From Candidatus Nanoarchaeia archaeon (GTDB lineage: Archaea > Nanobdellota > Nanobdellia > Woesearchaeales > UBA525), in assembly GCA_028279755.1 (NCBI GenBank), contig JANQNB010000013.1, positions 1-64,000 of the forward strand: a stretch of DNA of 64,000 nucleotides. Direction: 5' to 3'. Of the stretch, positions 1-64,000 are shown in pieces. The translations under genes were made by a program, and so were the position numbers. The notes under the pieces were generated by a model that did no database searches, had not been told where the DNA came from, and worked only from the letters and a program-made list of their open reading frames with translations. The stretch's first letter is position 1. Each line of letters starts with the position of its first letter.

Positions 1-1
1 C

Positions 2-3000
2 TACGTGAACGCGACTGGCAGTATTTTTGACACTAGCGGAAGAGTCTGCACTGCAGCGAACGGTCTCTGCTCAGGATCCTCTTCCGGTGGTGGCTGGACG
101 AACACGAGCACAGAAACGAGTACAGACCTCAACGTCAATCTCACAGCAGGGAATCTCAGTCTGGAGCACGAGAATGCAAGTATATGGATAGGCGGCGAGC
201 GCTTCCTCTTCATATCAGAAGGAACTTCTTTCAGTAACACCTTCATTGGCCGCAGTGCTGGCCCGACGAGTTATGTTGATAGCTTTGGCGGCAACACAGC
301 AGTGGGTTCTGAGGTGCTCTCCAATCTAGAGACTGGCGCGGTGCCTACACAGAACTCTCGGTACAATACAGGTGTCGGAACCAGTGCGCTGAAAGCTCTT
401 ATTAATGGGAGTGAGAACACTGCTGTTGGTTATGGAGCCTTGACTTCAGTTATTGCTTCTAACAGTAACACCGCAGTAGGGTATAGTGCTTTAACAAGCG
501 TCACTTCAGGAGAGGACAATGCTGCTGTTGGTGCTAGCGCGTTGTTCGACGTGAGTACAGGCTCGAGAAATATCGGTATCGGAAACAATGCTGGCGACGA
601 GATCAGCACAACGAGTGATAACATCGTTATCGGCCACGGTGCGTTGAGTACGGGTAGTGGTCATGCCTACAACACTATTCTCGGAACGTATTCAATGCAA
701 AATGTGAATACTGGGAATAGTAATATCGCTATTGGTGAACGAGCCATGCGTTATGGCGACACCCCATCCAATAATGTCGCCATCGGTTATTGGGCAGGGT
801 ATGGTACTGCTGGACAAACAGCCAACAACAATATTTTTGTCGGTTATCAGGCAGGAGATAGTGTCACGAACGGTTCCAACAATATCGTGATCGGCTATGA
901 TCAAGACTTACCTGATCCAGCTACAAATTATCACTTGAATATTGGTGGAACTATCTACGGAAACCTCAGCAGTGATAATATTGGTATTGGGACAAGCACT
1001 CCAACAGCAATACTCACTATTCAAGGGGATGGTTCAACAAACCTCACTGAATGGCTAAATAGCAGTGGTCATGTGCGACTTTATCTCAATGAGAACGGTG
1101 ATTTTATCACTGATCCGAGCGACACGAGCAGTATTATATTCGGGCTTGATGCGCTCTCTCTCGGTCCAACTCCTGGAAGGCATGTTGTGATTGGTACAAA
1201 TGCTCAAGCCTCAACAGGGCAGGACACGGTTGTTATTGGTTATCAAGCAGCAGGACAATCATCGTCTGTTTCTATTGGTCGAAGTGCGAGTGCTGGCTAC
1301 AATGTTGGTGTTGCAATTGGTTATGAGGCGACATTGACCGATACTGGAGGCATGGCTCTTGGTTATAGAGCTCAAGGTGGTGATTATGCAATAGCCATTG
1401 GAAACATGGCTGACGCGGACGAAACCAATTGCATCGCGCTCGGACGCGGGGCGAATTGCACGGTATCCAATCAACTCGCCCTTGGATCATCTCAGTATCC
1501 GATTAACCAGATCCGCTTCGATAACGGCGACGCAACAATCCACTTCAACACCACTGGCAGAACCTTGAAAGTCAATGGCAGCCTTAACGTGACTGCTGGC
1601 AACGACATCTGCATCGACGGCGGCGACTGCCTCAGCGACATCACTGGCTCTTCCAGCGCTGGCGGCTGGACGAATAACAGCTATCAAACGAGAACTGCCC
1701 TGAATGTGAATCTGAGCGCTGGCAATCTCACCTTGGAAGGATCTGGCCAGCATGTCTTCTTGCCTCTCGAGGACGATCCGACAACGCCGACATTGTCGTT
1801 TGGAGATTCGGACACTGGCATGTATGGGTTTGCTGATAATGTCATCCGCGTGTCCGTAGCCGGGACTGCGGAAGCTGCCTTCACCTCGGGCGCGTTCCAA
1901 GGTGTCAGCAATGGTCCAGCCATGTATTGGGAAGTGCCGAGCGCGACAAACCCGACTTTGCTTCCTTCTGCCGGAGATCCGGACACGGGGATTGGCCAGA
2001 ATGCTGCTGATAATATTTCCTTAATTACCGGTGGTGCCGAAGCCGTTAGAATCAATAGTGAGCAGAACATAGAATTCATGACAGGCAACCTCACCTTTGG
2101 TAACACCCAAGCTTTCATCTTCATGGGCACCGAGCGCTTCATCCACTCGTATGACAACGGGAGCAGCTTCCCGAATACCTTCGTGGGCAAGGGTGCCGGT
2201 TCGCTCACTATCGATGGCAGTTCATTAGGAGCGAACACAGGGATTGGCAACAACGTTCTCTCCTCGCTCACAGATGGAGAATACAATACGATGGTAGGTC
2301 ATCTTGTGGGTGAGGATCTGACGACTGGCACAGGGAACACAGGAATAGGCAATAGTGCATTTTTGCAAGCGATCTCAATTACCAATTCTGTTGCTCTGGG
2401 TTCTAATGCTTTATTTACTGTTGAGACGGGCACTGCGAATACTGCTCTTGGCTATCATGCCCTCCAGTACTTCGATGGGAAGAACTCCAACACGTTCGTC
2501 GGAAGTCAGGCTGGCCAGACACATAATGGCTCACGGAACACGGTTGTCGGCTCTCTCTCAATGTATCTCTCCTATGATGCGAATGATAACGTCGCTGTCG
2601 GTCAGCAAGCCATGCAGCACCTGAAGTATGGCGATGATAACGTTGCTGTTGGGCAGGATGCACTGAACGAGAACAATAACGGTTCAGGAAACACTGTGCT
2701 TGGCCATAGCGCTGGCTACGGTGTTGCAGGGAACAATTACGACGGCAATATCTTCGTCGGCTTCCAAGCTGGCAACAGTGTCACCACAGGCGACTATAAC
2801 ATCATCATTGGTTACGATGAGGACCTGCCAACAACTACGACGAGCAACCATCTCAACATTGGCGGTACTATCTTTGGCGATCTGAGCAGCGGTCAGGTCG
2901 GCATTGGAACCGCTTCACCGAACAACACCTTGACTGTGATTGGCACTATCAACGCCTCTGGCAACGTCTATGACAATGGCAATAGGGTGTGCACGGCCGC

Positions 3001-6000
3001 GAACGGTCTCTGTGGCGGCGCGAGCAGTGGCGGCGGCTGGACAAACACGAGCACGTGGACCTCAACTGATCTGAACGTGAACGTGACGACAGGGAATATG
3101 ACGATAGCGGGCGATCTCGGCATCGGGATCGAGGCGCCGGCAGGAAAGCTCCACATCTATGGCGGGCTCTCAGGCCAGGGACAGCTGGTTGTCGCGTCGA
3201 ACGCGAGCGATGAGCAGGTGAACATCGCATTGCTCAAGGATGCGACACGCGAATGGGCGCTCTACATTCCTGCGGCTGACAGTACCTTGCGGTTCTATAA
3301 TGAAGATCTCGATGAGGACGTCATGACAATCACAAACCAGACACGGGTCGGCATCGGGACGACCGAACCGAACAGCACCTTACATGTCGTCGGCACGATC
3401 AATGCGAGCGGCAATGTCTACGACAACTACGAACGCGTCTGCACCGCAAGCAACGGCCTCTGCGGCAGCAGCTCAAGCGCTGGCGGCTGGACGAACACGA
3501 GCACGACAACCTACACAGGATTGACCGTCAACATCACGAGTGATGATTCGAACAATATGCTGAACCTGAGAAACAGCTCAGGAACAGTATTAACGTATGT
3601 GGGCCCGGATGGAAATCTTGTGATCAGTGGAGACAATGCCGGAACAGACCTCATCCATGTTGACGGTGTTGCGAGCCAGACAGCAGATTATCTTCAGATT
3701 CAAGACAGTGGTGGAGGCAACGTTTTCACAATAGGCGCCACGGAGCGTGTCAGCATCGGAGACGGCGCAGGCAGCAGTGCAGACCTGAACATCGGTGGCG
3801 CGAGAGCAATCTACTTTGATGGTGGAGCGGCGACCGTCAGATCGAGTGCCGGATCGTTGAGCTTGCAGGGAAGCGATAGCACGTCAGAAATCCTGCTTAT
3901 CGGTTCAGAGATCCGCGTTGGAGGCGATGTCGGCGCCAAATTCAACATCATCGGCGACACAACAATCGGGTCAACTATCTTAGGATTGCAGCAAGGAAAT
4001 GCGAGTCAGACCTACATTGCCTTCGTCAACTCAACCGGATCCCAGATGTACAACCTCAATGAAAGAGGGCTTGGAATCGTCACGAGCGACAATGGGATCT
4101 TCAATCACACTATCTCCACAGATGTCGCAAGCCAGGCTCATGGCGATGGTGTCGGACTTGATTTCGTGTTCCAACGTATCAACGGCGTTGAGACTAGATA
4201 TGGCAACATCTACGTCGCTGGCGACAACATCTCTACCGACGATTCAAGCATGCACTTCTCGATTGTCGATGGAGGAACCATGGAGGAGCACATGGAGATC
4301 AACGGCAGCGGTGTCTACGTTGCTGGCAGTCATGTGTGTACAGCAAGCAACGGCCTCTGCGATGGAGGAAGTTCCGGCGGCGGCTGGACAAACAACAGCC
4401 AGAACACGAGTACAACATTGAACGTTGGGATAGGAACATCCAATCCAGTCAATGAATTAGAGGTCACAGGGTCAACTTCGAACAATGTACTAATGAGAGT
4501 TACTAATACGAATACCTTGGGAGAATCAGGCATTGTCCTTGGAGAAACAATTGACACTTCAACACCATTCTACATACAGCGTTACGGATCCACTGATGCT
4601 TCCCGGCCGAATGATGTAGAATTCGTCGCTGCAGGCTCAGGTGCAGATATCATCCTTGATCCGACTGATTACGTCGGCATCAATACAGTTGATCCGAATA
4701 ACACCTTGCATGTTGTTGGTGACATCAACGCCACCAACGGCGTGTGCGACGATGCAAGCGGCTACTGCCTGAGCGATATTAGCGGCCTTGGCGGCGGCAA
4801 CGTCTCTGGCACTGGCGGCGCGAACACGCGCGTCGCGTACTGGACCAGTGCGAGCGACATCACAGGTAATGCAGGCTTCACTTTCGACGGCGACAATCTC
4901 ACACTTCCCGGAGGCATTATCACTCCCACAGATATCGCCATCGGCCCCTCAGGAACGCATGCCGACGATCCCGGAACAGTCGCGATCGGCTGGAACGCGA
5001 ATGGCACTGGAACGAATGCTGTTGTCATTGGTCGTGACACTCGTGTGGTGAACGCGGGTGGGAGTGTCGCAGTCGGCTATCTCGCCGATGTCTCGAGTGC
5101 ATCCACAGGCACAGCCCTGGGACGCGATACTAGTGTTACAGCGAATTTTGGCACTGCTGTCGGTTCATATTCAACAGCTGTTGGCACAGCTGTCGCTTTA
5201 GGTTACAGTGTCAATGCGAGCGGCACTGGCACCGTTGCTATTGGTGATGGCACGAATGCGAGCGGTACGAACAGCATCGCGATTGGCACTGGTACCTGGG
5301 CAAATGATACCGAAGGCGTAGCTATAGGTGATGGAGCAGTAGCCTCTGAGCAGTACACAGTAGCTGTCGGCCCGAATTCTCTTGCGTCTGGCGGAGCGAG
5401 TTCAGTAGCTTTGGGAGCGTCATCGCGAGCAACCGGCTCAAGCTCTGTAGCTCTAGGACAATGGGCCAATTCTACCGGTACATCAGTCTCGGTCGGCGCC
5501 AATACACATGCAGCATCCGGGGACGTAGCACTCGGCTATGAAGCTGATGCACGTGATGACTCAGGATTCTCAATAGCCATCGGGTATCAAGCGGACTCCG
5601 CAACAGCAGGTGGTGGGATCGCAATTGGGTACTTAGCGCAAGGAGCTGCCCGAGGCATCGCTATTGGAGAAGAAGTCACTGGTGACCAATACGGCGTCAC
5701 GCTCGGCCAGCAAGCGACCGGCAATACTGGTTATGGGGTCACGATTGGTGCGCAAGCAACCGGCAGCAATTACGGTGTCGCGATTGGAAACTTGGCCTAT
5801 GCCGGCGCGCTCAGCTCGATCGCCCTCGGCGTCACCTCGAATGCTTCCAATCAGCGGGCTATGGCCCTCGGCGAGGACACAAGGGCAACAGCAGATTATG
5901 CTGTAGCACTCGGGTATGCAGCAAATGCCTCAGCAGCCTATGCAGTGGCGCTTGGCTATCAGGCAGAAGCCAGCGTTGCCAATCAGTTCATGGTGGGCAG

Positions 6001-9000
6001 TTCAGCGCAGAACCTGAACACGTACATCTACGGCGACATAAACGTGACGAGCAGTAATGACATCTGCATCGATGGTGGGAACTGTCTTTCCGCAGCTGGC
6101 AGCGGCAACATCACCGGCACTGCAGGAGCTGCCGACAGGGTCGCGTACTGGGACGGCAGCGGCAGTATCACTGGCAATTCAGGATTCACGTTCGACGGGG
6201 AGAACCTGACCTTGCCAGGCCATATCAACATGCCGAGCCTGTTCTACATCGGCAGCGGCGCGACTGTCACTGGTTCGAACAGCGTGGCGATCGGCAGCAT
6301 TTCCTCCGCCACCGGCAGCCAGAGCATCGCGCTTGGGTACAGGGCTTCAACAGCGAACAATTACGCGGTCGCAATCGGATATAACGCGTCGGTCGAGATC
6401 CAAGATGCTATCGCCATTGGTCAGCAATCACGCGTGTATTCCGAAGGATCCGGCGGTATCGCGATCGGCAGGGACGCGGTTGTGAACAGGACGACCGGCA
6501 TCTCGATCGGCATGAGCTCGGAAAGCAGGGACTTCTATGCCATCGCACTCGGCGACCGCGCCACTGCAATGGAACAACGTTCTGTCGCGATAGGATTGCA
6601 ATCCAATGCCAGCCACCTGGGCTCTGTGGCGATCGGCGCAGAAGCCACGACCACGAAAGACAATCAGCTCATGATCGGCAGTTCCGGGTACAATCTGAAC
6701 ACCTACATCTACGGCAACTTGAACGCAAGCGGCAAAATCCTGGTCGGTTCTGCATTAGGTGAAGAATCCTCGGCAGTTACAATTAGTGGTGACGGCGGCC
6801 TTGACCGGCTCCATGTCGGCACAGTAGACCGTATGATCGTGGGCGAGCAGGATCCAGTCGGCAGCACAAGCGGAAGGATGATCTCATCTTCAGGCGGTAT
6901 CCTGTTCCGGGCTGCAGAATCCGGCGCCTACGATTTCGTCATCCAGAACGATTCGACAGCGGGATTCGGGACGACCGATCCCAACGTGACATTGCACGTC
7001 GTCGGACGGATCAACGCCACGAGCGACGTGTGCGACGAAGGGAGTGGCAAGTGCCTGAGCACGACAGCCACTGATGAGGTTGGCACGCTTGTCAGCGGTA
7101 GGGCGTGCTACACTGTCGGCAGCGATGTCGATTGCGACGACGTATTCTATTGGGATGCGGGCCAGAACCAGCTCGGTGTCGGACTCAATCCGAGCTATAA
7201 CTTCCACATGAACGGCACTGCCAACATCAGCGGTGTCTACATCAACAGCACCGGCGCGGTCGGCATTGGGACAGCGAATCCGACAAAACTCCTCGAGCTT
7301 GCAGCAAACGATGTGCGATTGCTGTTCAACGACACGAGCGGGGTTGGTAATCCCAACACCACCTGGCAGATCACGATCAACGACGCGGATGGCGGAACCG
7401 CGAACAAGTTCGCGATCGATGACTTGACAAACGGCGTGACACCATTAATTATTGAGAACAACACACCATCAAACACACTCTACCTGGACAATAGTGGATA
7501 TGTCGGCATCGGGAACTCCAATCCTGCTGCGCCTCTCGATTTTGCATCAAGCGGGTATCCTCTCGATCTGGTCAACTTCGGCAGCCCTACCCGGGGCATT
7601 GGCGTATCTGCAGACGGCGGCCTCATCATCTGGGGGAATTCAAGCTCGACCTCTTCATTGGTTCTCAAGATGGATTCACGGACCGGAGGGAATCTTTTCA
7701 AGGTTAACAGCTCAGGCATCACTGTCGCTGGTATTAACTTCACTGCTGACACCGACACGTTCCACATCGATAGCACAAACGATCGTGTTGGCATCGGGAC
7801 GACGAATCCAGTGAGCGATCTGCATATCTACACCGCAAACGCACAACACAATGATTACGGATTGTTGCTTCAAATACCAACATCAGGGATTGATGGGTAT
7901 TACACAGGGATATATTTCAAAGGTGATACCGATACCAACGATGCAAGGAAGAAGGGTGCGATCCTTTTCGAGCGGCAAGCCTCGTATGGTCGAGGCAAGA
8001 TGCACTTCGCACTTGAGGGAAGTGCCGACGAGACGAATGCGAATGCTACTGACTCGGTGATGACGCTAAATTACGATGGCAAGGTTGGCATCGGGACGAT
8101 TAGCCCGCACGATGAGCTGACAGTAACAAATCCCGCGGGCTCTGCACCAGTCATCGAGATTAACCTGAACGACAGCAGCATCGGCGCAAGCCATGAGATC
8201 GGCTCGATCGAGTTCACAGGCGATCACGGTGGCTCTGGACTGGTCGGTGCAAAGATTGTAGCACATGCTGCTGGCACGTGGGGACAAGTGGCGAATGACG
8301 AGCCGACAGAAATCCAGTTCTGGACCTCTGAAGGCTCGGGCAACACTGTGACGCAGCGCATGGTGCTCAGCCAATACGGTGATCTTGGCATCGGGACTGA
8401 TAGTCCAACCGTGCTGATCCATGTGAACGAGACGACAGAATCAACTACTGGAATAGTCGGCCGTTTCGAGTCGAACGCGAGTTCCATCACCGGCATCTAC
8501 ATCGAGAATACTGATGCTACTGGCCGCGAATATGGTCTGATGACCACGACCGACAACCACGTCTACGACGCTGGCTTCATGATCTACGACGAGACAGGAA
8601 GCGCACGGCGCATCTTCATCAACGCGACAGGCGCGATCTCAATGGGCAATGTCGATCCTGCCGCACATCTCCATGTCGGGACTGGCTCGCCAGAGAACGC
8701 CACAGGCATGGGTGACATCTACGCCACAGACGACATCGAATATGATGGCAATCTCTATGGTTCTGGCGCAGACGTGGCAGAGATCACGCCAGCCTCTGAA
8801 ACAGGATTACAGCCTGGCACAGTGCTTGAGCTCGATCCAAACGTGCCTGGCAGCGTGCGCAGGAGTTCTGGGGCCTATTCGCGGCTCGTGGCCGGGATTG
8901 TGTCGACTGATCCGAGTATCATCCTCGCGAGCGACGAGCAAGGCGTGAAGATGGCGATCACTGGTCGCGTCCCGGTCAAGGCCAACAACGAGAACGGGCC

Positions 9001-9157
9001 GATTGCAATTGGTGATTTGTTGACAACATCATCGACACCAGGCGAGGCGATGCGGTGCAGCGAGCACTCGCTGTGCTTCGGCAGCATTGTCGGCAAGGCG
9101 ATGGAATCACTGCAGGGCGAGGCAGGAACAGTGACTGCGCTCGTCACATTAAGCTAA
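2..9157 (+). CDS. Giant modular surface adhesin, YadA-head / tail-fibre-like beta-roll repeats, 5'-truncated by window edge
   Basis: Open frame continues to the left edge (TAC before the listed GTG). Repeats of NTAVGYxAL / SVAIGxxAxAxG and VGIGTxxPNxTLHVVGxINA. Abundant N-x-S/T sequons. C-terminal DVAEITP...GRVPVKANNENGPIAIGDLLTTSSTPGEAM domain. Confidence 0.85.
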   Translation, partial: YVNATGSIFDTSGRVCTAANGLCSGSSSGGGWTNTSTETSTDLNVNLTAGNLSLEHENASIWIGGERFLFISEGTSFSNTFIGRSAGPTSYVDSFGGNTAVGSEVLSNLETGAVPTQNSRYNTGVGTSALKALINGSENTAVGYGALTSVIASNSNTAVGYSALTSVTSGEDNAAVGASALFDVSTGSRNIGIGNNAGDEISTTSDNIVIGHGALSTGSGHAYNTILGTYSMQNVNTGNSNIAIGERAMRYGDTPSNNVAIGYWAGYGTAGQTANNNIFVGYQAGDSVTNGSNNIVIGYDQDLPDPATNYHLNIGGTIYGNLSSDNIGIGTSTPTAILTIQGDGSTNLTEWLNSSGHVRLYLNENGDFITDPSDTSSIIFGLDALSLGPTPGRHVVIGTNAQASTGQDTVVIGYQAAGQSSSVSIGRSASAGYNVGVAIGYEATLTDTGGMALGYRAQGGDYAIAIGNMADADETNCIALGRGANCTVSNQLALGSSQYPINQIRFDNGDATIHFNTTGRTLKVNGSLNVTAGNDICIDGGDCLSDITGSSSAGGWTNNSYQTRTALNVNLSAGNLTLEGSGQHVFLPLEDDPTTPTLSFGDSDTGMYGFADNVIRVSVAGTAEAAFTSGAFQGVSNGPAMYWEVPSATNPTLLPSAGDPDTGIGQNAADNISLITGGAEAVRINSEQNIEFMTGNLTFGNTQAFIFMGTERFIHSYDNGSSFPNTFVGKGAGSLTIDGSSLGANTGIGNNVLSSLTDGEYNTMVGHLVGEDLTTGTGNTGIGNSAFLQAISITNSVALGSNALFTVETGTANTALGYHALQYFDGKNSNTFVGSQAGQTHNGSRNTVVGSLSMYLSYDANDNVAVGQQAMQHLKYGDDNVAVGQDALNENNNGSGNTVLGHSAGYGVAGNNYDGNIFVGFQAGNSVTTGDYNIIIGYDEDLPTTTTSNHLNIGGTIFGDLSSGQVGIGTASPNNTLTVIGTINASGNVYDNGNRVCTAANGLCGGASSGGGWTNTSTWTSTDLNVNVTTGNMTIAGDLGIGIEAPAGKLHIYGGLSGQGQLVVASNASDEQVNIALLKDATREWALYIPAADSTLRFYNEDLDEDVMTITNQTRVGIGTTEPNSTLHVVGTINASGNVYDNYERVCTASNGLCGSSSSAGGWTNTSTTTYTGLTVNITSDDSNNMLNLRNSSGTVLTYVGPDGNLVISGDNAGTDLIHVDGVASQTADYLQIQDSGGGNVFTIGATERVSIGDGAGSSADLNIGGARAIYFDGGAATVRSSAGSLSLQGSDSTSEILLIGSEIRVGGDVGAKFNIIGDTTIGSTILGLQQGNASQTYIAFVNSTGSQMYNLNERGLGIVTSDNGIFNHTISTDVASQAHGDGVGLDFVFQRINGVETRYGNIYVAGDNISTDDSSMHFSIVDGGTMEEHMEINGSGVYVAGSHVCTASNGLCDGGSSGGGWTNNSQNTSTTLNVGIGTSNPVNELEVTGSTSNNVLMRVTNTNTLGESGIVLGETIDTSTPFYIQRYGSTDASRPNDVEFVAAGSGADIILDPTDYVGINTVDPNNTLHVVGDINATNGVCDDASGYCLSDISGLGGGNVSGTGGANTRVAYWTSASDITGNAGFTFDGDNLTLPGGIITPTDIAIGPSGTHADDPGTVAIGWNANGTGTNAVVIGRDTRVVNAGGSVAVGYLADVSSASTGTALGRDTSVTANFGTAVGSYSTAVGTAVALGYSVNASGTGTVAIGDGTNASGTNSIAIGTGTWANDTEGVAIGDGAVASEQYTVAVGPNSLASGGASSVALGASSRATGSSSVALGQWANSTGTSVSVGANTHAASGDVALGYEADARDDSGFSIAIGYQADSATAGGGIAIGYLAQGAARGIAIGEEVTGDQYGVTLGQQATGNTGYGVTIGAQATGSNYGVAIGNLAYAGALSSIALGVTSNASNQRAMALGEDTRATADYAVALGYAANASAAYAVALGYQAEASVANQFMVGSSAQNLNTYIYGDINVTSSNDICIDGGNCLSAAGSGNITGTAGAADRVAYWDGSGSITGNSGFTFDGENLTLPGHINMPSLFYIGSGATVTGSNSVAIGSISSATGSQSIALGYRASTANNYAVAIGYNASVEIQDAIAIGQQSRVYSEGSGGIAIGRDAVVNRTTGISIGMSSESRDFYAIALGDRATAMEQRSVAIGLQSNASHLGSVAIGAEATTTKDNQLMIGSSGYNLNTYIYGNLNASGKILVGSALGEESSAVTISGDGGLDRLHVGTVDRMIVGEQDPVGSTSGRMISSSGGILFRAAESGAYDFVIQNDSTAGFGTTDPNVTLHVVGRINATSDVCDEGSGKCLSTTATDEVGTLVSGRACYTVGSDVDCDDVFYWDAGQNQLGVGLNPSYNFHMNGTANISGVYINSTGAVGIGTANPTKLLELAANDVRLLFNDTSGVGNPNTTWQITINDADGGTANKFAIDDLTNGVTPLIIENNTPSNTLYLDNSGYVGIGNSNPAAPLDFASSGYPLDLVNFGSPTRGIGVSADGGLIIWGNSSSTSSLVLKMDSRTGGNLFKVNSSGITVAGINFTADTDTFHIDSTNDRVGIGTTNPVSDLHIYTANAQHNDYGLLLQIPTSGIDGYYTGIYFKGDTDTNDARKKGAILFERQASYGRGKMHFALEGSADETNANATDSVMTLNYDGKVGIGTISPHDELTVTNPAGSAPVIEINLNDSSIGASHEIGSIEFTGDHGGSGLVGAKIVAHAAGTWGQVANDEPTEIQFWTSEGSGNTVTQRMVLSQYGDLGIGTDSPTVLIHVNETTESTTGIVGRFESNASSITGIYIENTDATGREYGLMTTTDNHVYDAGFMIYDETGSARRIFINATGAISMGNVDPAAHLHVGTGSPENATGMGDIYATDDIEYDGNLYGSGADVAEITPASETGLQPGTVLELDPNVPGSVRRSSGAYSRLVAGIVSTDPSIILASDEQGVKMAITGRVPVKANNENGPIAIGDLLTTSSTPGEAMRCSEHSLCFGSIVGKAMESLQGEAGTVTALVTLS

Positions 9158-9169
9158 AAGGTGAGAAAC

Positions 9170-10711
9170 ATGGGAAACATCATCATACCGAAGAAGACGA
9201 TCAGCAGCTTCCTGCTCGGCGCAGGGATCATCATCGCCGTGTTCTTCCTCATCGGCCTAGCGACAGCTACCTTCTACGCCAACGAGAACATCTCGATGGG
9301 CGGCTACACCATCACCGGGCTCGGCGCCCCCAGCGCAGGTTCTGACGTTGCAACCAAGAGCTATGTGGATGCTGCTGGTGGCGCCAGTTATGAAGGCTTG
9401 ACTGGCAGCTCCTACACCGCAGGGCAAGGAGGCGTCTTTGCCGCAAATGCCCTCTGCGACGCAGCGTACAGCGGCAGCCATGTCTGCACTGCCTCTGAGA
9501 TCCTGGAGATTGGTCTCACGAATATCTCAGAGGAGGCGTGGATTCTTGATGATAGCCAGTTCGCCAGTGGCGAGACTAATTGCTGGGGCTTCAAGTCAAC
9601 CTGTGACAGGATCGCTCTTGGCAACAGTGTCATCACTGCCAGGCTTGATATTGCTGTGCGTGATGATGGCCGTCCGATCGTCGCTGTGTGTGAGACTACC
9701 AACGACAACGTGACTGTTTTCAGTTGCAATGATACAGCATGCAACACATACTCAGAGTACCAGCTTGACTCAGGCAGCACCGATGCTGATGGGTGCAGTA
9801 TTGAGATCCGTTCTGATGGCAACCCTGTCGTGGCGTATGAGCTTGATGATGATGAAGTAAAGCTGTATGATTGCGACGACGAGAATTGCTCCACTGGGAA
9901 CATCCGGTCACTGGCCAGCACCGTAGCCCGATACCCTGACCTGGCTATTAACGATAGTGATGTCCCGTTTGTTGCATACGAGCGCCATAGTGGTGGCGGA
10001 TGCACGGCCGGTAACTGTCTCTACGTGTATCAGTGCGCGAATAGTGATTGTAGTTCTGGGAATGAAAGAGAGCTTTCAGACGCTAGTGCACGCGACACTC
10101 AGTATAATCCAGACATTGAAATTCAATCGAACGGCTATCCAATTGTAGCGTATTGGGATAACGATGCCACCACCGATCAATTGGTTATTAACGATTGCGG
10201 TGCTCGGGATTGTTCAACAGGCGGAAATGAGAAGCATACGGAGACTGCAACACAGGATTTTGCTGAGATGGAAATTATCCAGCAACGGCCATACTTCATG
10301 TTTGGGAACAGTGGAACAGGCACACAAATACGGAGTTGCGAAGACACTGACTGCGACGATGTGTATCACGCTAATCAAACAGTCACGTTGCACACTAGAT
10401 CCACTGACGCCCCTGACATAGATATGGCTGTTGGCCAGGAAGACAGGCTTGTCGTCGTCGACGGCACTGATGACGTCTACATGGTCTACGATTGCGACTC
10501 TGCTGACTGCGACAACATCAGGGAGTACAGAGTGGGCCTGATAGACACGCCTGCAATAGCGATCGACGAGACCTCTGGGCGCTGGATCATCGCATACGAC
10601 TATGGCCCTCCATCCCTCGTAGATCAACCAGCCATCGGCACGACAATCGGAGAAAGCGGATTCGGCACAAGCATTTGCCAGGACACGCACAAGTTCGCGT
10701 GCTGCAGCTAG
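9170..10711 (+). CDS. Membrane-anchored beta-propeller-like surface protein with tail-fibre-like N-terminal motif
   Basis: N-terminal TM segment (SFLLGAGIIIAVFFLIGLATATF), then GYTITGLGAPSAGSDVATKSYVDAA, then six repeated blades with [V/I]xxCxxxxC and DGxPxVAY motifs. ATG at 9170 with SD-like AAAGGTGAG. Confidence 0.75.
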   Translation: MGNIIIPKKTISSFLLGAGIIIAVFFLIGLATATFYANENISMGGYTITGLGAPSAGSDVATKSYVDAAGGASYEGLTGSSYTAGQGGVFAANALCDAAYSGSHVCTASEILEIGLTNISEEAWILDDSQFASGETNCWGFKSTCDRIALGNSVITARLDIAVRDDGRPIVAVCETTNDNVTVFSCNDTACNTYSEYQLDSGSTDADGCSIEIRSDGNPVVAYELDDDEVKLYDCDDENCSTGNIRSLASTVARYPDLAINDSDVPFVAYERHSGGGCTAGNCLYVYQCANSDCSSGNERELSDASARDTQYNPDIEIQSNGYPIVAYWDNDATTDQLVINDCGARDCSTGGNEKHTETATQDFAEMEIIQQRPYFMFGNSGTGTQIRSCEDTDCDDVYHANQTVTLHTRSTDAPDIDMAVGQEDRLVVVDGTDDVYMVYDCDSADCDNIREYRVGLIDTPAIAIDETSGRWIIAYDYGPPSLVDQPAIGTTIGESGFGTSICQDTHKFACCS

Positions 10712-10712
10712 A

Positions 10713-11189
10713 ATGAAACCTTTTTTTCTTCTCGGTTTGCTGCTCCTCACGAGCTGCGCCCAAGGGACCTGCGAGGTACTCGAGACCTACAAAGTGCGGG
10801 GAGAGTCCATGGCACCATTGCTGCAAGCTGGCGACACGATCGTCGTTGATATCAACCAGAGCTGCTTTAATATCAGCCGTGGCGATGTCGTTCTCTACGA
10901 CTTCGCTGGCAATGAGGCGCCGATCCTCAAGCGAGTGATGGCTGTCCCTGGCGATACCTGGCGCTTGAATGGCAGCAGCATCATTGTGAATGAGAAGATT
11001 CTTGTCAATAGCGAGGGCGTCCCGTACCGTGTGACGGATCAAGAGATGCTCCTTCTCTACACGAATGACTATCCAGTCCTGGGCGGAGGTCAGTATTTGC
11101 TCCTGGGCAACCAGCCAGGGGGTAGTATGGATGCCACCCAGTTCGGCTTGATACATCGTAGTGATATTCTCGGGAAACTTTATAAATGA
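10713..11189 (+). CDS. S26 (type I) signal peptidase-like protein with lipobox-type N-terminus
   Basis: GESMAPLL (Ser box), ILKRVMAVPGDTW (Lys box), YLLLGNQPGGSMDATQFGLI (box E-like). N-terminus MKPFFLLGLLLLTSC. Confidence 0.75.
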   Translation: MKPFFLLGLLLLTSCAQGTCEVLETYKVRGESMAPLLQAGDTIVVDINQSCFNISRGDVVLYDFAGNEAPILKRVMAVPGDTWRLNGSSIIVNEKILVNSEGVPYRVTDQEMLLLYTNDYPVLGGGQYLLLGNQPGGSMDATQFGLIHRSDILGKLYK

Positions 11190-11230
11190 ATAACATCATT
11201 GATAGTTCTTAAGAGCATTAATAAAGGTAG

Positions 11231-11755
11231 ATAGCGACGCCTGAAAACATCAAAAGTAGTGAAAAAAACACATTTGATAGTTCTCAAGTAGATGACAAAC
11301 TCGCAAAACTACGCGAAGAGTTGGATTGGCTGAAACAACGCTTCCACGCGTCAGACCACGATCTCCTGGAAGCGCTCGGACATCCGCCCTTGGGCGAGAC
11401 CGTGCCATTGCAGATCTTCGCTGAAGGCCTCGGCATTCTGGAAGCGCTCGTTCTCCATCTTGTCAAGCAGGGGAAACATCCTGGCGAGGTCGCCGCATTC
11501 CTGAATCGACAGTATTCAACCGTCGCGAACACGCTGCGAAAAGCGAAAAGCAAAGAGCGGCAGCCTGCGCCAGAGGATGTCCCGCAGCTCCGAGTCCCTG
11601 TCACCATCTTCCGCGACCGCCTCAACGCGCCATTGCAGGCGCTGGTCGCGTATCTGCGAGAGCACGAGGGCATGCGCTTCACTGACATCGCACGCGCACT
11701 CAATCGCGATCCGAGAAACATCAACGCAACGTACAGGCAAGTGATGAGAAGCTAG
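11231..11755 (+). CDS. DNA-binding protein with two sigma-region-4-like HTH motifs (start uncertain: frame open from 11231, TTG at 11321)
   Basis: HPGEVAAFLNRQYSTVANTLRKAK and MRFTDIARALNRDPRNINATYRQVM look like two duplicated HTHs. The in-frame, protein-like extension upstream of 11321 lacks ATG. Confidence 0.6.
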   Translation: MATPENIKSSEKNTFDSSQVDDKLAKLREELDWLKQRFHASDHDLLEALGHPPLGETVPLQIFAEGLGILEALVLHLVKQGKHPGEVAAFLNRQYSTVANTLRKAKSKERQPAPEDVPQLRVPVTIFRDRLNAPLQALVAYLREHEGMRFTDIARALNRDPRNINATYRQVMRS

Positions 11756-12039
11756 CTTGTTGCCCGCGTAGTGGTGCGCCATTTCTCGACAGCGAGCATC
11801 ACACCCCAAACCGCAATGATCGCGACAGTGATGACAAAGCCTAACAGGAGGTCCAGAAGCAGATTCTCTCCGCGAAACAGCAATTCGCCATTCCATGCAT
11901 GATCGATAAGGCCGAAGACCGTTCCTCCGAGCAACAACAAACTCAATCTGTTCTGGCTTGTCGTCTGCAATGAAGGCTTTTTCTTCTGCAGTACTTTGTG
12001 AACAAGAAATGCCAGTGCAGGAACCGCATAACAACCCAT
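11752..12039 (-). CDS. Small membrane protein, unknown function
   Basis: 95-aa ORF with two or three hydrophobic segments. Confidence 0.5.
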   Translation of the reverse strand: MGCYAVPALAFLVHKVLQKKKPSLQTTSQNRLSLLLLGGTVFGLIDHAWNGELLFRGENLLLDLLLGFVITVAIIAVWGVMLAVEKWRTTTRATS

Positions 12040-12058
12040 GATCTCACCTCAAAATGAT

Positions 12059-13117
12059 TTATTTCTTCACGTGCACGGTCTGTGTCGGGAAGGCCATCTC
12101 GATCTTGGCTTTCTCGAAGTCGCGCTTGATGCCCAGGTTCAGCGCGTCTTGCACATCCCAGTAATTGTCAAGGCCTGCTTTCGTGATCCAGTACTGGACA
12201 CGGATGTTCAGGCTGCTGTCTGCGAACTCGACGAACTGCACAGCGTAGTCCTTGTGGTTCAGGCCCTTGACCGCCTTGATGTTCTTGATGATCAGTTCTT
12301 TGCCTTTCTCGAGCTTCGCGACAGGCGTGTCATACTCGACGCCGATGGTGAACACCATGCGCCGTTCTTTCTCAGCACTGACATTCTCTGTCATCGAGTC
12401 GACCATCGTGCTGTTCGGCACGACAATGATCGTGCCGTCGAAGGTCTCAATTCTTGTCGTGCGCAGCCCGATCTCGCGGACATAGCCGTCAACCCCAGAC
12501 ACTTTGATCCGGTCGCCCAGCTTGAACGGCTTATCAAGCAGGATCGCGATGCCGCCGAAGAGGTTGCCGACAAGGTCCTGCGCAGCAAGGGCGAAGGCCA
12601 GGCCGCCAATGCCAAGGCCTGCGAGCAGGCTGCCGACGTTGAAGCCGAGCTTGTCGATCACCATGATCGCGACGATCGCGACAATGACGAAGTTGACGAG
12701 CTTGCGAATGATGGGCAGCAAGTGGTCGTCCAGGTCTGTCTCTGTCTTCGCGGTCATCGGCTTGATGTAATGGATCATCGTGCCGTTGATCAGGCGCATG
12801 AGATACCAGGCGATGTTAATGAGGAAGAGGACCATGACGATCTTGCTGTAGATGTCTGTGACGCCCTCGCTCATCACCAGGAGGCGCTGCCCGAAATACA
12901 GCGCGGCGATGAAGATCGTGAACAGGACCGGGCCTTCGAGCAGGTCGACGACAAGGTCGTCCGCTTTCGTCTTTGTCTTTGACGCCATCGCTCTGACGAA
13001 CTTCTTCGTGATCCAGGTGACGATCTTGCCTGCGAGCACTGAGGCGAGCACGACACAAAAGAAGATGAGCCAGTCAGGCACACTGTTGCCCAGGTATAAA
13101 TTATCGAGGAATGCCAT
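12059..13117 (-). CDS. mscS: MscS family mechanosensitive ion channel
   Basis: GLGIGGLAFALAAQDLVGNLFGGIAILLDKPFKLGDRIKV is MscS signature sequence. Confidence 0.93.
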   Translation of the reverse strand: MAFLDNLYLGNSVPDWLIFFCVVLASVLAGKIVTWITKKFVRAMASKTKTKADDLVVDLLEGPVLFTIFIAALYFGQRLLVMSEGVTDIYSKIVMVLFLINIAWYLMRLINGTMIHYIKPMTAKTETDLDDHLLPIIRKLVNFVIVAIVAIMVIDKLGFNVGSLLAGLGIGGLAFALAAQDLVGNLFGGIAILLDKPFKLGDRIKVSGVDGYVREIGLRTTRIETFDGTIIVVPNSTMVDSMTENVSAEKERRMVFTIGVEYDTPVAKLEKGKELIIKNIKAVKGLNHKDYAVQFVEFADSSLNIRVQYWITKAGLDNYWDVQDALNLGIKRDFEKAKIEMAFPTQTVHVKK

Positions 13118-13143
13118 TAGCAGAGAGAAACTGAGGGCCCTTT

Positions 13144-14355
13144 TTATTGATTATCCTTCCACGGCTGTGCCGCTTCCCGCGCGATCTGCAGTTCTTCGTT
13201 CGCCGGGATCACAAAGACCTTGACGATGCTGTCAGGGCCAGTGATGTCGTGATGATTGCGTTGGTTCTTGTCTTCATCGATCTGCAAGCCAAGGAATGAC
13301 AAGTTCGCACACACTGCTGCGCGCACATACCAGGCGTTCTCACCGATGCCGGCAGTGAAGACCAAACAATCCAGGCCGTTCAGCGTAGCTGCATAGCCGC
13401 CGATGTAGCGCGCGATCTCATAGCTCAGCATGTCCAGGGCGAGCGCTGACTGTTGATCGCCGTGCCGTGCGTTGTTCCAGATGTCGCGGACATCTCCAGA
13501 TCCTGCGATGCTCTTCAATCCGCTTTCCTTGTTCAGGAACTGGTCGATCTTCTCCGGCTTCTGCTTCAGCTCGCGCAGCAGGTACAGGATGACTTCCGGA
13601 TCGATCGCGCCGCTCCGCGTGCCCATGATCAGGCCGTCAGTCGGCGTGAATCCCATGCTCGTGTCCACTGACAGTCCGTTCTTGATCGCAGTGATGCTCG
13701 AGCCGTTGCCGAGGTGGCAGGTGATCATCCGTTTCGGCATGAATCCGAGGAATTCCGTCGCTTTCAGGCTGCAGTATTTGTGGCTCGTCCCGTGGAAGCC
13801 GTATTTCCTGATGCCGTGCTCAGCGTAGAAGTCAGGGTCGATGCCGTAGAGATAGGTCCAGTTTGGCATGCTCTGGTGGAAGGCAGTGTCGAACACTGCT
13901 ACTTGGTGCACGCCTTTGAGCAATTTCTCGCAGCGTTCGATGCCGACGAGATTGTGCGGATTGTGCAAGGGCGCGTATTTGGAAAGATGTCTGATGTTCT
14001 GCTTCACTTCTGCGTTGATCAGGGCCGCGCTGTTGTACTTGTCTGCGCCGTGCACCACGCGATGGCCGACTGCGACGATCTCGTCCAGGCTTTTGAGGAT
14101 GCCTTCTTTGAGCAGGTAGTCGAGGATGAAGGGGATGGCGTGCTTCACGTCCTTGAGGTGGAAGGGTTGCTGCTCGACGACTTCGCCGATGCCGGTCGGG
14201 CCTGCATAGAAGCGGTCGACTTTGAACGTGCACTGCTCACTGCCAAGGCGATCGATGTGCCCCTTGATGAGCAGGCTGTCAGCAGGGATGAGATAGATCG
14301 CGAACTTGATGCTGCTGCTGCCTGCATTGATGACCAGAACCTTCGGCCCGTCCAT
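13144..14355 (-). CDS. ackA: Acetate kinase
   Basis: VLVINAGSSSIKFAIY, FHGTSHKYCSLKA, MGTRSGAIDPEV, VFTAGIGENA motifs. Confidence 0.96.
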   Translation of the reverse strand: MDGPKVLVINAGSSSIKFAIYLIPADSLLIKGHIDRLGSEQCTFKVDRFYAGPTGIGEVVEQQPFHLKDVKHAIPFILDYLLKEGILKSLDEIVAVGHRVVHGADKYNSAALINAEVKQNIRHLSKYAPLHNPHNLVGIERCEKLLKGVHQVAVFDTAFHQSMPNWTYLYGIDPDFYAEHGIRKYGFHGTSHKYCSLKATEFLGFMPKRMITCHLGNGSSITAIKNGLSVDTSMGFTPTDGLIMGTRSGAIDPEVILYLLRELKQKPEKIDQFLNKESGLKSIAGSGDVRDIWNNARHGDQQSALALDMLSYEIARYIGGYAATLNGLDCLVFTAGIGENAWYVRAAVCANLSFLGLQIDEDKNQRNHHDITGPDSIVKVFVIPANEELQIAREAAQPWKDNQ

Positions 14356-14417
14356 ACCTCACCTCTGATTGCTTCTGAAGAAGACTTCTTTTTAAACCTT
14401 GTGGGATAAGTGCTTCA

Positions 14418-14517
14418 GTAGCGCCGCCGCCTTGGCAGCCTCTCTTCTGCACTTGCTTGCTCACCGAATCTGACGCACAGAGAGAGCCATTGGTGATGGC
14501 TGCCGCTGCGGCGCTAC
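14418..14517. repeat. GC-rich nested inverted repeat between DUF1653 gene and ackA
   Basis: GTAGCGCCGC (14418-14427) is the perfect reverse complement of GCGGCGCTAC (14508-14517). Nested GGCAGCC/GGCTGCC and CTCTCT/AGAGAG arms. Confidence 0.7.
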
Positions 14518-14738
14518 ACCTTCTGAAATCTGGGGACTTGCTTCCCGTCAACTTCGACTTTTTCAAGAAACATCTTCTTCGGGCGGACCCAGAAACTGCC
14601 TTTGGGGAAGTCAGGCGCGTCGTAGAGCATCTTGTACACGACAAGCTCTTCATGCGTCTCACTATGCAGCGCAACGCCGAGCACTTCGTAGTCCTTGTCT
14701 TTGTAGTGGCGGTATTTTCCTGGCGGGACGTCCATCAC
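14514..14738 (-). CDS. DUF1653-like small protein
   Basis: PPGKYRHYKDKDYEVLGVALHSETHEELVVYKMLY...FWVRPKKMF. Confidence 0.7.
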   Translation of the reverse strand: MMDVPPGKYRHYKDKDYEVLGVALHSETHEELVVYKMLYDAPDFPKGSFWVRPKKMFLEKVEVDGKQVPRFQKV

Positions 14739-15046
14739 GTATTCTCCAATATTGTAACACTCGCGCTGCTCTCGCTGATACTGTCAAGCCTGATGATGAA
14801 GTCGCCGAAGCTGAATTCCTCGCCGACGTGCAGGCCGAAGGTTTGCGCATTGACGATGATGCTCGCGCTGTCCTCGCCAAGCTCGGACACGCCAAGCGTG
14901 TACTCGTAGCCGAGGACCTTCACAGGAGTTTCCTCACCAAGTTCAAGTGCGAGATCCTGATTGTCCGCCAGCACAACCGCTTCCGGCTCTTCGATCTCAG
15001 CGGCGCACGCAGCCAGCAGAATTAGAAGCAAGAACCACCATCTCAC
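14735..15046 (-). CDS. Putative lipoprotein
   Basis: N-terminus MRWWFLLLILLAACAAEIEEPEA resembles a lipobox. Overlaps both neighbours by 4 nt. Confidence 0.6.
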   Translation of the reverse strand: MRWWFLLLILLAACAAEIEEPEAVVLADNQDLALELGEETPVKVLGYEYTLGVSELGEDSASIIVNAQTFGLHVGEEFSFGDFIIRLDSISESSASVTILENT

Positions 15047-16011
15047 CGTGCCACCTCAGTGGCAGTGATGGCGACCACGTCGACGATGTCCTGCACTGTG
15101 CAGCCTCGGGAAAGATCGTTCACCGGCTTTTTCAGTCCCTGGATGATCGGGCCGATGGCTTCTTCGCCAGCCATATACTCGCCGATCTTGTACGCGATGT
15201 TCCCGCTTTCCAGATCCGGGAAGATGAACACGTTGGCTTTGCCTTTGAGCGGGCTTGTCGGCGCCTTGATCTTCGCCACGTGCGGCACGAATGCTGCGTC
15301 GAACTGCAATTCGCCATCCACCGGCACGCCAGGCAAATGCTTCTTCGCCAGCTTTGCCGCTTTCCGCACGTGATCGACGCGTTCATGCGCAGCACTGCCG
15401 TGCGTGCTGAAGCTCAGAAACGCCACTTTTGGTTTTATCCCGAAGCGTTTCGCATTGCGCGCGCTCTGCACGCCGATGTCAGCGAGTTGCTCAACGCTGG
15501 GCGCGATGTTGAACGCGCAGTCTGCGAACAATAATGGCTGCTTCTTGTAGAGCATGATGAAATAGCTGCTCGCAAAGCCTTTCTTGGTGCCGATGACCTG
15601 AAGCGCGGGCTTGATCGTCTCGCTGGTCGGGCAGAGGTTGCCGGCGATGAAACCATCGGCGATCTTGTGCTTCACCAGCATGGCTGCGAGGTATTTCGTG
15701 TTCGTCCTGAGCGCTTTCTTCGCCATCGGCAGGGTCATGCCGCGATGACGCCTGAGCATGACGAGCTCTTTGGCGAGTTTGTCGCTGTGCTCGCAGCTGT
15801 CGTAATCGAGGATTCGGGCCTTGAGCTTTATTCGCTTTCGCTTGAGAGCAGCGCTGATCTTCTTCGGATTTCCCAGGAGAATGAGCTCAGCGAGTTTCCG
15901 GCGCTCGACTTTTGCCGCCGCCTCGAGAACGCGCGGATCGTCCGCTTCCGCAAGGATAATGGTCGCTTCTTTCTTGCGCGCTGCGCGATACACCCACTCG
16001 ATAAACCCCAT
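15043..16011 (-). CDS. pta: Phosphate acetyl/butyryltransferase
   Basis: Real start at MGFIEWVYRAARKKEATIILAEADDPRVLEAA. Contains ADGFIAGNLCPTSETIKPALQVIGTKKG and FPDLESGNIAYKI. Confidence 0.92.
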   Translation of the reverse strand: MGFIEWVYRAARKKEATIILAEADDPRVLEAAAKVERRKLAELILLGNPKKISAALKRKRIKLKARILDYDSCEHSDKLAKELVMLRRHRGMTLPMAKKALRTNTKYLAAMLVKHKIADGFIAGNLCPTSETIKPALQVIGTKKGFASSYFIMLYKKQPLLFADCAFNIAPSVEQLADIGVQSARNAKRFGIKPKVAFLSFSTHGSAAHERVDHVRKAAKLAKKHLPGVPVDGELQFDAAFVPHVAKIKAPTSPLKGKANVFIFPDLESGNIAYKIGEYMAGEEAIGPIIQGLKKPVNDLSRGCTVQDIVDVVAITATEVAR

Positions 16012-16049
16012 GGATGCGCTCTGAGAAGACACGATTATATAGTTTCCGG

Positions 16050-17540
16050 TCAGAGCTGCTGGATGCCTGTCGGCAGGCTCGCCTTGTAGGCTTCGAATTC
16101 CTTGCTCGTCACTTTCGGGTGCGTCAGCACGTACTTGTGCCGGCAGTACCTGCACTTGATCAGGTCGTGCTCGTGGTAGAACTTGGGCGGAACATCTTCG
16201 TTGATCACGCGCGTCACGCAATTCTCGTTCTGGCACAAGAGGTAGACATATTTCTCTGTGATCTCGCCTTCGTGGATCACGTTGATCGTGGCGTCTGGCG
16301 AGAGCAGCACGACGTGCTTCAGCTCGCGGTCAGTCAGGGTGAGCATGCTCGTCTTGAGCAAGCTGCCGCTCTTCTCCTTGATCCTCGCCGGGATGCTGTC
16401 AAAGCCACGTTCCACGAGCCGGAGAGCTTCGCTGATCTTGCCTTCTGTGCCTTTCTCGAGGTGGTCGAAGACCGTGCCTTCCTTGATGTCCTGGATCTTG
16501 CCTTCCGGCCGCTCATTGCTTGACTTGCTGCGTTTCAGACGGTTATTGCCTTGTTCCAGGACTGTATTGAGTTTTCCCTTGAACTGGACATACTCGCCGT
16601 CCTTGAACATCTCATAGAGCAGGGCTTTTCGCATGAAGATGCCATTCTCTGCTTGTCTGAAGAAGCCCTGGCAGGGCATGAAGTAGACTGCCACGTCGAT
16701 CTCTGCGATTTCGCTGTTGACCGGCAGAGGATGCATGACCTTGCCCTTGAAGCTCTCGATCTTCTCCTTGTCGATCTTGTAGCGCTGCATGAGCTCGTTG
16801 ACAATTTCCGGCGTCGCATCAGGCATGCGCTCGAGCTGCGGCCGGGTCATGTAGTAGAAATCGACTTCGTCAATCACTTCTTCCACGCTGGCTTTCTGGA
16901 TCACGGTCACGCCGCGCTCCTGGAGCAGTTCCACGAGCTCTTTGGGCATGCCGAGGAAGTCTGCTGCTGCCCAGTAGATCGTGATGTCGTCGAAATGGCT
17001 CAAAGCCAGGCTCAGCGAGCGCACTGTCCTGCCGTGGCTAAGGTCGCCGCCAAAGCCGAGCTTGATCCCGTCTAAGCCGCCGTGAACCTCGTAGAGCGTG
17101 AACAGGTCGAGCAAACTCTGGGTCGGGTGCTCGTTCTTGCCGTCCCCGCCGTTGATCACCGGGATGCATGACACGTCGGCTGCCCATTGCACCGAGCCAT
17201 CCAGTTTGTTTCGCATGACAATGCCGTCGAAATGGTTGGCTTCGAACATGACGATCGTGTCCCTGATGGTTTCCTTCTTCGCGACTGAGGTGCCTTCAGT
17301 GCCTGAGAAGCCTTCGTGCCCACCGCCGAGTTCTGCGATCGCGGTCTTGAAGCTCTGCGCTGTTCTCGTGCTTGGTTCGTAGAAGAGCATGGCCAAGCGC
17401 CGTTGTTTCTCGAGCTGGAGCTTGTAGCGATCCCCTGCCGCTTCGAGCTTGCGCAGCTCTGCGCCTTTCTTGCAGAGGTAGAGCAGTTCATCCCTGGAGA
17501 AGTCTGTGATCGAGATGATATCCCGTTTCGCGAAGGACAT
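16050..17540 (-). CDS. pyrBI: Aspartate carbamoyltransferase catalytic-regulatory fusion (PyrB-PyrI)
   Basis: PyrB region FYEPSTRTAQSF, HPTQSLLDLFT; C-terminal PyrI region IKEGTVFDH...CQNENC...CRYCRHKY Zn site. Start set to MSFAKRD at 17540. Confidence 0.92.
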   Translation of the reverse strand: MSFAKRDIISITDFSRDELLYLCKKGAELRKLEAAGDRYKLQLEKQRRLAMLFYEPSTRTAQSFKTAIAELGGGHEGFSGTEGTSVAKKETIRDTIVMFEANHFDGIVMRNKLDGSVQWAADVSCIPVINGGDGKNEHPTQSLLDLFTLYEVHGGLDGIKLGFGGDLSHGRTVRSLSLALSHFDDITIYWAAADFLGMPKELVELLQERGVTVIQKASVEEVIDEVDFYYMTRPQLERMPDATPEIVNELMQRYKIDKEKIESFKGKVMHPLPVNSEIAEIDVAVYFMPCQGFFRQAENGIFMRKALLYEMFKDGEYVQFKGKLNTVLEQGNNRLKRSKSSNERPEGKIQDIKEGTVFDHLEKGTEGKISEALRLVERGFDSIPARIKEKSGSLLKTSMLTLTDRELKHVVLLSPDATINVIHEGEITEKYVYLLCQNENCVTRVINEDVPPKFYHEHDLIKCRYCRHKYVLTHPKVTSKEFEAYKASLPTGIQQL

Positions 17541-17630
17541 ACTAAAAAGGGCGTGAACCCGGCATGGTTTATAGAGTTTACTGTTGGTGTTTATGAACAT
17601 TTTTAAGCTCGATAATGCCCCTGTTTGTCA

Positions 17631-18065
17631 ATGGATCACGAGGAGTTCATGAAGGCAGCAATCGAAGAAGCAAAGATTGCCAGGAGCGAGGGCAACCGGC
17701 CATTCGGTGCTGTGCTGGTCAAGGACGACAGGATTGTCGCGAAAGGGCATAATACTGTGCTGACGTCTGGCGATCCGACTGCACATGCCGAACTTGATCT
17801 GATCAAAAGCTACTGTGCAGCACAAGGACACGACCTCGAGAACCACACAATCTACGTCACGTGCGAACCCTGTCCGATGTGTGCGTCAGCGCTGGCTTGG
17901 TCAAACATCTCCACGATCGTCTATGGTTGTGATGCCAACGAGGGGCCGAGCAACTACCCTCGACAGAACGAACTGCGCTGTGAGGACGTGATCGAACAGT
18001 CGGGGAAGAATATCGATATCGTAAAGCACATTCTCAGAGAGGAGTGTAAAGAACTCTTCCAATAG
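17631..18065 (+). CDS. Cytidine/deoxycytidylate deaminase-fold nucleobase/nucleoside deaminase
   Basis: HAE and PCPMC zinc motifs. Confidence 0.85.
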   Translation: MDHEEFMKAAIEEAKIARSEGNRPFGAVLVKDDRIVAKGHNTVLTSGDPTAHAELDLIKSYCAAQGHDLENHTIYVTCEPCPMCASALAWSNISTIVYGCDANEGPSNYPRQNELRCEDVIEQSGKNIDIVKHILREECKELFQ

Positions 18066-18095
18066 ACCCTTTTAAACCGTTCCTTGCGAGTAAAG

Positions 18096-18107
18096 AAATC
18101 CTTATAT
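18096..18107 (+). promoter_or_regulatory. TATA-box-like element upstream of pyrE
   Basis: AAATCCTTATATATCACC about 35-40 nt before the pyrE ATG. Confidence 0.5.
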
Positions 18108-18139
18108 ATCACCCCGGGCTTCACGCGCCAGGTGGGGGA

Positions 18140-18763
18140 ATGAAGGAAGAGATTGCTCGTATATTGCTCTCGACAGGAGCTGTGGTGCTCCGCCCTGACA
18201 AACCAATCACCTATGTTTCTGGCACAAAAGGGCCCATCTACTGCGATAATCGGCTCTTAATGAGCCATCCTGAAGAACGGAAGATCGTCGTACAGGCTTT
18301 TCTGGAGATTGCCAAGACCCTTGAGTTTGACATTATCGCAGGAACCGCAACAAGCGGCATCCCCTGGGCAGCCTGGATGGCGGAGGCCCTTGACAAACCA
18401 ATGATCTATGTTCGGAGCAAAACAAAAGGTCATGGTAAGCAAAACTTGATTGAAGGCAAGCTCGAGCCTGGGCAGCACGTGCTCGTGATTGAAGACATAT
18501 TCAACACAGGGGGCAGTTCTATCAAGGCTGTCGAGGGTGTCCGCGAAGCAGGCGGGGTGGTCACTGACTGCGTTGCCATCAGTACCTACAACCACCAAAA
18601 ATGCATCACAGGATTCGCAGAGATCAAATGCAATGCTCCAACCCTCACTGATTTCCAGGCACTCATCAGAGTAGCTACTAGCATGGAGAAGATATCTGAT
18701 AAAGAAAAGCAAGCACTTCTCGATTGGCACAAGGACCCCGTCGGGTGGGGGAAGGACAAATGA
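18140..18763 (+). CDS. pyrE: Orotate phosphoribosyltransferase
   Basis: PRPP motif VLVIEDIFNTGGSSIKAVEGVREAGG; TATSGIPWAAWMAEAL. Confidence 0.93.
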   Translation: MKEEIARILLSTGAVVLRPDKPITYVSGTKGPIYCDNRLLMSHPEERKIVVQAFLEIAKTLEFDIIAGTATSGIPWAAWMAEALDKPMIYVRSKTKGHGKQNLIEGKLEPGQHVLVIEDIFNTGGSSIKAVEGVREAGGVVTDCVAISTYNHQKCITGFAEIKCNAPTLTDFQALIRVATSMEKISDKEKQALLDWHKDPVGWGKDK

Positions 18764-20040
18764 GCCTGGTCCTGAAGAACGCGAAGATTCTTCAGGACGG
18801 TAAGCTTGTTCCTTCTGACATTCTCATCGAAGACAAGAAAATCTCGAAGATCGGCACGAATTTGACTGGCGATAAGGAAGAAGACCTTAACGGGCTCGTT
18901 GTTCTTCCAGGCCTTATCGATGTGCACGTGCATTTCCGCACGCCTGGTCATCCAAACAAGGAAGATTTCACAACTGGTGGCAAGGCTGCTGCTGCTGGCG
19001 GCGTCACCACAGTGCTGGACATGCCGAACACCAATCCGCCGATCATCTCGCAACAGGACATCGACGAAAAGCGGCAGCTGATCAAGGACTGTCCAGTGAA
19101 CTACGGGATCTATGTCGGCGCCACTGCTGACAACGTCGACACGCTCAACAAGACGGATGCTGTCGCTATCAAAGTCTACATGGGTTCGAGCACCGGCTCC
19201 TTATTGCTTGACAACATCGCTGACTTCGCACGCCTGGTCGAGCAGACAAGCAAGCTCATCGTCACGCACACCGAGAACGAGGACCTGATCAAGTATTTCT
19301 CTGAACGGTACGGCCATACAAAGATGCATCACGAGATGCGCGACAATCTCGCAGCAGCGATCGCCATTGCCGATGCAGTCACGACAAGCCGGTATTATGA
19401 CAAGCGACTCCATATCGCGCACATGTCTACGAAGGAAGAAGTCGAGTTCCTTAGGAAATTCAAAACAGATAACATCACGTGCGAAGCATGCCCGCACCAC
19501 CTCTTCCTGACAAGCGCGTTCTTCAAGCAGGAAGGGAATAAGGGGAAGATGAACCCACCCTTGCGCAGCGACGCTGACCAGGAGGCCTTATGGCAAGGCA
19601 TCGCTGACGGCATCGTCGACATCATCGCGACAGACCACGCACCGCACACCAAGGAGGAGAAAGCTGTTGACTTCGACACTTGCCCATGCGGCGTCCCAGG
19701 CGTGCAGACCATGCTGCCCTTGCTCCTCGACGCTGTCAACGCCGGCAAGCTCACGCTCGCAGACCTGGTGCGCCTGTGCTGCACCAAGCCGGCGGAGATC
19801 TTCAGGATCAAAGAGCGTGGCGCATTGAAGGAAGGATACTACGCCGACCTTGCAGTCGTCGATCTCCAGCGCGAGGAGACAATCAGCGACAAGCAACAGC
19901 ATTCGAAATGCGGCTGGACACCGTTCGATGGCACCAAAGTCATCGGCTGGCCAGTCATGACGATCGTGAACGGCGCCATCGTGTACCGCGACGGCTCCTT
20001 CGAACAATCCGGGGGGATGGAAATTGAGCTTACCGACTAA
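18760..20040 (+). CDS. pyrC: Dihydroorotase
   Basis: DVHVHFRTPGHPNKEDFTTGGKAAAAGGVTT; ATDHAPHT; ATGA overlap with pyrE. Confidence 0.94.
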   Translation: MSLVLKNAKILQDGKLVPSDILIEDKKISKIGTNLTGDKEEDLNGLVVLPGLIDVHVHFRTPGHPNKEDFTTGGKAAAAGGVTTVLDMPNTNPPIISQQDIDEKRQLIKDCPVNYGIYVGATADNVDTLNKTDAVAIKVYMGSSTGSLLLDNIADFARLVEQTSKLIVTHTENEDLIKYFSERYGHTKMHHEMRDNLAAAIAIADAVTTSRYYDKRLHIAHMSTKEEVEFLRKFKTDNITCEACPHHLFLTSAFFKQEGNKGKMNPPLRSDADQEALWQGIADGIVDIIATDHAPHTKEEKAVDFDTCPCGVPGVQTMLPLLLDAVNAGKLTLADLVRLCCTKPAEIFRIKERGALKEGYYADLAVVDLQREETISDKQQHSKCGWTPFDGTKVIGWPVMTIVNGAIVYRDGSFEQSGGMEIELTD

Positions 20041-20950
20041 GATCGCAAACGTGGATTTCGAGCATTGCATCTTCAACGCGTCAGGCCCGAGCTGCGCAAC
20101 GCTCGAGGAACTGGACATCATCGGCAAGAGCGGCGCAGCCGCGATCATGACCAAGAGCTGCACCCTCAAACCAAGAGAGGGCAATCCAGAGCCGAGATAC
20201 ACTGGCTTGCCATTAGGCTCGATCAACAGCATGGGCCTGCCAAATCTTGGCTACAAGAAGTATGTCGAGATGGTGCCCTTGCTGAAGAAACACGGCAAGC
20301 CGGTCGTGATGTCCGTCTCAGGACTCTGCCTCGCCGACAACATCGAGATGCTCCGCGCGATCAATGACACTGACGCTGACCTTGTCGAGCTCAACCTCAG
20401 TTGCCCGAACGTGGTCGGCAAGCCGCAGATCGGCTATGACTTCGAGCAGACTGACGAGGTCCTGACCAAAGTGATGAAGCTCGTGCGTAAGCCGCTCGGC
20501 GTGAAACTGCCGCCGTATTTCGACTTCGCCCACTACAAGCAGATTGCGGAGCTGCTGAACAAGCATAAGGTGAAATTCGTCACGTGCATCAACAGCATCG
20601 GGAATGCCTTGTACATCGATCCTGACAAGGAAGCGCCGGTCATCAAGCCGAAAGGCGGATTCGGCGGCCTTGGCGGCAAGTATGTCAAGCCGACAGCGCT
20701 CGCGAACGTGCATAAGTTCGCTGAACTGCTCGATCCAAGCATCGACATCATCGGCGTCGGCGGCATCAATAATGGCACTGACGTGTTCGAGTTCATCCTC
20801 GCCGGCGCGAAGGCTGTCCAGCTGGGCACCGTCTTCCAGGAGGAAGGCCCGGAAACGTTCGCGCGCATCGAGAAGGAGTTCAACGAGCTCATGAAGAAGA
20901 AAGGCTATGCATCGATCGAAGAGATTCGGGGGAAGCTGAAGGCACTATGA
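20024..20950 (+). CDS. pyrD: Dihydroorotate dehydrogenase, class 1A-like
   Basis: NLSCPNVVGKPQIGYDFEQ and CINSIGNALYIDP...IKPKGGFGGLGGKYVKP are class 1A-type motifs. TTG start overlapping pyrC. Confidence 0.9.
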   Translation: MSLPTKIANVDFEHCIFNASGPSCATLEELDIIGKSGAAAIMTKSCTLKPREGNPEPRYTGLPLGSINSMGLPNLGYKKYVEMVPLLKKHGKPVVMSVSGLCLADNIEMLRAINDTDADLVELNLSCPNVVGKPQIGYDFEQTDEVLTKVMKLVRKPLGVKLPPYFDFAHYKQIAELLNKHKVKFVTCINSIGNALYIDPDKEAPVIKPKGGFGGLGGKYVKPTALANVHKFAELLDPSIDIIGVGGINNGTDVFEFILAGAKAVQLGTVFQEEGPETFARIEKEFNELMKKKGYASIEEIRGKLKAL

Positions 20951-21789
20951 ACTACGCAGAACGCTTGAAGGAGGTCGCTGAGCGCAACCAGAGCATCGTC
21001 TGCGTCGGCATGGACCCTGACATCGACAAGATTCCGATCACAGGCGACCCGGAAACAGTCATCGCAAAGTTCTACGCTGACATGCTTGACGCCTTCGAAG
21101 GCGAGGACTGCCTGCCAGGCGCGGTCAAGCCGAACAGCGCGTTCTACGAGCAATACGGCATGCCAGGCTTGCGCGCGATGAAGAAGGTCATCGAGGCTGC
21201 GAAAGCGAAGAAACTGCCGGTTATTTCCGATTGCAAGCGGGCTGACATCGGGAACACGAGCAAGGCCTATGCGAACGCGTTCTACAAGTACTGGGGCTTT
21301 GACGCGATCACAGTCGCACCCTACATGGGCTCAGATTCTGTCAAGCCGTTTCTTGAATTCAGCTCTGCTGGCAAGGGCGCGTACATCCTCTGCCGGACGA
21401 GCAATAAGGGCGCTGTCGATCTCCAGGATCTGAAAGTCGAGGGAAAGCCGGTGTTCATGCAGACCGCGACAAAGATCCTCGAGTGGCACCAGCCAGGCAC
21501 TGGCGCTGTCGTGGGCGCGACCTATCCGGAGGAGCTCTGGGAGCTCGCTGCCTTTTTCCAGCAAAGCGGCAAGGACGTGCCCTTGCTGATTCCTGGCGTG
21601 GGTGCGCAGGGCGGTTCGATGCAGCAGACGATCGAGATGCTGAAGAAAGCCGGCTACGACGTGAAGCTAGCACGAATCAACAGTTCTCGCGGCGTGAACT
21701 ACGCATACCAGAAGCAAGAAACTGACGACTATGCCGGCGCTGCTGCGAAGGAAGTCAAGAAGCTGCATACGGAACAGGGCAGGCTGTAA
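20947..21789 (+). CDS. pyrF: Orotidine-5'-phosphate decarboxylase (type 2-like)
   Basis: VGMDPDIDKIP, DCKRADIGNTSKAYANA, IPGVGAQGG; ~280 aa. Confidence 0.9.
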   Translation: MNYAERLKEVAERNQSIVCVGMDPDIDKIPITGDPETVIAKFYADMLDAFEGEDCLPGAVKPNSAFYEQYGMPGLRAMKKVIEAAKAKKLPVISDCKRADIGNTSKAYANAFYKYWGFDAITVAPYMGSDSVKPFLEFSSAGKGAYILCRTSNKGAVDLQDLKVEGKPVFMQTATKILEWHQPGTGAVVGATYPEELWELAAFFQQSGKDVPLLIPGVGAQGGSMQQTIEMLKKAGYDVKLARINSSRGVNYAYQKQETDDYAGAAAKEVKKLHTEQGRL

Positions 21790-21792
21790 CCC

Positions 21793-22554
21793 ATGGAAGT
21801 TCTCATCCCTCTCGTCTTGCTGATCGGGGGTGCAGTGACTGGCTTGTATGCATCTACTGTCGGCGGTGGCGGCCTTGTGACTTTGCCTTTACTCATCTTT
21901 TCTGGCTTACCGATCCATATGGCGATAGGCACAAACCGCTTCGCCATCGTTCTCTTGGAATTGTCAAGCAGCCTGAAGTTCTTGAAAGAGAAGAAGCTGG
22001 ATCTGAAGCTCGGAGTCATCATGGGACTGGCTGCGGCAGGAGGCGCTGTCATTGGATCAAGCATCGTTTTGCGGATTCCTGAAAACGTCTTGAGTTTGGT
22101 CGTGGCGATATTGTTGCTTGCAGTGTTTGTTATCGTGTACAACAAAGACAAGTTGGGCATCACAGAGAAGCAAGTCAACAAGAAGAACCTCTGGCTGATG
22201 GCAGTTTTCAGCTTCTTCTTGGGAATTTACGGCGGATTCCTCGGTCCTGGATTCGGCACCTTTATCATGTTCCTCTTCCTGCTCGGCGGTCTCTCCTTCA
22301 TCAAGAGCGCAGCTGTGAGCCGTGCTGTGGGCGTTTTCATGTCAGTGGCGGCGATGATCGTCTTCGCATATCATGGCATGATTAATTACACCTATGCTGT
22401 CAGCCTTGGCATCGGCTTGGCACTCGGTGGTTGGATTGGCGCAGGATTCGCGGTAAAGAAGGGCGACCAGTATGTCAAGGCGCTTTTCATCGTCATCATC
22501 ATTCTGACAGCGGTGAAACTGCTCCTTGAGTTCCTGGGCATCAGCCTGATATAA
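21793..22554 (+). CDS. TSUP (TauE/SafE) family membrane transporter
   Basis: GLYASTVGGGGLVTLPLLIFSGLPIHMAIGTNRFAI; multi-TM. Confidence 0.85.
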   Translation: MEVLIPLVLLIGGAVTGLYASTVGGGGLVTLPLLIFSGLPIHMAIGTNRFAIVLLELSSSLKFLKEKKLDLKLGVIMGLAAAGGAVIGSSIVLRIPENVLSLVVAILLLAVFVIVYNKDKLGITEKQVNKKNLWLMAVFSFFLGIYGGFLGPGFGTFIMFLFLLGGLSFIKSAAVSRAVGVFMSVAAMIVFAYHGMINYTYAVSLGIGLALGGWIGAGFAVKKGDQYVKALFIVIIILTAVKLLLEFLGISLI

Positions 22555-25500
22555 TCAATACTCCTGCCAGCTCTTGATCTCGAGGCCGTTCTTGCGGTAG
22601 TAGTCCAGGGCTTCGACAGTCTGCAAGGCTATCTTGGGATCAGTGATGAGCGAGATGTCGTGGTCCACAGCGGTGCGCCGGATGAGGTAGTCGTTCTCCA
22701 GTTCGCGAGCCTCGTTGTTCTTCGGGATGTTGATCACCAGGTCGATCATGCCCTGCTGCAGGAAGGTGAGGATGTTCGGCTCTTTCTTGTCCAAGGGCCA
22801 GTGGAGCTCGTAGATGTTCACATCGTGGCGTCGCAGGAATTCAGCAGTGCCGCTGCTGGCAAAGAGCGTATATCCCATGTCACGCAGTTGTTTCACGCTG
22901 TCGAGCAAGAGGGCTTTGTGCTCGATCGGCCCGGTCGACAGGAGCACGTTCTTCTGCGGGATCTTGAAGCCCACACTCAGGAGCGCCTTGAGGAAGGCGT
23001 CGTTGATCTCAGGGCCGATACAGGCTACTTCGCCGGTGGACGCCATCTCCACGCCGAGCAGGGGATCCACGCCTTTCAGTCGGGAAAAGCTGAACTGCGC
23101 TGCCTTCACGCCGACATGGTCGAGGTCCAGGGTTGACTTGTCGACTGCCTGGACTGGTTCGCCGAGGATCGCGCGTGTCGCGATCTCGATGAAGTTGTGC
23201 TTGAACACCTTGCTGCTGAACGGGAAGCTGCGGCTTGCGCGCAAGTTGCACTCGATGACCCGTATTCTGTTCTGGTACGCGAGGAATTGTATGTTGAACG
23301 GGCCTGTTATCTTCAGCTCTTTCGCGATGGCGCGCACGACGCGCTTGACCTGGCGTATCGTCTCGATGTACAAGCGTTGCGCTGGGAGCATCATCGTCGC
23401 GTCGCCTGAATGCACGCCCGCATTCTCGATATGCTCGCTGATCGCGTAGATCAGCACCTCGCCGTTCTTCGCGACTGCATCGATCTCTATCTCCTTGCTG
23501 TTGGTGATGAACTTGGTGATCACCACTGGATGCTCAGGGTTCACCTCGCTTGCCTCGCCGAGAAAGCGGATCAAGCTGGCGTCGTCCCACACGACGTTCA
23601 TGGCAGCTCCGCTGAGCACATAGCTTGGCCTGATCAGCACCGGGTAGCCGATCATGTTGGCAAAGCTCTTCGCTGCTTCAAGGCTGGTGAGTTCTTTCCA
23701 TGGCGGCTGGTCGATGTCGAGCTTGTCGAGGAGTGCGCTGAAGACGTGCCGGTTCTCTGCTCGGTCGATGTCTTCTGGCGAGGTTCCCAGGATGTTGGCT
23801 CCTGCGTTGTGTAGCTTGATCGCGAGATTGTTCGGGATCTGCCCGCCCATCGAGACTATGACGCCTTCCGGATCCTCGAATTCGTAGATGTCCAGCACGC
23901 GCTCCAGGCTGAGTTCGTCGAAGTAGAGCTTGTCGCATTCGTCGTAGTCAGTGCTCACGGTTTCTGGATTGTAGTTGATCACGATCGTGGTTTTCTTGAG
24001 CTCTTTCGCTGTCTTGATCGCGTTGACGCAGCACCAGTCGAACTCCACGGACGAGCCGATGCAGTAGGCGCCACTTCCTAAGACTATGACTGGCTTGTCA
24101 GAGGGCGTGACATCATGTTCTTGGCCGTGGTACGTGAGATAGAGATAATTGGTCTCTGCAGGGTATTCAGCGCCAAGCGTGTCGATCTGCTTGATGAAGG
24201 GCAGGATGTGTGCGCTGCGCCGCTCCTCGCGAATCTCGAGCTCGTCCTTGTCCAGGATCGTCGCGATCTCCTTGTCGCTGAAGCCGAGCTGTTTCGCTTT
24301 CCGCAGCAAAGGCTTGCTCAATCCTTTTTCCAATGCTTGTTTGCACTCGACGATGTTCTGGAGCTTGTACAGGAACCATTTATCGATTTTCGTGATGTCG
24401 TAGAGTTTCTCGACGCTCCACCCGGCTTTGAGCACGTCGCCGATGCAGAACACGCGCTTGTCAGTCGGGTACTGCAGTTCTTCCTCTGGATTTGGGAAAT
24501 TGAGCGTGTGCATGGTGAGCCCTTGCACGCCGAGCCCGATCATGCGCAGGCTTTTCTGCAATGCTTCCTCGAATGTCCGTCCAATGCTCATGACTTCGCC
24601 AACGCTCTTCATCTCGCTGCCGATGCGCTGGTCGACTTCCTTGAATTTCTTCAGGTCCCAGCGCGGCATCTTCACCACGACATAGTCGAGGGCTGGTTCG
24701 AAACAGGCTTTGGTCTTCTTTGTCACCTTGTTCTCGATCTCGACAAGGCTCTGCCCAAGGGCGAGCTTTGCTGCGATGAACGCGAGGGGGTAGCCTGTCG
24801 CTTTGCTTGCGAGTGCGCTGCTGCGCGATAATCGTGCGTTGACTTCGATGATGCGATAGTCTTCGCTTTCCGGGTCGAGGGCGTATTGGATGTTGCATTC
24901 GCCGATGATGCCGAGATGACGGATCACGCGCGTGGCGATCTCGCGCAGCTTGTGGTACTCGCTGTTCGTCAGTGTCTGACTTGGAGCCACGACGATGCTT
25001 TCGCCGGTGTGGATACCGAGGGGATCGAAGTTCTCCATGTTGCAGACAGTGATGCAGTTGTCGAAGCTGTCCCGCACGACTTCGTACTCGACTTCTTTCC
25101 AGCCGCCGAGCCATTCCTCGACCAGGACTTGGGGTGCGTTGGCAAAGGCTTTGGTGCATCGCTCTCGTAATTGTTCCTCGTCTTCGCAAAGGCCAGAGCC
25201 CAGGCCGCCGAGAGCATACGCGACGCGGACCATGACTGGGTAGCCGATCTTCTTTGCTGCGGCAAGCGCTCCTTTGAGGTCATTGCTCGCGATGCTTTTC
25301 GGCGTCTTCGCGTCGATCTGGTCGAGCCGTTTCACGAAGAGGTCGCGGTCTTCTGTGTCCTTGATGCTCGCGATCGGCGTTCCTAATACTTTGACATTGT
25401 GTTTCTTGAGCACCCCGCTCTCTTCCAATGCCACGCCGCAGTTGAGCGCGCTCTGGCCGCCAAAGCTGAGAAGCAGGCCGTCTGGTTTCTCTTTCTCGAT

Positions 25501-25713
25501 CACTTGCTCGACGAATTCCGGCGTGATCGGGAGGAAGTAGATCTGGTCTGCCATGCCGTCGCTGGTTTGCACGGTCGCGATGTTCGGATTGATCAGCACG
25601 GTGGTGATGCCTTCTTCCTTCAATGCCTTGATTGCCTGGCTCCCAGAGTAGTCGAACTCCCCTGCCTGCCCGATGCGGAGGCCGCCGCTGCCGATGATGA
25701 GCACTTTTTTCAT
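22555..25713 (-). CDS. carB: Carbamoyl-phosphate synthase large subunit
   Basis: 1052 aa; duplicated ATP-grasp halves; [21 protein letters not shown] start; C-terminal MGS-like domain. Confidence 0.97.
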
Positions 25714-26771
25714 AGGAGATCAACAAACATGTCGAAAAGGTGGTTGGTGTCGACCGGTCCGGGGGTCGCTTCTGGGTGGAACTGCACGCTGAAGAAGGGC
25801 TTGCTCGTGTGCCTGATCCCTTCGTTCGTGTCGTCGTTCGCGTTCTGGAACCAGGGCTGCCACTCCTTGGGCAGGCTTTTCTCGTCGACTGCATAGCCAT
25901 GGTTCTGGCTCGTGATCGAGCATCGCTTTGTTCCTTGCTCCACGCATGGCTGGTTCTGGCTGCGATGCCCGTATTTGAGCTTGTACGTGTCTGCGCCTGC
26001 TGCGAGCGCCAAGAGCTGGTTGCCAAGGCAGATGCCGAAGATCGGCTTGTCGCCTTTCAAGGCCTTCTTGAGGTTTGCGATGGTCGTCTCGCATTGTTTC
26101 GGGTCGCCTGGGCCGTTGCTGATGAACAGGCCGTCATAGTCTTCGTTGGAGAAGTCGTAGTCCCAGGGCACTCTGATGACAGTGATGTCGCGATCCAGGA
26201 AGGCGCGGATGATGTTGTGCTTCACGCCGCAGTCCACGAGCAGGACTTTCTTCGGGCCTCGCTTGTAGACGTGCTTCTCTTTTGTGCTCACTTCTGCGAC
26301 GAGATTGCGCGTGTTCGGATCGTCGATAGCTGTCTTGCCCAGGGTGCCGAGCATGACGCCTTGCTCGCGCAATTTCTTGGTCACAGCCCTGGTGTCGACG
26401 CCGTAGATCGCTGGGATGTCGTGCTCGACCAGCCAGTCGTGCAGGCTCTTGACGCTGTTCCAGTGGTTGTGGCTATGGCTGTAGTCTGCGATGACAAGGG
26501 CTGTGACTTGGATCGTGCTGCTTTCGAAGTGCCGGAGCAGCTCGTCTGTGATGCTGTCGTCCGGAATCCCGTAATTGCCCACGAGCGGGTACGTCAGGAC
26601 GAGGATCTGGCCGCGGTAGCTCGGGTCGGTCAAGGTCTCCGGGTAGCCGACCATGCCGGTGTTGAAGACTACTTCGCCTGCGGCTGCTTTGTCAGCGCCG
26701 AAGCTATGGCCGTGAAATTCGGACCCGTCCTCGAGAAATAGGCTTGTCTTCCCCCCTGGCACAGCACCCAT
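25710..26771 (-). CDS. carA: Carbamoyl-phosphate synthase small subunit
   Basis: [43 protein letters not shown]. Confidence 0.96.
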
Positions 26772-26837
26772 ATGTCTTCGAGAATGGTATAGAAGCGCTG
26801 CTGTTTATATGAATTACCATTTGGGAGTGGATTAAAT

Positions 26838-26873
26838 GCCCTCCTCCCTAATAGGATTCTCTGGGAGGAGGGC
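26838..26873. terminator. Strong hairpin downstream of hydA / upstream of carA
   Basis: GCCCTCCTCCC (26838-26848) and GGGAGGAGGGC (26863-26873) form an 11-bp perfect stem with a 14-nt loop. On the minus strand it is followed by ATTTAA. Confidence 0.6.
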
Positions 26874-26876
26874 GCC

Positions 26877-26900
26877 CAGAAACGCATTGTGGCGTTTCTG
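26877..26900. terminator. Second hairpin immediately after hydA stop
   Basis: CAGAAACGC-ATTGTG-GCGTTTCTG, 9-bp perfect stem ending 4 nt from the hydA stop codon. Confidence 0.6.
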
Positions 26901-26904
26901 AGGA

Positions 26905-28194
26905 TCATTCTTCCCAGTCGACCTTTAAGAAGTGGGTGCTGCACGAGAAGCAGGGATCATACGAGCGAATGAGCTTCTCGATCTCCAACGGGACTTCGTT
27001 CTTCTTAACGCCCTGGTCGAGGAGCTGCTGGAGGTAAATCTTCACGTCTTCCTGCATCGCTTTCAGGTTCTGGCACGTGGGTGTCATGATGTTGCACTTG
27101 GTGACATACCCTTTTTCGTCGATCGTGTATGTATGGAACAGAATGCCGCGGGGCACTTCCACTACGCCGACGCCGGTGCCTGCTTTGGGCTTCACCGTGA
27201 TTTTCTCGCGTGTGAAGCCTTTTGTGTAGCTTTCCAGGAGTTTTTTGCCGCGTCTGACCCAGACGAGGAGCTCGATCGCTTGTGCCACGTTGTTGTGGAA
27301 GGGATTCTTGCTCGGGAAGCTGATCTTTGCTTTCTTGAGGATGCTCTGGATGTCTTTGGACAGCGAGGGCAGGTTGTTGTTGAGCCGTGGAAGGGCGCCG
27401 AGCATGAAGCTCTTGCCTTTCTTCACGACAAATTTCGCGGTGCTCCACCGGTCAACGTATTCTGTGAAGTACTTGCCATAGTCTTTCTCCTTGATGCGCC
27501 AGCCAGTGTCGCTGACGATGTCGCCGAGCAGGAGCGGGAAGTCGTGCTTCTGCAGCAGGCTCAGGTGCTCTCGCTCCACAGACAGTTCTGGATATTTCAG
27601 TGTGCAGAAGAGCTTGAGCGTGTCAAGCGCTGGCTTTTCGCATTGCCTGAGCAGGTCGATGAGTTCCTTGATCTGTTCTGGGCTTGGATAGTGGGTGAAG
27701 CCGCCGACCCGGCCGCCCATCGGGTGCATCTGACGCCCACCAAAGGCGGTGACAATCTCGTTCCCGGTCTTCATCATGATGAGCGCGTCCTTGATCTGTT
27801 TCTTGTACTTCGGCGCCATTGCGAGCGCTGAGTCGTAGCCCATGTAGTCGGGGAGCGCGAGGAAGTAGAGGTGCGTTGCATGAGAGCGAATGCGCTCGCC
27901 GATGACGATGATCTCGCGCATGGCTTGCGTCTGTTTCGACACTTTGACACCCATGGCGTTCTCGAGCGCCTTCAGCGAGGCTGTGAAGTGCCCGCAGCTG
28001 CAGATCCCGCAGATGCGCATGACCATCTCTGTCGCGTCGTCGTAGGGCCGCCCGACGACCAGGCCTTCGAAGAAGCGGGCTCCTTCAGTGGAGCCAAGTT
28101 CGCACTTGACGACCTTGCCTTTGTCCACTTTGACCTTCAAAGAGGCGTGCCCTTCGATCTTAGTGATATGGTCGAGCGTGATCGTTCTAGCCAT
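26905..28194 (-). CDS. hydA: NiFe hydrogenase large (alpha) subunit, group 3b-type
   Basis: RICGICSCGH and DPCFSCSTH Ni-ligand motifs, with a short C-terminal extension FLKVDWEE. Confidence 0.93.
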   Translation of the reverse strand: MARTITLDHITKIEGHASLKVKVDKGKVVKCELGSTEGARFFEGLVVGRPYDDATEMVMRICGICSCGHFTASLKALENAMGVKVSKQTQAMREIIVIGERIRSHATHLYFLALPDYMGYDSALAMAPKYKKQIKDALIMMKTGNEIVTAFGGRQMHPMGGRVGGFTHYPSPEQIKELIDLLRQCEKPALDTLKLFCTLKYPELSVEREHLSLLQKHDFPLLLGDIVSDTGWRIKEKDYGKYFTEYVDRWSTAKFVVKKGKSFMLGALPRLNNNLPSLSKDIQSILKKAKISFPSKNPFHNNVAQAIELLVWVRRGKKLLESYTKGFTREKITVKPKAGTGVGVVEVPRGILFHTYTIDEKGYVTKCNIMTPTCQNLKAMQEDVKIYLQQLLDQGVKKNEVPLEIEKLIRSYDPCFSCSTHFLKVDWEE

Positions 28195-29065
28195 TCTTCT
28201 TCCTCTTCAGTTTCTTCTCCCATTTCACGCCTTGCATCTTGGCTTGCTCATCGACCAATAATGAAGCGTACGTGTGCAACCTGTTCTCGATGTCTTTGCG
28301 CTTGTAGCCCTGGTCTTGCAGCGCTTGGATCATCGCTGGCAGGTTGGCGTCGTCTGTCGGGCCGCGGCAGCCCATGCATTCGTGGCCTGCTGCTGTGCAG
28401 ATCGCGTCGCACCCGCCGACAGTGATCGGGCCGAGGCAGGGTTTACCTTGTAGTAATAGACAATCAACTTCTCTTTTAACACATTCAACGCAGACTGGAT
28501 TGTGCGTGATTCGTGGCGGCCTGCCAAGGACAAGATCAGTCAGGACTGCGTAGATCTGATTCGCGTCTGGCGGACAGCCAGGCAACTCGATGTCGACTGG
28601 CACGTGCTTGCTCACTGGTGTCGCGTCGAGGGAGTTCAGGTAGTCGACCTTGGCATAGACCGCGCGTTCGACTTCCGGGTGGTTCATGAAGTTCTTCATC
28701 GCCGGCACGCAGCCGTGGGTCGCGCATGCGCCGATGCACATCAACAAGTCGCATCGCGCTCTGAGTTCTTCTGCTTTCTCCTTGTCTGCTTTCGAGGACA
28801 CGAGCCCTTCCAGGATGATGATGTCGAAATGCCCTTTGTAGTTCTGCTCTTTCACGAAGGGCACGGCGAGGATGTCGATCATGTCCATCAATGCCGGGAA
28901 TTTCTCGCTGAACAGGATTGTGAGCTGGCAGCCTGCGCAGCCAGTAATGCCGAAGACCCCGACTTTGAGCTTCTGGCCTTTCGCGCGCTTGTCCCGGAGG
29001 CGTGAGAGATGGTCATTCATATCGGCCCGATGGCACAATATGTCCTGGCCGAGTTTTGTCTTCAT
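28187..29065 (-). CDS. hydD: NiFe hydrogenase small (delta) subunit
   Basis: KVGVFGITGCAGCQLTILF; CIGACATHGCVPA; ELPGCPPD; GRPPRITHNPVC. Confidence 0.92.
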   Translation of the reverse strand: MKTKLGQDILCHRADMNDHLSRLRDKRAKGQKLKVGVFGITGCAGCQLTILFSEKFPALMDMIDILAVPFVKEQNYKGHFDIIILEGLVSSKADKEKAEELRARCDLLMCIGACATHGCVPAMKNFMNHPEVERAVYAKVDYLNSLDATPVSKHVPVDIELPGCPPDANQIYAVLTDLVLGRPPRITHNPVCVECVKREVDCLLLQGKPCLGPITVGGCDAICTAAGHECMGCRGPTDDANLPAMIQALQDQGYKRKDIENRLHTYASLLVDEQAKMQGVKWEKKLKRKKNG

Positions 29066-29075
29066 ACCGTCACCT

Positions 29076-29130
29076 CACGCACTGCCGCCTTGGCCCGACA
29101 TGCGCAGCGAGAGGGCCGCGGCAGTGCGTG
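29076..29130. repeat. Perfect 13-bp inverted repeat between hydD and hydG
   Basis: CACGCACTGCCGC (29076-29088) / GCGGCAGTGCGTG (29118-29130), plus inner GGCCC/GGGCC. Confidence 0.75.
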
Positions 29131-29150
29131 TTGCCGCAGCCTTGTAGAAT

Positions 29151-30011
29151 TCATCCCTTAGCCTCCTTGATCCAGTCCCAGCGGAAGACCGGGCCGTCCT
29201 TGCAGGTGTATTTTCCTTCGATCATGCAGTGTCCGCACATGCCGGTCGCGCATTTCATGTGCCGTTCGTGCGAAATCCATACCTGATCGTCATTGAATCC
29301 CAAGGTCTCGAGGCTCTTAATAGCGGCGAGCATCATCGGCGTGGGTCCGCAGATCATGACTGCGCGGCGATGATTGCTCAGCCCGCTCTCCTCGATATAT
29401 TTCGTGACAAAGCCGGTCGGGCCTTTGAACGACTTGGGCGGGTGGCTGAACGCGTAGTGGAAGGTGAAGGTGCCGTCTTTCTCCCACTTAGCCATCTCCT
29501 TGTCGAAGATGCTGTCGCCAGGGTTGCGGTAGCCGAAGAAGCAATGGATCTCGCCGAAGTGCTGGCGATGCTTTGCGATATAGTCCATCACGCCTTTCAG
29601 GGGTGCGACACCGCACCCACCGCCAACGAGGATGAGGCTGTTGTTGTAGAAGTAATGCATGGGATAGCCGTAGCCGAACGGACCGCGCAATAACAAGTAG
29701 TCGCCTGGTTTCTTCCTGATGACTTCTTTCGTCACAGTGCCGACCGGGTTGACGACAAGGTCGATGTAATCCTTGCTCCAGGACGCTATCGAGATCGGCG
29801 CTTCGCCAAAGCCGAGCACTGTCACCTGGAAGAACTGGCCTGGATCGTGATCAACCCTCGCCTCGACACGAAGCAGTGTGTGGCGGTCGCCGAGCTTCTG
29901 TTTCTTGAGGATCTTCACTTTGACCGGTTCGTACAGCAAGACTTTGCCTTTCTCGACGTGCTGGAGGTGGTTATGGCATTTGCAGCTCGATCCGCAGCCT
30001 TTGCAGCTCAT
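29151..30011 (-). CDS. hydG: Hydrogenase gamma subunit (FAD/NAD(P)-binding, 2Fe-2S)
   Basis: RGPFGYGYPM, GGGCGVAPLKG, CGPTPMMLAA, HMKCATGMCGHC. Start set to MSCKGCGSSC, overlapping hydB by ATGA. Confidence 0.88.
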   Translation of the reverse strand: MSCKGCGSSCKCHNHLQHVEKGKVLLYEPVKVKILKKQKLGDRHTLLRVEARVDHDPGQFFQVTVLGFGEAPISIASWSKDYIDLVVNPVGTVTKEVIRKKPGDYLLLRGPFGYGYPMHYFYNNSLILVGGGCGVAPLKGVMDYIAKHRQHFGEIHCFFGYRNPGDSIFDKEMAKWEKDGTFTFHYAFSHPPKSFKGPTGFVTKYIEESGLSNHRRAVMICGPTPMMLAAIKSLETLGFNDDQVWISHERHMKCATGMCGHCMIEGKYTCKDGPVFRWDWIKEAKG

Positions 30012-31009
30012 TTGCCGTCCTCCATCTCGTTGATCAGCTCGACAAAGTCGATCTGTGTCGGGCATTGTTCAATACAGCGGCCGCAGCCTGTGCACATCGG
30101 CACCTGGCCGAAGATCTCAGGATAGTACACGATCTTGTGATAGATGCGGTGCTTGAACCGCGCAGTCCTGTCTGGCCTGAAGTAATGGTCGCCCGCCACT
30201 CTGGTGAATTGCTTTGAATGGCACGAATCCCAGGTCCGTTCGCGTGTGCCGTGCTCCAGATCGGTCTGTGTCTTGTCGTAGATGTCAAAGCACATGCACG
30301 TCGGGCACATTGTCGTGCACCGCTGGCAGGAAAGGCACTTGCTTTCTGTGGTCTTCTGCCATTTGGGATGGTCGAAGTATTTCCTGATGTCGTGGGTCTT
30401 CAGTTTCTTCGGCGTCCTGATCTTCGGCACGTGCTCGTGATGCTCTTTCAGTTTGAGCTTCATGGCTTTGCGCATCAGGATCTCGCCTTTCGGGCTGCCC
30501 ACGTCGATGTAGATGTCTTTCTTCCCTGGCAGGTCGCGCAGCATGAGGTCGTAGTAGTGCGTCAGGTTCATGCTTTCGCAGAAGCAGAATTTCGATGGCG
30601 GCGTGTTGCAGTACCAGCCGACGAGGAAGATGTTCTCCCGCGCCGCCTGGTAATGGTCGTCGGTGAATTGGGGGTTGATGAAGAGCTGGTCCTGGATCTT
30701 CACTGCGTTGAGATCGCACAGGCGCAGCCCAAACAGGATGCGTTGCCGCGCCGTGATCTTCTTGTCTGTGAGCTTCTGGTTCTTCATGTTGTACGTGAAT
30801 AAAGGTTCGTACGCTGGCATGAAGAATTTCTTCGCTGTGAATTGCGGGTTGGTGGTGAAGTCCAGGCGCGTGAGGTCTGTCTTGCCTTCCAGCTCTTCGA
30901 ATACGACCACGTCGTCTTTCTTGCGCCGGACTGGTGCGATGAAGCTCGAGCCGTGCATGAGCAGCTCTAAGAACGTGTTCAGTTTGCTTTTCGGTAAGAG
31001 ATACCCCAC
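30008..31009 (-). CDS. hydB: Hydrogenase beta subunit (4Fe-4S)
   Basis: CLSCQRCTTMCPTCMCFD and CTGCGRCIEQCPTQID ferredoxin motifs. GTG start at 31009 after GAGGTGA. Confidence 0.88.
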   Translation of the reverse strand: MGYLLPKSKLNTFLELLMHGSSFIAPVRRKKDDVVVFEELEGKTDLTRLDFTTNPQFTAKKFFMPAYEPLFTYNMKNQKLTDKKITARQRILFGLRLCDLNAVKIQDQLFINPQFTDDHYQAARENIFLVGWYCNTPPSKFCFCESMNLTHYYDLMLRDLPGKKDIYIDVGSPKGEILMRKAMKLKLKEHHEHVPKIRTPKKLKTHDIRKYFDHPKWQKTTESKCLSCQRCTTMCPTCMCFDIYDKTQTDLEHGTRERTWDSCHSKQFTRVAGDHYFRPDRTARFKHRIYHKIVYYPEIFGQVPMCTGCGRCIEQCPTQIDFVELINEMEDGK

Positions 31010-31047
31010 CAGCTCACCTCTACAAGAGCTGAGCAACAGCTGGCTAT

Positions 31048-31419
31048 TTAAATATTGTGCAGAAGCTCTTTCACTTTCGGCAAGGCTTCCTGCACGCTCA
31101 TCTCTGCAGGGATGGCGATGATCCTGACGTCGTGGATCTCGCCCAGGCGTTGCATGAGCTTCATGAAATAGGCCATGTCCAGGTCGTGGAGGCTGCAGAG
31201 ACGGCCCAGGGTCAGTCTGTCGACGTTCGTGAGCAGCGTGACCTCCTTGATGCCGACTGCAACATCGATGATGACCCGCTCGTCCAGCTTGATATCCAGC
31301 AGTTCAAGCGGATTATTGACATGCCGGGTCGTATGACCTTCTTTCTCGAGCGCCTTGCCGACTTCGAGAGCGAGGTTATCGCTTGGTATCGCTGGATTGC
31401 CGAACAAGAGGATTTCCAT
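31048..31419 (-). CDS. Hydrogenase maturation protease (HycI-like)
   Basis: MEILLFGNPAIPSDNLALEVGKAL; positioned directly upstream of the hyd operon. Confidence 0.7.
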   Translation of the reverse strand: MEILLFGNPAIPSDNLALEVGKALEKEGHTTRHVNNPLELLDIKLDERVIIDVAVGIKEVTLLTNVDRLTLGRLCSLHDLDMAYFMKLMQRLGEIHDVRIIAIPAEMSVQEALPKVKELLHNI

Positions 31420-31582
31420 TCGCTTTACTCCATAATCACCTTGGCACAAAAACCAGGCGGGAATACGACCCAGTCGTTATATGAGCGCCTGGTAAGCCTC
31501 GCACGGAGTGCGAGTAGTTAGCCGTGACGATGGCATTGTTTGAGGAAAAACTATTTATATGGATTCCTGTTGAGTGCTCAGC

Positions 31583-32479
31583 ATGAAAAAGGGGTTGGCG
31601 CTGGTGCTCGGCACTGCGGTGATCAGCGGGGTTTCGATCTTCCTGAACAAGTTCGGGATTCAAGGCTTGGATCCTGCAGTGTTCACGACCTCGAAGAACG
31701 TTCTTGTTGCGCTTTTCCTCATCGCGACGATCCTCGCAATGAAGGAATGGAAGACTTTGAAGGAGCTGAAGAAGAAAGAATGGGGCCAGCTCGCCTTGAT
31801 CGGCCTGATCGGCGGCAGCATTCCCTTCCTGCTCTTCTTCACCGGGCTATCGATGACGACAGCAGCGCAAGCCGGCTTCTTGCATAAGACCTTGTTCATC
31901 TGGGTCGGCATACTCGCAGCCTTGACGCTGAAGGAGAAAATCAGCAGGAACATGGTGATCGGCGGCGTGCTTCTCTTGCTCGGCAACCTCTTCCTCCTCA
32001 AGATTACTGGATTCGTGTTTGGTGTTGGTGATATCTTAATCCTCGCTGCCACCTTGCTCTGGGCTGTCGAGATCACCTTGAGTCGCCACGTCCTGAAAAG
32101 CATCGACAAACTCCCTGGCAGGGTTGTCGCGTTCGGAAGAATGGGTTTTGGCGCGTTATTCCTATTACTTTATCTTGCTATCACTCAAAAAATTACTCTT
32201 ATTGGAGGATTAGGTTCTAGTTTTGTTTGGGTTATTATTACGAGCGTCTTCCTGTATGGTTACGTCTTCACTTTCTACGAAGGCCTGAAACTCGTGCCCG
32301 CGAGTACAGCGACAGCAGTCTTGCTCCTCGGGACTGTCATCACGACCTTGCTCAACCTGTTGTGGAACGGCACGATCGTGTGGCAGCAAGTCCTTGGCAG
32401 CGTACTCCTTATCGGCGGCGCAGTCACGTTCACGGGTATCCGTATGTGGCTGCCTGCTCCGCAGAAAGCTTCTCAGTAG
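31583..32479 (+). CDS. EamA/DMT-family transporter
   Basis: About ten TM segments; GTAVISGVSIFLNKFGI; duplicated EamA architecture. Confidence 0.82.
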   Translation: MKKGLALVLGTAVISGVSIFLNKFGIQGLDPAVFTTSKNVLVALFLIATILAMKEWKTLKELKKKEWGQLALIGLIGGSIPFLLFFTGLSMTTAAQAGFLHKTLFIWVGILAALTLKEKISRNMVIGGVLLLLGNLFLLKITGFVFGVGDILILAATLLWAVEITLSRHVLKSIDKLPGRVVAFGRMGFGALFLLLYLAITQKITLIGGLGSSFVWVIITSVFLYGYVFTFYEGLKLVPASTATAVLLLGTVITTLLNLLWNGTIVWQQVLGSVLLIGGAVTFTGIRMWLPAPQKASQ

Positions 32480-32942
32480 CGAACTTGCGATGAGAAACCA
32501 CTATATCTCCTTCTTCAATGTTTCCTGCATATTTTCCTAGAACTAATTCATTTCCATTAGGGGTTTTGAGAGTGATAATTTGTTCCTGTTTGACTTCCAT
32601 GACTTTACCAATCGTACAACGGCATAGTTCCTTCTCAGTTGGGCTCATCTGTCCGAGCATGCCGTCGCCTTTATCGATGTACTCGTCATGGTATTTCAGA
32701 AAGTAAGTATGAATCGCGTCCTCGCTCCAATACTCGGAAAGCCCATCTCTTTCAGCCACCTCTTTCAAACGGCGTGTCAAGGCAGGGAAGAACTGCTCCA
32801 ATTTCTCCTGCGGCAATGACCTTCCTGCAAGAAGCGCAGCTTCGATTTCCTCATACTCTTTTCTGGTTATATTCCCTAATTGTATGGAAATCTCGGCACA
32901 GGGAAAGGCATATCTCATCACAAGCAGGCCAGGATCAGCCAT
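32430..32942 (-). CDS. Uncharacterised protein with N-terminal helical domain and C-terminal HypC-like domain
   Basis: C-terminal CRCTIGKVMEVKQEQIITLKTPNGNELVLGKYAGNIEEGDIVVSHRKFATEKLSAEQA resembles HypC CLxIPGKV...VGDYVLVHAGFAIEKL. Confidence 0.6.
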   Translation of the reverse strand: MADPGLLVMRYAFPCAEISIQLGNITRKEYEEIEAALLAGRSLPQEKLEQFFPALTRRLKEVAERDGLSEYWSEDAIHTYFLKYHDEYIDKGDGMLGQMSPTEKELCRCTIGKVMEVKQEQIITLKTPNGNELVLGKYAGNIEEGDIVVSHRKFATEKLSAEQAATYGYP

Positions 32943-33156
32943 GTTTTTCGCCTGCTTCCTTGATCGTCTCGAGCGCTGCTTTCGCTTCCTCTTCAGGGAT
33001 CACCTGGACGATCATCTTGGCCTGGACCAGCACGTACTCGCCGACCTTGACGTCTGGCACCAAGGCAGTGCCGACCTCGCGTTCCTCGACCTCGTAATCG
33101 ACGATGGCTTTCTCACCCGCGACTGATTTCACTTTCCCGGGAATGACTAAACACAT
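32935..33156 (-). CDS. hypC: Hydrogenase maturation chaperone HypC/HybG
   Basis: MCLVIPGKVKSVAGEKAIVDYEVEEREVGTALVPDVKVGEYVLVQA. Start set to MCLV. Confidence 0.88.
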   Translation of the reverse strand: MCLVIPGKVKSVAGEKAIVDYEVEEREVGTALVPDVKVGEYVLVQAKMIVQVIPEEEAKAALETIKEAGEKHG

Positions 33157-33169
33157 ACACTCACCTTTA

Positions 33170-33185
33170 TTTTCCATATGGAAAA
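33170..33185. promoter_or_regulatory. 16-bp perfect palindrome between hypA and hypC
   Basis: TTTTCCATATGGAAAA. Confidence 0.45.
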
Positions 33186-33190
33186 TATTA

Positions 33191-33529
33191 TTATTCCACT
33201 GTGACGTCCTTCAGCACGACATCCTTGCCCGCAAGCACAGCAGGCAGCTCTGCCTTGCATTCAGGACAGTGGAAGATCGTATAATCATGCCCTTTGTCAG
33301 TCACCACAGGCGCTCCTGTGTAACCGCATTTGCACTGCACAACACCAGGCGTGGTGATGATGTTCAGCTGCCATTTCGTGAACTCCAGCGCGAGCTTGAG
33401 CTCCTCAACAGGGATCGGCGCGAGCTCGCCGACCTCGACAGTGACCGCTGTTACTGTGCCTTGTTTCGTGGCTTCGCCGACGATCGCATCGACATAGACA
33501 TGCTCGTGGCTCACCCGTTCCACTTCCAC
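33191..33529 (-). CDS. hypA: Hydrogenase nickel incorporation protein HypA
   Basis: CxC/CPEC zinc motif (QCKCGYTG...FHCPECKAELP) and HypA-like N-terminal region. Confidence 0.75.
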   Translation of the reverse strand: MEVERVSHEHVYVDAIVGEATKQGTVTAVTVEVGELAPIPVEELKLALEFTKWQLNIITTPGVVQCKCGYTGAPVVTDKGHDYTIFHCPECKAELPAVLAGKDVVLKDVTVE

Positions 33530-34056
33530 TTCACACTGCAGCCAAGCGCCGGCATCTCAGCGACTTCTGAAGAAAGCCTGCTGCCAGCCAAGAGTGTTGA
33601 GATCGCGATCTTCAGGGATTCGTCCTTGACCTTCTCGCGGCTGCGCCAGTTGTCGTCGATCCTGCCACGATAGCACAACGCCCTGTTTTTGTCGAAGACA
33701 AAGGCTTCTGGCGTGACTTCAGCACCATAGGCCTTGGCAATGTCCTGGGACTCGTCCCTGAGATACGGGAAGGGAAAGCCTTTCTTCTTGGCCCGTTTCA
33801 CCATCTCGGGAAAGCTGTCCTGGGGATGCGTCGAAGCGTCGTTCGGGTTGATCGCCACGAACTGCACGCCCTGCACGCTGTAGAACTTCGCAAGGTCAGA
33901 CAGCCGGTCTTCATACGCCTGCGCATAGGGGCAGTGGTTGCAGGTGAACACCACGACAAGAATCTTCTTCAGCGCGAACGAGCCCAGGCTGTGCGTATTG
34001 CCGTCCACGCCTGGCAGACTGAAATCAGGTGCTGGATCGCCGATTTTCAACCCCAT
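33511..34056 (-). CDS. Thioredoxin-like / AhpC-TSA family protein
   Basis: GDPAPDFSLPGVDG; FTCNHCPYAQAYEDRL; TPEAFVFD. Confidence 0.82.
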   Translation of the reverse strand: MGLKIGDPAPDFSLPGVDGNTHSLGSFALKKILVVVFTCNHCPYAQAYEDRLSDLAKFYSVQGVQFVAINPNDASTHPQDSFPEMVKRAKKKGFPFPYLRDESQDIAKAYGAEVTPEAFVFDKNRALCYRGRIDDNWRSREKVKDESLKIAISTLLAGSRLSSEVAEMPALGCSVKWKWNG

Positions 34057-34160
34057 GGAACCACCCACTAGGGGTCAGCGTAAGCTGGTTTTTATGGATT
34101 CCCATTTCACCGTTTGTTATTACCGAAAAGTAAATAAAAGAAGGCTTTTTTCTTTTTCGT

Positions 34161-34670
34161 ATGTCATACCAGAAGATGTTCAGTACAGCCAATGGAGCAG
34201 GAGACGCTCTCTATCTACAGAATCCTAGAACTGGGCTCTGGCTCAGACATCACAAAACTGATGGGCCGATCTACTATCTTGGCTCTGTCGATCCTCAGGT
34301 CAATCAGGCATTCAATGGAGAAGGGTACATACCACGGGATTTGGAAGAACAGATACTTGCAGGGGAAATCGAAGGATTCCTGCCGATTTTCCAGGTCGGT
34401 CGTGCCCCCATTGGTTTAGACATTGATCCGCGAAGAGTGCTTGCGCTCGGAGTGGATGTGGTCAAGATCAAAGGCTATGACATCGAGAACCCTCCTGCAC
34501 TGCACGTTGGCCATAATATCCAGGAAATACTCAGTTCAAGATGTGCTTCCTTAGTGAATCTTCACCTTCATACTAGTTTCATTCAAGGCTTGAGAAGGCT
34601 GACGATGCTGCTTCCAACCGAAAAAAATCGACGAATGGATGCCGGTAGCACTGATAGAGTTAATACCTAA
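34161..34670 (+). CDS. Hypothetical protein
   Basis: 169-aa ORF with non-biased composition; no family recognised. Confidence 0.45.
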   Translation: MSYQKMFSTANGAGDALYLQNPRTGLWLRHHKTDGPIYYLGSVDPQVNQAFNGEGYIPRDLEEQILAGEIEGFLPIFQVGRAPIGLDIDPRRVLALGVDVVKIKGYDIENPPALHVGHNIQEILSSRCASLVNLHLHTSFIQGLRRLTMLLPTEKNRRMDAGSTDRVNT

Positions 34671-34722
34671 GCTTCAGTCTAGCGAAAATCCTATAAACAC
34701 CTCTCCCATCCCATGCCCGACG

Positions 34723-35919
34723 ATGTTGGTGGGTATCGTAGGCAAACCCAGTTGTGGGAAAAGCACCTTCTTCAAGGCAGCCACTCTGGCTGAAGTAGAG
34801 ATCGCGAACTATCCCTTCACCACGATCAAGCCGAATCATGCTGTGGGTTTTGTCAAGGTCAAGGATCCAGCCCAGGAGTTCGGAAAAGTCTCGAATCCGC
34901 GCGTCGGCTTTGTCCACGGGCCGTGGCGCTTTGTCGCTGTCGACCTGATCGACGTTGCCGGCCTGGTGCCTGGCGCGCACGAAGGCTTGGGCTTGGGCAA
35001 GGAGTTCCTCAACGATCTCAATCAGGCTGATGCGCTGATCCACGTCATCGATGTTTCGGGCAGCATCAACGAGAAGGGCGAGCCAGTCGACGCTGGCAGC
35101 TACGATCCGGCGAAGGACGTGGCGTTCCTTGAGGAAGAGCTTGATTATTGGTATCTTGACATCATGAAAAAGGGCTGGGACAAGTTTGTGCGCCAGGCGA
35201 TGCAGGAGAAGCGGCCGATCGCTGCTGCCCTGGAGAAGCAGTTGAGCGGTTTGCGGGTGAACGAGGACATGGCGAAGAAAGTGATCAAGGCCTTGTCCTT
35301 GGATCCTGAGAAGCCCAACGAGTGGAACGACGATCAGCTGTTGCAGCTGGCCCGCGAGCTGCGGAAACGATCAAAACCCATGATGATCGCTGCGAACAAG
35401 GTCGACCGGCCTGGCGCGTGGGAGAATTATGAACGATTGAAGAAAGAATTCACTGACTATCACATCGTGCCGTGCAGCGCTGAGCTCGAATTGGCGTTGA
35501 AAGAGGCGCACAAGCACGGCATTGTCGAGTACATCCCTGGGGAGAAAGAGTTTGCTCTCAAGGATCAAGACAAAATGAATGAAAAACAAAAACAAGGCCT
35601 TGAGTTCATTAATGAGTTTTTGGGAAAACGGGAAAGCACAGGCGTCCAGGACGTGCTGAACCACGCAGTCTTTGAACTGCTCAAGTACAAGCCGATCTTT
35701 CCAGGCGGCGTCGGCAAGCTCGAGGACAGCGACGGGAATGTCATCCCAGACTGCTTCCTCATGGAGCCGAAAAGCACTGCGTTGGACTTCGCGTTCAAGC
35801 TCCACACCGACTTCGGCAAGAACTTTGTCAAAGCGATCAATGTCAGGACAAAACTGCCGGTTTCAAAAGATCACGTCTTAGAACCTGGCGACATCATAGA
35901 AATCATGGCGAACAAATAG
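34723..35919 (+). CDS. ychF: YchF/Obg-family GTP-binding protein (archaeal type)
   Basis: MLVGIVGKPSCGKSTFFKAATL; TTIKPNHAVGFV; LIDVAGLVPGAHEGLGLGKEFLNDL; C-terminal TGS-like domain. Confidence 0.92.
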   Translation: MLVGIVGKPSCGKSTFFKAATLAEVEIANYPFTTIKPNHAVGFVKVKDPAQEFGKVSNPRVGFVHGPWRFVAVDLIDVAGLVPGAHEGLGLGKEFLNDLNQADALIHVIDVSGSINEKGEPVDAGSYDPAKDVAFLEEELDYWYLDIMKKGWDKFVRQAMQEKRPIAAALEKQLSGLRVNEDMAKKVIKALSLDPEKPNEWNDDQLLQLARELRKRSKPMMIAANKVDRPGAWENYERLKKEFTDYHIVPCSAELELALKEAHKHGIVEYIPGEKEFALKDQDKMNEKQKQGLEFINEFLGKRESTGVQDVLNHAVFELLKYKPIFPGGVGKLEDSDGNVIPDCFLMEPKSTALDFAFKLHTDFGKNFVKAINVRTKLPVSKDHVLEPGDIIEIMANK

Positions 35920-36591
35920 CTATTTCTTTTGCTTCTTGAGAACTGGGTAATCGTCCTCGCCTTCCACCATAACTTTCGGCTTCTCCTTCGGCTCGCCTTT
36001 GGGCGCGCTCATCTTCGCCACGCCGTACTTCTCCAAAAGCGCTTTGTACTCGATGAAGTCGTTGCTCTTCTTGAACTCGTCCTTCTGCCGTTTCGGCAAT
36101 TTGCCGAGCCATTTGTGCACAAGCTTGAGCACGCGCTTCACGTCCTCGTCGATCTTCGGCACGACCTCGTCCTCGATGTAGTCGATCGCTTCGGCGCGTT
36201 CATCCAGGCGGTGCCGGTGCTGGAACCCGCGGAACATGTTGAAGAAGCGCTCAAGCAGGCTTTCCCGCACTTCCTCGAGCTCTTCGGTCATCTCGGGGTG
36301 GGCTTCCTCGGCTTCTTCGACCTTCTCGATCTCCTGCTCCATCGCTTCCAGGCGGGCCATCTCTTCCGGCGAGAGGTCTTCCTCGACGATCTTCTCCTTG
36401 GGCCCGAACATGCGTTCCCAGAATCCTGGCTTGTTGATCACCACGCGGACCTCGTCGCTGCGCAGGTCCTGCGGCACTTCCTCCGGCTCTTCCTTGACGA
36501 GCTTGACCTTTGGCGCGCTGAAGAAGCGTCCTTCCTCCTTGCTGCGCCGGTTGTTGAGATACTTATCGAGATCCTTATTGATGCCGATCAT
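35920..36591 (-). CDS. Hypothetical charged/coiled-coil protein
   Basis: Acidic coiled-coil-rich ORF with plausible start MIGINKDLDKYLNNRR. Confidence 0.65.
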   Translation of the reverse strand: MIGINKDLDKYLNNRRSKEEGRFFSAPKVKLVKEEPEEVPQDLRSDEVRVVINKPGFWERMFGPKEKIVEEDLSPEEMARLEAMEQEIEKVEEAEEAHPEMTEELEEVRESLLERFFNMFRGFQHRHRLDERAEAIDYIEDEVVPKIDEDVKRVLKLVHKWLGKLPKRQKDEFKKSNDFIEYKALLEKYGVAKMSAPKGEPKEKPKVMVEGEDDYPVLKKQKK

Positions 36592-36642
36592 GACCACCCT
36601 GAATTTCAGTAAGATCATGCCAGGAAGAGGGGTATATAAAGT

Positions 36643-37515
36643 TTATCCCCCGAAACTGCTCCGGATCAGGTCCATGAACCAGGGCAGATTCACGGTTGAG
36701 ATGTGCGGGCCCACGTACTGGATGAAGTATTTGTACCCGAGCCAGAGCAGGCCGAACTTGACGATCTTTCCTAAGGTAGTGTAGATCATCAGCCTGACAA
36801 AGCCATAGCGAACCGCGCCCAGGAAGACGGTGAACCATTCGATCGGGAAGGGGATGATGTTGCCCACGATGACGATGAACGCGCCTGCCTTGTCGATCTT
36901 CTTCTGGAAGTTCTGGTAGCTCTCCTTCTTCATGAACCATTGGAGCACTTTCGGCCCGATCAGCCAGCCGATGAAGTAGTCGAACGCGATGCCGATGAGG
37001 TTGCCTGCCAGGGTGATCACCAGGACTTGCATGAAGTAATAGTTCAGGCCCAGATAGTAGAGGAAGATGATCTCGACTGGCAAGGTGATGAAGAAGATCG
37101 CACCGAACATCGAGGCGTAGAACAGGCCGAGCAGGGTCTTTGCCGTGATCTCTGCTTCGATCGCCTTGTAGACTGCCCACACGTTCGGGTTCATCTGCAG
37201 CAAGAGCAGCGCCTGGTCGCGCAGCCAGCCAAAGGCGAAGTAGAGGATAATGAGAACGACGATCCAGAACGCCCATTTCAGGTAGCGCTTGCGCTTCTCC
37301 TCTGGCGTGAGCTTTTTCTTCTCTTTCTTCTTTTTTGGCTTTGGAGCAGTGTCCACATGCGCAGCCGGTGTTGATGAGCGGGTAACAGGAGGAGCATGCT
37401 GTGCCGGCTTCGGCGCGTGCCGTGCTGCGTCCCGCTGCCTGAGGTATGATTGGCTCCTGGAGGGCGTTCCCCGCCGCCGATCGCCGGTAATGACTGCCAT
37501 GAGGTCAGAACTCAC
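36643..37515 (-). CDS. DedA/VTT-domain-like membrane protein with basic cytoplasmic N-terminus
   Basis: YYLGLNYYFMQVLVITLAGNLIGIAFDYFIGWLIG...VGNIIPFPIEWFTVFLGAVRYG. Confidence 0.7.
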   Translation of the reverse strand: MSSDLMAVITGDRRRGTPSRSQSYLRQRDAARHAPKPAQHAPPVTRSSTPAAHVDTAPKPKKKKEKKKLTPEEKRKRYLKWAFWIVVLIILYFAFGWLRDQALLLLQMNPNVWAVYKAIEAEITAKTLLGLFYASMFGAIFFITLPVEIIFLYYLGLNYYFMQVLVITLAGNLIGIAFDYFIGWLIGPKVLQWFMKKESYQNFQKKIDKAGAFIVIVGNIIPFPIEWFTVFLGAVRYGFVRLMIYTTLGKIVKFGLLWLGYKYFIQYVGPHISTVNLPWFMDLIRSSFGG

Positions 37516-37575
37516 TGGAGAGTTTATATAATTTTAGTGCAAAAAGAATAAAAAGAGGAAGTCCTGGGGAAGGCT

Positions 37576-38172
37576 ATGCAGCGACAACTGGATCACAGCG
37601 AGCGGTGGGCATTCTCCATCATGCTCGTGGTCGTTCTGCTGCTTGCCATCGCATGGCCTTTCCTTGCTGATTTCTGGAACGGGATCGACACGATCCTGCT
37701 CCTGCTCCCTATAGGGGTGCTGTATTGGGTGGCGCGATATCGGAAAATCCCGCTCTACGCCTATATCCTCATGTTCATCATCTTCACCCTGCACGGCTTG
37801 GGTGTGCTTGGCTTGTTTGGCCTGTCATTCCATGGTTTCGGCTATGACAAGTTCATGCATTTCATCGCGGCCCTAATGCTCTTTCTGTTCCTCAATGCCT
37901 TCCTGCCAGCGAAGCTGCCCCGTTGGGAACGCCTGATGTATGCATTCTTCATCACCATGGGCTTTGCAGCCATGAATGAAGTGGTCGAATTCGTCGGCAG
38001 CTTCTTCTTCGGGCTTGGCAAAGGCGGCATCCTCACGCTTGGCGATGACGTGCCGCTGGTGCTCGGCAATCCGCTCCAGGACTTCGACGGCTACTTCGAC
38101 CTGTTCTTCAACGCTATCGGCGCGTTCGTCGCACTGCTTCTCGTTCTTGTGAAGTCAAAATTAAGAAAGTAA
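37576..38172 (+). CDS. DUF2238/YjdF-like integral membrane protein
   Basis: KFMHFIAALMLFLFLNAFLP...FAAMNEVVEFVGSFFFG...DTxxD-like FDGYFDLFFNAIGAFVA. Confidence 0.6.
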   Translation: MQRQLDHSERWAFSIMLVVVLLLAIAWPFLADFWNGIDTILLLLPIGVLYWVARYRKIPLYAYILMFIIFTLHGLGVLGLFGLSFHGFGYDKFMHFIAALMLFLFLNAFLPAKLPRWERLMYAFFITMGFAAMNEVVEFVGSFFFGLGKGGILTLGDDVPLVLGNPLQDFDGYFDLFFNAIGAFVALLLVLVKSKLRK

Positions 38173-38218
38173 TATCCCCCTGAAGGGGTTTCTCGGACAT
38201 CCCGAGAGGCGAGTGGTG

Positions 38219-38323
38219 CTACACTAGCCCAGGGAAGCCAGCCAAAGCCCATACTGAAAGTATGAGCGACAAGCTTCCAAAAAGTACGGCCAGTTGCATG
38301 CTGACCATTGTTTCCGTTGTCAT
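38219..38323 (-). CDS. Candidate 34-aa single-TM miniprotein (not in ORF track)
   Basis: Minus strand ATG ACA ACG ... GTG TAG = MTTETMVSMQLAVLFGSLSLILSVWALAGFPGLV. Upstream minus-strand TTATATAC TATA-like box about 40 nt before ATG. Confidence 0.4.
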   Translation of the reverse strand: MTTETMVSMQLAVLFGSLSLILSVWALAGFPGLV

Positions 38324-38373
38324 GGAAGGTGTGAATTTTGAAATGATTTTAAGGTTTTTGTATATAACAAAGA

Positions 38374-38395
38374 AAAAAGGCGAGGGCCGAAGCCC
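38374..38395 (-). terminator. Hairpin + T-run downstream of tRNA-Trp
   Basis: Minus strand GAGGGC-TTCG-GCCCTC followed by GCCTTTTTTC. Confidence 0.6.
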
Positions 38396-38407
38396 TCATA
38401 CCCTAGA

Positions 38408-38548
38408 TGGGGACGCTGGGATTTGAACCCAGATCGCGTGGTCTCTTCCTCCCGGAACGGGACAGACCACTGGCTTCGTCATCGCCTTGCGGCTCGGCGC
38501 TCCAGGAAACTGGAGCCACGTATTCTAGCCAGGTTAAACTACGCCCCC
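38408..38548 (-). tRNA. tRNA-Trp(CCA) with 67-nt intron (38443-38509) after position 37; no encoded CCA
   Basis: Acceptor GGGGGCG/CGTCCCC, D-arm, anticodon stem CGTGG/CCACG, loop CT-CCA-G|intron|A, T-arm CTGGG TTCAAAT CCCAG, discriminator A. Confidence 0.92.
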
Positions 38549-38606
38549 AAGGGCAATGTTTGAAAGCGACGAAGACTTTAAAAAGCTACCTTTTCAGAGC
38601 ATATCG

Positions 38607-39476
38607 ATGAACGCCCTGCTCCTGGCACTATTCTCGGCAGTGATGCTCAGCATCGTCACCCTCTTGCTCAAGCGCGACCTGCAGCACGAGACAAACACGC
38701 AGACAGTCTCGATTTATGCTGTTGTCGCCGCTGCGGTCATGCTGCCGTTCATCTCGTATGATTTCGCTTTTCTCTTCACAGCGACTGGCTGGCTGATCCT
38801 GCTCAAGACTGGTGCGGTTGCGCTCTCGGTGTTCTGTCATACGCTCGCTTTGCAGCACCTGCCTGTGAGCATTTATGCGCCGTTGCGGAACATCAGCCCG
38901 ATCTTCCTGCTCTTCACCGGCGCGTTGCTCTTGGGCGAATATGTCAATGCGGTGCAGGTGCTCGGCCTGGTCATCATCATTACCAGTGCAGTTTTGTTGG
39001 ATGTTGACATCCGCAAGAAGCACATCATGAATCAAGTGCGTCGCTTTGTCAAGAATCCGGCAGTGCTCCTGCTGATCCTGTCTGCAATCAGCATCAGCTT
39101 CGCTCCCTTGCTCGATCGGATCATTCTGCGCAGCATCCTGCCGACTGACGCCTTGTTCTGGTATTTTGCCATTCTTGCTGTCATGTTCTGGGCGGTGCAC
39201 ATCGCGAAAGAGCGGCGCCTGCCATTTACCGGCCTGTCAAGAGCGGAGTGGGGCTGGCTCGCCCTAACCGGCGTGATGGTTGCCATCACTGACATCGCGA
39301 TCGTGACAGCCATCGCGCTTCCCGGAACCGCCTTGGTCGTGCTCATCGGCGTACGCCGCTTGAGCAATCTCTTCGCGACCCTGCTCGGCGGTCGCTTGTT
39401 CCACGAGGGCAACATCCTCTACAAAGGGATCTTATGTTTGTGCATGATTTTCGGAACGGTGCTACTCGTTTTGTAG
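38607..39476 (+). CDS. EamA/DMT-family transporter
   Basis: Ten-TM ORF; LALQHLPVSIYAPLRNISPIFLLFTGALLLGEYVN. Confidence 0.8.
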   Translation: MNALLLALFSAVMLSIVTLLLKRDLQHETNTQTVSIYAVVAAAVMLPFISYDFAFLFTATGWLILLKTGAVALSVFCHTLALQHLPVSIYAPLRNISPIFLLFTGALLLGEYVNAVQVLGLVIIITSAVLLDVDIRKKHIMNQVRRFVKNPAVLLLILSAISISFAPLLDRIILRSILPTDALFWYFAILAVMFWAVHIAKERRLPFTGLSRAEWGWLALTGVMVAITDIAIVTAIALPGTALVVLIGVRRLSNLFATLLGGRLFHEGNILYKGILCLCMIFGTVLLVL

Positions 39477-39487
39477 TAGCGCGCCTT

Positions 39488-39584
39488 GGTCATCACTGCG
39501 GCGCTTGTCGCATCAGCATTCGATGTGTGTCTGATTCAATGAGTCTGACCGGGTATCACTAACCGCGCCAAGGCAGTGATGACC
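39488..39584. repeat. 12-bp perfect inverted repeat flanking an ~73-nt spacer
   Basis: GGTCATCACTGC (39488-39499) / GCAGTGATGACC (39573-39584). Confidence 0.65.
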
Positions 39585-39589
39585 CAGAG

Positions 39590-39604
39590 GAAAGATTTAT
39601 ATAC
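39590..39604 (+). promoter_or_regulatory. TATA-box-like element upstream of the 39631 ORF
   Basis: AAAGATTTATATACCCCC about 30-40 nt upstream of the ATG. Confidence 0.5.
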
Positions 39605-39630
39605 CCCCTCGACCGGGTGTGACTCGTTCG

Positions 39631-39891
39631 ATGGCGACGTATGCAGTGACGAACCCGGATCAGTACTTCTACCTTCATGGTGGGGGCTCGCTCAGGAGTA
39701 TCGAGGAACTCTTCGCAGAATTGCAGACCATGGATCAGACCACGTTCCGGCATCATGTCAATCAGCAGCGCAACGATTTCGCGTCCTGGGTCCGCGATGT
39801 CATGGACGACCGTTTCTTAGCCAAGAACATCGAACTGACGCAAGACCGCGATCAGATGCTGAAATTGCTCTTCATGAACCTTTTTCGGTAG
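39631..39891 (+). CDS. DUF5752-like small protein
   Basis: FYLHGGGSLRSIEELFAELQTMDQTTFRHHVNQQRNDFASWVRDVMDDRFLA. Confidence 0.6.
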   Translation: MATYAVTNPDQYFYLHGGGSLRSIEELFAELQTMDQTTFRHHVNQQRNDFASWVRDVMDDRFLAKNIELTQDRDQMLKLLFMNLFR

Positions 39892-40390
39892 CGTCTTTTG
39901 GCGCGTAGAGAAGTTCTTTCGAGAAAAGGCACAAGGCTGCGTAGTCTGGTTGCGCTTGCATTGCGTCTGCACCTTGGAGATGGGTAACGAGCTCTCCTTC
40001 AGCGCCAGGTATGCCTAGGAATGCTCGGAGTTCTGTCACTTCGCCTTGCAGTTCATTCGGCATGATGCCGTTCTCAGGATCGGCGCGTTGCTCTGTGAAT
40101 AGGACTGTATAATGGCTGACCGGATTCATGAGCCATATCCGAAGCCGGCTGAGTTCAGTGGGTATGTCTCGTCGGGAGAACGAGGTTCCGTACTTTATCG
40201 TATCAGCATCAAAGCGGCCATTGCCAAGGTAGTGTTGAGGATCTGCTGACAAGAGTGGTGCCAGGAACCCTCTAGGCAGAGTGAACTCTGTTCTGTGGAC
40301 AGTCCAAGGCCCTTCATTGACTGGATTGACCTCTTTCAAGTAGAGAGCGACGTGGCGTGCAGCGGTTGGTGTACTGTTTGGAGCGGACAT
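39872..40390 (-). CDS. Hypothetical protein
   Basis: ORF with start MSAPNSTPTAARHVALYLKEVNP; same-strand array with 40401-44421. Confidence 0.6.
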   Translation of the reverse strand: MSAPNSTPTAARHVALYLKEVNPVNEGPWTVHRTEFTLPRGFLAPLLSADPQHYLGNGRFDADTIKYGTSFSRRDIPTELSRLRIWLMNPVSHYTVLFTEQRADPENGIMPNELQGEVTELRAFLGIPGAEGELVTHLQGADAMQAQPDYAALCLFSKELLYAPKDATEKGS

Positions 40391-40400
40391 GTATCTCACC

Positions 40401-40541
40401 TTAGTCTTCGAGAAAGATCTCTTTAGTAAGTTTTCGGATCTGGCGATCGGTCAGCGGCTTGATCTTCTGTCGCTTCTCTTTCTTCTGGAAGTGGCGCAAG
40501 AGCTTGCGCTCCCATTCCTGGAGCTTATAGACGGCGCTCAT
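40401..40541 (-). CDS. 46-aa basic small protein (not in ORF track)
   Basis: MSAVYKLQEWERKLLRHFQKKEKRQKIKPLTDRQIRKLTKEIFLED. ATGA overlap with the upstream gene's stop (40538-40541). Confidence 0.6.
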   Translation of the reverse strand: MSAVYKLQEWERKLLRHFQKKEKRQKIKPLTDRQIRKLTKEIFLED

Positions 40542-41116
40542 TCGCTCACCCCGAAATGCTGTTTGACATTGGCGTACACAGTTTCTCCGATGTGCCTGAA
40601 GACTTCTGCATAGCGCCGTGTTGCTTCAGGATGAGGTTTGTAAGTTGGCCATACCATAGGATCACGACCAGTCGATATCTTTCGCTGCACACCTTCAGGT
40701 GAAATCGCAAACTCCCATTCAAAACCTGGCAGCCAGCTGCTGGCACCGCTTTCCCTAACCTGGACTCTTGACGGCGTATCGGTGAGCTTGTCCCAAGGAT
40801 GAGCACTTGTTGTTGTCACTTCGCTTACAGTTTGGAATCTGTTCCCTTCTACAGTATAGTTGATGAACAATTCTGCACGGTATTCGCCCCACGAGGTCGT
40901 TTGTTCTTTGACAGTCTGATACACTAACATTGCACGAATTTGATGTGTTCCTTGCGGCATGATCTCGTCAAAAAGCTCTTTCTGCTCTATGAACTCAAGG
41001 GGGCCGACAGAAGAGACATCGAACAAGTTCCAGGTCCTGATCCGGTTATGAGCTGCGAGAATTTCAGCGATCTCGCGCGTATTCGGCACTTGGATGCGCG
41101 CTTTCATCCGCATCAC
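40538..41116 (-). CDS. Hypothetical protein
   Basis: 192-aa ORF overlapping the upstream 1102-aa gene by 4 nt. Confidence 0.65.
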   Translation of the reverse strand: MMRMKARIQVPNTREIAEILAAHNRIRTWNLFDVSSVGPLEFIEQKELFDEIMPQGTHQIRAMLVYQTVKEQTTSWGEYRAELFINYTVEGNRFQTVSEVTTTSAHPWDKLTDTPSRVQVRESGASSWLPGFEWEFAISPEGVQRKISTGRDPMVWPTYKPHPEATRRYAEVFRHIGETVYANVKQHFGVSE

Positions 41117-44100
41117 CTGTTGTGCAAGCGTCGGAGGACGTCTTGCTCCTTAAGGTAGCGGTAGAAGTTTGCTCTGTTCTTCGGCTTGTAGCCACGGCTC
41201 TTCTTGAAGTCAACAAGCACGTCTTGCAGGATCGCGACGTTGCGCGCGCTTTCCTTCTTGCCGTGCGTCTTCAGCACCTGGCGCATCTCGTGCGGTTCTT
41301 GCGAAACAAGTGCGCGGTCAGCTGCTTTCGATTGCACTGTCTTGGCCGGAGCCTTGGCAACCTTCGGCACGTTCTCCAGCCTGTTCAGGATCTTCTGTGA
41401 TTTGAGATAAGCGTAAAACTTTGCGCGGTTCTTCGGCGTGATCCGAGTTTTCTTGAACGCCGCGAGCGCTCGCTGCAGGATGACGATGTTCTTCTCTGTC
41501 TCGCGCTTGTCATGAGTCTTGAGCACTTGTCGCATCTCATGCGGTTCAGCTGACACAAGCGCACGGTCAAGTGCCTTACTGAGTGCTTCGCGCTGCGCCT
41601 TTGTCATGGTTCGCGCTTTCTTCACAGGTGCTTTCACTGGTTTCGGACGCGGCTTGCCTTGCAGCTTGCCCAGCACTTTCTGTTCCTTGAGGTAGCGGTA
41701 GAACTGCTCGCGGTTCTTTGGATTGTAGTCCTTGCGCGCCTTGAATCGTGCGAGAGCTTCTTGAAGGATGACGATGTTCTTCTCGGTTTCGCGCTTGCCG
41801 TGGGTACGCAGGATCTGCTTCATCTCGTGCGGCTCAGCTGACACAAGCGCACGATCAAGCGCCTTGCTCAACGCCTCGCGCTGCGCTTTCGTCAAGGTGC
41901 GTGCCTTCTTCACAGGAGCTTTCTTGACTGCTTTCTTCTCGCCGAGCTTGCGGACCTTGCCGCCAGCGACGACCGTGTGCACTGCTCTTGTTTTTTTCTC
42001 GCCGACGCGCTTGACCTCGCCCTTCTTGGTCACGACGGTGTGCACGACGCCACCGCGCGGCTTGCGTGGAGGCTCAAGCACTGTCGCGTACGGGACGCGT
42101 GTCCGTGGCGCCAGGCACAGGAGGCTGATAAGCACGAGCGCGAGCAGGATGATCAGGACAAGGATCATCGTGATCTGGAAGCAGTAGCGGGCGTGCCATT
42201 GCAGGAAGCTGAGCTCCTTGCGTCGCAGGACGTTCAGGCCCATGATCGGGCTGTCGTCGATGCCGCCGCGCTGGTCGCTTGCAGTGAACACGATCCTGTC
42301 GGTGCCTGCCCAGTTGTGCTCTGGGATCAACGTCGCCTTGTTGCCATCGATAACAACCGCGATGTTCGCTGGCTGCGTGGCTGTGTACTCCAGCCAGTCC
42401 CTGTCCGGGTCCTCGAAGTAGCGGTCGAGGTCGAGCTCAAGACGCTCGTTCTCATACCATTGGAGGATGAGTCCTGAATTGTCATCGAATGGCTCTTCGT
42501 AGAGGTCTGCTTTCTCCGGCATCGGGGTGCCGAAGAGCATGACTGCTGCGACGATGAGCGCGATGACGAGGATGGTGCGCGTGACGACAAGGCCGGTGCT
42601 GGTGAATGGCCTGCTCTTGTTCCTGGCCAGCATGCTTGCCAGCACGATGATGCTGATGATCGCGAATGCGAGCAGCACGATGGTCATCCAGAAGCATGGC
42701 GACAACGAGCCGTAGTCGTAGTAGACGATGCTTCGCCACGTGTGGGTGAGCCAGCTGACATGCTTGAACTGGGTGAAGAACGGTTCGTAGTATGTCAGGT
42801 TCAGCTCGTGCGTGAGCGTGATCGTGCTGAGGTACTTGCCGTCGAAGTAATCGCTGATATTGTGCTTGGTGACAAGGTGCAGCACTGCTTCCTCGCCTGG
42901 CTCTAGCGTGATCGTGTCTTCGAGCAGGCCTGCGTAGAGCTGTCCTTCGATGTCCACGCTGTACACGCCGCCTTCGAGGCCGATCGCCTTGACGATGAAC
43001 GGCACGACTGTGCGCTCTTCGTCGATCCTGATCGTGGTCGTGTCTGCATCGACTGCGTGGCACGTGCGCTGTGTCTGGCTCTCCACCTTGAACGTCACGG
43101 TCTCGGTGATGTCCGGGTGGGTGTTGAGCATGACTGTCACAGGGATCTCATAAGTTTCGTCAGTGCACGGCAGGCTGGCGTGGAACTGCACGTTCCTGTT
43201 CTCGCTCGGTTTCAAGCGGATCGTCTGCTCTTCCGGCATGAACCAGTCCGGGCCCTGTACGATGAGGTTGTAGGTCTCTTCTGTCTGTCCTGCGTTGTGG
43301 ATGTTCAGGTCGTAGACCTTGTCCTTGCAGCAGGTCGTGTCAGTGTAGACGCCGTCCTGGCCTTCGAGGCCGACGAAGCCGAGCTCAAAGGCGAAGCAGT
43401 CGAAGACGTCGAGTTCGATCTCGCGCTCCTTCTTGATGTCGCCGAGGTCGCTGTTGACCCTGATCGTGATGCTGTGCTTGCCTTCCTGTCCTTTCTTCGG
43501 CTGGAGCTCCAGGGTGATGTTCTTGGTCTCCAGGCCTTCGAGGTGGAGGTCTTTGACTTCGTACTCGACAAAGCCCGGGCCGGTGACGATGACGTCGAAG
43601 TCGTTCGGCACGTCGATCATGTTCCTGACCTGGAAGGTGTATTCGCTGCCGACACGGCTGCAGATCTCTGTCTGCGTCACAACCACGATCTCGTGGTCGT
43701 ACTGGTTCTCGATGAAGACGTATTCGACGCGCTTTTCAGTGACACGGTTGCGGTCGCTCGTCACAGTGAATGGGATCTCGACGTCGCCGAACAGGCTGAC
43801 CGGCGGCGTGATCGTCACGTTGAACTTGACGCTCTGGTCTGGCACGAGGAAGAAGCTTGCCTGCTCCATCGTTGCGTGCTCGTTGAAGCTGCCCAGATCG
43901 AGCGTGAACGTATCCGGGAACTCTGCCACGTTCTTGAGGGTGAGCTGGTAGTGGAGCGGCTCGCCGATGTTGCTCTTGTTCTTGCCGCCCTCGACTGTGA
44001 GGAAGACGTTCTGGCACTTCTTGACATCCAGGGTTCGGGTCACGAGTCGCTCGCGGCCGTAGGTGCTCGCCACCTTGATAGTATAGGAATAGACGCCGAA

Positions 44101-44421
44101 GGCTGAGCAGCCCGGCTCTGCGTAGACAAGCACGTCCTGGTGCTCTCCTGGCGCCAAAGTGATCTCTTCGACGCTTGCGTGATACCATTCCGGCTGCTCG
44201 CTCAGAACTGAAACGCGATAGCTGGTGTAGAAGTTGCCTGTATTGGTGATCGTGATCAGGTCTGCGCGGTTCTCGCACGCGCAGGCTTTGACTGTGTCTG
44301 CATACGGGCTGCTGACTGCGAAATCGTTGCTGTACCGGTTGACGACGAGCTCAGCGCTGACTGCGTTGACGACTGTCAAGAAGGCGAGTATGATGCCGAT
44401 GATGATCCAGGTGAGCCTCAT
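41113..44421 (-). CDS. Large surface protein: extracellular beta-sandwich (NEW3/COG1361-like) region, three TM segments, three cytoplasmic basic helical repeats
   Basis: Signal/TM start; repeated Ig-like NITL-LKPxE segments; TMs at WMTIVLLAFAIISIIVLASML, TILVIALIVAAVMLF and ITMILVLIILLALVLISLLC; C-terminal triplicated ALSKALDRALVSAEPHEMxQxLxTHxKRETEKNIVILQ. Confidence 0.8.
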   Translation of the reverse strand: MRLTWIIIGIILAFLTVVNAVSAELVVNRYSNDFAVSSPYADTVKACACENRADLITITNTGNFYTSYRVSVLSEQPEWYHASVEEITLAPGEHQDVLVYAEPGCSAFGVYSYTIKVASTYGRERLVTRTLDVKKCQNVFLTVEGGKNKSNIGEPLHYQLTLKNVAEFPDTFTLDLGSFNEHATMEQASFFLVPDQSVKFNVTITPPVSLFGDVEIPFTVTSDRNRVTEKRVEYVFIENQYDHEIVVVTQTEICSRVGSEYTFQVRNMIDVPNDFDVIVTGPGFVEYEVKDLHLEGLETKNITLELQPKKGQEGKHSITIRVNSDLGDIKKEREIELDVFDCFAFELGFVGLEGQDGVYTDTTCCKDKVYDLNIHNAGQTEETYNLIVQGPDWFMPEEQTIRLKPSENRNVQFHASLPCTDETYEIPVTVMLNTHPDITETVTFKVESQTQRTCHAVDADTTTIRIDEERTVVPFIVKAIGLEGGVYSVDIEGQLYAGLLEDTITLEPGEEAVLHLVTKHNISDYFDGKYLSTITLTHELNLTYYEPFFTQFKHVSWLTHTWRSIVYYDYGSLSPCFWMTIVLLAFAIISIIVLASMLARNKSRPFTSTGLVVTRTILVIALIVAAVMLFGTPMPEKADLYEEPFDDNSGLILQWYENERLELDLDRYFEDPDRDWLEYTATQPANIAVVIDGNKATLIPEHNWAGTDRIVFTASDQRGGIDDSPIMGLNVLRRKELSFLQWHARYCFQITMILVLIILLALVLISLLCLAPRTRVPYATVLEPPRKPRGGVVHTVVTKKGEVKRVGEKKTRAVHTVVAGGKVRKLGEKKAVKKAPVKKARTLTKAQREALSKALDRALVSAEPHEMKQILRTHGKRETEKNIVILQEALARFKARKDYNPKNREQFYRYLKEQKVLGKLQGKPRPKPVKAPVKKARTMTKAQREALSKALDRALVSAEPHEMRQVLKTHDKRETEKNIVILQRALAAFKKTRITPKNRAKFYAYLKSQKILNRLENVPKVAKAPAKTVQSKAADRALVSQEPHEMRQVLKTHGKKESARNVAILQDVLVDFKKSRGYKPKNRANFYRYLKEQDVLRRLHNR
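41116..41905 (-). repeat. Three tandem ~75-80-aa protein repeats also visible at DNA level
   Basis: CTCATGCGGTTCAGCTGACACAAGCGCACGGTCAAGTGCCTT and CTCGTGCGGCTCAGCTGACACAAGCGCACGATCAAGCGCCTT are near-identical copies; the third copy is more diverged. Confidence 0.8.
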
Positions 44422-44430
44422 TCATCCACC

Positions 44431-45516
44431 TCAATAGTAACTCTCGTAATCGTCTTCCGGTTCTTTCGGCTTCTCGTCCTCGTTGAGCTTCTTGTACGCG
44501 ACAATGCCCGCGCCCACGATGAGGCCGAGCACGATGATGATCAGCGCGAGCTGGATGGCGCTGGTCAAGACTGTGGCGAGCGGCGCGCGCACGCTCTTGA
44601 TGACGCGCAGGCCGAGCACGCTCTCGTGCACATTGCCTTCGCTCTCGAGGAAGAGATGCAGTTCGTTCCTGCCGACCGGTGCGAAGTTCTCGCTGTCCAC
44701 ATACAGATAGACAGTGTGGTCCCGGCCTGCTGGGATCGTGAAGGTGCTGCTCGGATCGATGCGGTACGTTCCGATGTGATTGATGTCCTGAATGCTGAGG
44801 TGATAGGTCTTCGCCTCGCCGTTCAGGTTCGTGACTTTGATGGGATAGATGACCCGCTCGCCCTGCTCGATCTCCTGGTGGGTGATGGTCTCGAGGATCG
44901 AGTTGTCGAGCGTGTTTGCTCCTGGTTCGCAGAAGCCAGTATTCTCAACGACAGTGAAGCGCTGGTACGCGACCTGTGTATAAACCTGGCTGCCTTCCTT
45001 GTGGTCAGTCGTGAATGTCAGGCGGTATTGTCCTGGTGTGGCACATCCTGGCGCTTTGAGCACGAATTCGACGACGTGCTGCTCGAGCGGCTTCATGCTG
45101 TCGACCATGGTTGACAGGTCGATGTCGAGCTCGTGCGAGCGCACGCGTGCCTGGATGTCCTCTATCTCATAGGGCTTGTTGTTGATCAGCTGCACGCGGA
45201 CCGTGAAGAAGGTCGCTTGCTTGACCTGGGTGCCTGGATCGAGGTTGACGCTCACGACCAGGAGGTCGCAGGCGTCGCCGATGCCGTTCCGGTTCGTGTC
45301 TCGCTGGTCGCTGTTCGGCGTGTATTTGCAGTTGTCAGTGAAGTCGTCGAAGCCGTCGCAATCCCCGTCCTGGACCATGCCGTTCTCTGTGTTGATGGCG
45401 CAGCCGTTCGTTGGCAGGCCGTTCAGCATCTGGCCCGGAGTGCTGGGAAAAGCCAAAGCGAAGCTCGTTGCCAGAATAGCGATGATAAGGATTGTGATAA
45501 CTCTGTTAACCCCCAT
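44431..45516 (-). CDS. Secreted, C-terminally TM-anchored surface protein with TSP3-like calcium motif
   Basis: DGDCDGFDDFTDNCKYTPNSDQRDTNRNGIGDACD; C-terminal TM SAIQLALIIIVLGLIVGAGIVAY. Confidence 0.75.
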   Translation of the reverse strand: MGVNRVITILIIAILATSFALAFPSTPGQMLNGLPTNGCAINTENGMVQDGDCDGFDDFTDNCKYTPNSDQRDTNRNGIGDACDLLVVSVNLDPGTQVKQATFFTVRVQLINNKPYEIEDIQARVRSHELDIDLSTMVDSMKPLEQHVVEFVLKAPGCATPGQYRLTFTTDHKEGSQVYTQVAYQRFTVVENTGFCEPGANTLDNSILETITHQEIEQGERVIYPIKVTNLNGEAKTYHLSIQDINHIGTYRIDPSSTFTIPAGRDHTVYLYVDSENFAPVGRNELHLFLESEGNVHESVLGLRVIKSVRAPLATVLTSAIQLALIIIVLGLIVGAGIVAYKKLNEDEKPKEPEDDYESYY

Positions 45517-45568
45517 TGTATCGCCGTGGAAGAAGGAATAATTTATAAAGGTTCTGGTTCTTTAACTA

Positions 45569-46054
45569 TTATAGAGTGGTGATAGGATTGGGGTTCCCGT
45601 TCTTCAAAGCCAAAGCCAGGGCGCGATCGTAGGCAGCGTGCAAGTTGGTCTGATTCATGCCGTAGAACGAGGGAGTGTCTATGACGCGGTCAGGGGGAAA
45701 GCAGAGATGGGGCTTATCGTCAATGATCACATAATCACTGGCACGACCAGGGAGCTTGTCCAGATCCTTGCTCGCAGACGGCACGTAGAACCAGGGTGTG
45801 GGCGACACCACGCCGCGCTCGACAGGATGGAAGGCGCGTCCGCCGATAATGGCGAAGAAATACTCTTGCCAGTCTTGTTGCTCCACCACCTTTCGCACAT
45901 CTCTGGCAGGTCCTGTTGACCAGCAGAAGACCCGGGCAAAATCGTGCTGTGCACGCTCAAGCACGGCTCGCGCTTGCGGATGAATAATAGGGAATAAGTA
46001 TGTAGAGATCAGCACACCTTCCAGATCGAATATCAGTGTGCGACGGGTCAGCAT
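45569..46054 (-). CDS. HAD-like (FCP1/NIF-like) protein with DLE variant of motif I
   Basis: TLIFDLEGVLIST; FCWSTGPARDVRKVV; DYVIIDDKPHLCF. Confidence 0.65.
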   Translation of the reverse strand: MLTRRTLIFDLEGVLISTYLFPIIHPQARAVLERAQHDFARVFCWSTGPARDVRKVVEQQDWQEYFFAIIGGRAFHPVERGVVSPTPWFYVPSASKDLDKLPGRASDYVIIDDKPHLCFPPDRVIDTPSFYGMNQTNLHAAYDRALALALKNGNPNPITTL

Positions 46055-46059
46055 TCAGA

Positions 46060-47166
46060 TCACTTACGCTTCCGTCGCTCCGCCTTATGCAAGAAGATGC
46101 CGATAGCTGTAACGATGATGATGAGCACGACGATGACGATGCCCAGCTGCGTGTAACGCTGCGCGCTCGGGCCTGGCTCGTCCTGCTTGATCCGCGCTTT
46201 GAGCAGGACCTGCTGCGCGTCCGCCTTGCTGCGAAGCGTGAGCAGGAAACCGTGTTCGCCTTCTGCGTCGTCGTTAGCATAGAGGACGATCTCGCCTTCG
46301 CGGCTCTCGCCCGCCGGCACGACGATCAAGGAGCGCGGCCTGATCTCATAATTGCCCCATTCCTCAGTGCCTTCGATGGTGAGCACGTAAGCTTGTCCAT
46401 ACGGCTCTGCATTCACGATCGTGAACGGGTAGACGCCGCCATTCTCCTTGTCCACGTCCTGGATGTCGAGGATGTTGATGATGCTCTTGAAGTCTGGCAG
46501 GCCTTGCTCGCACATCCCTGAGCTGACCGCTCCCATCTTTGTCGGGATGTAGAAGAATTCCTGCATGCCAGGGCCAGCCGGGAATTCGACGAAGAGGACG
46601 ACGTCGTAGTCTTTGGCTCGCACGCAGTTCGGCAGGCGCATGTAGAAGACATAGCGTCCTTGCTCTCCTGCTTCGATGCGGTCGACGTATTCCTTCATCT
46701 CAAGGCCGAGTTCCGGCACTTGGACAGTGAGCTGCACGTTTCGGAGCTCGAATGCGCGATAGTTGGTGAGTGTTGCGGTGACAGTGAACGAGCGGCCTTC
46801 CATGACACCTTGCGGATCGATGTCGATCCTGTCGACGATGAGGTCGCAGTCGTCGCCGACGTTGTTCTGGTTCTGGTCAGTCTGTGTCGGGTTCGGCACG
46901 CCGATGCAGTTGTCGACGATGTCTGGCGCCTTGTCGCAGTCAAGGTCTTCCAGCAGGCCTTTGCCTGTACTGATGAAGCAGCCGCCAAAGGTCTGGCGCG
47001 GCGCGAACGGCGGGGTTGCGTGGCTCTTGTTGTTCTCTTCCCAGTCTTCCTTCCAGTCGATCCAGTCGTCGCCACCGTATGGGCCGTAATAATCGTGGTA
47101 GACGTCAGCCAATGCCATGGGCGCGCTGAGCGTCAGAATGATGAGGAATGTAAGGAAGGCCTTCAT
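46060..47166 (-). CDS. Paralog of 44431-45516: TSP3-like motif, C-terminal TM
   Basis: DLDCDKAPDIVDNCIGVPNPTQTDQNQNNVGDDCD; C-terminal TM QLGIVIVVLIIIVTAIGIFLHKAERRKRK. Confidence 0.75.
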   Translation of the reverse strand: MKAFLTFLIILTLSAPMALADVYHDYYGPYGGDDWIDWKEDWEENNKSHATPPFAPRQTFGGCFISTGKGLLEDLDCDKAPDIVDNCIGVPNPTQTDQNQNNVGDDCDLIVDRIDIDPQGVMEGRSFTVTATLTNYRAFELRNVQLTVQVPELGLEMKEYVDRIEAGEQGRYVFYMRLPNCVRAKDYDVVLFVEFPAGPGMQEFFYIPTKMGAVSSGMCEQGLPDFKSIINILDIQDVDKENGGVYPFTIVNAEPYGQAYVLTIEGTEEWGNYEIRPRSLIVVPAGESREGEIVLYANDDAEGEHGFLLTLRSKADAQQVLLKARIKQDEPGPSAQRYTQLGIVIVVLIIIVTAIGIFLHKAERRKRK

Positions 47167-47334
47167 TGCTCCATCAATTAACCGGCCAGTATTTAAAAAC
47201 TTTTCTAATAATTAGCTACTGTGTAGTAGTTATTAAGGATGTTGATATTATTTCCATATGGAATATATATTGATACTAGAATATGCCTTATTGCATATTA
47301 CTAAGAGTCATGTCAAAGAATTGTGGCCAGTTGT

Positions 47335-47580
47335 CTACTGATGCGTGATCGTCCGAGTAGGAGGGTGACCCAAGGGAACCGGAGTGACAGGCTTCCAATC
47401 CGAGTAATCATTATGAGCAGCGACCCTCATCAATCCCGCTTCAATGGGTTTTCCATCAAGTTGGTATCGAGCTGCCGCCGACACACAGGAATCGTAATGC
47501 GGATTGCCAGTCGATATTGCACCTGACGCCCACCACTTGAGTCTTCGTCTCGGATCACGCACTTGACTCGTATTTACCAT
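47335..47580 (-). CDS. Hypothetical 81-aa ORF in AT-rich segment
   Basis: MVNTSQVRDPRRRLKWWASGAISTGNPHYDSCVSAAARYQLDGKPIEAG..., with minus-strand ATATTTAA about 30 nt upstream (leaderless-type spacing). Confidence 0.4.
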   Translation of the reverse strand: MVNTSQVRDPRRRLKWWASGAISTGNPHYDSCVSAAARYQLDGKPIEAGLMRVAAHNDYSDWKPVTPVPLGHPPTRTITHQ

Positions 47581-47698
47581 ACAGTGAAGAAAATTATGTA
47601 TTGTTAAATATTTTTCTGTTTGTCGTATTCGATAATTTCCATATAGAAAAGAATTATCTTCCATTAAGTACATAAAGGGCCGGGAACGCACCGCGTGC

Positions 47699-48592
47699 AT
47701 GCGAATCTTGATCACCGGCGGCGCGGGATTCATCGGCAACAACCTCGGAACCTACCTTTCCGGAAAAGGCCATGACATCACGCTCTACGACAAGGAACAG
47801 GCAAGTCTCGCCAGCTGCGCCGCAGTCCAGGGCGACATTCTCGACCAGGCAGCGCTCGAGCAAGCCTTGCAGGGCCATGACGCGGTCGTCCACCTCGCAG
47901 CCATGGTGAGCGCGACAGAGAGCGTCGCCCACCCGGAGAAGGCTGAGGAGATCAATGTCCAGGGCAGCACGACCGTGCTCGCAGCAGCACAAGCGGCAGG
48001 CGTGTCCCGCGCAGTCCTTGCCAGCTCTGCAGCAGTGTATGGAGAATCGCCGGCAACACCGACCTCTGAAGTCGAAGCAGCACAGCCGGTATCGCCGTAT
48101 GGCGACAGCAAGGCCCGGATGGAAGATGTCGCAGCCGCATCAGCAGTCTCGACGTGCTGCCTGCGCATCTTCAATGTCTACGGCCCAGGCCAGAAAGCAG
48201 ACAGCCAGTACGCGGCAGCGATCCCTGCCTTCATCACCCGCGCCCTGAACAACGAGCCACTCACAATCTATGGCGACGGCGAGCAGACCCGGGACTTTGT
48301 CTATGTCACAGACCTCTGTCGTGCCATCGAGCTCGCATTGACAAAAGGCGATGGTGTGATCAACATCGCGTCAGGAAACGCCATCACGATCAGCAGGTTA
48401 GCAGAAACTGTTATCAGGCTCGCAGACAGCAGCAGCAAGGTTGTGCATGAACCGGCACGCGCAGGAGATCCGCGCACAAGTCTCGCTGACGTGACAAAAG
48501 CGAAGGAAGCGCTTGGCTTCGAAGCAAGCACCTCGATGGAGGACGGATTGAAAGAGACAATCGATTGGTACCGTAATTCAAAATCTTTATAA
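47699..48592 (+). CDS. NAD-dependent epimerase/dehydratase (UDP-glucose 4-epimerase-like)
   Basis: MRILITGGAGFIGNNL; SSAAVYG; YGDSKA; YGDGEQTRDFVYVTDL. Confidence 0.88.
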   Translation: MRILITGGAGFIGNNLGTYLSGKGHDITLYDKEQASLASCAAVQGDILDQAALEQALQGHDAVVHLAAMVSATESVAHPEKAEEINVQGSTTVLAAAQAAGVSRAVLASSAAVYGESPATPTSEVEAAQPVSPYGDSKARMEDVAAASAVSTCCLRIFNVYGPGQKADSQYAAAIPAFITRALNNEPLTIYGDGEQTRDFVYVTDLCRAIELALTKGDGVINIASGNAITISRLAETVIRLADSSSKVVHEPARAGDPRTSLADVTKAKEALGFEASTSMEDGLKETIDWYRNSKSL

Positions 48593-48614
48593 CTCGCATT
48601 TCTCTCGGACGTTC

Positions 48615-48773
48615 ATGGCGGAACAGAAGATCGCATTGTCAGAGACTGACAGGGAGTTGATCAAGAGCGGCGTCAAATGGGTGCGCTTTTTTTCGATCGC
48701 GTACCTGGGGCTCTGGATCACGATGTGCATACTCCTGTTCATCATCCTGCTCGCTGTCGGGAGCAGGATCTGA
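48615..48773 (+). CDS. 52-aa small membrane protein (not in ORF track)
   Basis: MAEQKIALSETDRELIKSGVKWVRFFSIAYLGLWITMCILLFIILLAVGSRI. Confidence 0.5.
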   Translation: MAEQKIALSETDRELIKSGVKWVRFFSIAYLGLWITMCILLFIILLAVGSRI

Positions 48774-48791
48774 CGATTGTGAGGGAGAACG

Positions 48792-49259
48792 ATGAGATGG
48801 CTTGGCGTTATGATATTATGTATATTGCTGCTTGCAGGATGTGCTGATGAAAAGATCGCTGCGCTCGAGGCAGAGCGCGACACCGCGCAAAGAATGCTCG
48901 ACGAGTGCGAGACCACGAACAGGAATTGCGACCTCGCATTGGAAGAAGCCTTGGACAGCAAGGAGATCCTGGAAGCTGAACTGGCTGCGTGCGATCCGAG
49001 CGAACCGACCTGTACTGTGCCGGCAGTGGATGCTTGCGTCACTGACGCTGATTGCACGCTTGTCATCGGAGGGTGTAAGCTCTGCCCGTATTGCGAACGG
49101 TTCGAGCTCGACGATCCGCGCGTCATCGCAGTGAACAAGGACGGCTATTCGTGCGCGCCCGGCCCAGAGGGCTTGACCTGCGTCGCGTGCGTCGACAGCT
49201 ACAACTTCATCCCTGACGAGAATGTCGAATGCGACGCAGGAAGGTGCGTGAAGAAATAA
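48792..49259 (+). CDS. Cys-rich putative lipoprotein
   Basis: MRWLGVMILCILLLAGCADEK lipobox-like; coiled-coil then CVTDADCTLVIGGCKLCPYCERF...CAPGPEGLTCVACVDSY. Confidence 0.65.
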   Translation: MRWLGVMILCILLLAGCADEKIAALEAERDTAQRMLDECETTNRNCDLALEEALDSKEILEAELAACDPSEPTCTVPAVDACVTDADCTLVIGGCKLCPYCERFELDDPRVIAVNKDGYSCAPGPEGLTCVACVDSYNFIPDENVECDAGRCVKK

Positions 49260-49260
49260 A

Positions 49261-49941
49261 CTATTTTCCAAATCGCACTTTCAATATCTCCCAGAGGATC
49301 GAGAACGAATTGAAGATGCTCTGGCCTTTGCCGCGCGCGTAGTCGTCGTACTTGATCGTCACTGGTATCTCGACATACCGCAGCTTTTTGCGGTGGATCT
49401 CGTACACGATCTCAGAAGCGTGCGCCATGCGGTCTCTGGTTATCTTGATGGCTTTCGCTGCTTTCGCATTCATCGCCCTGAAGCCGTTGTGCACGTCTGT
49501 CAGCTTGACGCGCAGGACAACGCGTTCGACGACGATCGCGCCTTTCAGCGTGACCCACTTGTACCAGGGCATGCCCGGGCTGTCGCCCAGAAAACGGCTG
49601 CCGAGAGCGACATCTGCCTTGCCTTGCACAACCGGAGAGACAAGCCTGGCGATCTCAGCGGCCTGATGCTGGCCATCACCATCATACGTCACGAGCACGT
49701 CAGCCTTCCGTTTCAACGCTTCCGTGATGCCAGTGCGCAATGCAGCGCCCTGTCCTTGATTCTTCTTGTGTCGCACGACGCGTGCGCCTGCGGAACGGGC
49801 GAGCTGAGATGTCTTGTCTTTCGAGCAGTCATCGACAACGATGACATTCTTGTAGCCGTGCCGTTTGAGATCCCTGACAACAGCGCCGATCGTCAATTGC
49901 TCATTAAAAGCCGCGACGACGATAAAAACCCGTGCTCCCAT
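49261..49941 (-). CDS. GT2 family glycosyltransferase (dolichyl-phosphate hexose synthase-like)
   Basis: VFIVVAAFNEQLTIGAVVRDL, VDDCSKDKT, TYDGDGQH, DVHNGFRAMN. Confidence 0.88.
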   Translation of the reverse strand: MGARVFIVVAAFNEQLTIGAVVRDLKRHGYKNVIVVDDCSKDKTSQLARSAGARVVRHKKNQGQGAALRTGITEALKRKADVLVTYDGDGQHQAAEIARLVSPVVQGKADVALGSRFLGDSPGMPWYKWVTLKGAIVVERVVLRVKLTDVHNGFRAMNAKAAKAIKITRDRMAHASEIVYEIHRKKLRYVEIPVTIKYDDYARGKGQSIFNSFSILWEILKVRFGK

Positions 49942-49983
49942 CAGAAGCCAGAGAAAAAGGGGGTTTAAAGCTTTTATGAAAGA

Positions 49984-52947
49984 TCACACCAAGCCGTGCG
50001 CTTCGAGCTGTGTCCAGTCGACCTTCCAGACGAGGATGCGTCCCATGTTGAACGCGTTCTGGTCGCTGAACAGTTCGAACGCGGTCGTGCTGTAGCCTTC
50101 GAGGAAGAAGAGCCGGGTGAACATGCCGGCCGCATTGGCAGGATCGAGCATGAGCACGCGCGGCGTGCCTCGCGTGTCGATGAGGAATGCCTGGTTGAAG
50201 CTCGAGCTGCCCAGGTCGTGGGTCACCAGGTCGTCATCCTCTGTCAGGAGGAGCATGCGTGGTTTGGTTTCCAGGTTCTCGCCGACGCGCCGCCCGTTCT
50301 GGTAGAAGCCGAGCACGAGCCGTGAGCTGTTCATGTCAGTCAGGTTGATGACAAGGCCTTCGAGTACGCCCTGGCTTCCCTGCTGCTCGCCGAGGTTGAC
50401 GTTGATGCCGGTGCAGACCACCAGGGTGCCGTTCTCCTGATAGGTGCAGCCGCGCCAATTGCTCATCGGATAGCCGGGCCAGCTGCTGATCCAGGTGTTG
50501 ACTTCGCGCTGGTCTGACAAGGTCTGCATGTCGTAGTAGATGCTGTTGGCGAGTTCCTCGTCCCAGCCGTACTTCTCCTGCATTTTCAGCGAGGCCTCTG
50601 CCTGGTCGAGGAGCCGCATGTTCTGGTAGGCGTCAGCGCGCTTGAAGTTCCACGAGCCGAAGTGGCCCCACACGCCGCCCTTGCCGATCATGTCAGCGCT
50701 GGTGATGAAGTAATTCTCCGGCGGTTCGCAATGGGTGTGGTTGAGCACGACTTCCGTCTGCGCTTCAGACACGCCTTCCTCGAGCAGGCGAGCGCGCGCA
50801 TCGCCGGGCGGGAGCATGATGATCTCCTTGGTGAGCGCGATGGCAGTGTAGTAATCGTCTGTCGGCAGGCCTGCCCGCACGTCTTCGACCCCGAGATAGT
50901 TGCCGCAGTCGACCATGCGCAGGATGGCGAGCGCCTCTTTTTCGTCAGGCGTGATCAGGACGCGGCCGATCCAATGGGCATGGGGCACGTTTTGCGAACC
51001 GCCGTCGAACGTGACTGCGCGGTCAGCGACGTACTTGAACCAGTGGCCGAAGTCCCACCAGGAGTTGATGATCGCGTCTGGCGCGCTTTCCTGCTTGATC
51101 TTGGTCAGGGAGTTCCACCATGCGTCGCTCATCGAGGGCGCTTCCTGCAGGCCGATGGCATGCCCTTTCGCCACTGGCGGGATTAGGAGCAGGCTGAACA
51201 GGATGAACAATACCGGCGCGACCCAGAGCACTGAGAACTTCACGTTCTTGGTGAGCCAGTCGCGCAAGAGGCGATATGCAGCGCCGATCGCGATGCCGGC
51301 TGCGATGGCGAATGGTGGGATCAGGAGCAGGACGAAACGCACGCCTTTGGTCATGGTGAACACTGACGCGGCGAGCCAGAGGAAGAGGAAGAGGGCGTAT
51401 TTCACGTCGACTTCCCGCTCGTCCTTGAGCAGGAGCACAAAACCCACTGCGACAGGGACTGCCATGATGACGAGGAACTGGAAGATGCTGAGCGAGGCGC
51501 CCGGCCCCACCAGGTAGAGGCTGACGAACAGGCCGATGCCGAGCATGAGCCAGTCCTTGAGCAGGAGCCGGCCGCTCCGTGGCAGGAGCGTCGCGAGGAT
51601 GCCGAGCAGGGCCACCACGAAGAGGAACTTGCCGCCGATGCTGTTGATGATGCCGCTGATGGACGGCGCGTTCAGCTCTGCCACGGTTGTCTGTACGTTC
51701 GGCCAGAGATTGCCGACGTTCACCGCTGACTTGATCGCGCCAGTGGTTCGCACTGCGTTGAGCGGGGCTGAGAAGAAGGTGCTCACGCCCTTGAACAGGC
51801 TGACAAAGATGCCAGTGGAGACTACAAAACCGCCAAACGTGAGAGCCCAGGCCTTCATCCGGTCTGAGGTGAAGAAAGTCCGGAGTTCTTCCTTGTTCAC
51901 CAATTGCTTCAGGACGATGAATGCCAGGTATGCGAGCATGACCAGGAGGAAGATGTCGAAGAAGTACCACCATTCCCAGGCTGTCGCGAAGAGGCCGAAA
52001 CAGATGCCGGTCAGGCCGATGAAGATACCCCATCGTTTCCAGTCGCCCCAGGTGCATTCGAAGGCTTCGAGCAGGAACCAGCCGCAGAGCAGCGGGAAGA
52101 GGATGACGTAGGCGTCAGTGTCTGAGAATCCTGCCGCAGTACGGCCGATAAAGCCGGAATGGACCGCGACCAGCATCGCCGTGAAGAAGCCGCCGAGCAG
52201 GCCGGCTTTCCATTTACCGATGAAGAAGGCGGGAATCACCGCAAGGAGTGAGAAGATCACAGGGATCCAGAAGATGACACTGATGGGACGCGTGTCCGTG
52301 AAGATCGAGACGAACTTGTAGAGCAGCGTGGTCGCTTCGACGTGGAAACGGGTCTTTGACGGCGTGCCGATCGGCGCGTACATGTGCATATCATACGGCT
52401 CTCCATCGACGAGCACGTCGCCGACATGGCCATTCTCGATGTTGTTCTCGACCTGGCGGATGAACTGGTAGGGGTCGATAGCAAGCAGGTAGGTCTGTCC
52501 CTGCTCATCCTGCAGGCCTGCTTTGAAGAAGGCAGCAGTCTGCGCGACCTGCTGGTCAATCTGCTCCTTGTTCTCTTCAAGCGCGATCGCGAACTGCTCG
52601 TCCACCAATTGCTGCCGGTTCTGCGACGGCAGGTTGGGGTATTGCTGTGCCACCTGCGCGCTGATGCTGTTGCGCACAGAGTTTTCCACGCTGCTGCGCG
52701 CCCAGTTCTCAGTGGCGCCCATCTCAGCAGTGTAGGAACGGAAGAGGAAAGCAAGGAAGATCGGGAGCAGGATGAGGAGCACAGTCAGGACAGTGATGGC
52801 GGGTTTCTGGTATTGGGTCCAGAGCGCCATCGCCTGTTCTCCGAAGCTGGCTGGCGTGGGCTGTTCTGCACGTTTGTCAGCCTGCACTTCAGCGCGAGCA
52901 TGCTTGTGCTTCTGAGAACTGTGCTTCTTTCGCCGTGCCAATATCAC
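49984..52947 (-). CDS. aglB: STT3/AglB oligosaccharyltransferase
   Basis: Multi-TM N-terminal half; SWWDFGHWFKYVADRAVTFDGGSQN catalytic WWDYG-type motif; soluble C-terminal domain. Confidence 0.92.
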   Translation of the reverse strand: MILARRKKHSSQKHKHARAEVQADKRAEQPTPASFGEQAMALWTQYQKPAITVLTVLLILLPIFLAFLFRSYTAEMGATENWARSSVENSVRNSISAQVAQQYPNLPSQNRQQLVDEQFAIALEENKEQIDQQVAQTAAFFKAGLQDEQGQTYLLAIDPYQFIRQVENNIENGHVGDVLVDGEPYDMHMYAPIGTPSKTRFHVEATTLLYKFVSIFTDTRPISVIFWIPVIFSLLAVIPAFFIGKWKAGLLGGFFTAMLVAVHSGFIGRTAAGFSDTDAYVILFPLLCGWFLLEAFECTWGDWKRWGIFIGLTGICFGLFATAWEWWYFFDIFLLVMLAYLAFIVLKQLVNKEELRTFFTSDRMKAWALTFGGFVVSTGIFVSLFKGVSTFFSAPLNAVRTTGAIKSAVNVGNLWPNVQTTVAELNAPSISGIINSIGGKFLFVVALLGILATLLPRSGRLLLKDWLMLGIGLFVSLYLVGPGASLSIFQFLVIMAVPVAVGFVLLLKDEREVDVKYALFLFLWLAASVFTMTKGVRFVLLLIPPFAIAAGIAIGAAYRLLRDWLTKNVKFSVLWVAPVLFILFSLLLIPPVAKGHAIGLQEAPSMSDAWWNSLTKIKQESAPDAIINSWWDFGHWFKYVADRAVTFDGGSQNVPHAHWIGRVLITPDEKEALAILRMVDCGNYLGVEDVRAGLPTDDYYTAIALTKEIIMLPPGDARARLLEEGVSEAQTEVVLNHTHCEPPENYFITSADMIGKGGVWGHFGSWNFKRADAYQNMRLLDQAEASLKMQEKYGWDEELANSIYYDMQTLSDQREVNTWISSWPGYPMSNWRGCTYQENGTLVVCTGINVNLGEQQGSQGVLEGLVINLTDMNSSRLVLGFYQNGRRVGENLETKPRMLLLTEDDDLVTHDLGSSSFNQAFLIDTRGTPRVLMLDPANAAGMFTRLFFLEGYSTTAFELFSDQNAFNMGRILVWKVDWTQLEAHGLV

Positions 52948-52997
52948 CCACCCAAGGGAGAGCGACCCAGAGCGGTTTAAAAAGCTATTGTTGGGCG

Positions 52998-54746
52998 CTA
53001 CCGTCCGGCCTTGTTGAACAGGGTTTCCCGGAAGTCGAAGCCGAAGGCTCGTGGGGAGACGATGATGATCGGCGGGGCTTGCACCCGCTTGAAATAGCTC
53101 TGCTTGATCGCGGCAAAGGTGCTCTGGACAAGCCGTGAGAATTCGTCAGCATCCACCTTGTCATAGACGCTTTTGCCCTGCGGGTCGGGGGTCCACAACT
53201 CTGGATCAAGCTTCTGCTGCGTGAATGCTGCGACAAGTTCTGCCGGGCTGCGCAGGCGCTCGACCAGCTCAACCCCGATCGGAGATTCTATATAATAGTC
53301 GAAAGGGTCGCCTTTGCCTGCATCCACGTCCTGCTCTGCTGAGAGCTCTGCTGAAGGCGCGATGGTGAAGATGTCCTCGGGAATCACTGCTTTCCCGGCA
53401 AGCTCGTTCACATGGCGGCCGAGGGCGTAGACATCGAGCTTGTTCACATCGCCGAGCGGCATGAACGCGCCGATGATGTCCCCATACAGGGTAGCGTAGC
53501 CGCGCTGGAATTCTGTCTTGTTCCCGTTGCCCACGACCATGTAGCCCCGTTCCTGGCTGTATTGCATCAGGATGTTGCCTCGTTCCCGGGCCTGCATGTT
53601 CTCGATCGTGAGCGTGCCGGGCGCGCTCCCCGAGTTCGCTGTCAGGTCGGCGATCTTCTTGTCCACGACTTCCTGGATCGGGTGCACCAGGTATTCGCAG
53701 CCGAGGTTCTTGGCGAGCTGTGCTGCCGCTCCTTTCGTGGTTGCGCTGTTGAACTGGGAGGGCATGTTGATGCAGAGCACCGTGTCCTTGCCCAGGGCTT
53801 CGACCATGAGCGCCGCATCCACTGCTGAGTCGACCCCGCCGCTCAGGCCGAGCACAACGCCCTTGAACACGCCGCTCTTGTCATAGAAGTCCTTGATGGC
53901 GAACACGAGCGCCTTGTGCAGCTCTGCGACACCAGTCTCGACTGTTGGCATGTTCTTATTGTCAGAGACACATAGGCATTCCTCGAACTGCGGGCTCTGC
54001 TGCACGAGCTCGCCCGTGCTGTCCAGGATGAAGCTGCCGCCGTCGAAGAGGATGATGTTCTTGCCGTTGTCCTGCGCACCGACTGTGTTGCAGTACACGA
54101 GCGGCAGGCATGTCTCGCGAACGCGCCGTTTCGCCACCTCGATGCGCTCCGCGCGCTTGCCAAGATAGTAGGGGCTGCTGTTCAGCACGAGCAGCACGTC
54201 GGCGCCTTGTTCCTTAAGCAGCTGCGCCGGTTTCAGTTCCTCGTCGTCGTCCCAGATGTCCTGGCAGATGAGGATGCCGGCCTTGATCGTGCGGTTCGTG
54301 AGCGGCAGCTCGACCGGCGCGATCTCGTCAGCGCTTCCTGGCACGTAATGCCTGCTGTCGTCGAGAACCCCGTCATCGATGAGGAAAGTCTTCTTGCCGC
54401 GCGCGATGACCTTGCCGTCTGCGCACACTGCGTACGCATTGTACCGGGTGAAGAAGCCGTCTTTCATGCGCTTGCTCTCAGCGTCGATATAGCCGAGCAC
54501 GACCACGATGCCCTGCGCTGCTGCCGCGATTTCCTTCTCGACCGCGTCGAGGTTCTCCTGGATGAAGGCCAGGCGCTTGTGCTTGTCCCCAATGGAGTAC
54601 GCGGTCACGACTGTTTCCGGGAAGACCAGGATCTCGACTCCTTGCTGTTTCGCGCGTGCGATCTGGGCAAGAATCTTCTTAGTGTTCCCGGCGATGTCGC
54701 CTGGGTAGGGATTAAGCTGGCCGATGCCAATGCGTGGCAAGTCCAT
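52998..54746 (-). CDS. nadE: Glutamine-dependent NAD+ synthetase (nitrilase-type glutaminase + synthetase)
   Basis: N-terminal IGIGQLNPYPGDIAGNTKKI...LICQDIWDD; C-terminal LGLSGGVDSAVDAALMVEALG. Confidence 0.93.
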   Translation of the reverse strand: MDLPRIGIGQLNPYPGDIAGNTKKILAQIARAKQQGVEILVFPETVVTAYSIGDKHKRLAFIQENLDAVEKEIAAAAQGIVVVLGYIDAESKRMKDGFFTRYNAYAVCADGKVIARGKKTFLIDDGVLDDSRHYVPGSADEIAPVELPLTNRTIKAGILICQDIWDDDEELKPAQLLKEQGADVLLVLNSSPYYLGKRAERIEVAKRRVRETCLPLVYCNTVGAQDNGKNIILFDGGSFILDSTGELVQQSPQFEECLCVSDNKNMPTVETGVAELHKALVFAIKDFYDKSGVFKGVVLGLSGGVDSAVDAALMVEALGKDTVLCINMPSQFNSATTKGAAAQLAKNLGCEYLVHPIQEVVDKKIADLTANSGSAPGTLTIENMQARERGNILMQYSQERGYMVVGNGNKTEFQRGYATLYGDIIGAFMPLGDVNKLDVYALGRHVNELAGKAVIPEDIFTIAPSAELSAEQDVDAGKGDPFDYYIESPIGVELVERLRSPAELVAAFTQQKLDPELWTPDPQGKSVYDKVDADEFSRLVQSTFAAIKQSYFKRVQAPPIIIVSPRAFGFDFRETLFNKAGR

Positions 54747-54820
54747 ATCGTCGCTGGAGGGTCAGACGGTTTTTAAGGCTTCTGGAACAGGATTCCGCAA
54801 AGCACTTTGCTGAGAAATGA

Positions 54821-55942
54821 GTGCCTTTAAGAATGGAAGCGTCCACTGCTTTGGAGGTGAAACGACCGAGCGTGTGCTACGCCAACCCGGCATTCCTCAT
54901 GCGACGCCCGATCAGCGAGCTGCTCGCACTCCAGGAAGGCGAGCGTCAACTTGGATTGCTCATCCCGGCAAAGCGAGGAAAGCTTGACAAGCGGCTGTAT
55001 CACACCGGCTTGTTCAAGAATGTAGAGCTGCTTGGCTACCGCGCTCTCAGCATTCCTGTACCGTTCGAATGGCCGATCCCGATGTTCAGCTTTTTCAGCG
55101 CTGCGAGAAAGGCCTTGAGAGAGTATGATGTCGTGCATGCCTGGGCGCATTTCTACCCGAGCACCTTAATCCTGATGTTCCTCAGCTTGTTCTATCCCAA
55201 GACAAAGATCATCCTCACCATGGATACTCTGCCAGGCTATTCGTTCAAGCCAGGAAGCGTGCTCACCTTCCTGTTCAAGCTTTTCACCTGGACAGCTGGC
55301 AGAATCATCTATTGGGCGCCGGATACGATCACGCTCTATGGAAAAGCGCTGCTCCCGCACGCGCGACGCAGCGGCATCAACATGCAGAAGGTCACGGTGA
55401 TCCCGACCGGGATGCTCGTGCACAAGCTGCCAGCGAGGGCAAAGAAAGGTGCACACCCAAGCGTCCTCTATGTTGGCTTGCTCAATCCGCGGAAGCGTGT
55501 CCAAGACATACTTGAAGTAGCCCGCCGGCTGCCGGATGCGCGTTTCCTCATCGCTGGCGACGGCCTGTCACGGAAACAGCTCGAGCGCAAGGCTCCTGGC
55601 AACGTGCGTTTTCTCGGCTGGCGCAAGGACGTGCTCAAACTCCTCAGCAGGGCTGACGTCTTCCTCTTTCCCAGCAGTGCCGAAGGCCTGCCGGGCGTGG
55701 TGATGGAAGCCATGCTTGCCGGCACGCCGGTCGTGACCACGAGGATTCCGTGCACGACCGACCTGATCAGGGACAAGAAAGAAGGATTCCTCTGCAGTGT
55801 CGGCGACACAACAGCGATGGCTCGGGCTGTGCAGCAAGCCTTGAACAACAAGCGTGTCGCTGCAGCGGCGAAGCGGCGGATCACTACACTGTACAACTGG
55901 AAGAAGATCCTGCCGATGTACACACAGCTCTATGCGCGCTGA
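54821..55942 (+). CDS. GT4 family glycosyltransferase
   Basis: VLYVGLLNPRKRVQDILEVARRLPDARFLIAGDG...VFLFPSSAEGLPGVVMEAMLAGTPVVTT. Confidence 0.88.
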   Translation: MPLRMEASTALEVKRPSVCYANPAFLMRRPISELLALQEGERQLGLLIPAKRGKLDKRLYHTGLFKNVELLGYRALSIPVPFEWPIPMFSFFSAARKALREYDVVHAWAHFYPSTLILMFLSLFYPKTKIILTMDTLPGYSFKPGSVLTFLFKLFTWTAGRIIYWAPDTITLYGKALLPHARRSGINMQKVTVIPTGMLVHKLPARAKKGAHPSVLYVGLLNPRKRVQDILEVARRLPDARFLIAGDGLSRKQLERKAPGNVRFLGWRKDVLKLLSRADVFLFPSSAEGLPGVVMEAMLAGTPVVTTRIPCTTDLIRDKKEGFLCSVGDTTAMARAVQQALNNKRVAAAAKRRITTLYNWKKILPMYTQLYAR

Positions 55943-56775
55943 GCATGCGTCTGCTGGACCAAGTCTGCATAGGCGGTGAGAGAGAATCCGAGTTTCTTGA
56001 GTTTGGCGTTGCCAAGATGCAGGCGTCGCGGCACCTCAGCAAGGTGGCACGGAGCCACGCTGAACTCGCGACCGGTCTGGTAGACTGCCTCTATCTGTTC
56101 TGCCATCGCTGCATATGAGAGGAAGTCGTCGCCGGCAAGGTGAAGGATGCCTTCACGTTTCTTGTCTATGAGGCTTGCGATGATACTGATCACATCCTCG
56201 ACATAGATCGGGGCGCGGTACACGTCATCGAAGACAGTGAGCTCTTTGTCGCTGAGGAAGAGGCTGAGAAAATTGTCGTGCTCTCCCTCGAGAATCGGGC
56301 CTTGCACTGCTGCCAGCCGTAGGATGAGGTAGCGGGTAAGCTGCTGCACGATTTTTTCTGCCTCAGCTTTCGATCTACCGTACTCGTTGATCGGGTCTGG
56401 CGTGTCGGTTTCAGCATAGGATTCCTTGGCCCCGGAAAAGACCTGTTCTGTGGAGAAGAGGATGACGCGCGTGTCAGGCGCGCTCGCTCTCACCGCGTCT
56501 GCCACATGCTGCACCCCGTCAATATTGGTCTGTTGTATCAATGCTGGCTCGCTCTTGTTCGTCGAGATGGCAGCTGCGAGAATGATGATCTCTGGCCGGA
56601 TTCGTTTGACGACTTCCTGGACGCTTTCCTTGTTGGTGAGATCGAGCGCTTCCTGCTGTTTGAACTCAGAATTCGGTCTGGTATGATACGTGGCAGTGAT
56701 GTCATGTCGTGCCAATGCCGGAAGAAGACGCTTGCCGATGTAGGAATTCGCGCCGATCAGGAGGACTCGTGCCAC
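55930..56775 (-). CDS. dTDP-4-dehydrorhamnose reductase-like (RmlD family) SDR
   Basis: VLLIGANSYIGKRLLPAL; FSTEQVFSGAKESYAETD; YGRSKAEAE. Confidence 0.8.
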   Translation of the reverse strand: MARVLLIGANSYIGKRLLPALARHDITATYHTRPNSEFKQQEALDLTNKESVQEVVKRIRPEIIILAAAISTNKSEPALIQQTNIDGVQHVADAVRASAPDTRVILFSTEQVFSGAKESYAETDTPDPINEYGRSKAEAEKIVQQLTRYLILRLAAVQGPILEGEHDNFLSLFLSDKELTVFDDVYRAPIYVEDVISIIASLIDKKREGILHLAGDDFLSYAAMAEQIEAVYQTGREFSVAPCHLAEVPRRLHLGNAKLKKLGFSLTAYADLVQQTHAQRA

Positions 56776-56842
56776 CTCGTGGCGAAAGAAAATCTTCTTT
56801 AAAAGGATTTGGATGTCTGTTCCCGAAGACTTTAAAAGACTA

Positions 56843-56856
56843 GCACGTTAACGTGC
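56843..56856. promoter_or_regulatory. 14-bp perfect palindrome between TATA-like box and start of CapD-like gene
   Basis: GCACGTTAACGTGC, downstream of ACTTTAAAAG and upstream of the ATG at 56862. Confidence 0.5.
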
Positions 56857-56861
56857 AAGAC

Positions 56862-57893
56862 ATGGCGAATCAGGCAGCGCTGAGCAAGGCCTTCAAGGGC
56901 AAGACCATTCTCGTCACCGGCGGCTGCGGCAGCATCGGCTCTGAGATCGTGCGGCAAGTGCTCGAATTCGATCCGGAGGAGGTGCGGATCTTTGACCATA
57001 GCGAAGACAGCCATTTCCGTCTCAGCCAGAACCTGCAGTCAGAGCGCATCACCCATCTCATCGGCGACATCCGGGATCTCGAACGCGTCGTGATGGCGAT
57101 GGAAGGCGTTGACATCGTGTTCCACGCTGCCGCGCTGAAGCACGTGCCGTACTGCGAGTACAACCCGTACGAGGCGGTCAACACGAACGTGATCGGCACC
57201 AAGAATCTCGTGGATGCGGCGATCAAGCAGCACATCGGCACCTTCATCAGCATCTCGACCGACAAGGCGGTCAATCCGATCAACACGATGGGCGCAGCCA
57301 AGCTCCTGAGTGAGAAGATCGTCACCAACGCGCCCCTGGGCAAGAGCAAGGTGAAGTTCTGCTGCGTCCGTTTCGGCAATGTCCTCGCCAGTTCCGGCAG
57401 CATCATCCCGATCTTCCAGCAGCAGATCGAAGAGGGCGACACGATCACCATCACGCATCCGGACATGACCCGTTTCTTCATGTGCATGGAAGAAGCGGTT
57501 GCGCTCGTGCTCCGCGCAGTGCTCCATGTCGAGAACGGCGAGATCTTCATCCTGAAGATGCCTGCTTTGAAGATCACAGACCTGGCAGCGGTTGTCGTGG
57601 AAGAGCTCGCGCCGCAATGCGGCAAGGATCCGAAGCAGATCAAGCAGCAGATCATCGGGATCCGGCCTGGCGAGAAGCTCCACGAAGCCCTGATGAGCGA
57701 GGAAGAAGCAGCCTATATGACCGAGCTGAAGGACATGCTTGTCCTCCACAATTCGACGCTCAGCCATTTCGGCATGAACGGCGCAACACGGCGTTCCGAG
57801 AAAGTGCAGCTCAAGGATTACAATTCTGATACAGTCCCTCATCTCTCGAAAGAGGATATTCGCAAGACGCTCAAGGACAACAAGGTCCTCTGA
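56862..57893 (+). CDS. CapD/FlaA1-like polysaccharide biosynthesis NDP-sugar dehydratase/epimerase
   Basis: GKTILVTGGCGSIGSEIVRQVLEFDPEEVRIFDHSE; HAAALKHVPYCEYNPYEAVNTNVIGT; STDKAVNPINTMGAAKLLSE; GEKLHEALMSEEE. Confidence 0.93.
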   Translation: MANQAALSKAFKGKTILVTGGCGSIGSEIVRQVLEFDPEEVRIFDHSEDSHFRLSQNLQSERITHLIGDIRDLERVVMAMEGVDIVFHAAALKHVPYCEYNPYEAVNTNVIGTKNLVDAAIKQHIGTFISISTDKAVNPINTMGAAKLLSEKIVTNAPLGKSKVKFCCVRFGNVLASSGSIIPIFQQQIEEGDTITITHPDMTRFFMCMEEAVALVLRAVLHVENGEIFILKMPALKITDLAAVVVEELAPQCGKDPKQIKQQIIGIRPGEKLHEALMSEEEAAYMTELKDMLVLHNSTLSHFGMNGATRRSEKVQLKDYNSDTVPHLSKEDIRKTLKDNKVL

Positions 57894-57905
57894 GGTGGCA
57901 TCTGC

Positions 57906-59051
57906 ATGAGCACGCACAAGAAGCGCCGCATCCTGATCTGCACCAGCGAGTACCCCCCAGTCGGGAGCGGGATCGCGCACGTGGTCTATAACCTGCGGCT
58001 CGCGTTCAAGCCGCACATCGTGAAGATCTGCTCGCCGATCGGACCAGACATCCAATTGGGCGGCAAGCACCTGGTCACCAAGGCTGGCGGCCTGGGCATC
58101 ATCTGGTTCTGGCTCCGCACAGCCCGCTATCTCAAGAAGCACGTCGATGCGTACGACGCAGTGTTGCTCGAGAACCCGCTCATCCCGTACAGGCTCTATT
58201 CAAGGAATATCACGATCACTCCGCACACTTTGTACACTGGCTCCTACCCGATGATCAAGCAAGTGAGCCCGTGGTACTTGATACCTTATTATTGGTTCAT
58301 GAAAGTCTATACAAAGTGGTGCTACTGGCGCCTGGACACGCGCATTCCGCTGACAAGCGCTGCTGACGATGTCACTGAGGAGATCAAGGCTTTGGGCGTG
58401 GATGCCAAGCGCATCACATACATCTCGAACGGTGCTGACCTCAAACGTTTCAAACCGGCGTCGAAAAAGGAGAAGCAGCGATTGCGCAAGAAGCTGGGAC
58501 TTGACCCGGGAAAACCCACTATACTCTTTGTCGGCCGCCTGGAAATCGTGCACCAGCCGCTTGAGATGATCCGCATCTTTGCAGAGCTCCAGCGAAAGCG
58601 CGAACTCCAGTTCGTCATCCTCGGCGGCGGCTCGTACACTGACGGGACAAAACTGGCGGCGAGCTCTCAGGGCCTGACCGACATCTCTTTCATTCCGCGC
58701 GTGCCGCATGACAGGATCCACGAGATATACCAGGCCTGCGACTACTTCTTCATCAACAGCGTGTACACAGGACAATCCCTCACCGTGCTCGAAGCCATGG
58801 CCAGCGGCTTGCCTTTGCTCGCGCCAGACATCAGGTCGTTCCAACGGATCGCGACGCAGAGCAAGGCTGGCTGCCTCTTCACCCCCAACAATAGCGAGCA
58901 AGCTGCCAAAGACGTCCTGGCCTTCCTCAAGAAACCACGCGCAGCGAGCAGCAAGCGCGCAGCGAACTATGCACGCAAGCATTTCGACTGGCAGCGCATC
59001 GGCAAGGACTATCTCAAATACATGCTAGAAGGTAGGAGGCGTAAGCGATGA
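57906..59051 (+). CDS. GT4 family glycosyltransferase
   Basis: ILICTSEYPPVGSGIAHVVYNL; PTILFVGRLEIVHQPLEMIRIF; YFFINSVYTGQSLTVLEAMASGLPLLAP. Confidence 0.87.
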   Translation: MSTHKKRRILICTSEYPPVGSGIAHVVYNLRLAFKPHIVKICSPIGPDIQLGGKHLVTKAGGLGIIWFWLRTARYLKKHVDAYDAVLLENPLIPYRLYSRNITITPHTLYTGSYPMIKQVSPWYLIPYYWFMKVYTKWCYWRLDTRIPLTSAADDVTEEIKALGVDAKRITYISNGADLKRFKPASKKEKQRLRKKLGLDPGKPTILFVGRLEIVHQPLEMIRIFAELQRKRELQFVILGGGSYTDGTKLAASSQGLTDISFIPRVPHDRIHEIYQACDYFFINSVYTGQSLTVLEAMASGLPLLAPDIRSFQRIATQSKAGCLFTPNNSEQAAKDVLAFLKKPRAASSKRAANYARKHFDWQRIGKDYLKYMLEGRRRKR

Positions 59052-60859
59052 CTGTGCTCATTGTCCAGCACGCAGACGTGCTGACACGCGAAGAGCGCGC
59101 CCAGCTCCGCAAGAAGGGCACGATCATCGTCGCGCTCTTCCAGCCAGTGCGGAAGGGCGTGGTCCATCGCGACAGCATCCTCGTGTTCCGCGAGAACTAC
59201 AAAGTTAGCGAGTTCCATAAGGAGATCATCGGCAAGCTGCAGAACCTCTTCATCCAAGAAGGTAACAACTATTGGTACCTGTTCGAAAACCTCCTGTACG
59301 CGCACGCCGGCGAGAAGATCAAGCACTCCTTGGCGATCTACGAGGCGCGCTACCTCATCGACTTCCTCGAAGCGATCAAGCAGCGCTACCCTCGCCAGAA
59401 GATCCAGGTCCGGAACAACGGGCATAAATGGACACGAGCATTGGATTTCCTGCTGACCGGGAAGCAGGCCTTCACGACAACAGGGGTTGCGAAGCGCTGG
59501 CTCTTGCGCAGCCTGCTCAGGACCCGGATACGACTCGTTCGCAAGCTTGCAAGCATGCTCCGCGGCAAGAACGGAAAGCGCGCAGCAGTCATCGCGGTCT
59601 CGTCCGGACGGTTCAAACGAGCATCCCGGTATCAGAACCAGTTCTGGGGTCCCTTGCTCACAGCGCTCGAACAACGAAAGCTCACCACCAAGCTGCTCGA
59701 GTACGACCAGCTCAAGCAGCATACGAGCTGGCTGCCATTCCTCAAGCGCGGCGAGGACGCGTTCATCGGCGACTACTACAACGCGACCTACCGGCGCACG
59801 TATCGACGCTCGCTGAAGGTCATCAAGCGGATCAGAAAGCGGGCCGCGCCAGCACTCGCACGGCTGTCGTACAAGGGCTACAAATACGGCCCGCTCATCA
59901 AGAACCAGATCACCCTCACCCTGCATACCATGGCGCCGCATTTCGCTGACCTGCTCGCAACAGGTGAGGCAGTGCTCGAGAAGGAGCAACCGCGCCTTGT
60001 CTTGGTCGACCAGGAAGAGGGCGGTTATGGCAAGGCCTTCATGTACGCAGCCAGGAAGACCGGGACAAAGGTCGTGGCATTTCAGTACGAGCTCGTCTAT
60101 GAGAACTGCCTCCACGCGCACCTCAAGACCAAGCGAGTCACGAACAAGAATGCGCCGAACTGGCGCCCGGTGCCTGATCAGAAGCTTGTCAGCGGACCGT
60201 TCCTGAAGCGCATCCTGGAGCAGCACTGCAACTATGATCCTCGCTCCCTCAGCGTGGTCGGCACGCCGCGCTACGACGAGTACTTCCGCTATGCCAAGAA
60301 AGCGAAAGGCAAGCAGCAGCTCCGTCGCAAGCTGGGATTGCCGAACAAGAAGATCCTCGTGTATGCCTGCGGCTCGATGACCCAGGACAGGAACTGCCTT
60401 GCCGCTGTCATCGACACTGTCACGAAAGACCCTGATGCGCATCTGGTGGTGAAGATCCATCCGAGCATCAACCGGGCGCGCTATGAGCAGGCGTTCGATC
60501 TGTCGCATCCAAACATCACGGTCAAGCAGCATCTGGACATGAAGGAGCTCTTGTCAGTGACAGACATCCTCATGACCATCTGTTCGACCGTCTCGATCGA
60601 AGCGGTGATCTTCGGCGCCATCCCCCTCCTTGTAAATCTCGACTTTGACTGCCCCTTGCCCTTGAAACGCTTCGGCGTCGCTGTCGAGGTCAAGAAGCAG
60701 GCGGAGATCAGACCCACCATCACCAAGCTGCTCACAGACAAGAAAGCAGTGCAGCGCCTGCGCAGGAACCGGCAGCGCTTCCTGAAGCAATACCTGGCCA
60801 GCACTGACGGCAAGAGCACAGAGCGCGCTGCACAGGAGATCGCAAAACTCGCAAAATGA
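59048..60859 (+). CDS. Surface polysaccharide biosynthesis GT-B-like protein (KpsC/CDP-glycerol transferase-like fold, tentative)
   Basis: VVGTPRYDEYFRYAKK; HLVVKIHPSINRARYEQAF; MTICSTVSIEAVIFGAIPLLVNLD. Confidence 0.6.
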   Translation: MTVLIVQHADVLTREERAQLRKKGTIIVALFQPVRKGVVHRDSILVFRENYKVSEFHKEIIGKLQNLFIQEGNNYWYLFENLLYAHAGEKIKHSLAIYEARYLIDFLEAIKQRYPRQKIQVRNNGHKWTRALDFLLTGKQAFTTTGVAKRWLLRSLLRTRIRLVRKLASMLRGKNGKRAAVIAVSSGRFKRASRYQNQFWGPLLTALEQRKLTTKLLEYDQLKQHTSWLPFLKRGEDAFIGDYYNATYRRTYRRSLKVIKRIRKRAAPALARLSYKGYKYGPLIKNQITLTLHTMAPHFADLLATGEAVLEKEQPRLVLVDQEEGGYGKAFMYAARKTGTKVVAFQYELVYENCLHAHLKTKRVTNKNAPNWRPVPDQKLVSGPFLKRILEQHCNYDPRSLSVVGTPRYDEYFRYAKKAKGKQQLRRKLGLPNKKILVYACGSMTQDRNCLAAVIDTVTKDPDAHLVVKIHPSINRARYEQAFDLSHPNITVKQHLDMKELLSVTDILMTICSTVSIEAVIFGAIPLLVNLDFDCPLPLKRFGVAVEVKKQAEIRPTITKLLTDKKAVQRLRRNRQRFLKQYLASTDGKSTERAAQEIAKLAK

Positions 60860-61617
60860 GACAAGAGGCCATCCTCATATTTCTCTCACTCCTACTCCTC
60901 ACCGCATGCGCACCAGCAGAGATTGACGATCCTGTCGAGCAACCAGTACCAGTAGTCCCTGAACCAGACAACCCAGATCTTCCAGACCCTGTGACCGGCT
61001 ACATCGATCCTGATGCTCCAGGCGCGCCGGCCATTCCCAAACCGATCAAGAACTGGACCTATGACACCGGAAACCCGGACGGGGAAGGCGCGGGCATTCT
61101 CGGCTGCGCGCCTGGCGAGTTCTACGAGCATTACCGGCTCTACTGGCGGAACTATCCGGAACGGCAGGGGCATCATGGCACGCGCGATCCGAGCGATGCA
61201 GCGTGCTGCCCGAGCGACAAGCATTGCGTCTACCAAGGCGAGTGCTATGAAGCGAGCCCGACAACGTTCATCGACACTGACGGGAACGGCGCTGTGGATT
61301 ATTTCTGCTATCCCTACGATCTCGGCGACGGCTGGTGGGTGAACATGGACTACCACCAGATGTATTGCGACCGCGCGTTCGGGCCTGGCCATTGGAACAT
61401 CGGCGGCAACGCGACTGTCGAGGACAAGTATTGGAGCAATCGCGGCGGGCCGCGACCAGGCTATTGCACGATCGGCAATGACGGGCATCCGAGCTGGGAA
61501 TGCTGCTGCGGCGACGACACTGGCGAGTACGTGGTCGAGACAGACGGCAGGCGCGCGTGCTGCGCAAGCCCAGAACAGTGCGTGGACGAGCAGGGGAAAT
61601 GCACGCAGTGCGCATGA
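60856..61617 (+). CDS. Cys-rich putative lipoprotein
   Basis: ILIFLSLLLLTACAPAE lipobox-like; Pro/Asp-rich linker; many Cys pairs (AACCPSDKHC, ECCCGDD, RACCASPEQC). Confidence 0.65.
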   Translation: MRQEAILIFLSLLLLTACAPAEIDDPVEQPVPVVPEPDNPDLPDPVTGYIDPDAPGAPAIPKPIKNWTYDTGNPDGEGAGILGCAPGEFYEHYRLYWRNYPERQGHHGTRDPSDAACCPSDKHCVYQGECYEASPTTFIDTDGNGAVDYFCYPYDLGDGWWVNMDYHQMYCDRAFGPGHWNIGGNATVEDKYWSNRGGPRPGYCTIGNDGHPSWECCCGDDTGEYVVETDGRRACCASPEQCVDEQGKCTQCA

Positions 61618-63522
61618 TCAGAATCCTTTCTTCAATGCAGAACGGAGCAGGTCGACATAGCGCAGCCAGTATTCGAAATTGAGCAGGTTCCAGAAGAGCA
61701 TCATGTGGTTGTCTTCGTCAGCAAGGTGCTCTTTCCAGTACCCGAGCAGCACGTCCTGCTTGACATAGTCGTAGATGCCCAGGTCTTTGTCTTTCAGCAG
61801 GGTCTCGATCTCTTCACGGAGTTCGTTCTTCATCCATTCGTACAAGGGCGCGTTGAACCCGACTTTCTCCTTTCGCGTCCTGACTTTCTCGTTCACGATG
61901 CCTTTCATCGCGTCCCTGAGGATGTTCTTGCCGATCCCGTCGCGCACCTTGAAGCGGTTGGGGATGCTGTACGCGAACTCCACAAGACGATAATCGAGAT
62001 AGGGCACCCTGGCTTCGAGCGAGAAGGCCATGGTGTTCCGGTCTTCTGGCCGCAATAGGACAGGCACGCCTTCCATGGTGAGCTCGTTGTACATCCTGCT
62101 TGTCAGCAATGACTTCGCTTTGTGCGGGTGCTCGTGCTCATGCAAGGTCGCGAGCAGCTCGTCCTTGATCAGCGCCTGGTGCTTCTCCTTGTTCGGCGAG
62201 AGGAAGCTCGTGCTATCCAGCTTCTTGCGGAAGTCGGTCCAGAGCTTGCGCTCCTTGTTATGATTCTGCATCCAGAGCGTGATCTCCTTCTCCATCAGCT
62301 CGGTCTCGCCTGTTTTCTCCAGGTCGTAGAAGTTGTACCAATAATGGTCGTAATAGCCTGACGCTGACTCGTCGGCGCCGTTGCCAGTGAGCACGACGGT
62401 GAAGCCCTCATCCTTGATCTTCTGCATGACCTGCCAGTGCGAATAGAACGTGACAGTACAGATCGGCTCGTCGTGGTAGCTGATCATCTTCGTCAGGTTT
62501 GCGAAGAAGTCGCCGAGCGTGGGCTTGATAAAATGGGAATCGATGCCCAGGTCGTCGATGACTGCCTGGATGTATTCCTGCTCGTCGTAGCGGTTGCCTT
62601 TTTCGTAGACTGCGCTGAAGGTGATGGTCTCTTTCTTCAGGACCTTCTTCGCGATCGAGACGATGCTGGGCGAGTCCATCCCGCCGCTGAGCGCGAACGT
62701 ATACGGCACGTCCGCACGCAAGCGTATCTTGACCGCGTCGATGAGGAGTTCGCGGTATTTCGCGACGATCTCTTCGTCGCTCAGGTCTGTCTGCTTGGTG
62801 AGGTCGAGTTCCCAGTACTTGGTGATCGTGCAATCCTTGCTTGTGAGATCGATGAGCATGTAGGTTGCTGGCTCGAGCTGCTTGATCTCCTTGAAATAGC
62901 TCTCGTCGTCGTCATCGACATAGCGGTAGCCTTGGACAAGGTTGCGCATCATCTTCTGCTCGTTCGGCGTGATGCTGGGCAAGGGGAATTGGCACAGGGT
63001 CTTGATCTCAGAGCCAAAGACGAACTGCGTGTCGCTCTTGTGGTAGTAGAAGGGCTTGATGCCAAAACGGTCGCGTGCGCAGAACAAGGTGTTCTTCTCC
63101 CGGTCGTAGAGGACAAAGCCCCACATCCCGTTGAAGTGCTGAAGACAATCGAGACCGTATTCCTGGTACGCTGCGATCACGACTTCTGTATCAGTGTCAG
63201 AGACAAAAGAATGTCCTTTCTTCTTCAGCTCGTCGCGCAGTTCCAAGTAATTATAGATCTCGCCGTTATAGACAAGCGTCACCGTGCCGTCCTGGCTGGA
63301 CATGGGCTGATGCCCCTGGCGTGACAGGTCGAGGATGCTGAGGCGGGCGTTCGCCAATGCGAGATCATGCTCTTTCTCGCTTTCCTTGCCGGTTCCAGTG
63401 TCCAGGAGAACGAAGCCCTCATCGTCCGGGCCGCGGTGTCGCATCGACGCGACCATGTCTGCGATGACTTGGTCGGTGCCCGCGCTCCCGTCGAGAAGCC
63501 AGTATCCTGCGATGCCGCACAT
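61618..63522 (-). CDS. asnB: Asparagine synthase (glutamine-hydrolysing) family
   Basis: MCGIAGYWLLDG; RHRGPDDEGF; ALSGGMDSPSIVSIA. Confidence 0.9.
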   Translation of the reverse strand: MCGIAGYWLLDGSAGTDQVIADMVASMRHRGPDDEGFVLLDTGTGKESEKEHDLALANARLSILDLSRQGHQPMSSQDGTVTLVYNGEIYNYLELRDELKKKGHSFVSDTDTEVVIAAYQEYGLDCLQHFNGMWGFVLYDREKNTLFCARDRFGIKPFYYHKSDTQFVFGSEIKTLCQFPLPSITPNEQKMMRNLVQGYRYVDDDDESYFKEIKQLEPATYMLIDLTSKDCTITKYWELDLTKQTDLSDEEIVAKYRELLIDAVKIRLRADVPYTFALSGGMDSPSIVSIAKKVLKKETITFSAVYEKGNRYDEQEYIQAVIDDLGIDSHFIKPTLGDFFANLTKMISYHDEPICTVTFYSHWQVMQKIKDEGFTVVLTGNGADESASGYYDHYWYNFYDLEKTGETELMEKEITLWMQNHNKERKLWTDFRKKLDSTSFLSPNKEKHQALIKDELLATLHEHEHPHKAKSLLTSRMYNELTMEGVPVLLRPEDRNTMAFSLEARVPYLDYRLVEFAYSIPNRFKVRDGIGKNILRDAMKGIVNEKVRTRKEKVGFNAPLYEWMKNELREEIETLLKDKDLGIYDYVKQDVLLGYWKEHLADEDNHMMLFWNLLNFEYWLRYVDLLRSALKKGF

Positions 63523-63565
63523 GGTGCCACGGCCTGGATAGCAGTTTTAATAGTTTTCCCCAGTA

Positions 63566-63578
63566 AAGTATATAAACC
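63566..63578 (+). promoter_or_regulatory. TATA-box-like element
   Basis: AAAGTATATAAACC about 26-30 nt upstream of the ATG at 63601, leaderless-type spacing. Confidence 0.55.
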
Positions 63579-63600
63579 TCGTCGGGCTTTCTCGACGGTG

Positions 63601-64000
63601 ATGGGCATCTTGCGAAAGATCTATACCCGGACGACCCTGCTCGAAGGCACAGTCCATCTTGTGCGTGGCTCGTGGAAGATGTTCCGGGTCAAGTTGATCT
63701 CGTGGTATTGGCGCTACAACTTCGCGCGCTGCGGCAAGCGCCTGGTCGTCTTCCCGAAAGTCAGGATCGAGTTCCCGAAGAACATCAGCGCAGGCGATGA
63801 CGTCTCTGTCAATGTCAGCTCGTATCTGAAGAGCGAGAATCCCACAGCGCGGCTGATCATCCACGACGGGGTGGCGATCGGCGGCAATGTCGAGATTGAC
63901 TGGAGCGGCGGCCTGGTGATCGGCACCAGGACCGTGATCACGACAGGCGCGAGCGTGCACACGCACGTGCATGGCGCAGACGGCCTGGATCCCTGGGCAA
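63601..64000 (+). CDS. Hexapeptide-repeat acyltransferase-like protein, truncated by window edge (not in ORF track)
   Basis: MGILRKIYTRTTLLEGTVHLVRGSWKMFRVKLISWYWRYNFARCGKRLVVFPKVRIEFPKNISAGDDVSVNVSSYLKSENPTARLIIHDGVAIGGNVEIDWSGGLVIGTRTVITTGASVHTHVHG. Confidence 0.75.
   Translation, partial: MGILRKIYTRTTLLEGTVHLVRGSWKMFRVKLISWYWRYNFARCGKRLVVFPKVRIEFPKNISAGDDVSVNVSSYLKSENPTARLIIHDGVAIGGNVEIDWSGGLVIGTRTVITTGASVHTHVHGADGLDPWA

Follow-up and report, generated by a model that had tools for sequence, protein, structure and literature searches.

The first three genes of an archaeal contig probably form a surface-fibre locus, in which a giant fibre protein with YadA-type head repeats and a phage-type C-terminal module is followed by a short fibre with a tail-fibre collar and a propeller, and by a bacterial-type signal peptidase. 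The fibre system is well supported, and we hold the reading of the locus as a whole (fibres, base, propeller tip and accessory peptidase) with somewhat better than even confidence. An earlier, sequence-only reading had proposed an archaeal adhesin system of three genes, with a peptidase serving two exported partners. Its archaeal fibre system stands, as do its gene layout and gene families; the three genes do not recur together as a unit in relatives, and the strict trio reduces to a recurrent peptidase-fibre pairing within a broader modular fibre system. Its length for gene 1, the hallmarks that it assigned to both fibre genes and its wording of the membrane anchor are corrected below.

Sequence and scope

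The window is the whole 64,000-nucleotide stretch analysed here and lies at the start of contig C13 of genome G000 (DPANN, Woesearchaeales), which comprises 24 contigs and 1.49 Mb and is 93.7% complete. C numbers denote contigs and L numbers loci. Gene anatomy, protein families, the folds of the C-terminal module and of the propeller, the Ser/Lys pair of the peptidase, its adjacency to fibre genes and the upstream partner of the giant fibres were all obtained by computation. Coordinates of the features are collected in Table 1.

Table 1. Features of the fibre locus, in positions of the window.
Feature	Position	Strand	Basis
Gene 1, giant modular fibre protein, 3051 codons, 5' end cut by contig start	2-9157	+	ORF open at 5' end; YadA_head; tail spike / virion structural PHROGs
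Long-type head repeats (NTAVGYGAL...), two clusters, 296-899 and 1184-1406	296-1406	+	PHROG tail spike match, best stretch aa 136-236
Long-type head repeats, third cluster	2174-2762	+	Repeat reading
VGIGT..P-type repeats, scattered, 9 counted, with CTAANGLC and GGWTNTS linkers	2897-8410	+	
Classical YadA-type head repeats (SVAIG...), clusters 4934-5960 and 6284-6641	4934-6641	+	Pfam YadA_head
C-terminal phage decoration / phi29-gp12-like module, opening with DVAE at 8771-8782	8771-9154	+	Profile, AF2 model, Foldseek
Gene 2, short fibre with collar and propeller, 513 aa, ATG at 9170, GGTGA upstream	9170-10711	+	
Hydrophobic N-terminal segment, about residues 13-34 (signal peptide or membrane anchor)	9206-9271	+	Helix 9-34 in low-confidence model
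Tail-fibre collar, GGYTITGLGAPSAGSDVATKSYVDA	9299-9373	+	PHROG tail fibre families, E=6e-6
Stretch like tip of G274 fibre, possible first half of split lectin-like domain	9428-9613	+	41-43% identity, sequence only
Beta-propeller, seven repeats, six with CxxxxC	9632-10609	+	L030 relatives, AF2 model, Foldseek
Gene 3, bacterial-type S26 signal peptidase with lipobox; Cys15 at 10755, Ser32 at 10806, Lys73 at 10929	10713-11189	+	
Small two-part helix-turn-helix protein	11321-11755	+	Directly 3' of gene 3; outside core claim

Gene layout and the giant fibre

The three open reading frames follow one another on one strand with gaps of 12 and 1 nt, exactly as first described. The window and C13 have their first base in common, and gene 1 is therefore truncated at its 5' end and has no start codon in the contig; the 3050 residues once given for its product are neither the full length nor inclusive of the N-terminus. 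Three kinds of repeat make up the part that is present, namely long NTAVG-type heads, classical YadA heads, and VGIGT..P repeats with their linkers. Pfam YadA_head matches nine separate stretches (E=1.5e-32), far beyond chance. SVAIG heads and a GxITGL...ATKSYVDA collar had been read as hallmarks common to genes 1 and 2; the heads occur in gene 1 only and the collar in gene 2 only.

A phage-type module at the C-terminus of gene 1

The last ~130 residues of the gene 1 product are a separate module, and the D-x-A-E with which it begins is invariant in an alignment of 16 members. Searched against the PDB, the 16-member profile matched chains of phi29 gp12 weakly (6qz9, 3suc and 3gqh, E=0.002-0.02), and these were the sole matches under E=0.1; a two-sequence profile of the C-terminus gave zero matches there. 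The profile alignment sets D-x-A-E opposite the D-F-A-E of gp12, where 3gqh starts. Pfam matches among the 16 members were all weak (Peptidase_G2 in three, best E=0.002; XM1 minor capsid in five). The AF2 model of the C-terminal piece is good across most of residues 42-164, and Foldseek put decoration-type proteins at the top (Pam3, BB1, XM1 and gp8.5; best E about 0.001, none lower), with gp12 (3gqh) at rank 34 (Foldseek probability 0.98, E=0.054). Decoration proteins are trimeric. Profile, model and Foldseek together predict for this end of gene 1 the fold of phage trimeric proteins, and a trimeric or surface prediction there was one of the tests that the earlier reading had set for itself. 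By analogy with those proteins the module would form a trimer.

The module was found in 31 of 338 genomes of the order, in many bacterial phyla and in viral contigs, where a pattern-based profile search of IMG/VR gave 245 candidates. A tblastn search of the C-terminal domain against an annotated phage collection, which differs from the IMG/VR search in query, method and collection, returned no match at 1e-3. Most archaeal, bacterial and viral members carry the module at the protein C-terminus and keep D-x-[AS]-E. The archaeal fibre gene on contig C10 of genome G156 (L081, L082) is extremely long, with 8127 codons in one open frame, and ends in the same module.

It is possible that the module cleaves itself at D-x-A-E. 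We give equal weight to the alternative that it is a permanent trimer cap, comparable to capsid cement and never cleaved. Such a cap would suit the fold search, in which capsid decoration proteins are the best matches and gp12 stands far lower, and it would suit the residue before the Asp: gp12 has Ser before its scissile Asp, where gene 1 and most viral members have Ala and the archaeal relatives have Ala, Gly, Ser, Val or Cys. The retention of D-x-[AS]-E in all three groups of members argues for cleavage, as does the position of the motif at the domain start as in phi29 gp12, whose mature form gp12*, a trimer, has been modelled to residue 691 (PMC6542822). The crystal 3suc, titled a pre-mature form of gp12, has Q where the wild type has E, and this too counts against a permanent cap.

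The collar and propeller fibre

The hydrophobic segment of gene 2 fits the membrane anchor proposed for it from the start, and a cleavable signal peptide is an equally good fit. Its collar also has a weak match to the structure of tail fiber gp9 (E=0.0027). The AF2 model of the gene 2 product (mean pLDDT 56.8) is usable in the disulphide-rich propeller only, and there the best Foldseek matches are the Photorhabdus PLL/PHL lectins (E=5.7e-9, TM 0.67 by target length, about 14% identity). Glycan binding is a probable function of this propeller tip. The last residues of the product resemble the ends of ..WCCSD tips and the stretch before the propeller resembles the G274 tip, so that the two flanks may belong to one lectin-like domain interrupted by the propeller, an arrangement read from sequence that the AF2 model does not confirm. 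A comparable order is seen in G131, in which a fibre with the same C-terminal module is followed by a propeller-like protein with hydrophobic ends and then by a collar fibre, and similar propellers lie inside GIGT fibres in G284.

A lipobox signal peptidase behind fibre genes

Gene 3 is an S26 peptidase with the lipobox LTSC, as had been recognised from the letters alone; it scores 77.7 bits with TIGR02227 (cut-off 47) and 70.8 with PF10502 (cut-off 22.9). Ser32, Lys73 and Cys15 are conserved among its family relatives, and the Ser/Lys pair is invariant. Gene 3 and its relatives have a short hydrophobic N-terminus ending in the lipobox Cys, at which lipid attachment is predicted. A view based on PF00717, that gene 3 is the sole S24/S26 enzyme of the genome, was dropped when TIGR02228 revealed three more, all archaeal-type with Ser/His. 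One of these Ser/His enzymes (L182 450-1076) has a lipobox-like N-terminus (LLIAC), and a lipid-anchored S26 may therefore not be unique to gene 3.

The family is rare: the 353 genomes of the order contain four confident members (G000, G009, G031 and G207), and a phylum-wide sample added none; a weak match in G178, considered as a fifth, was rejected as Ser/His. Two of the four come from one family of genomes. The peptidase was not found in five sampled, incomplete genomes of congeners, and beside two viral peptidase matches (24-30% identity) no fibre gene was recognised.

In three of the four members (G000, G009 and G207) a fibre-type gene lies directly upstream, with different tips. The G207 peptidase begins about 40 nt 3' of a fibre gene with a collar and a Gly-rich tip, and that of G009 stands behind a Gly-rich C-terminal scrap, which is what the contig end leaves of the preceding protein. 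No giant YadA fibre was seen beside the G207 peptidase, and in G009 the contig ends. The peptidase is thus tied to the fibre-type gene directly upstream and not to the YadA giant as such, and of the synteny proposed for the trio the pairing with a fibre-type gene recurs and the three-gene unit does not. This adjacency, resting on four genes, is hard to explain by chance.

A smaller, still appreciable likelihood belongs to the explanation that gene 3 encodes an ordinary, surplus signal peptidase that came from bacteria, stands behind fibre genes by chance and has no special substrate. It would account for the G031 copy, which has no fibre neighbour, for the small size of the family, and for the absence of this peptidase type beside the paralogous fibre loci of G000, whose fibres need export too; the lipobox-like N-terminus of a Ser/His enzyme in the same genome is also in its favour. 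Against it stands the position of three of four members behind fibre genes that differ in tip type, in two families of genomes. It is plausible that gene 3 is a dedicated enzyme for its fibre partners, and it may process the products of both gene 1 and gene 2.

Paralogous giant fibres and their membrane partner

G000 carries a complete giant-fibre paralogue on C4 (2054 aa, with a signal-peptide-like N-terminus); C20 and C21 each contain the N-terminal part of a further one, and relatives have full-length copies. Behind the giant fibre of C4 stand several shorter fibre genes whose products have LVIVD-repeat propellers and cysteine-rich tips. The complete paralogues begin with signal peptides, and the adjoining gene upstream of them encodes a membrane protein that has a SHOCT-like N-terminus, a single hydrophobic segment and ..GNLYLxG.. 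repeats. This partner lies upstream of a giant fibre at eight loci in four genomes (three in G000, three in G006, one each in G001 and G156), and it overlaps or nearly touches the fibre gene except in G156, where two short ORFs intervene. For gene 1 of the window the corresponding position is beyond the contig edge. The membrane protein is a steadier partner of the giant fibre than the peptidase is, and it is the best candidate for, and most likely is, the base of the fibre. In G274 a protein upstream of a fibre gene (L031 3597-4361) has a pilin-like N-terminus (AQSAIEFIVLASF) and ..GNFYLKG repeats resembling those of the membrane partner, and could be a pilin-type fibre base.

C20 and C21 each break off within a giant fibre gene of their own, at one and the same 99-bp sequence (L173 7305-7403; L172 12353-12451), which is likely an assembly break or a recombination site. 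Since these contigs, like C13, end inside giant fibre genes, breaks in such repetitive genes are a pattern in G000. The half that gene 1 lacks may lie on one of the two; neither was found to overlap the start of C13.

Genomic neighbourhood

The annotated neighbours of the locus are cellular (an MscS channel, acetate kinase, phosphotransacetylase, pyrimidine genes and carbamoyl-phosphate synthase), and further neighbours include a weak match to an archaeal STT3-type oligosaccharyl transferase and sulfhydrogenase-like subunits. A putative S-layer protein of the NCBIfam PACE-CTERM type is weakly matched at 46060-47166 of the window (E=3e-13, under the cut-off). No pilus gene was recognised beside the locus, and no reverse transcriptase, a sign of a diversity-generating element, was found in the genome.

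The repeats, the collar and the C-terminal module are common to phage tail fibres, and the locus might on that ground be a provirus remnant whose genes encode virion tail fibres and not cell-surface proteins. We consider this very improbable, given the cellular neighbours, the absence of any recognised virion or packaging gene (0 viral among 20 neighbouring proteins scanned, the 5' side being beyond the contig), and the giant-fibre paralogues, which have signal peptides and adjoin cellular genes such as the ribosomal proteins on C21. That gene 1 is a true trimeric autotransporter (type Vc), acquired by bacterial transfer or misbinned, is scarcely credible: its YadA heads and a weak NCBIfam YadA match (59 bits; cut-off 750) speak for it, and it is contradicted by the C-terminus, where Pfam finds no YadA anchor family up to E=1 and a module of another kind is present, as well as by the archaeal context of the contig and the archaeal-type ribosomal proteins beside a paralogue. 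The archaeal surface-fibre system first proposed is the reading that we retain, built on tail-fibre logic and without an autotransporter barrel.

The helix-turn-helix protein behind gene 3 is possibly a local fibre regulator. Relatives of it are encoded just upstream of the membrane partner in G156 (L082 16906-17196) and just upstream of a fibre gene in G050 (L036, about 7513-7740).

Proposed mechanism

From these computed features we infer the following mechanism, with a role in attachment to a partner cell. The locus would be one of several surface-fibre loci of this Woesearchaeales archaeon. Gene 1 and its paralogues would encode very long, Sec-exported fibres of head and stalk repeats, with the membrane protein from the adjoining upstream gene of the paralogous loci as their most likely base. 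The C-terminal module would nucleate the trimer, and its release by self-cleavage at D-x-A-E may follow. Gene 2 would supply a short exported fibre, membrane-held or released, whose collar carries a probably glycan-binding propeller tip. Gene 3 would act as an accessory, lipid-anchored signal peptidase of bacterial type, most likely trimming the adjacent fibre protein at its signal or anchor segment on the outer face. A general form of this scheme, in which DPANN archaea use phage-fibre assembly logic for attachment, with Sec-exported giants, a self-cleaving phi29-type chaperone, exchangeable glycan-binding tips and, in some lineages, maturation of the tip fibre by a dedicated, lipid-anchored signal peptidase of bacterial type, is speculative and rather unlikely to hold in every part.

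For the way in which DPANN archaea grip their partner cells, a recurrent modular fibre system with phage-type parts provides named candidates. It suggests how a cell that has no outer membrane could display YadA-type heads, with another kind of module at the C-terminus and, probably, a base protein in the membrane. The pairing of peptidase and fibre offers a small case, open to testing, in which an accessory enzyme of bacterial type travels together with fibre genes. We found no description of such a fibre system in the open-licence literature.

Comparison with known systems

The evidence suggests that these archaea make attachment fibres out of phage-style parts, and not by the autotransporter design of bacteria. 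Like YadA and other type Vc adhesins, gene 1 encodes a surface fibre that is repetitive, very long and set with YadA head repeats; unlike them it has no beta-barrel anchor, ends in a phage decoration/gp12-like module and belongs to an archaeal host. That module shares its C-terminal position and a D-x-A-E at the domain start with the C-terminal domain (Peptidase_G2) of the phi29 gp12 pre-neck appendage, and its predicted fold may be the same; it differs in being shorter, in its Ala for Ser before the Asp, in the weakness of the sequence match and in being part of a cellular protein where gp12 is a virion protein. Phage decoration proteins (XM1 gp53, Pam3 and the base of phi29 gp8.5) have the fold predicted for the module, which in gene 1 is the C-terminal domain of a fibre and not a capsid protein.

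With bacterial signal peptidase I (S26; SpsB, SipA, LepB) gene 3 has in common the Ser/Lys pair, the S26 boxes and a score above the TIGR02227 cut-off, but a lipobox appears to replace the usual transmembrane anchor, and the enzyme is archaeal, occurs beside Ser/His enzymes and lies behind fibre genes. The gene 2 propeller has the predicted seven-bladed fold of the Photorhabdus PLL/PHL lectins; it is distant from them in sequence, has CxxxxC in most repeats and is fused to a tail-fibre collar. Loci of type IV pili and coiled-coil proteins resembling viral attachment proteins have been described in DPANN archaea, including Woesearchaeota (PMC11291902). Those loci and ours alike encode DPANN surface proteins that resemble viral attachment fibres, with coiled-coil proteins beside pilus genes there and YadA/GIGT fibres with an S26 peptidase here.
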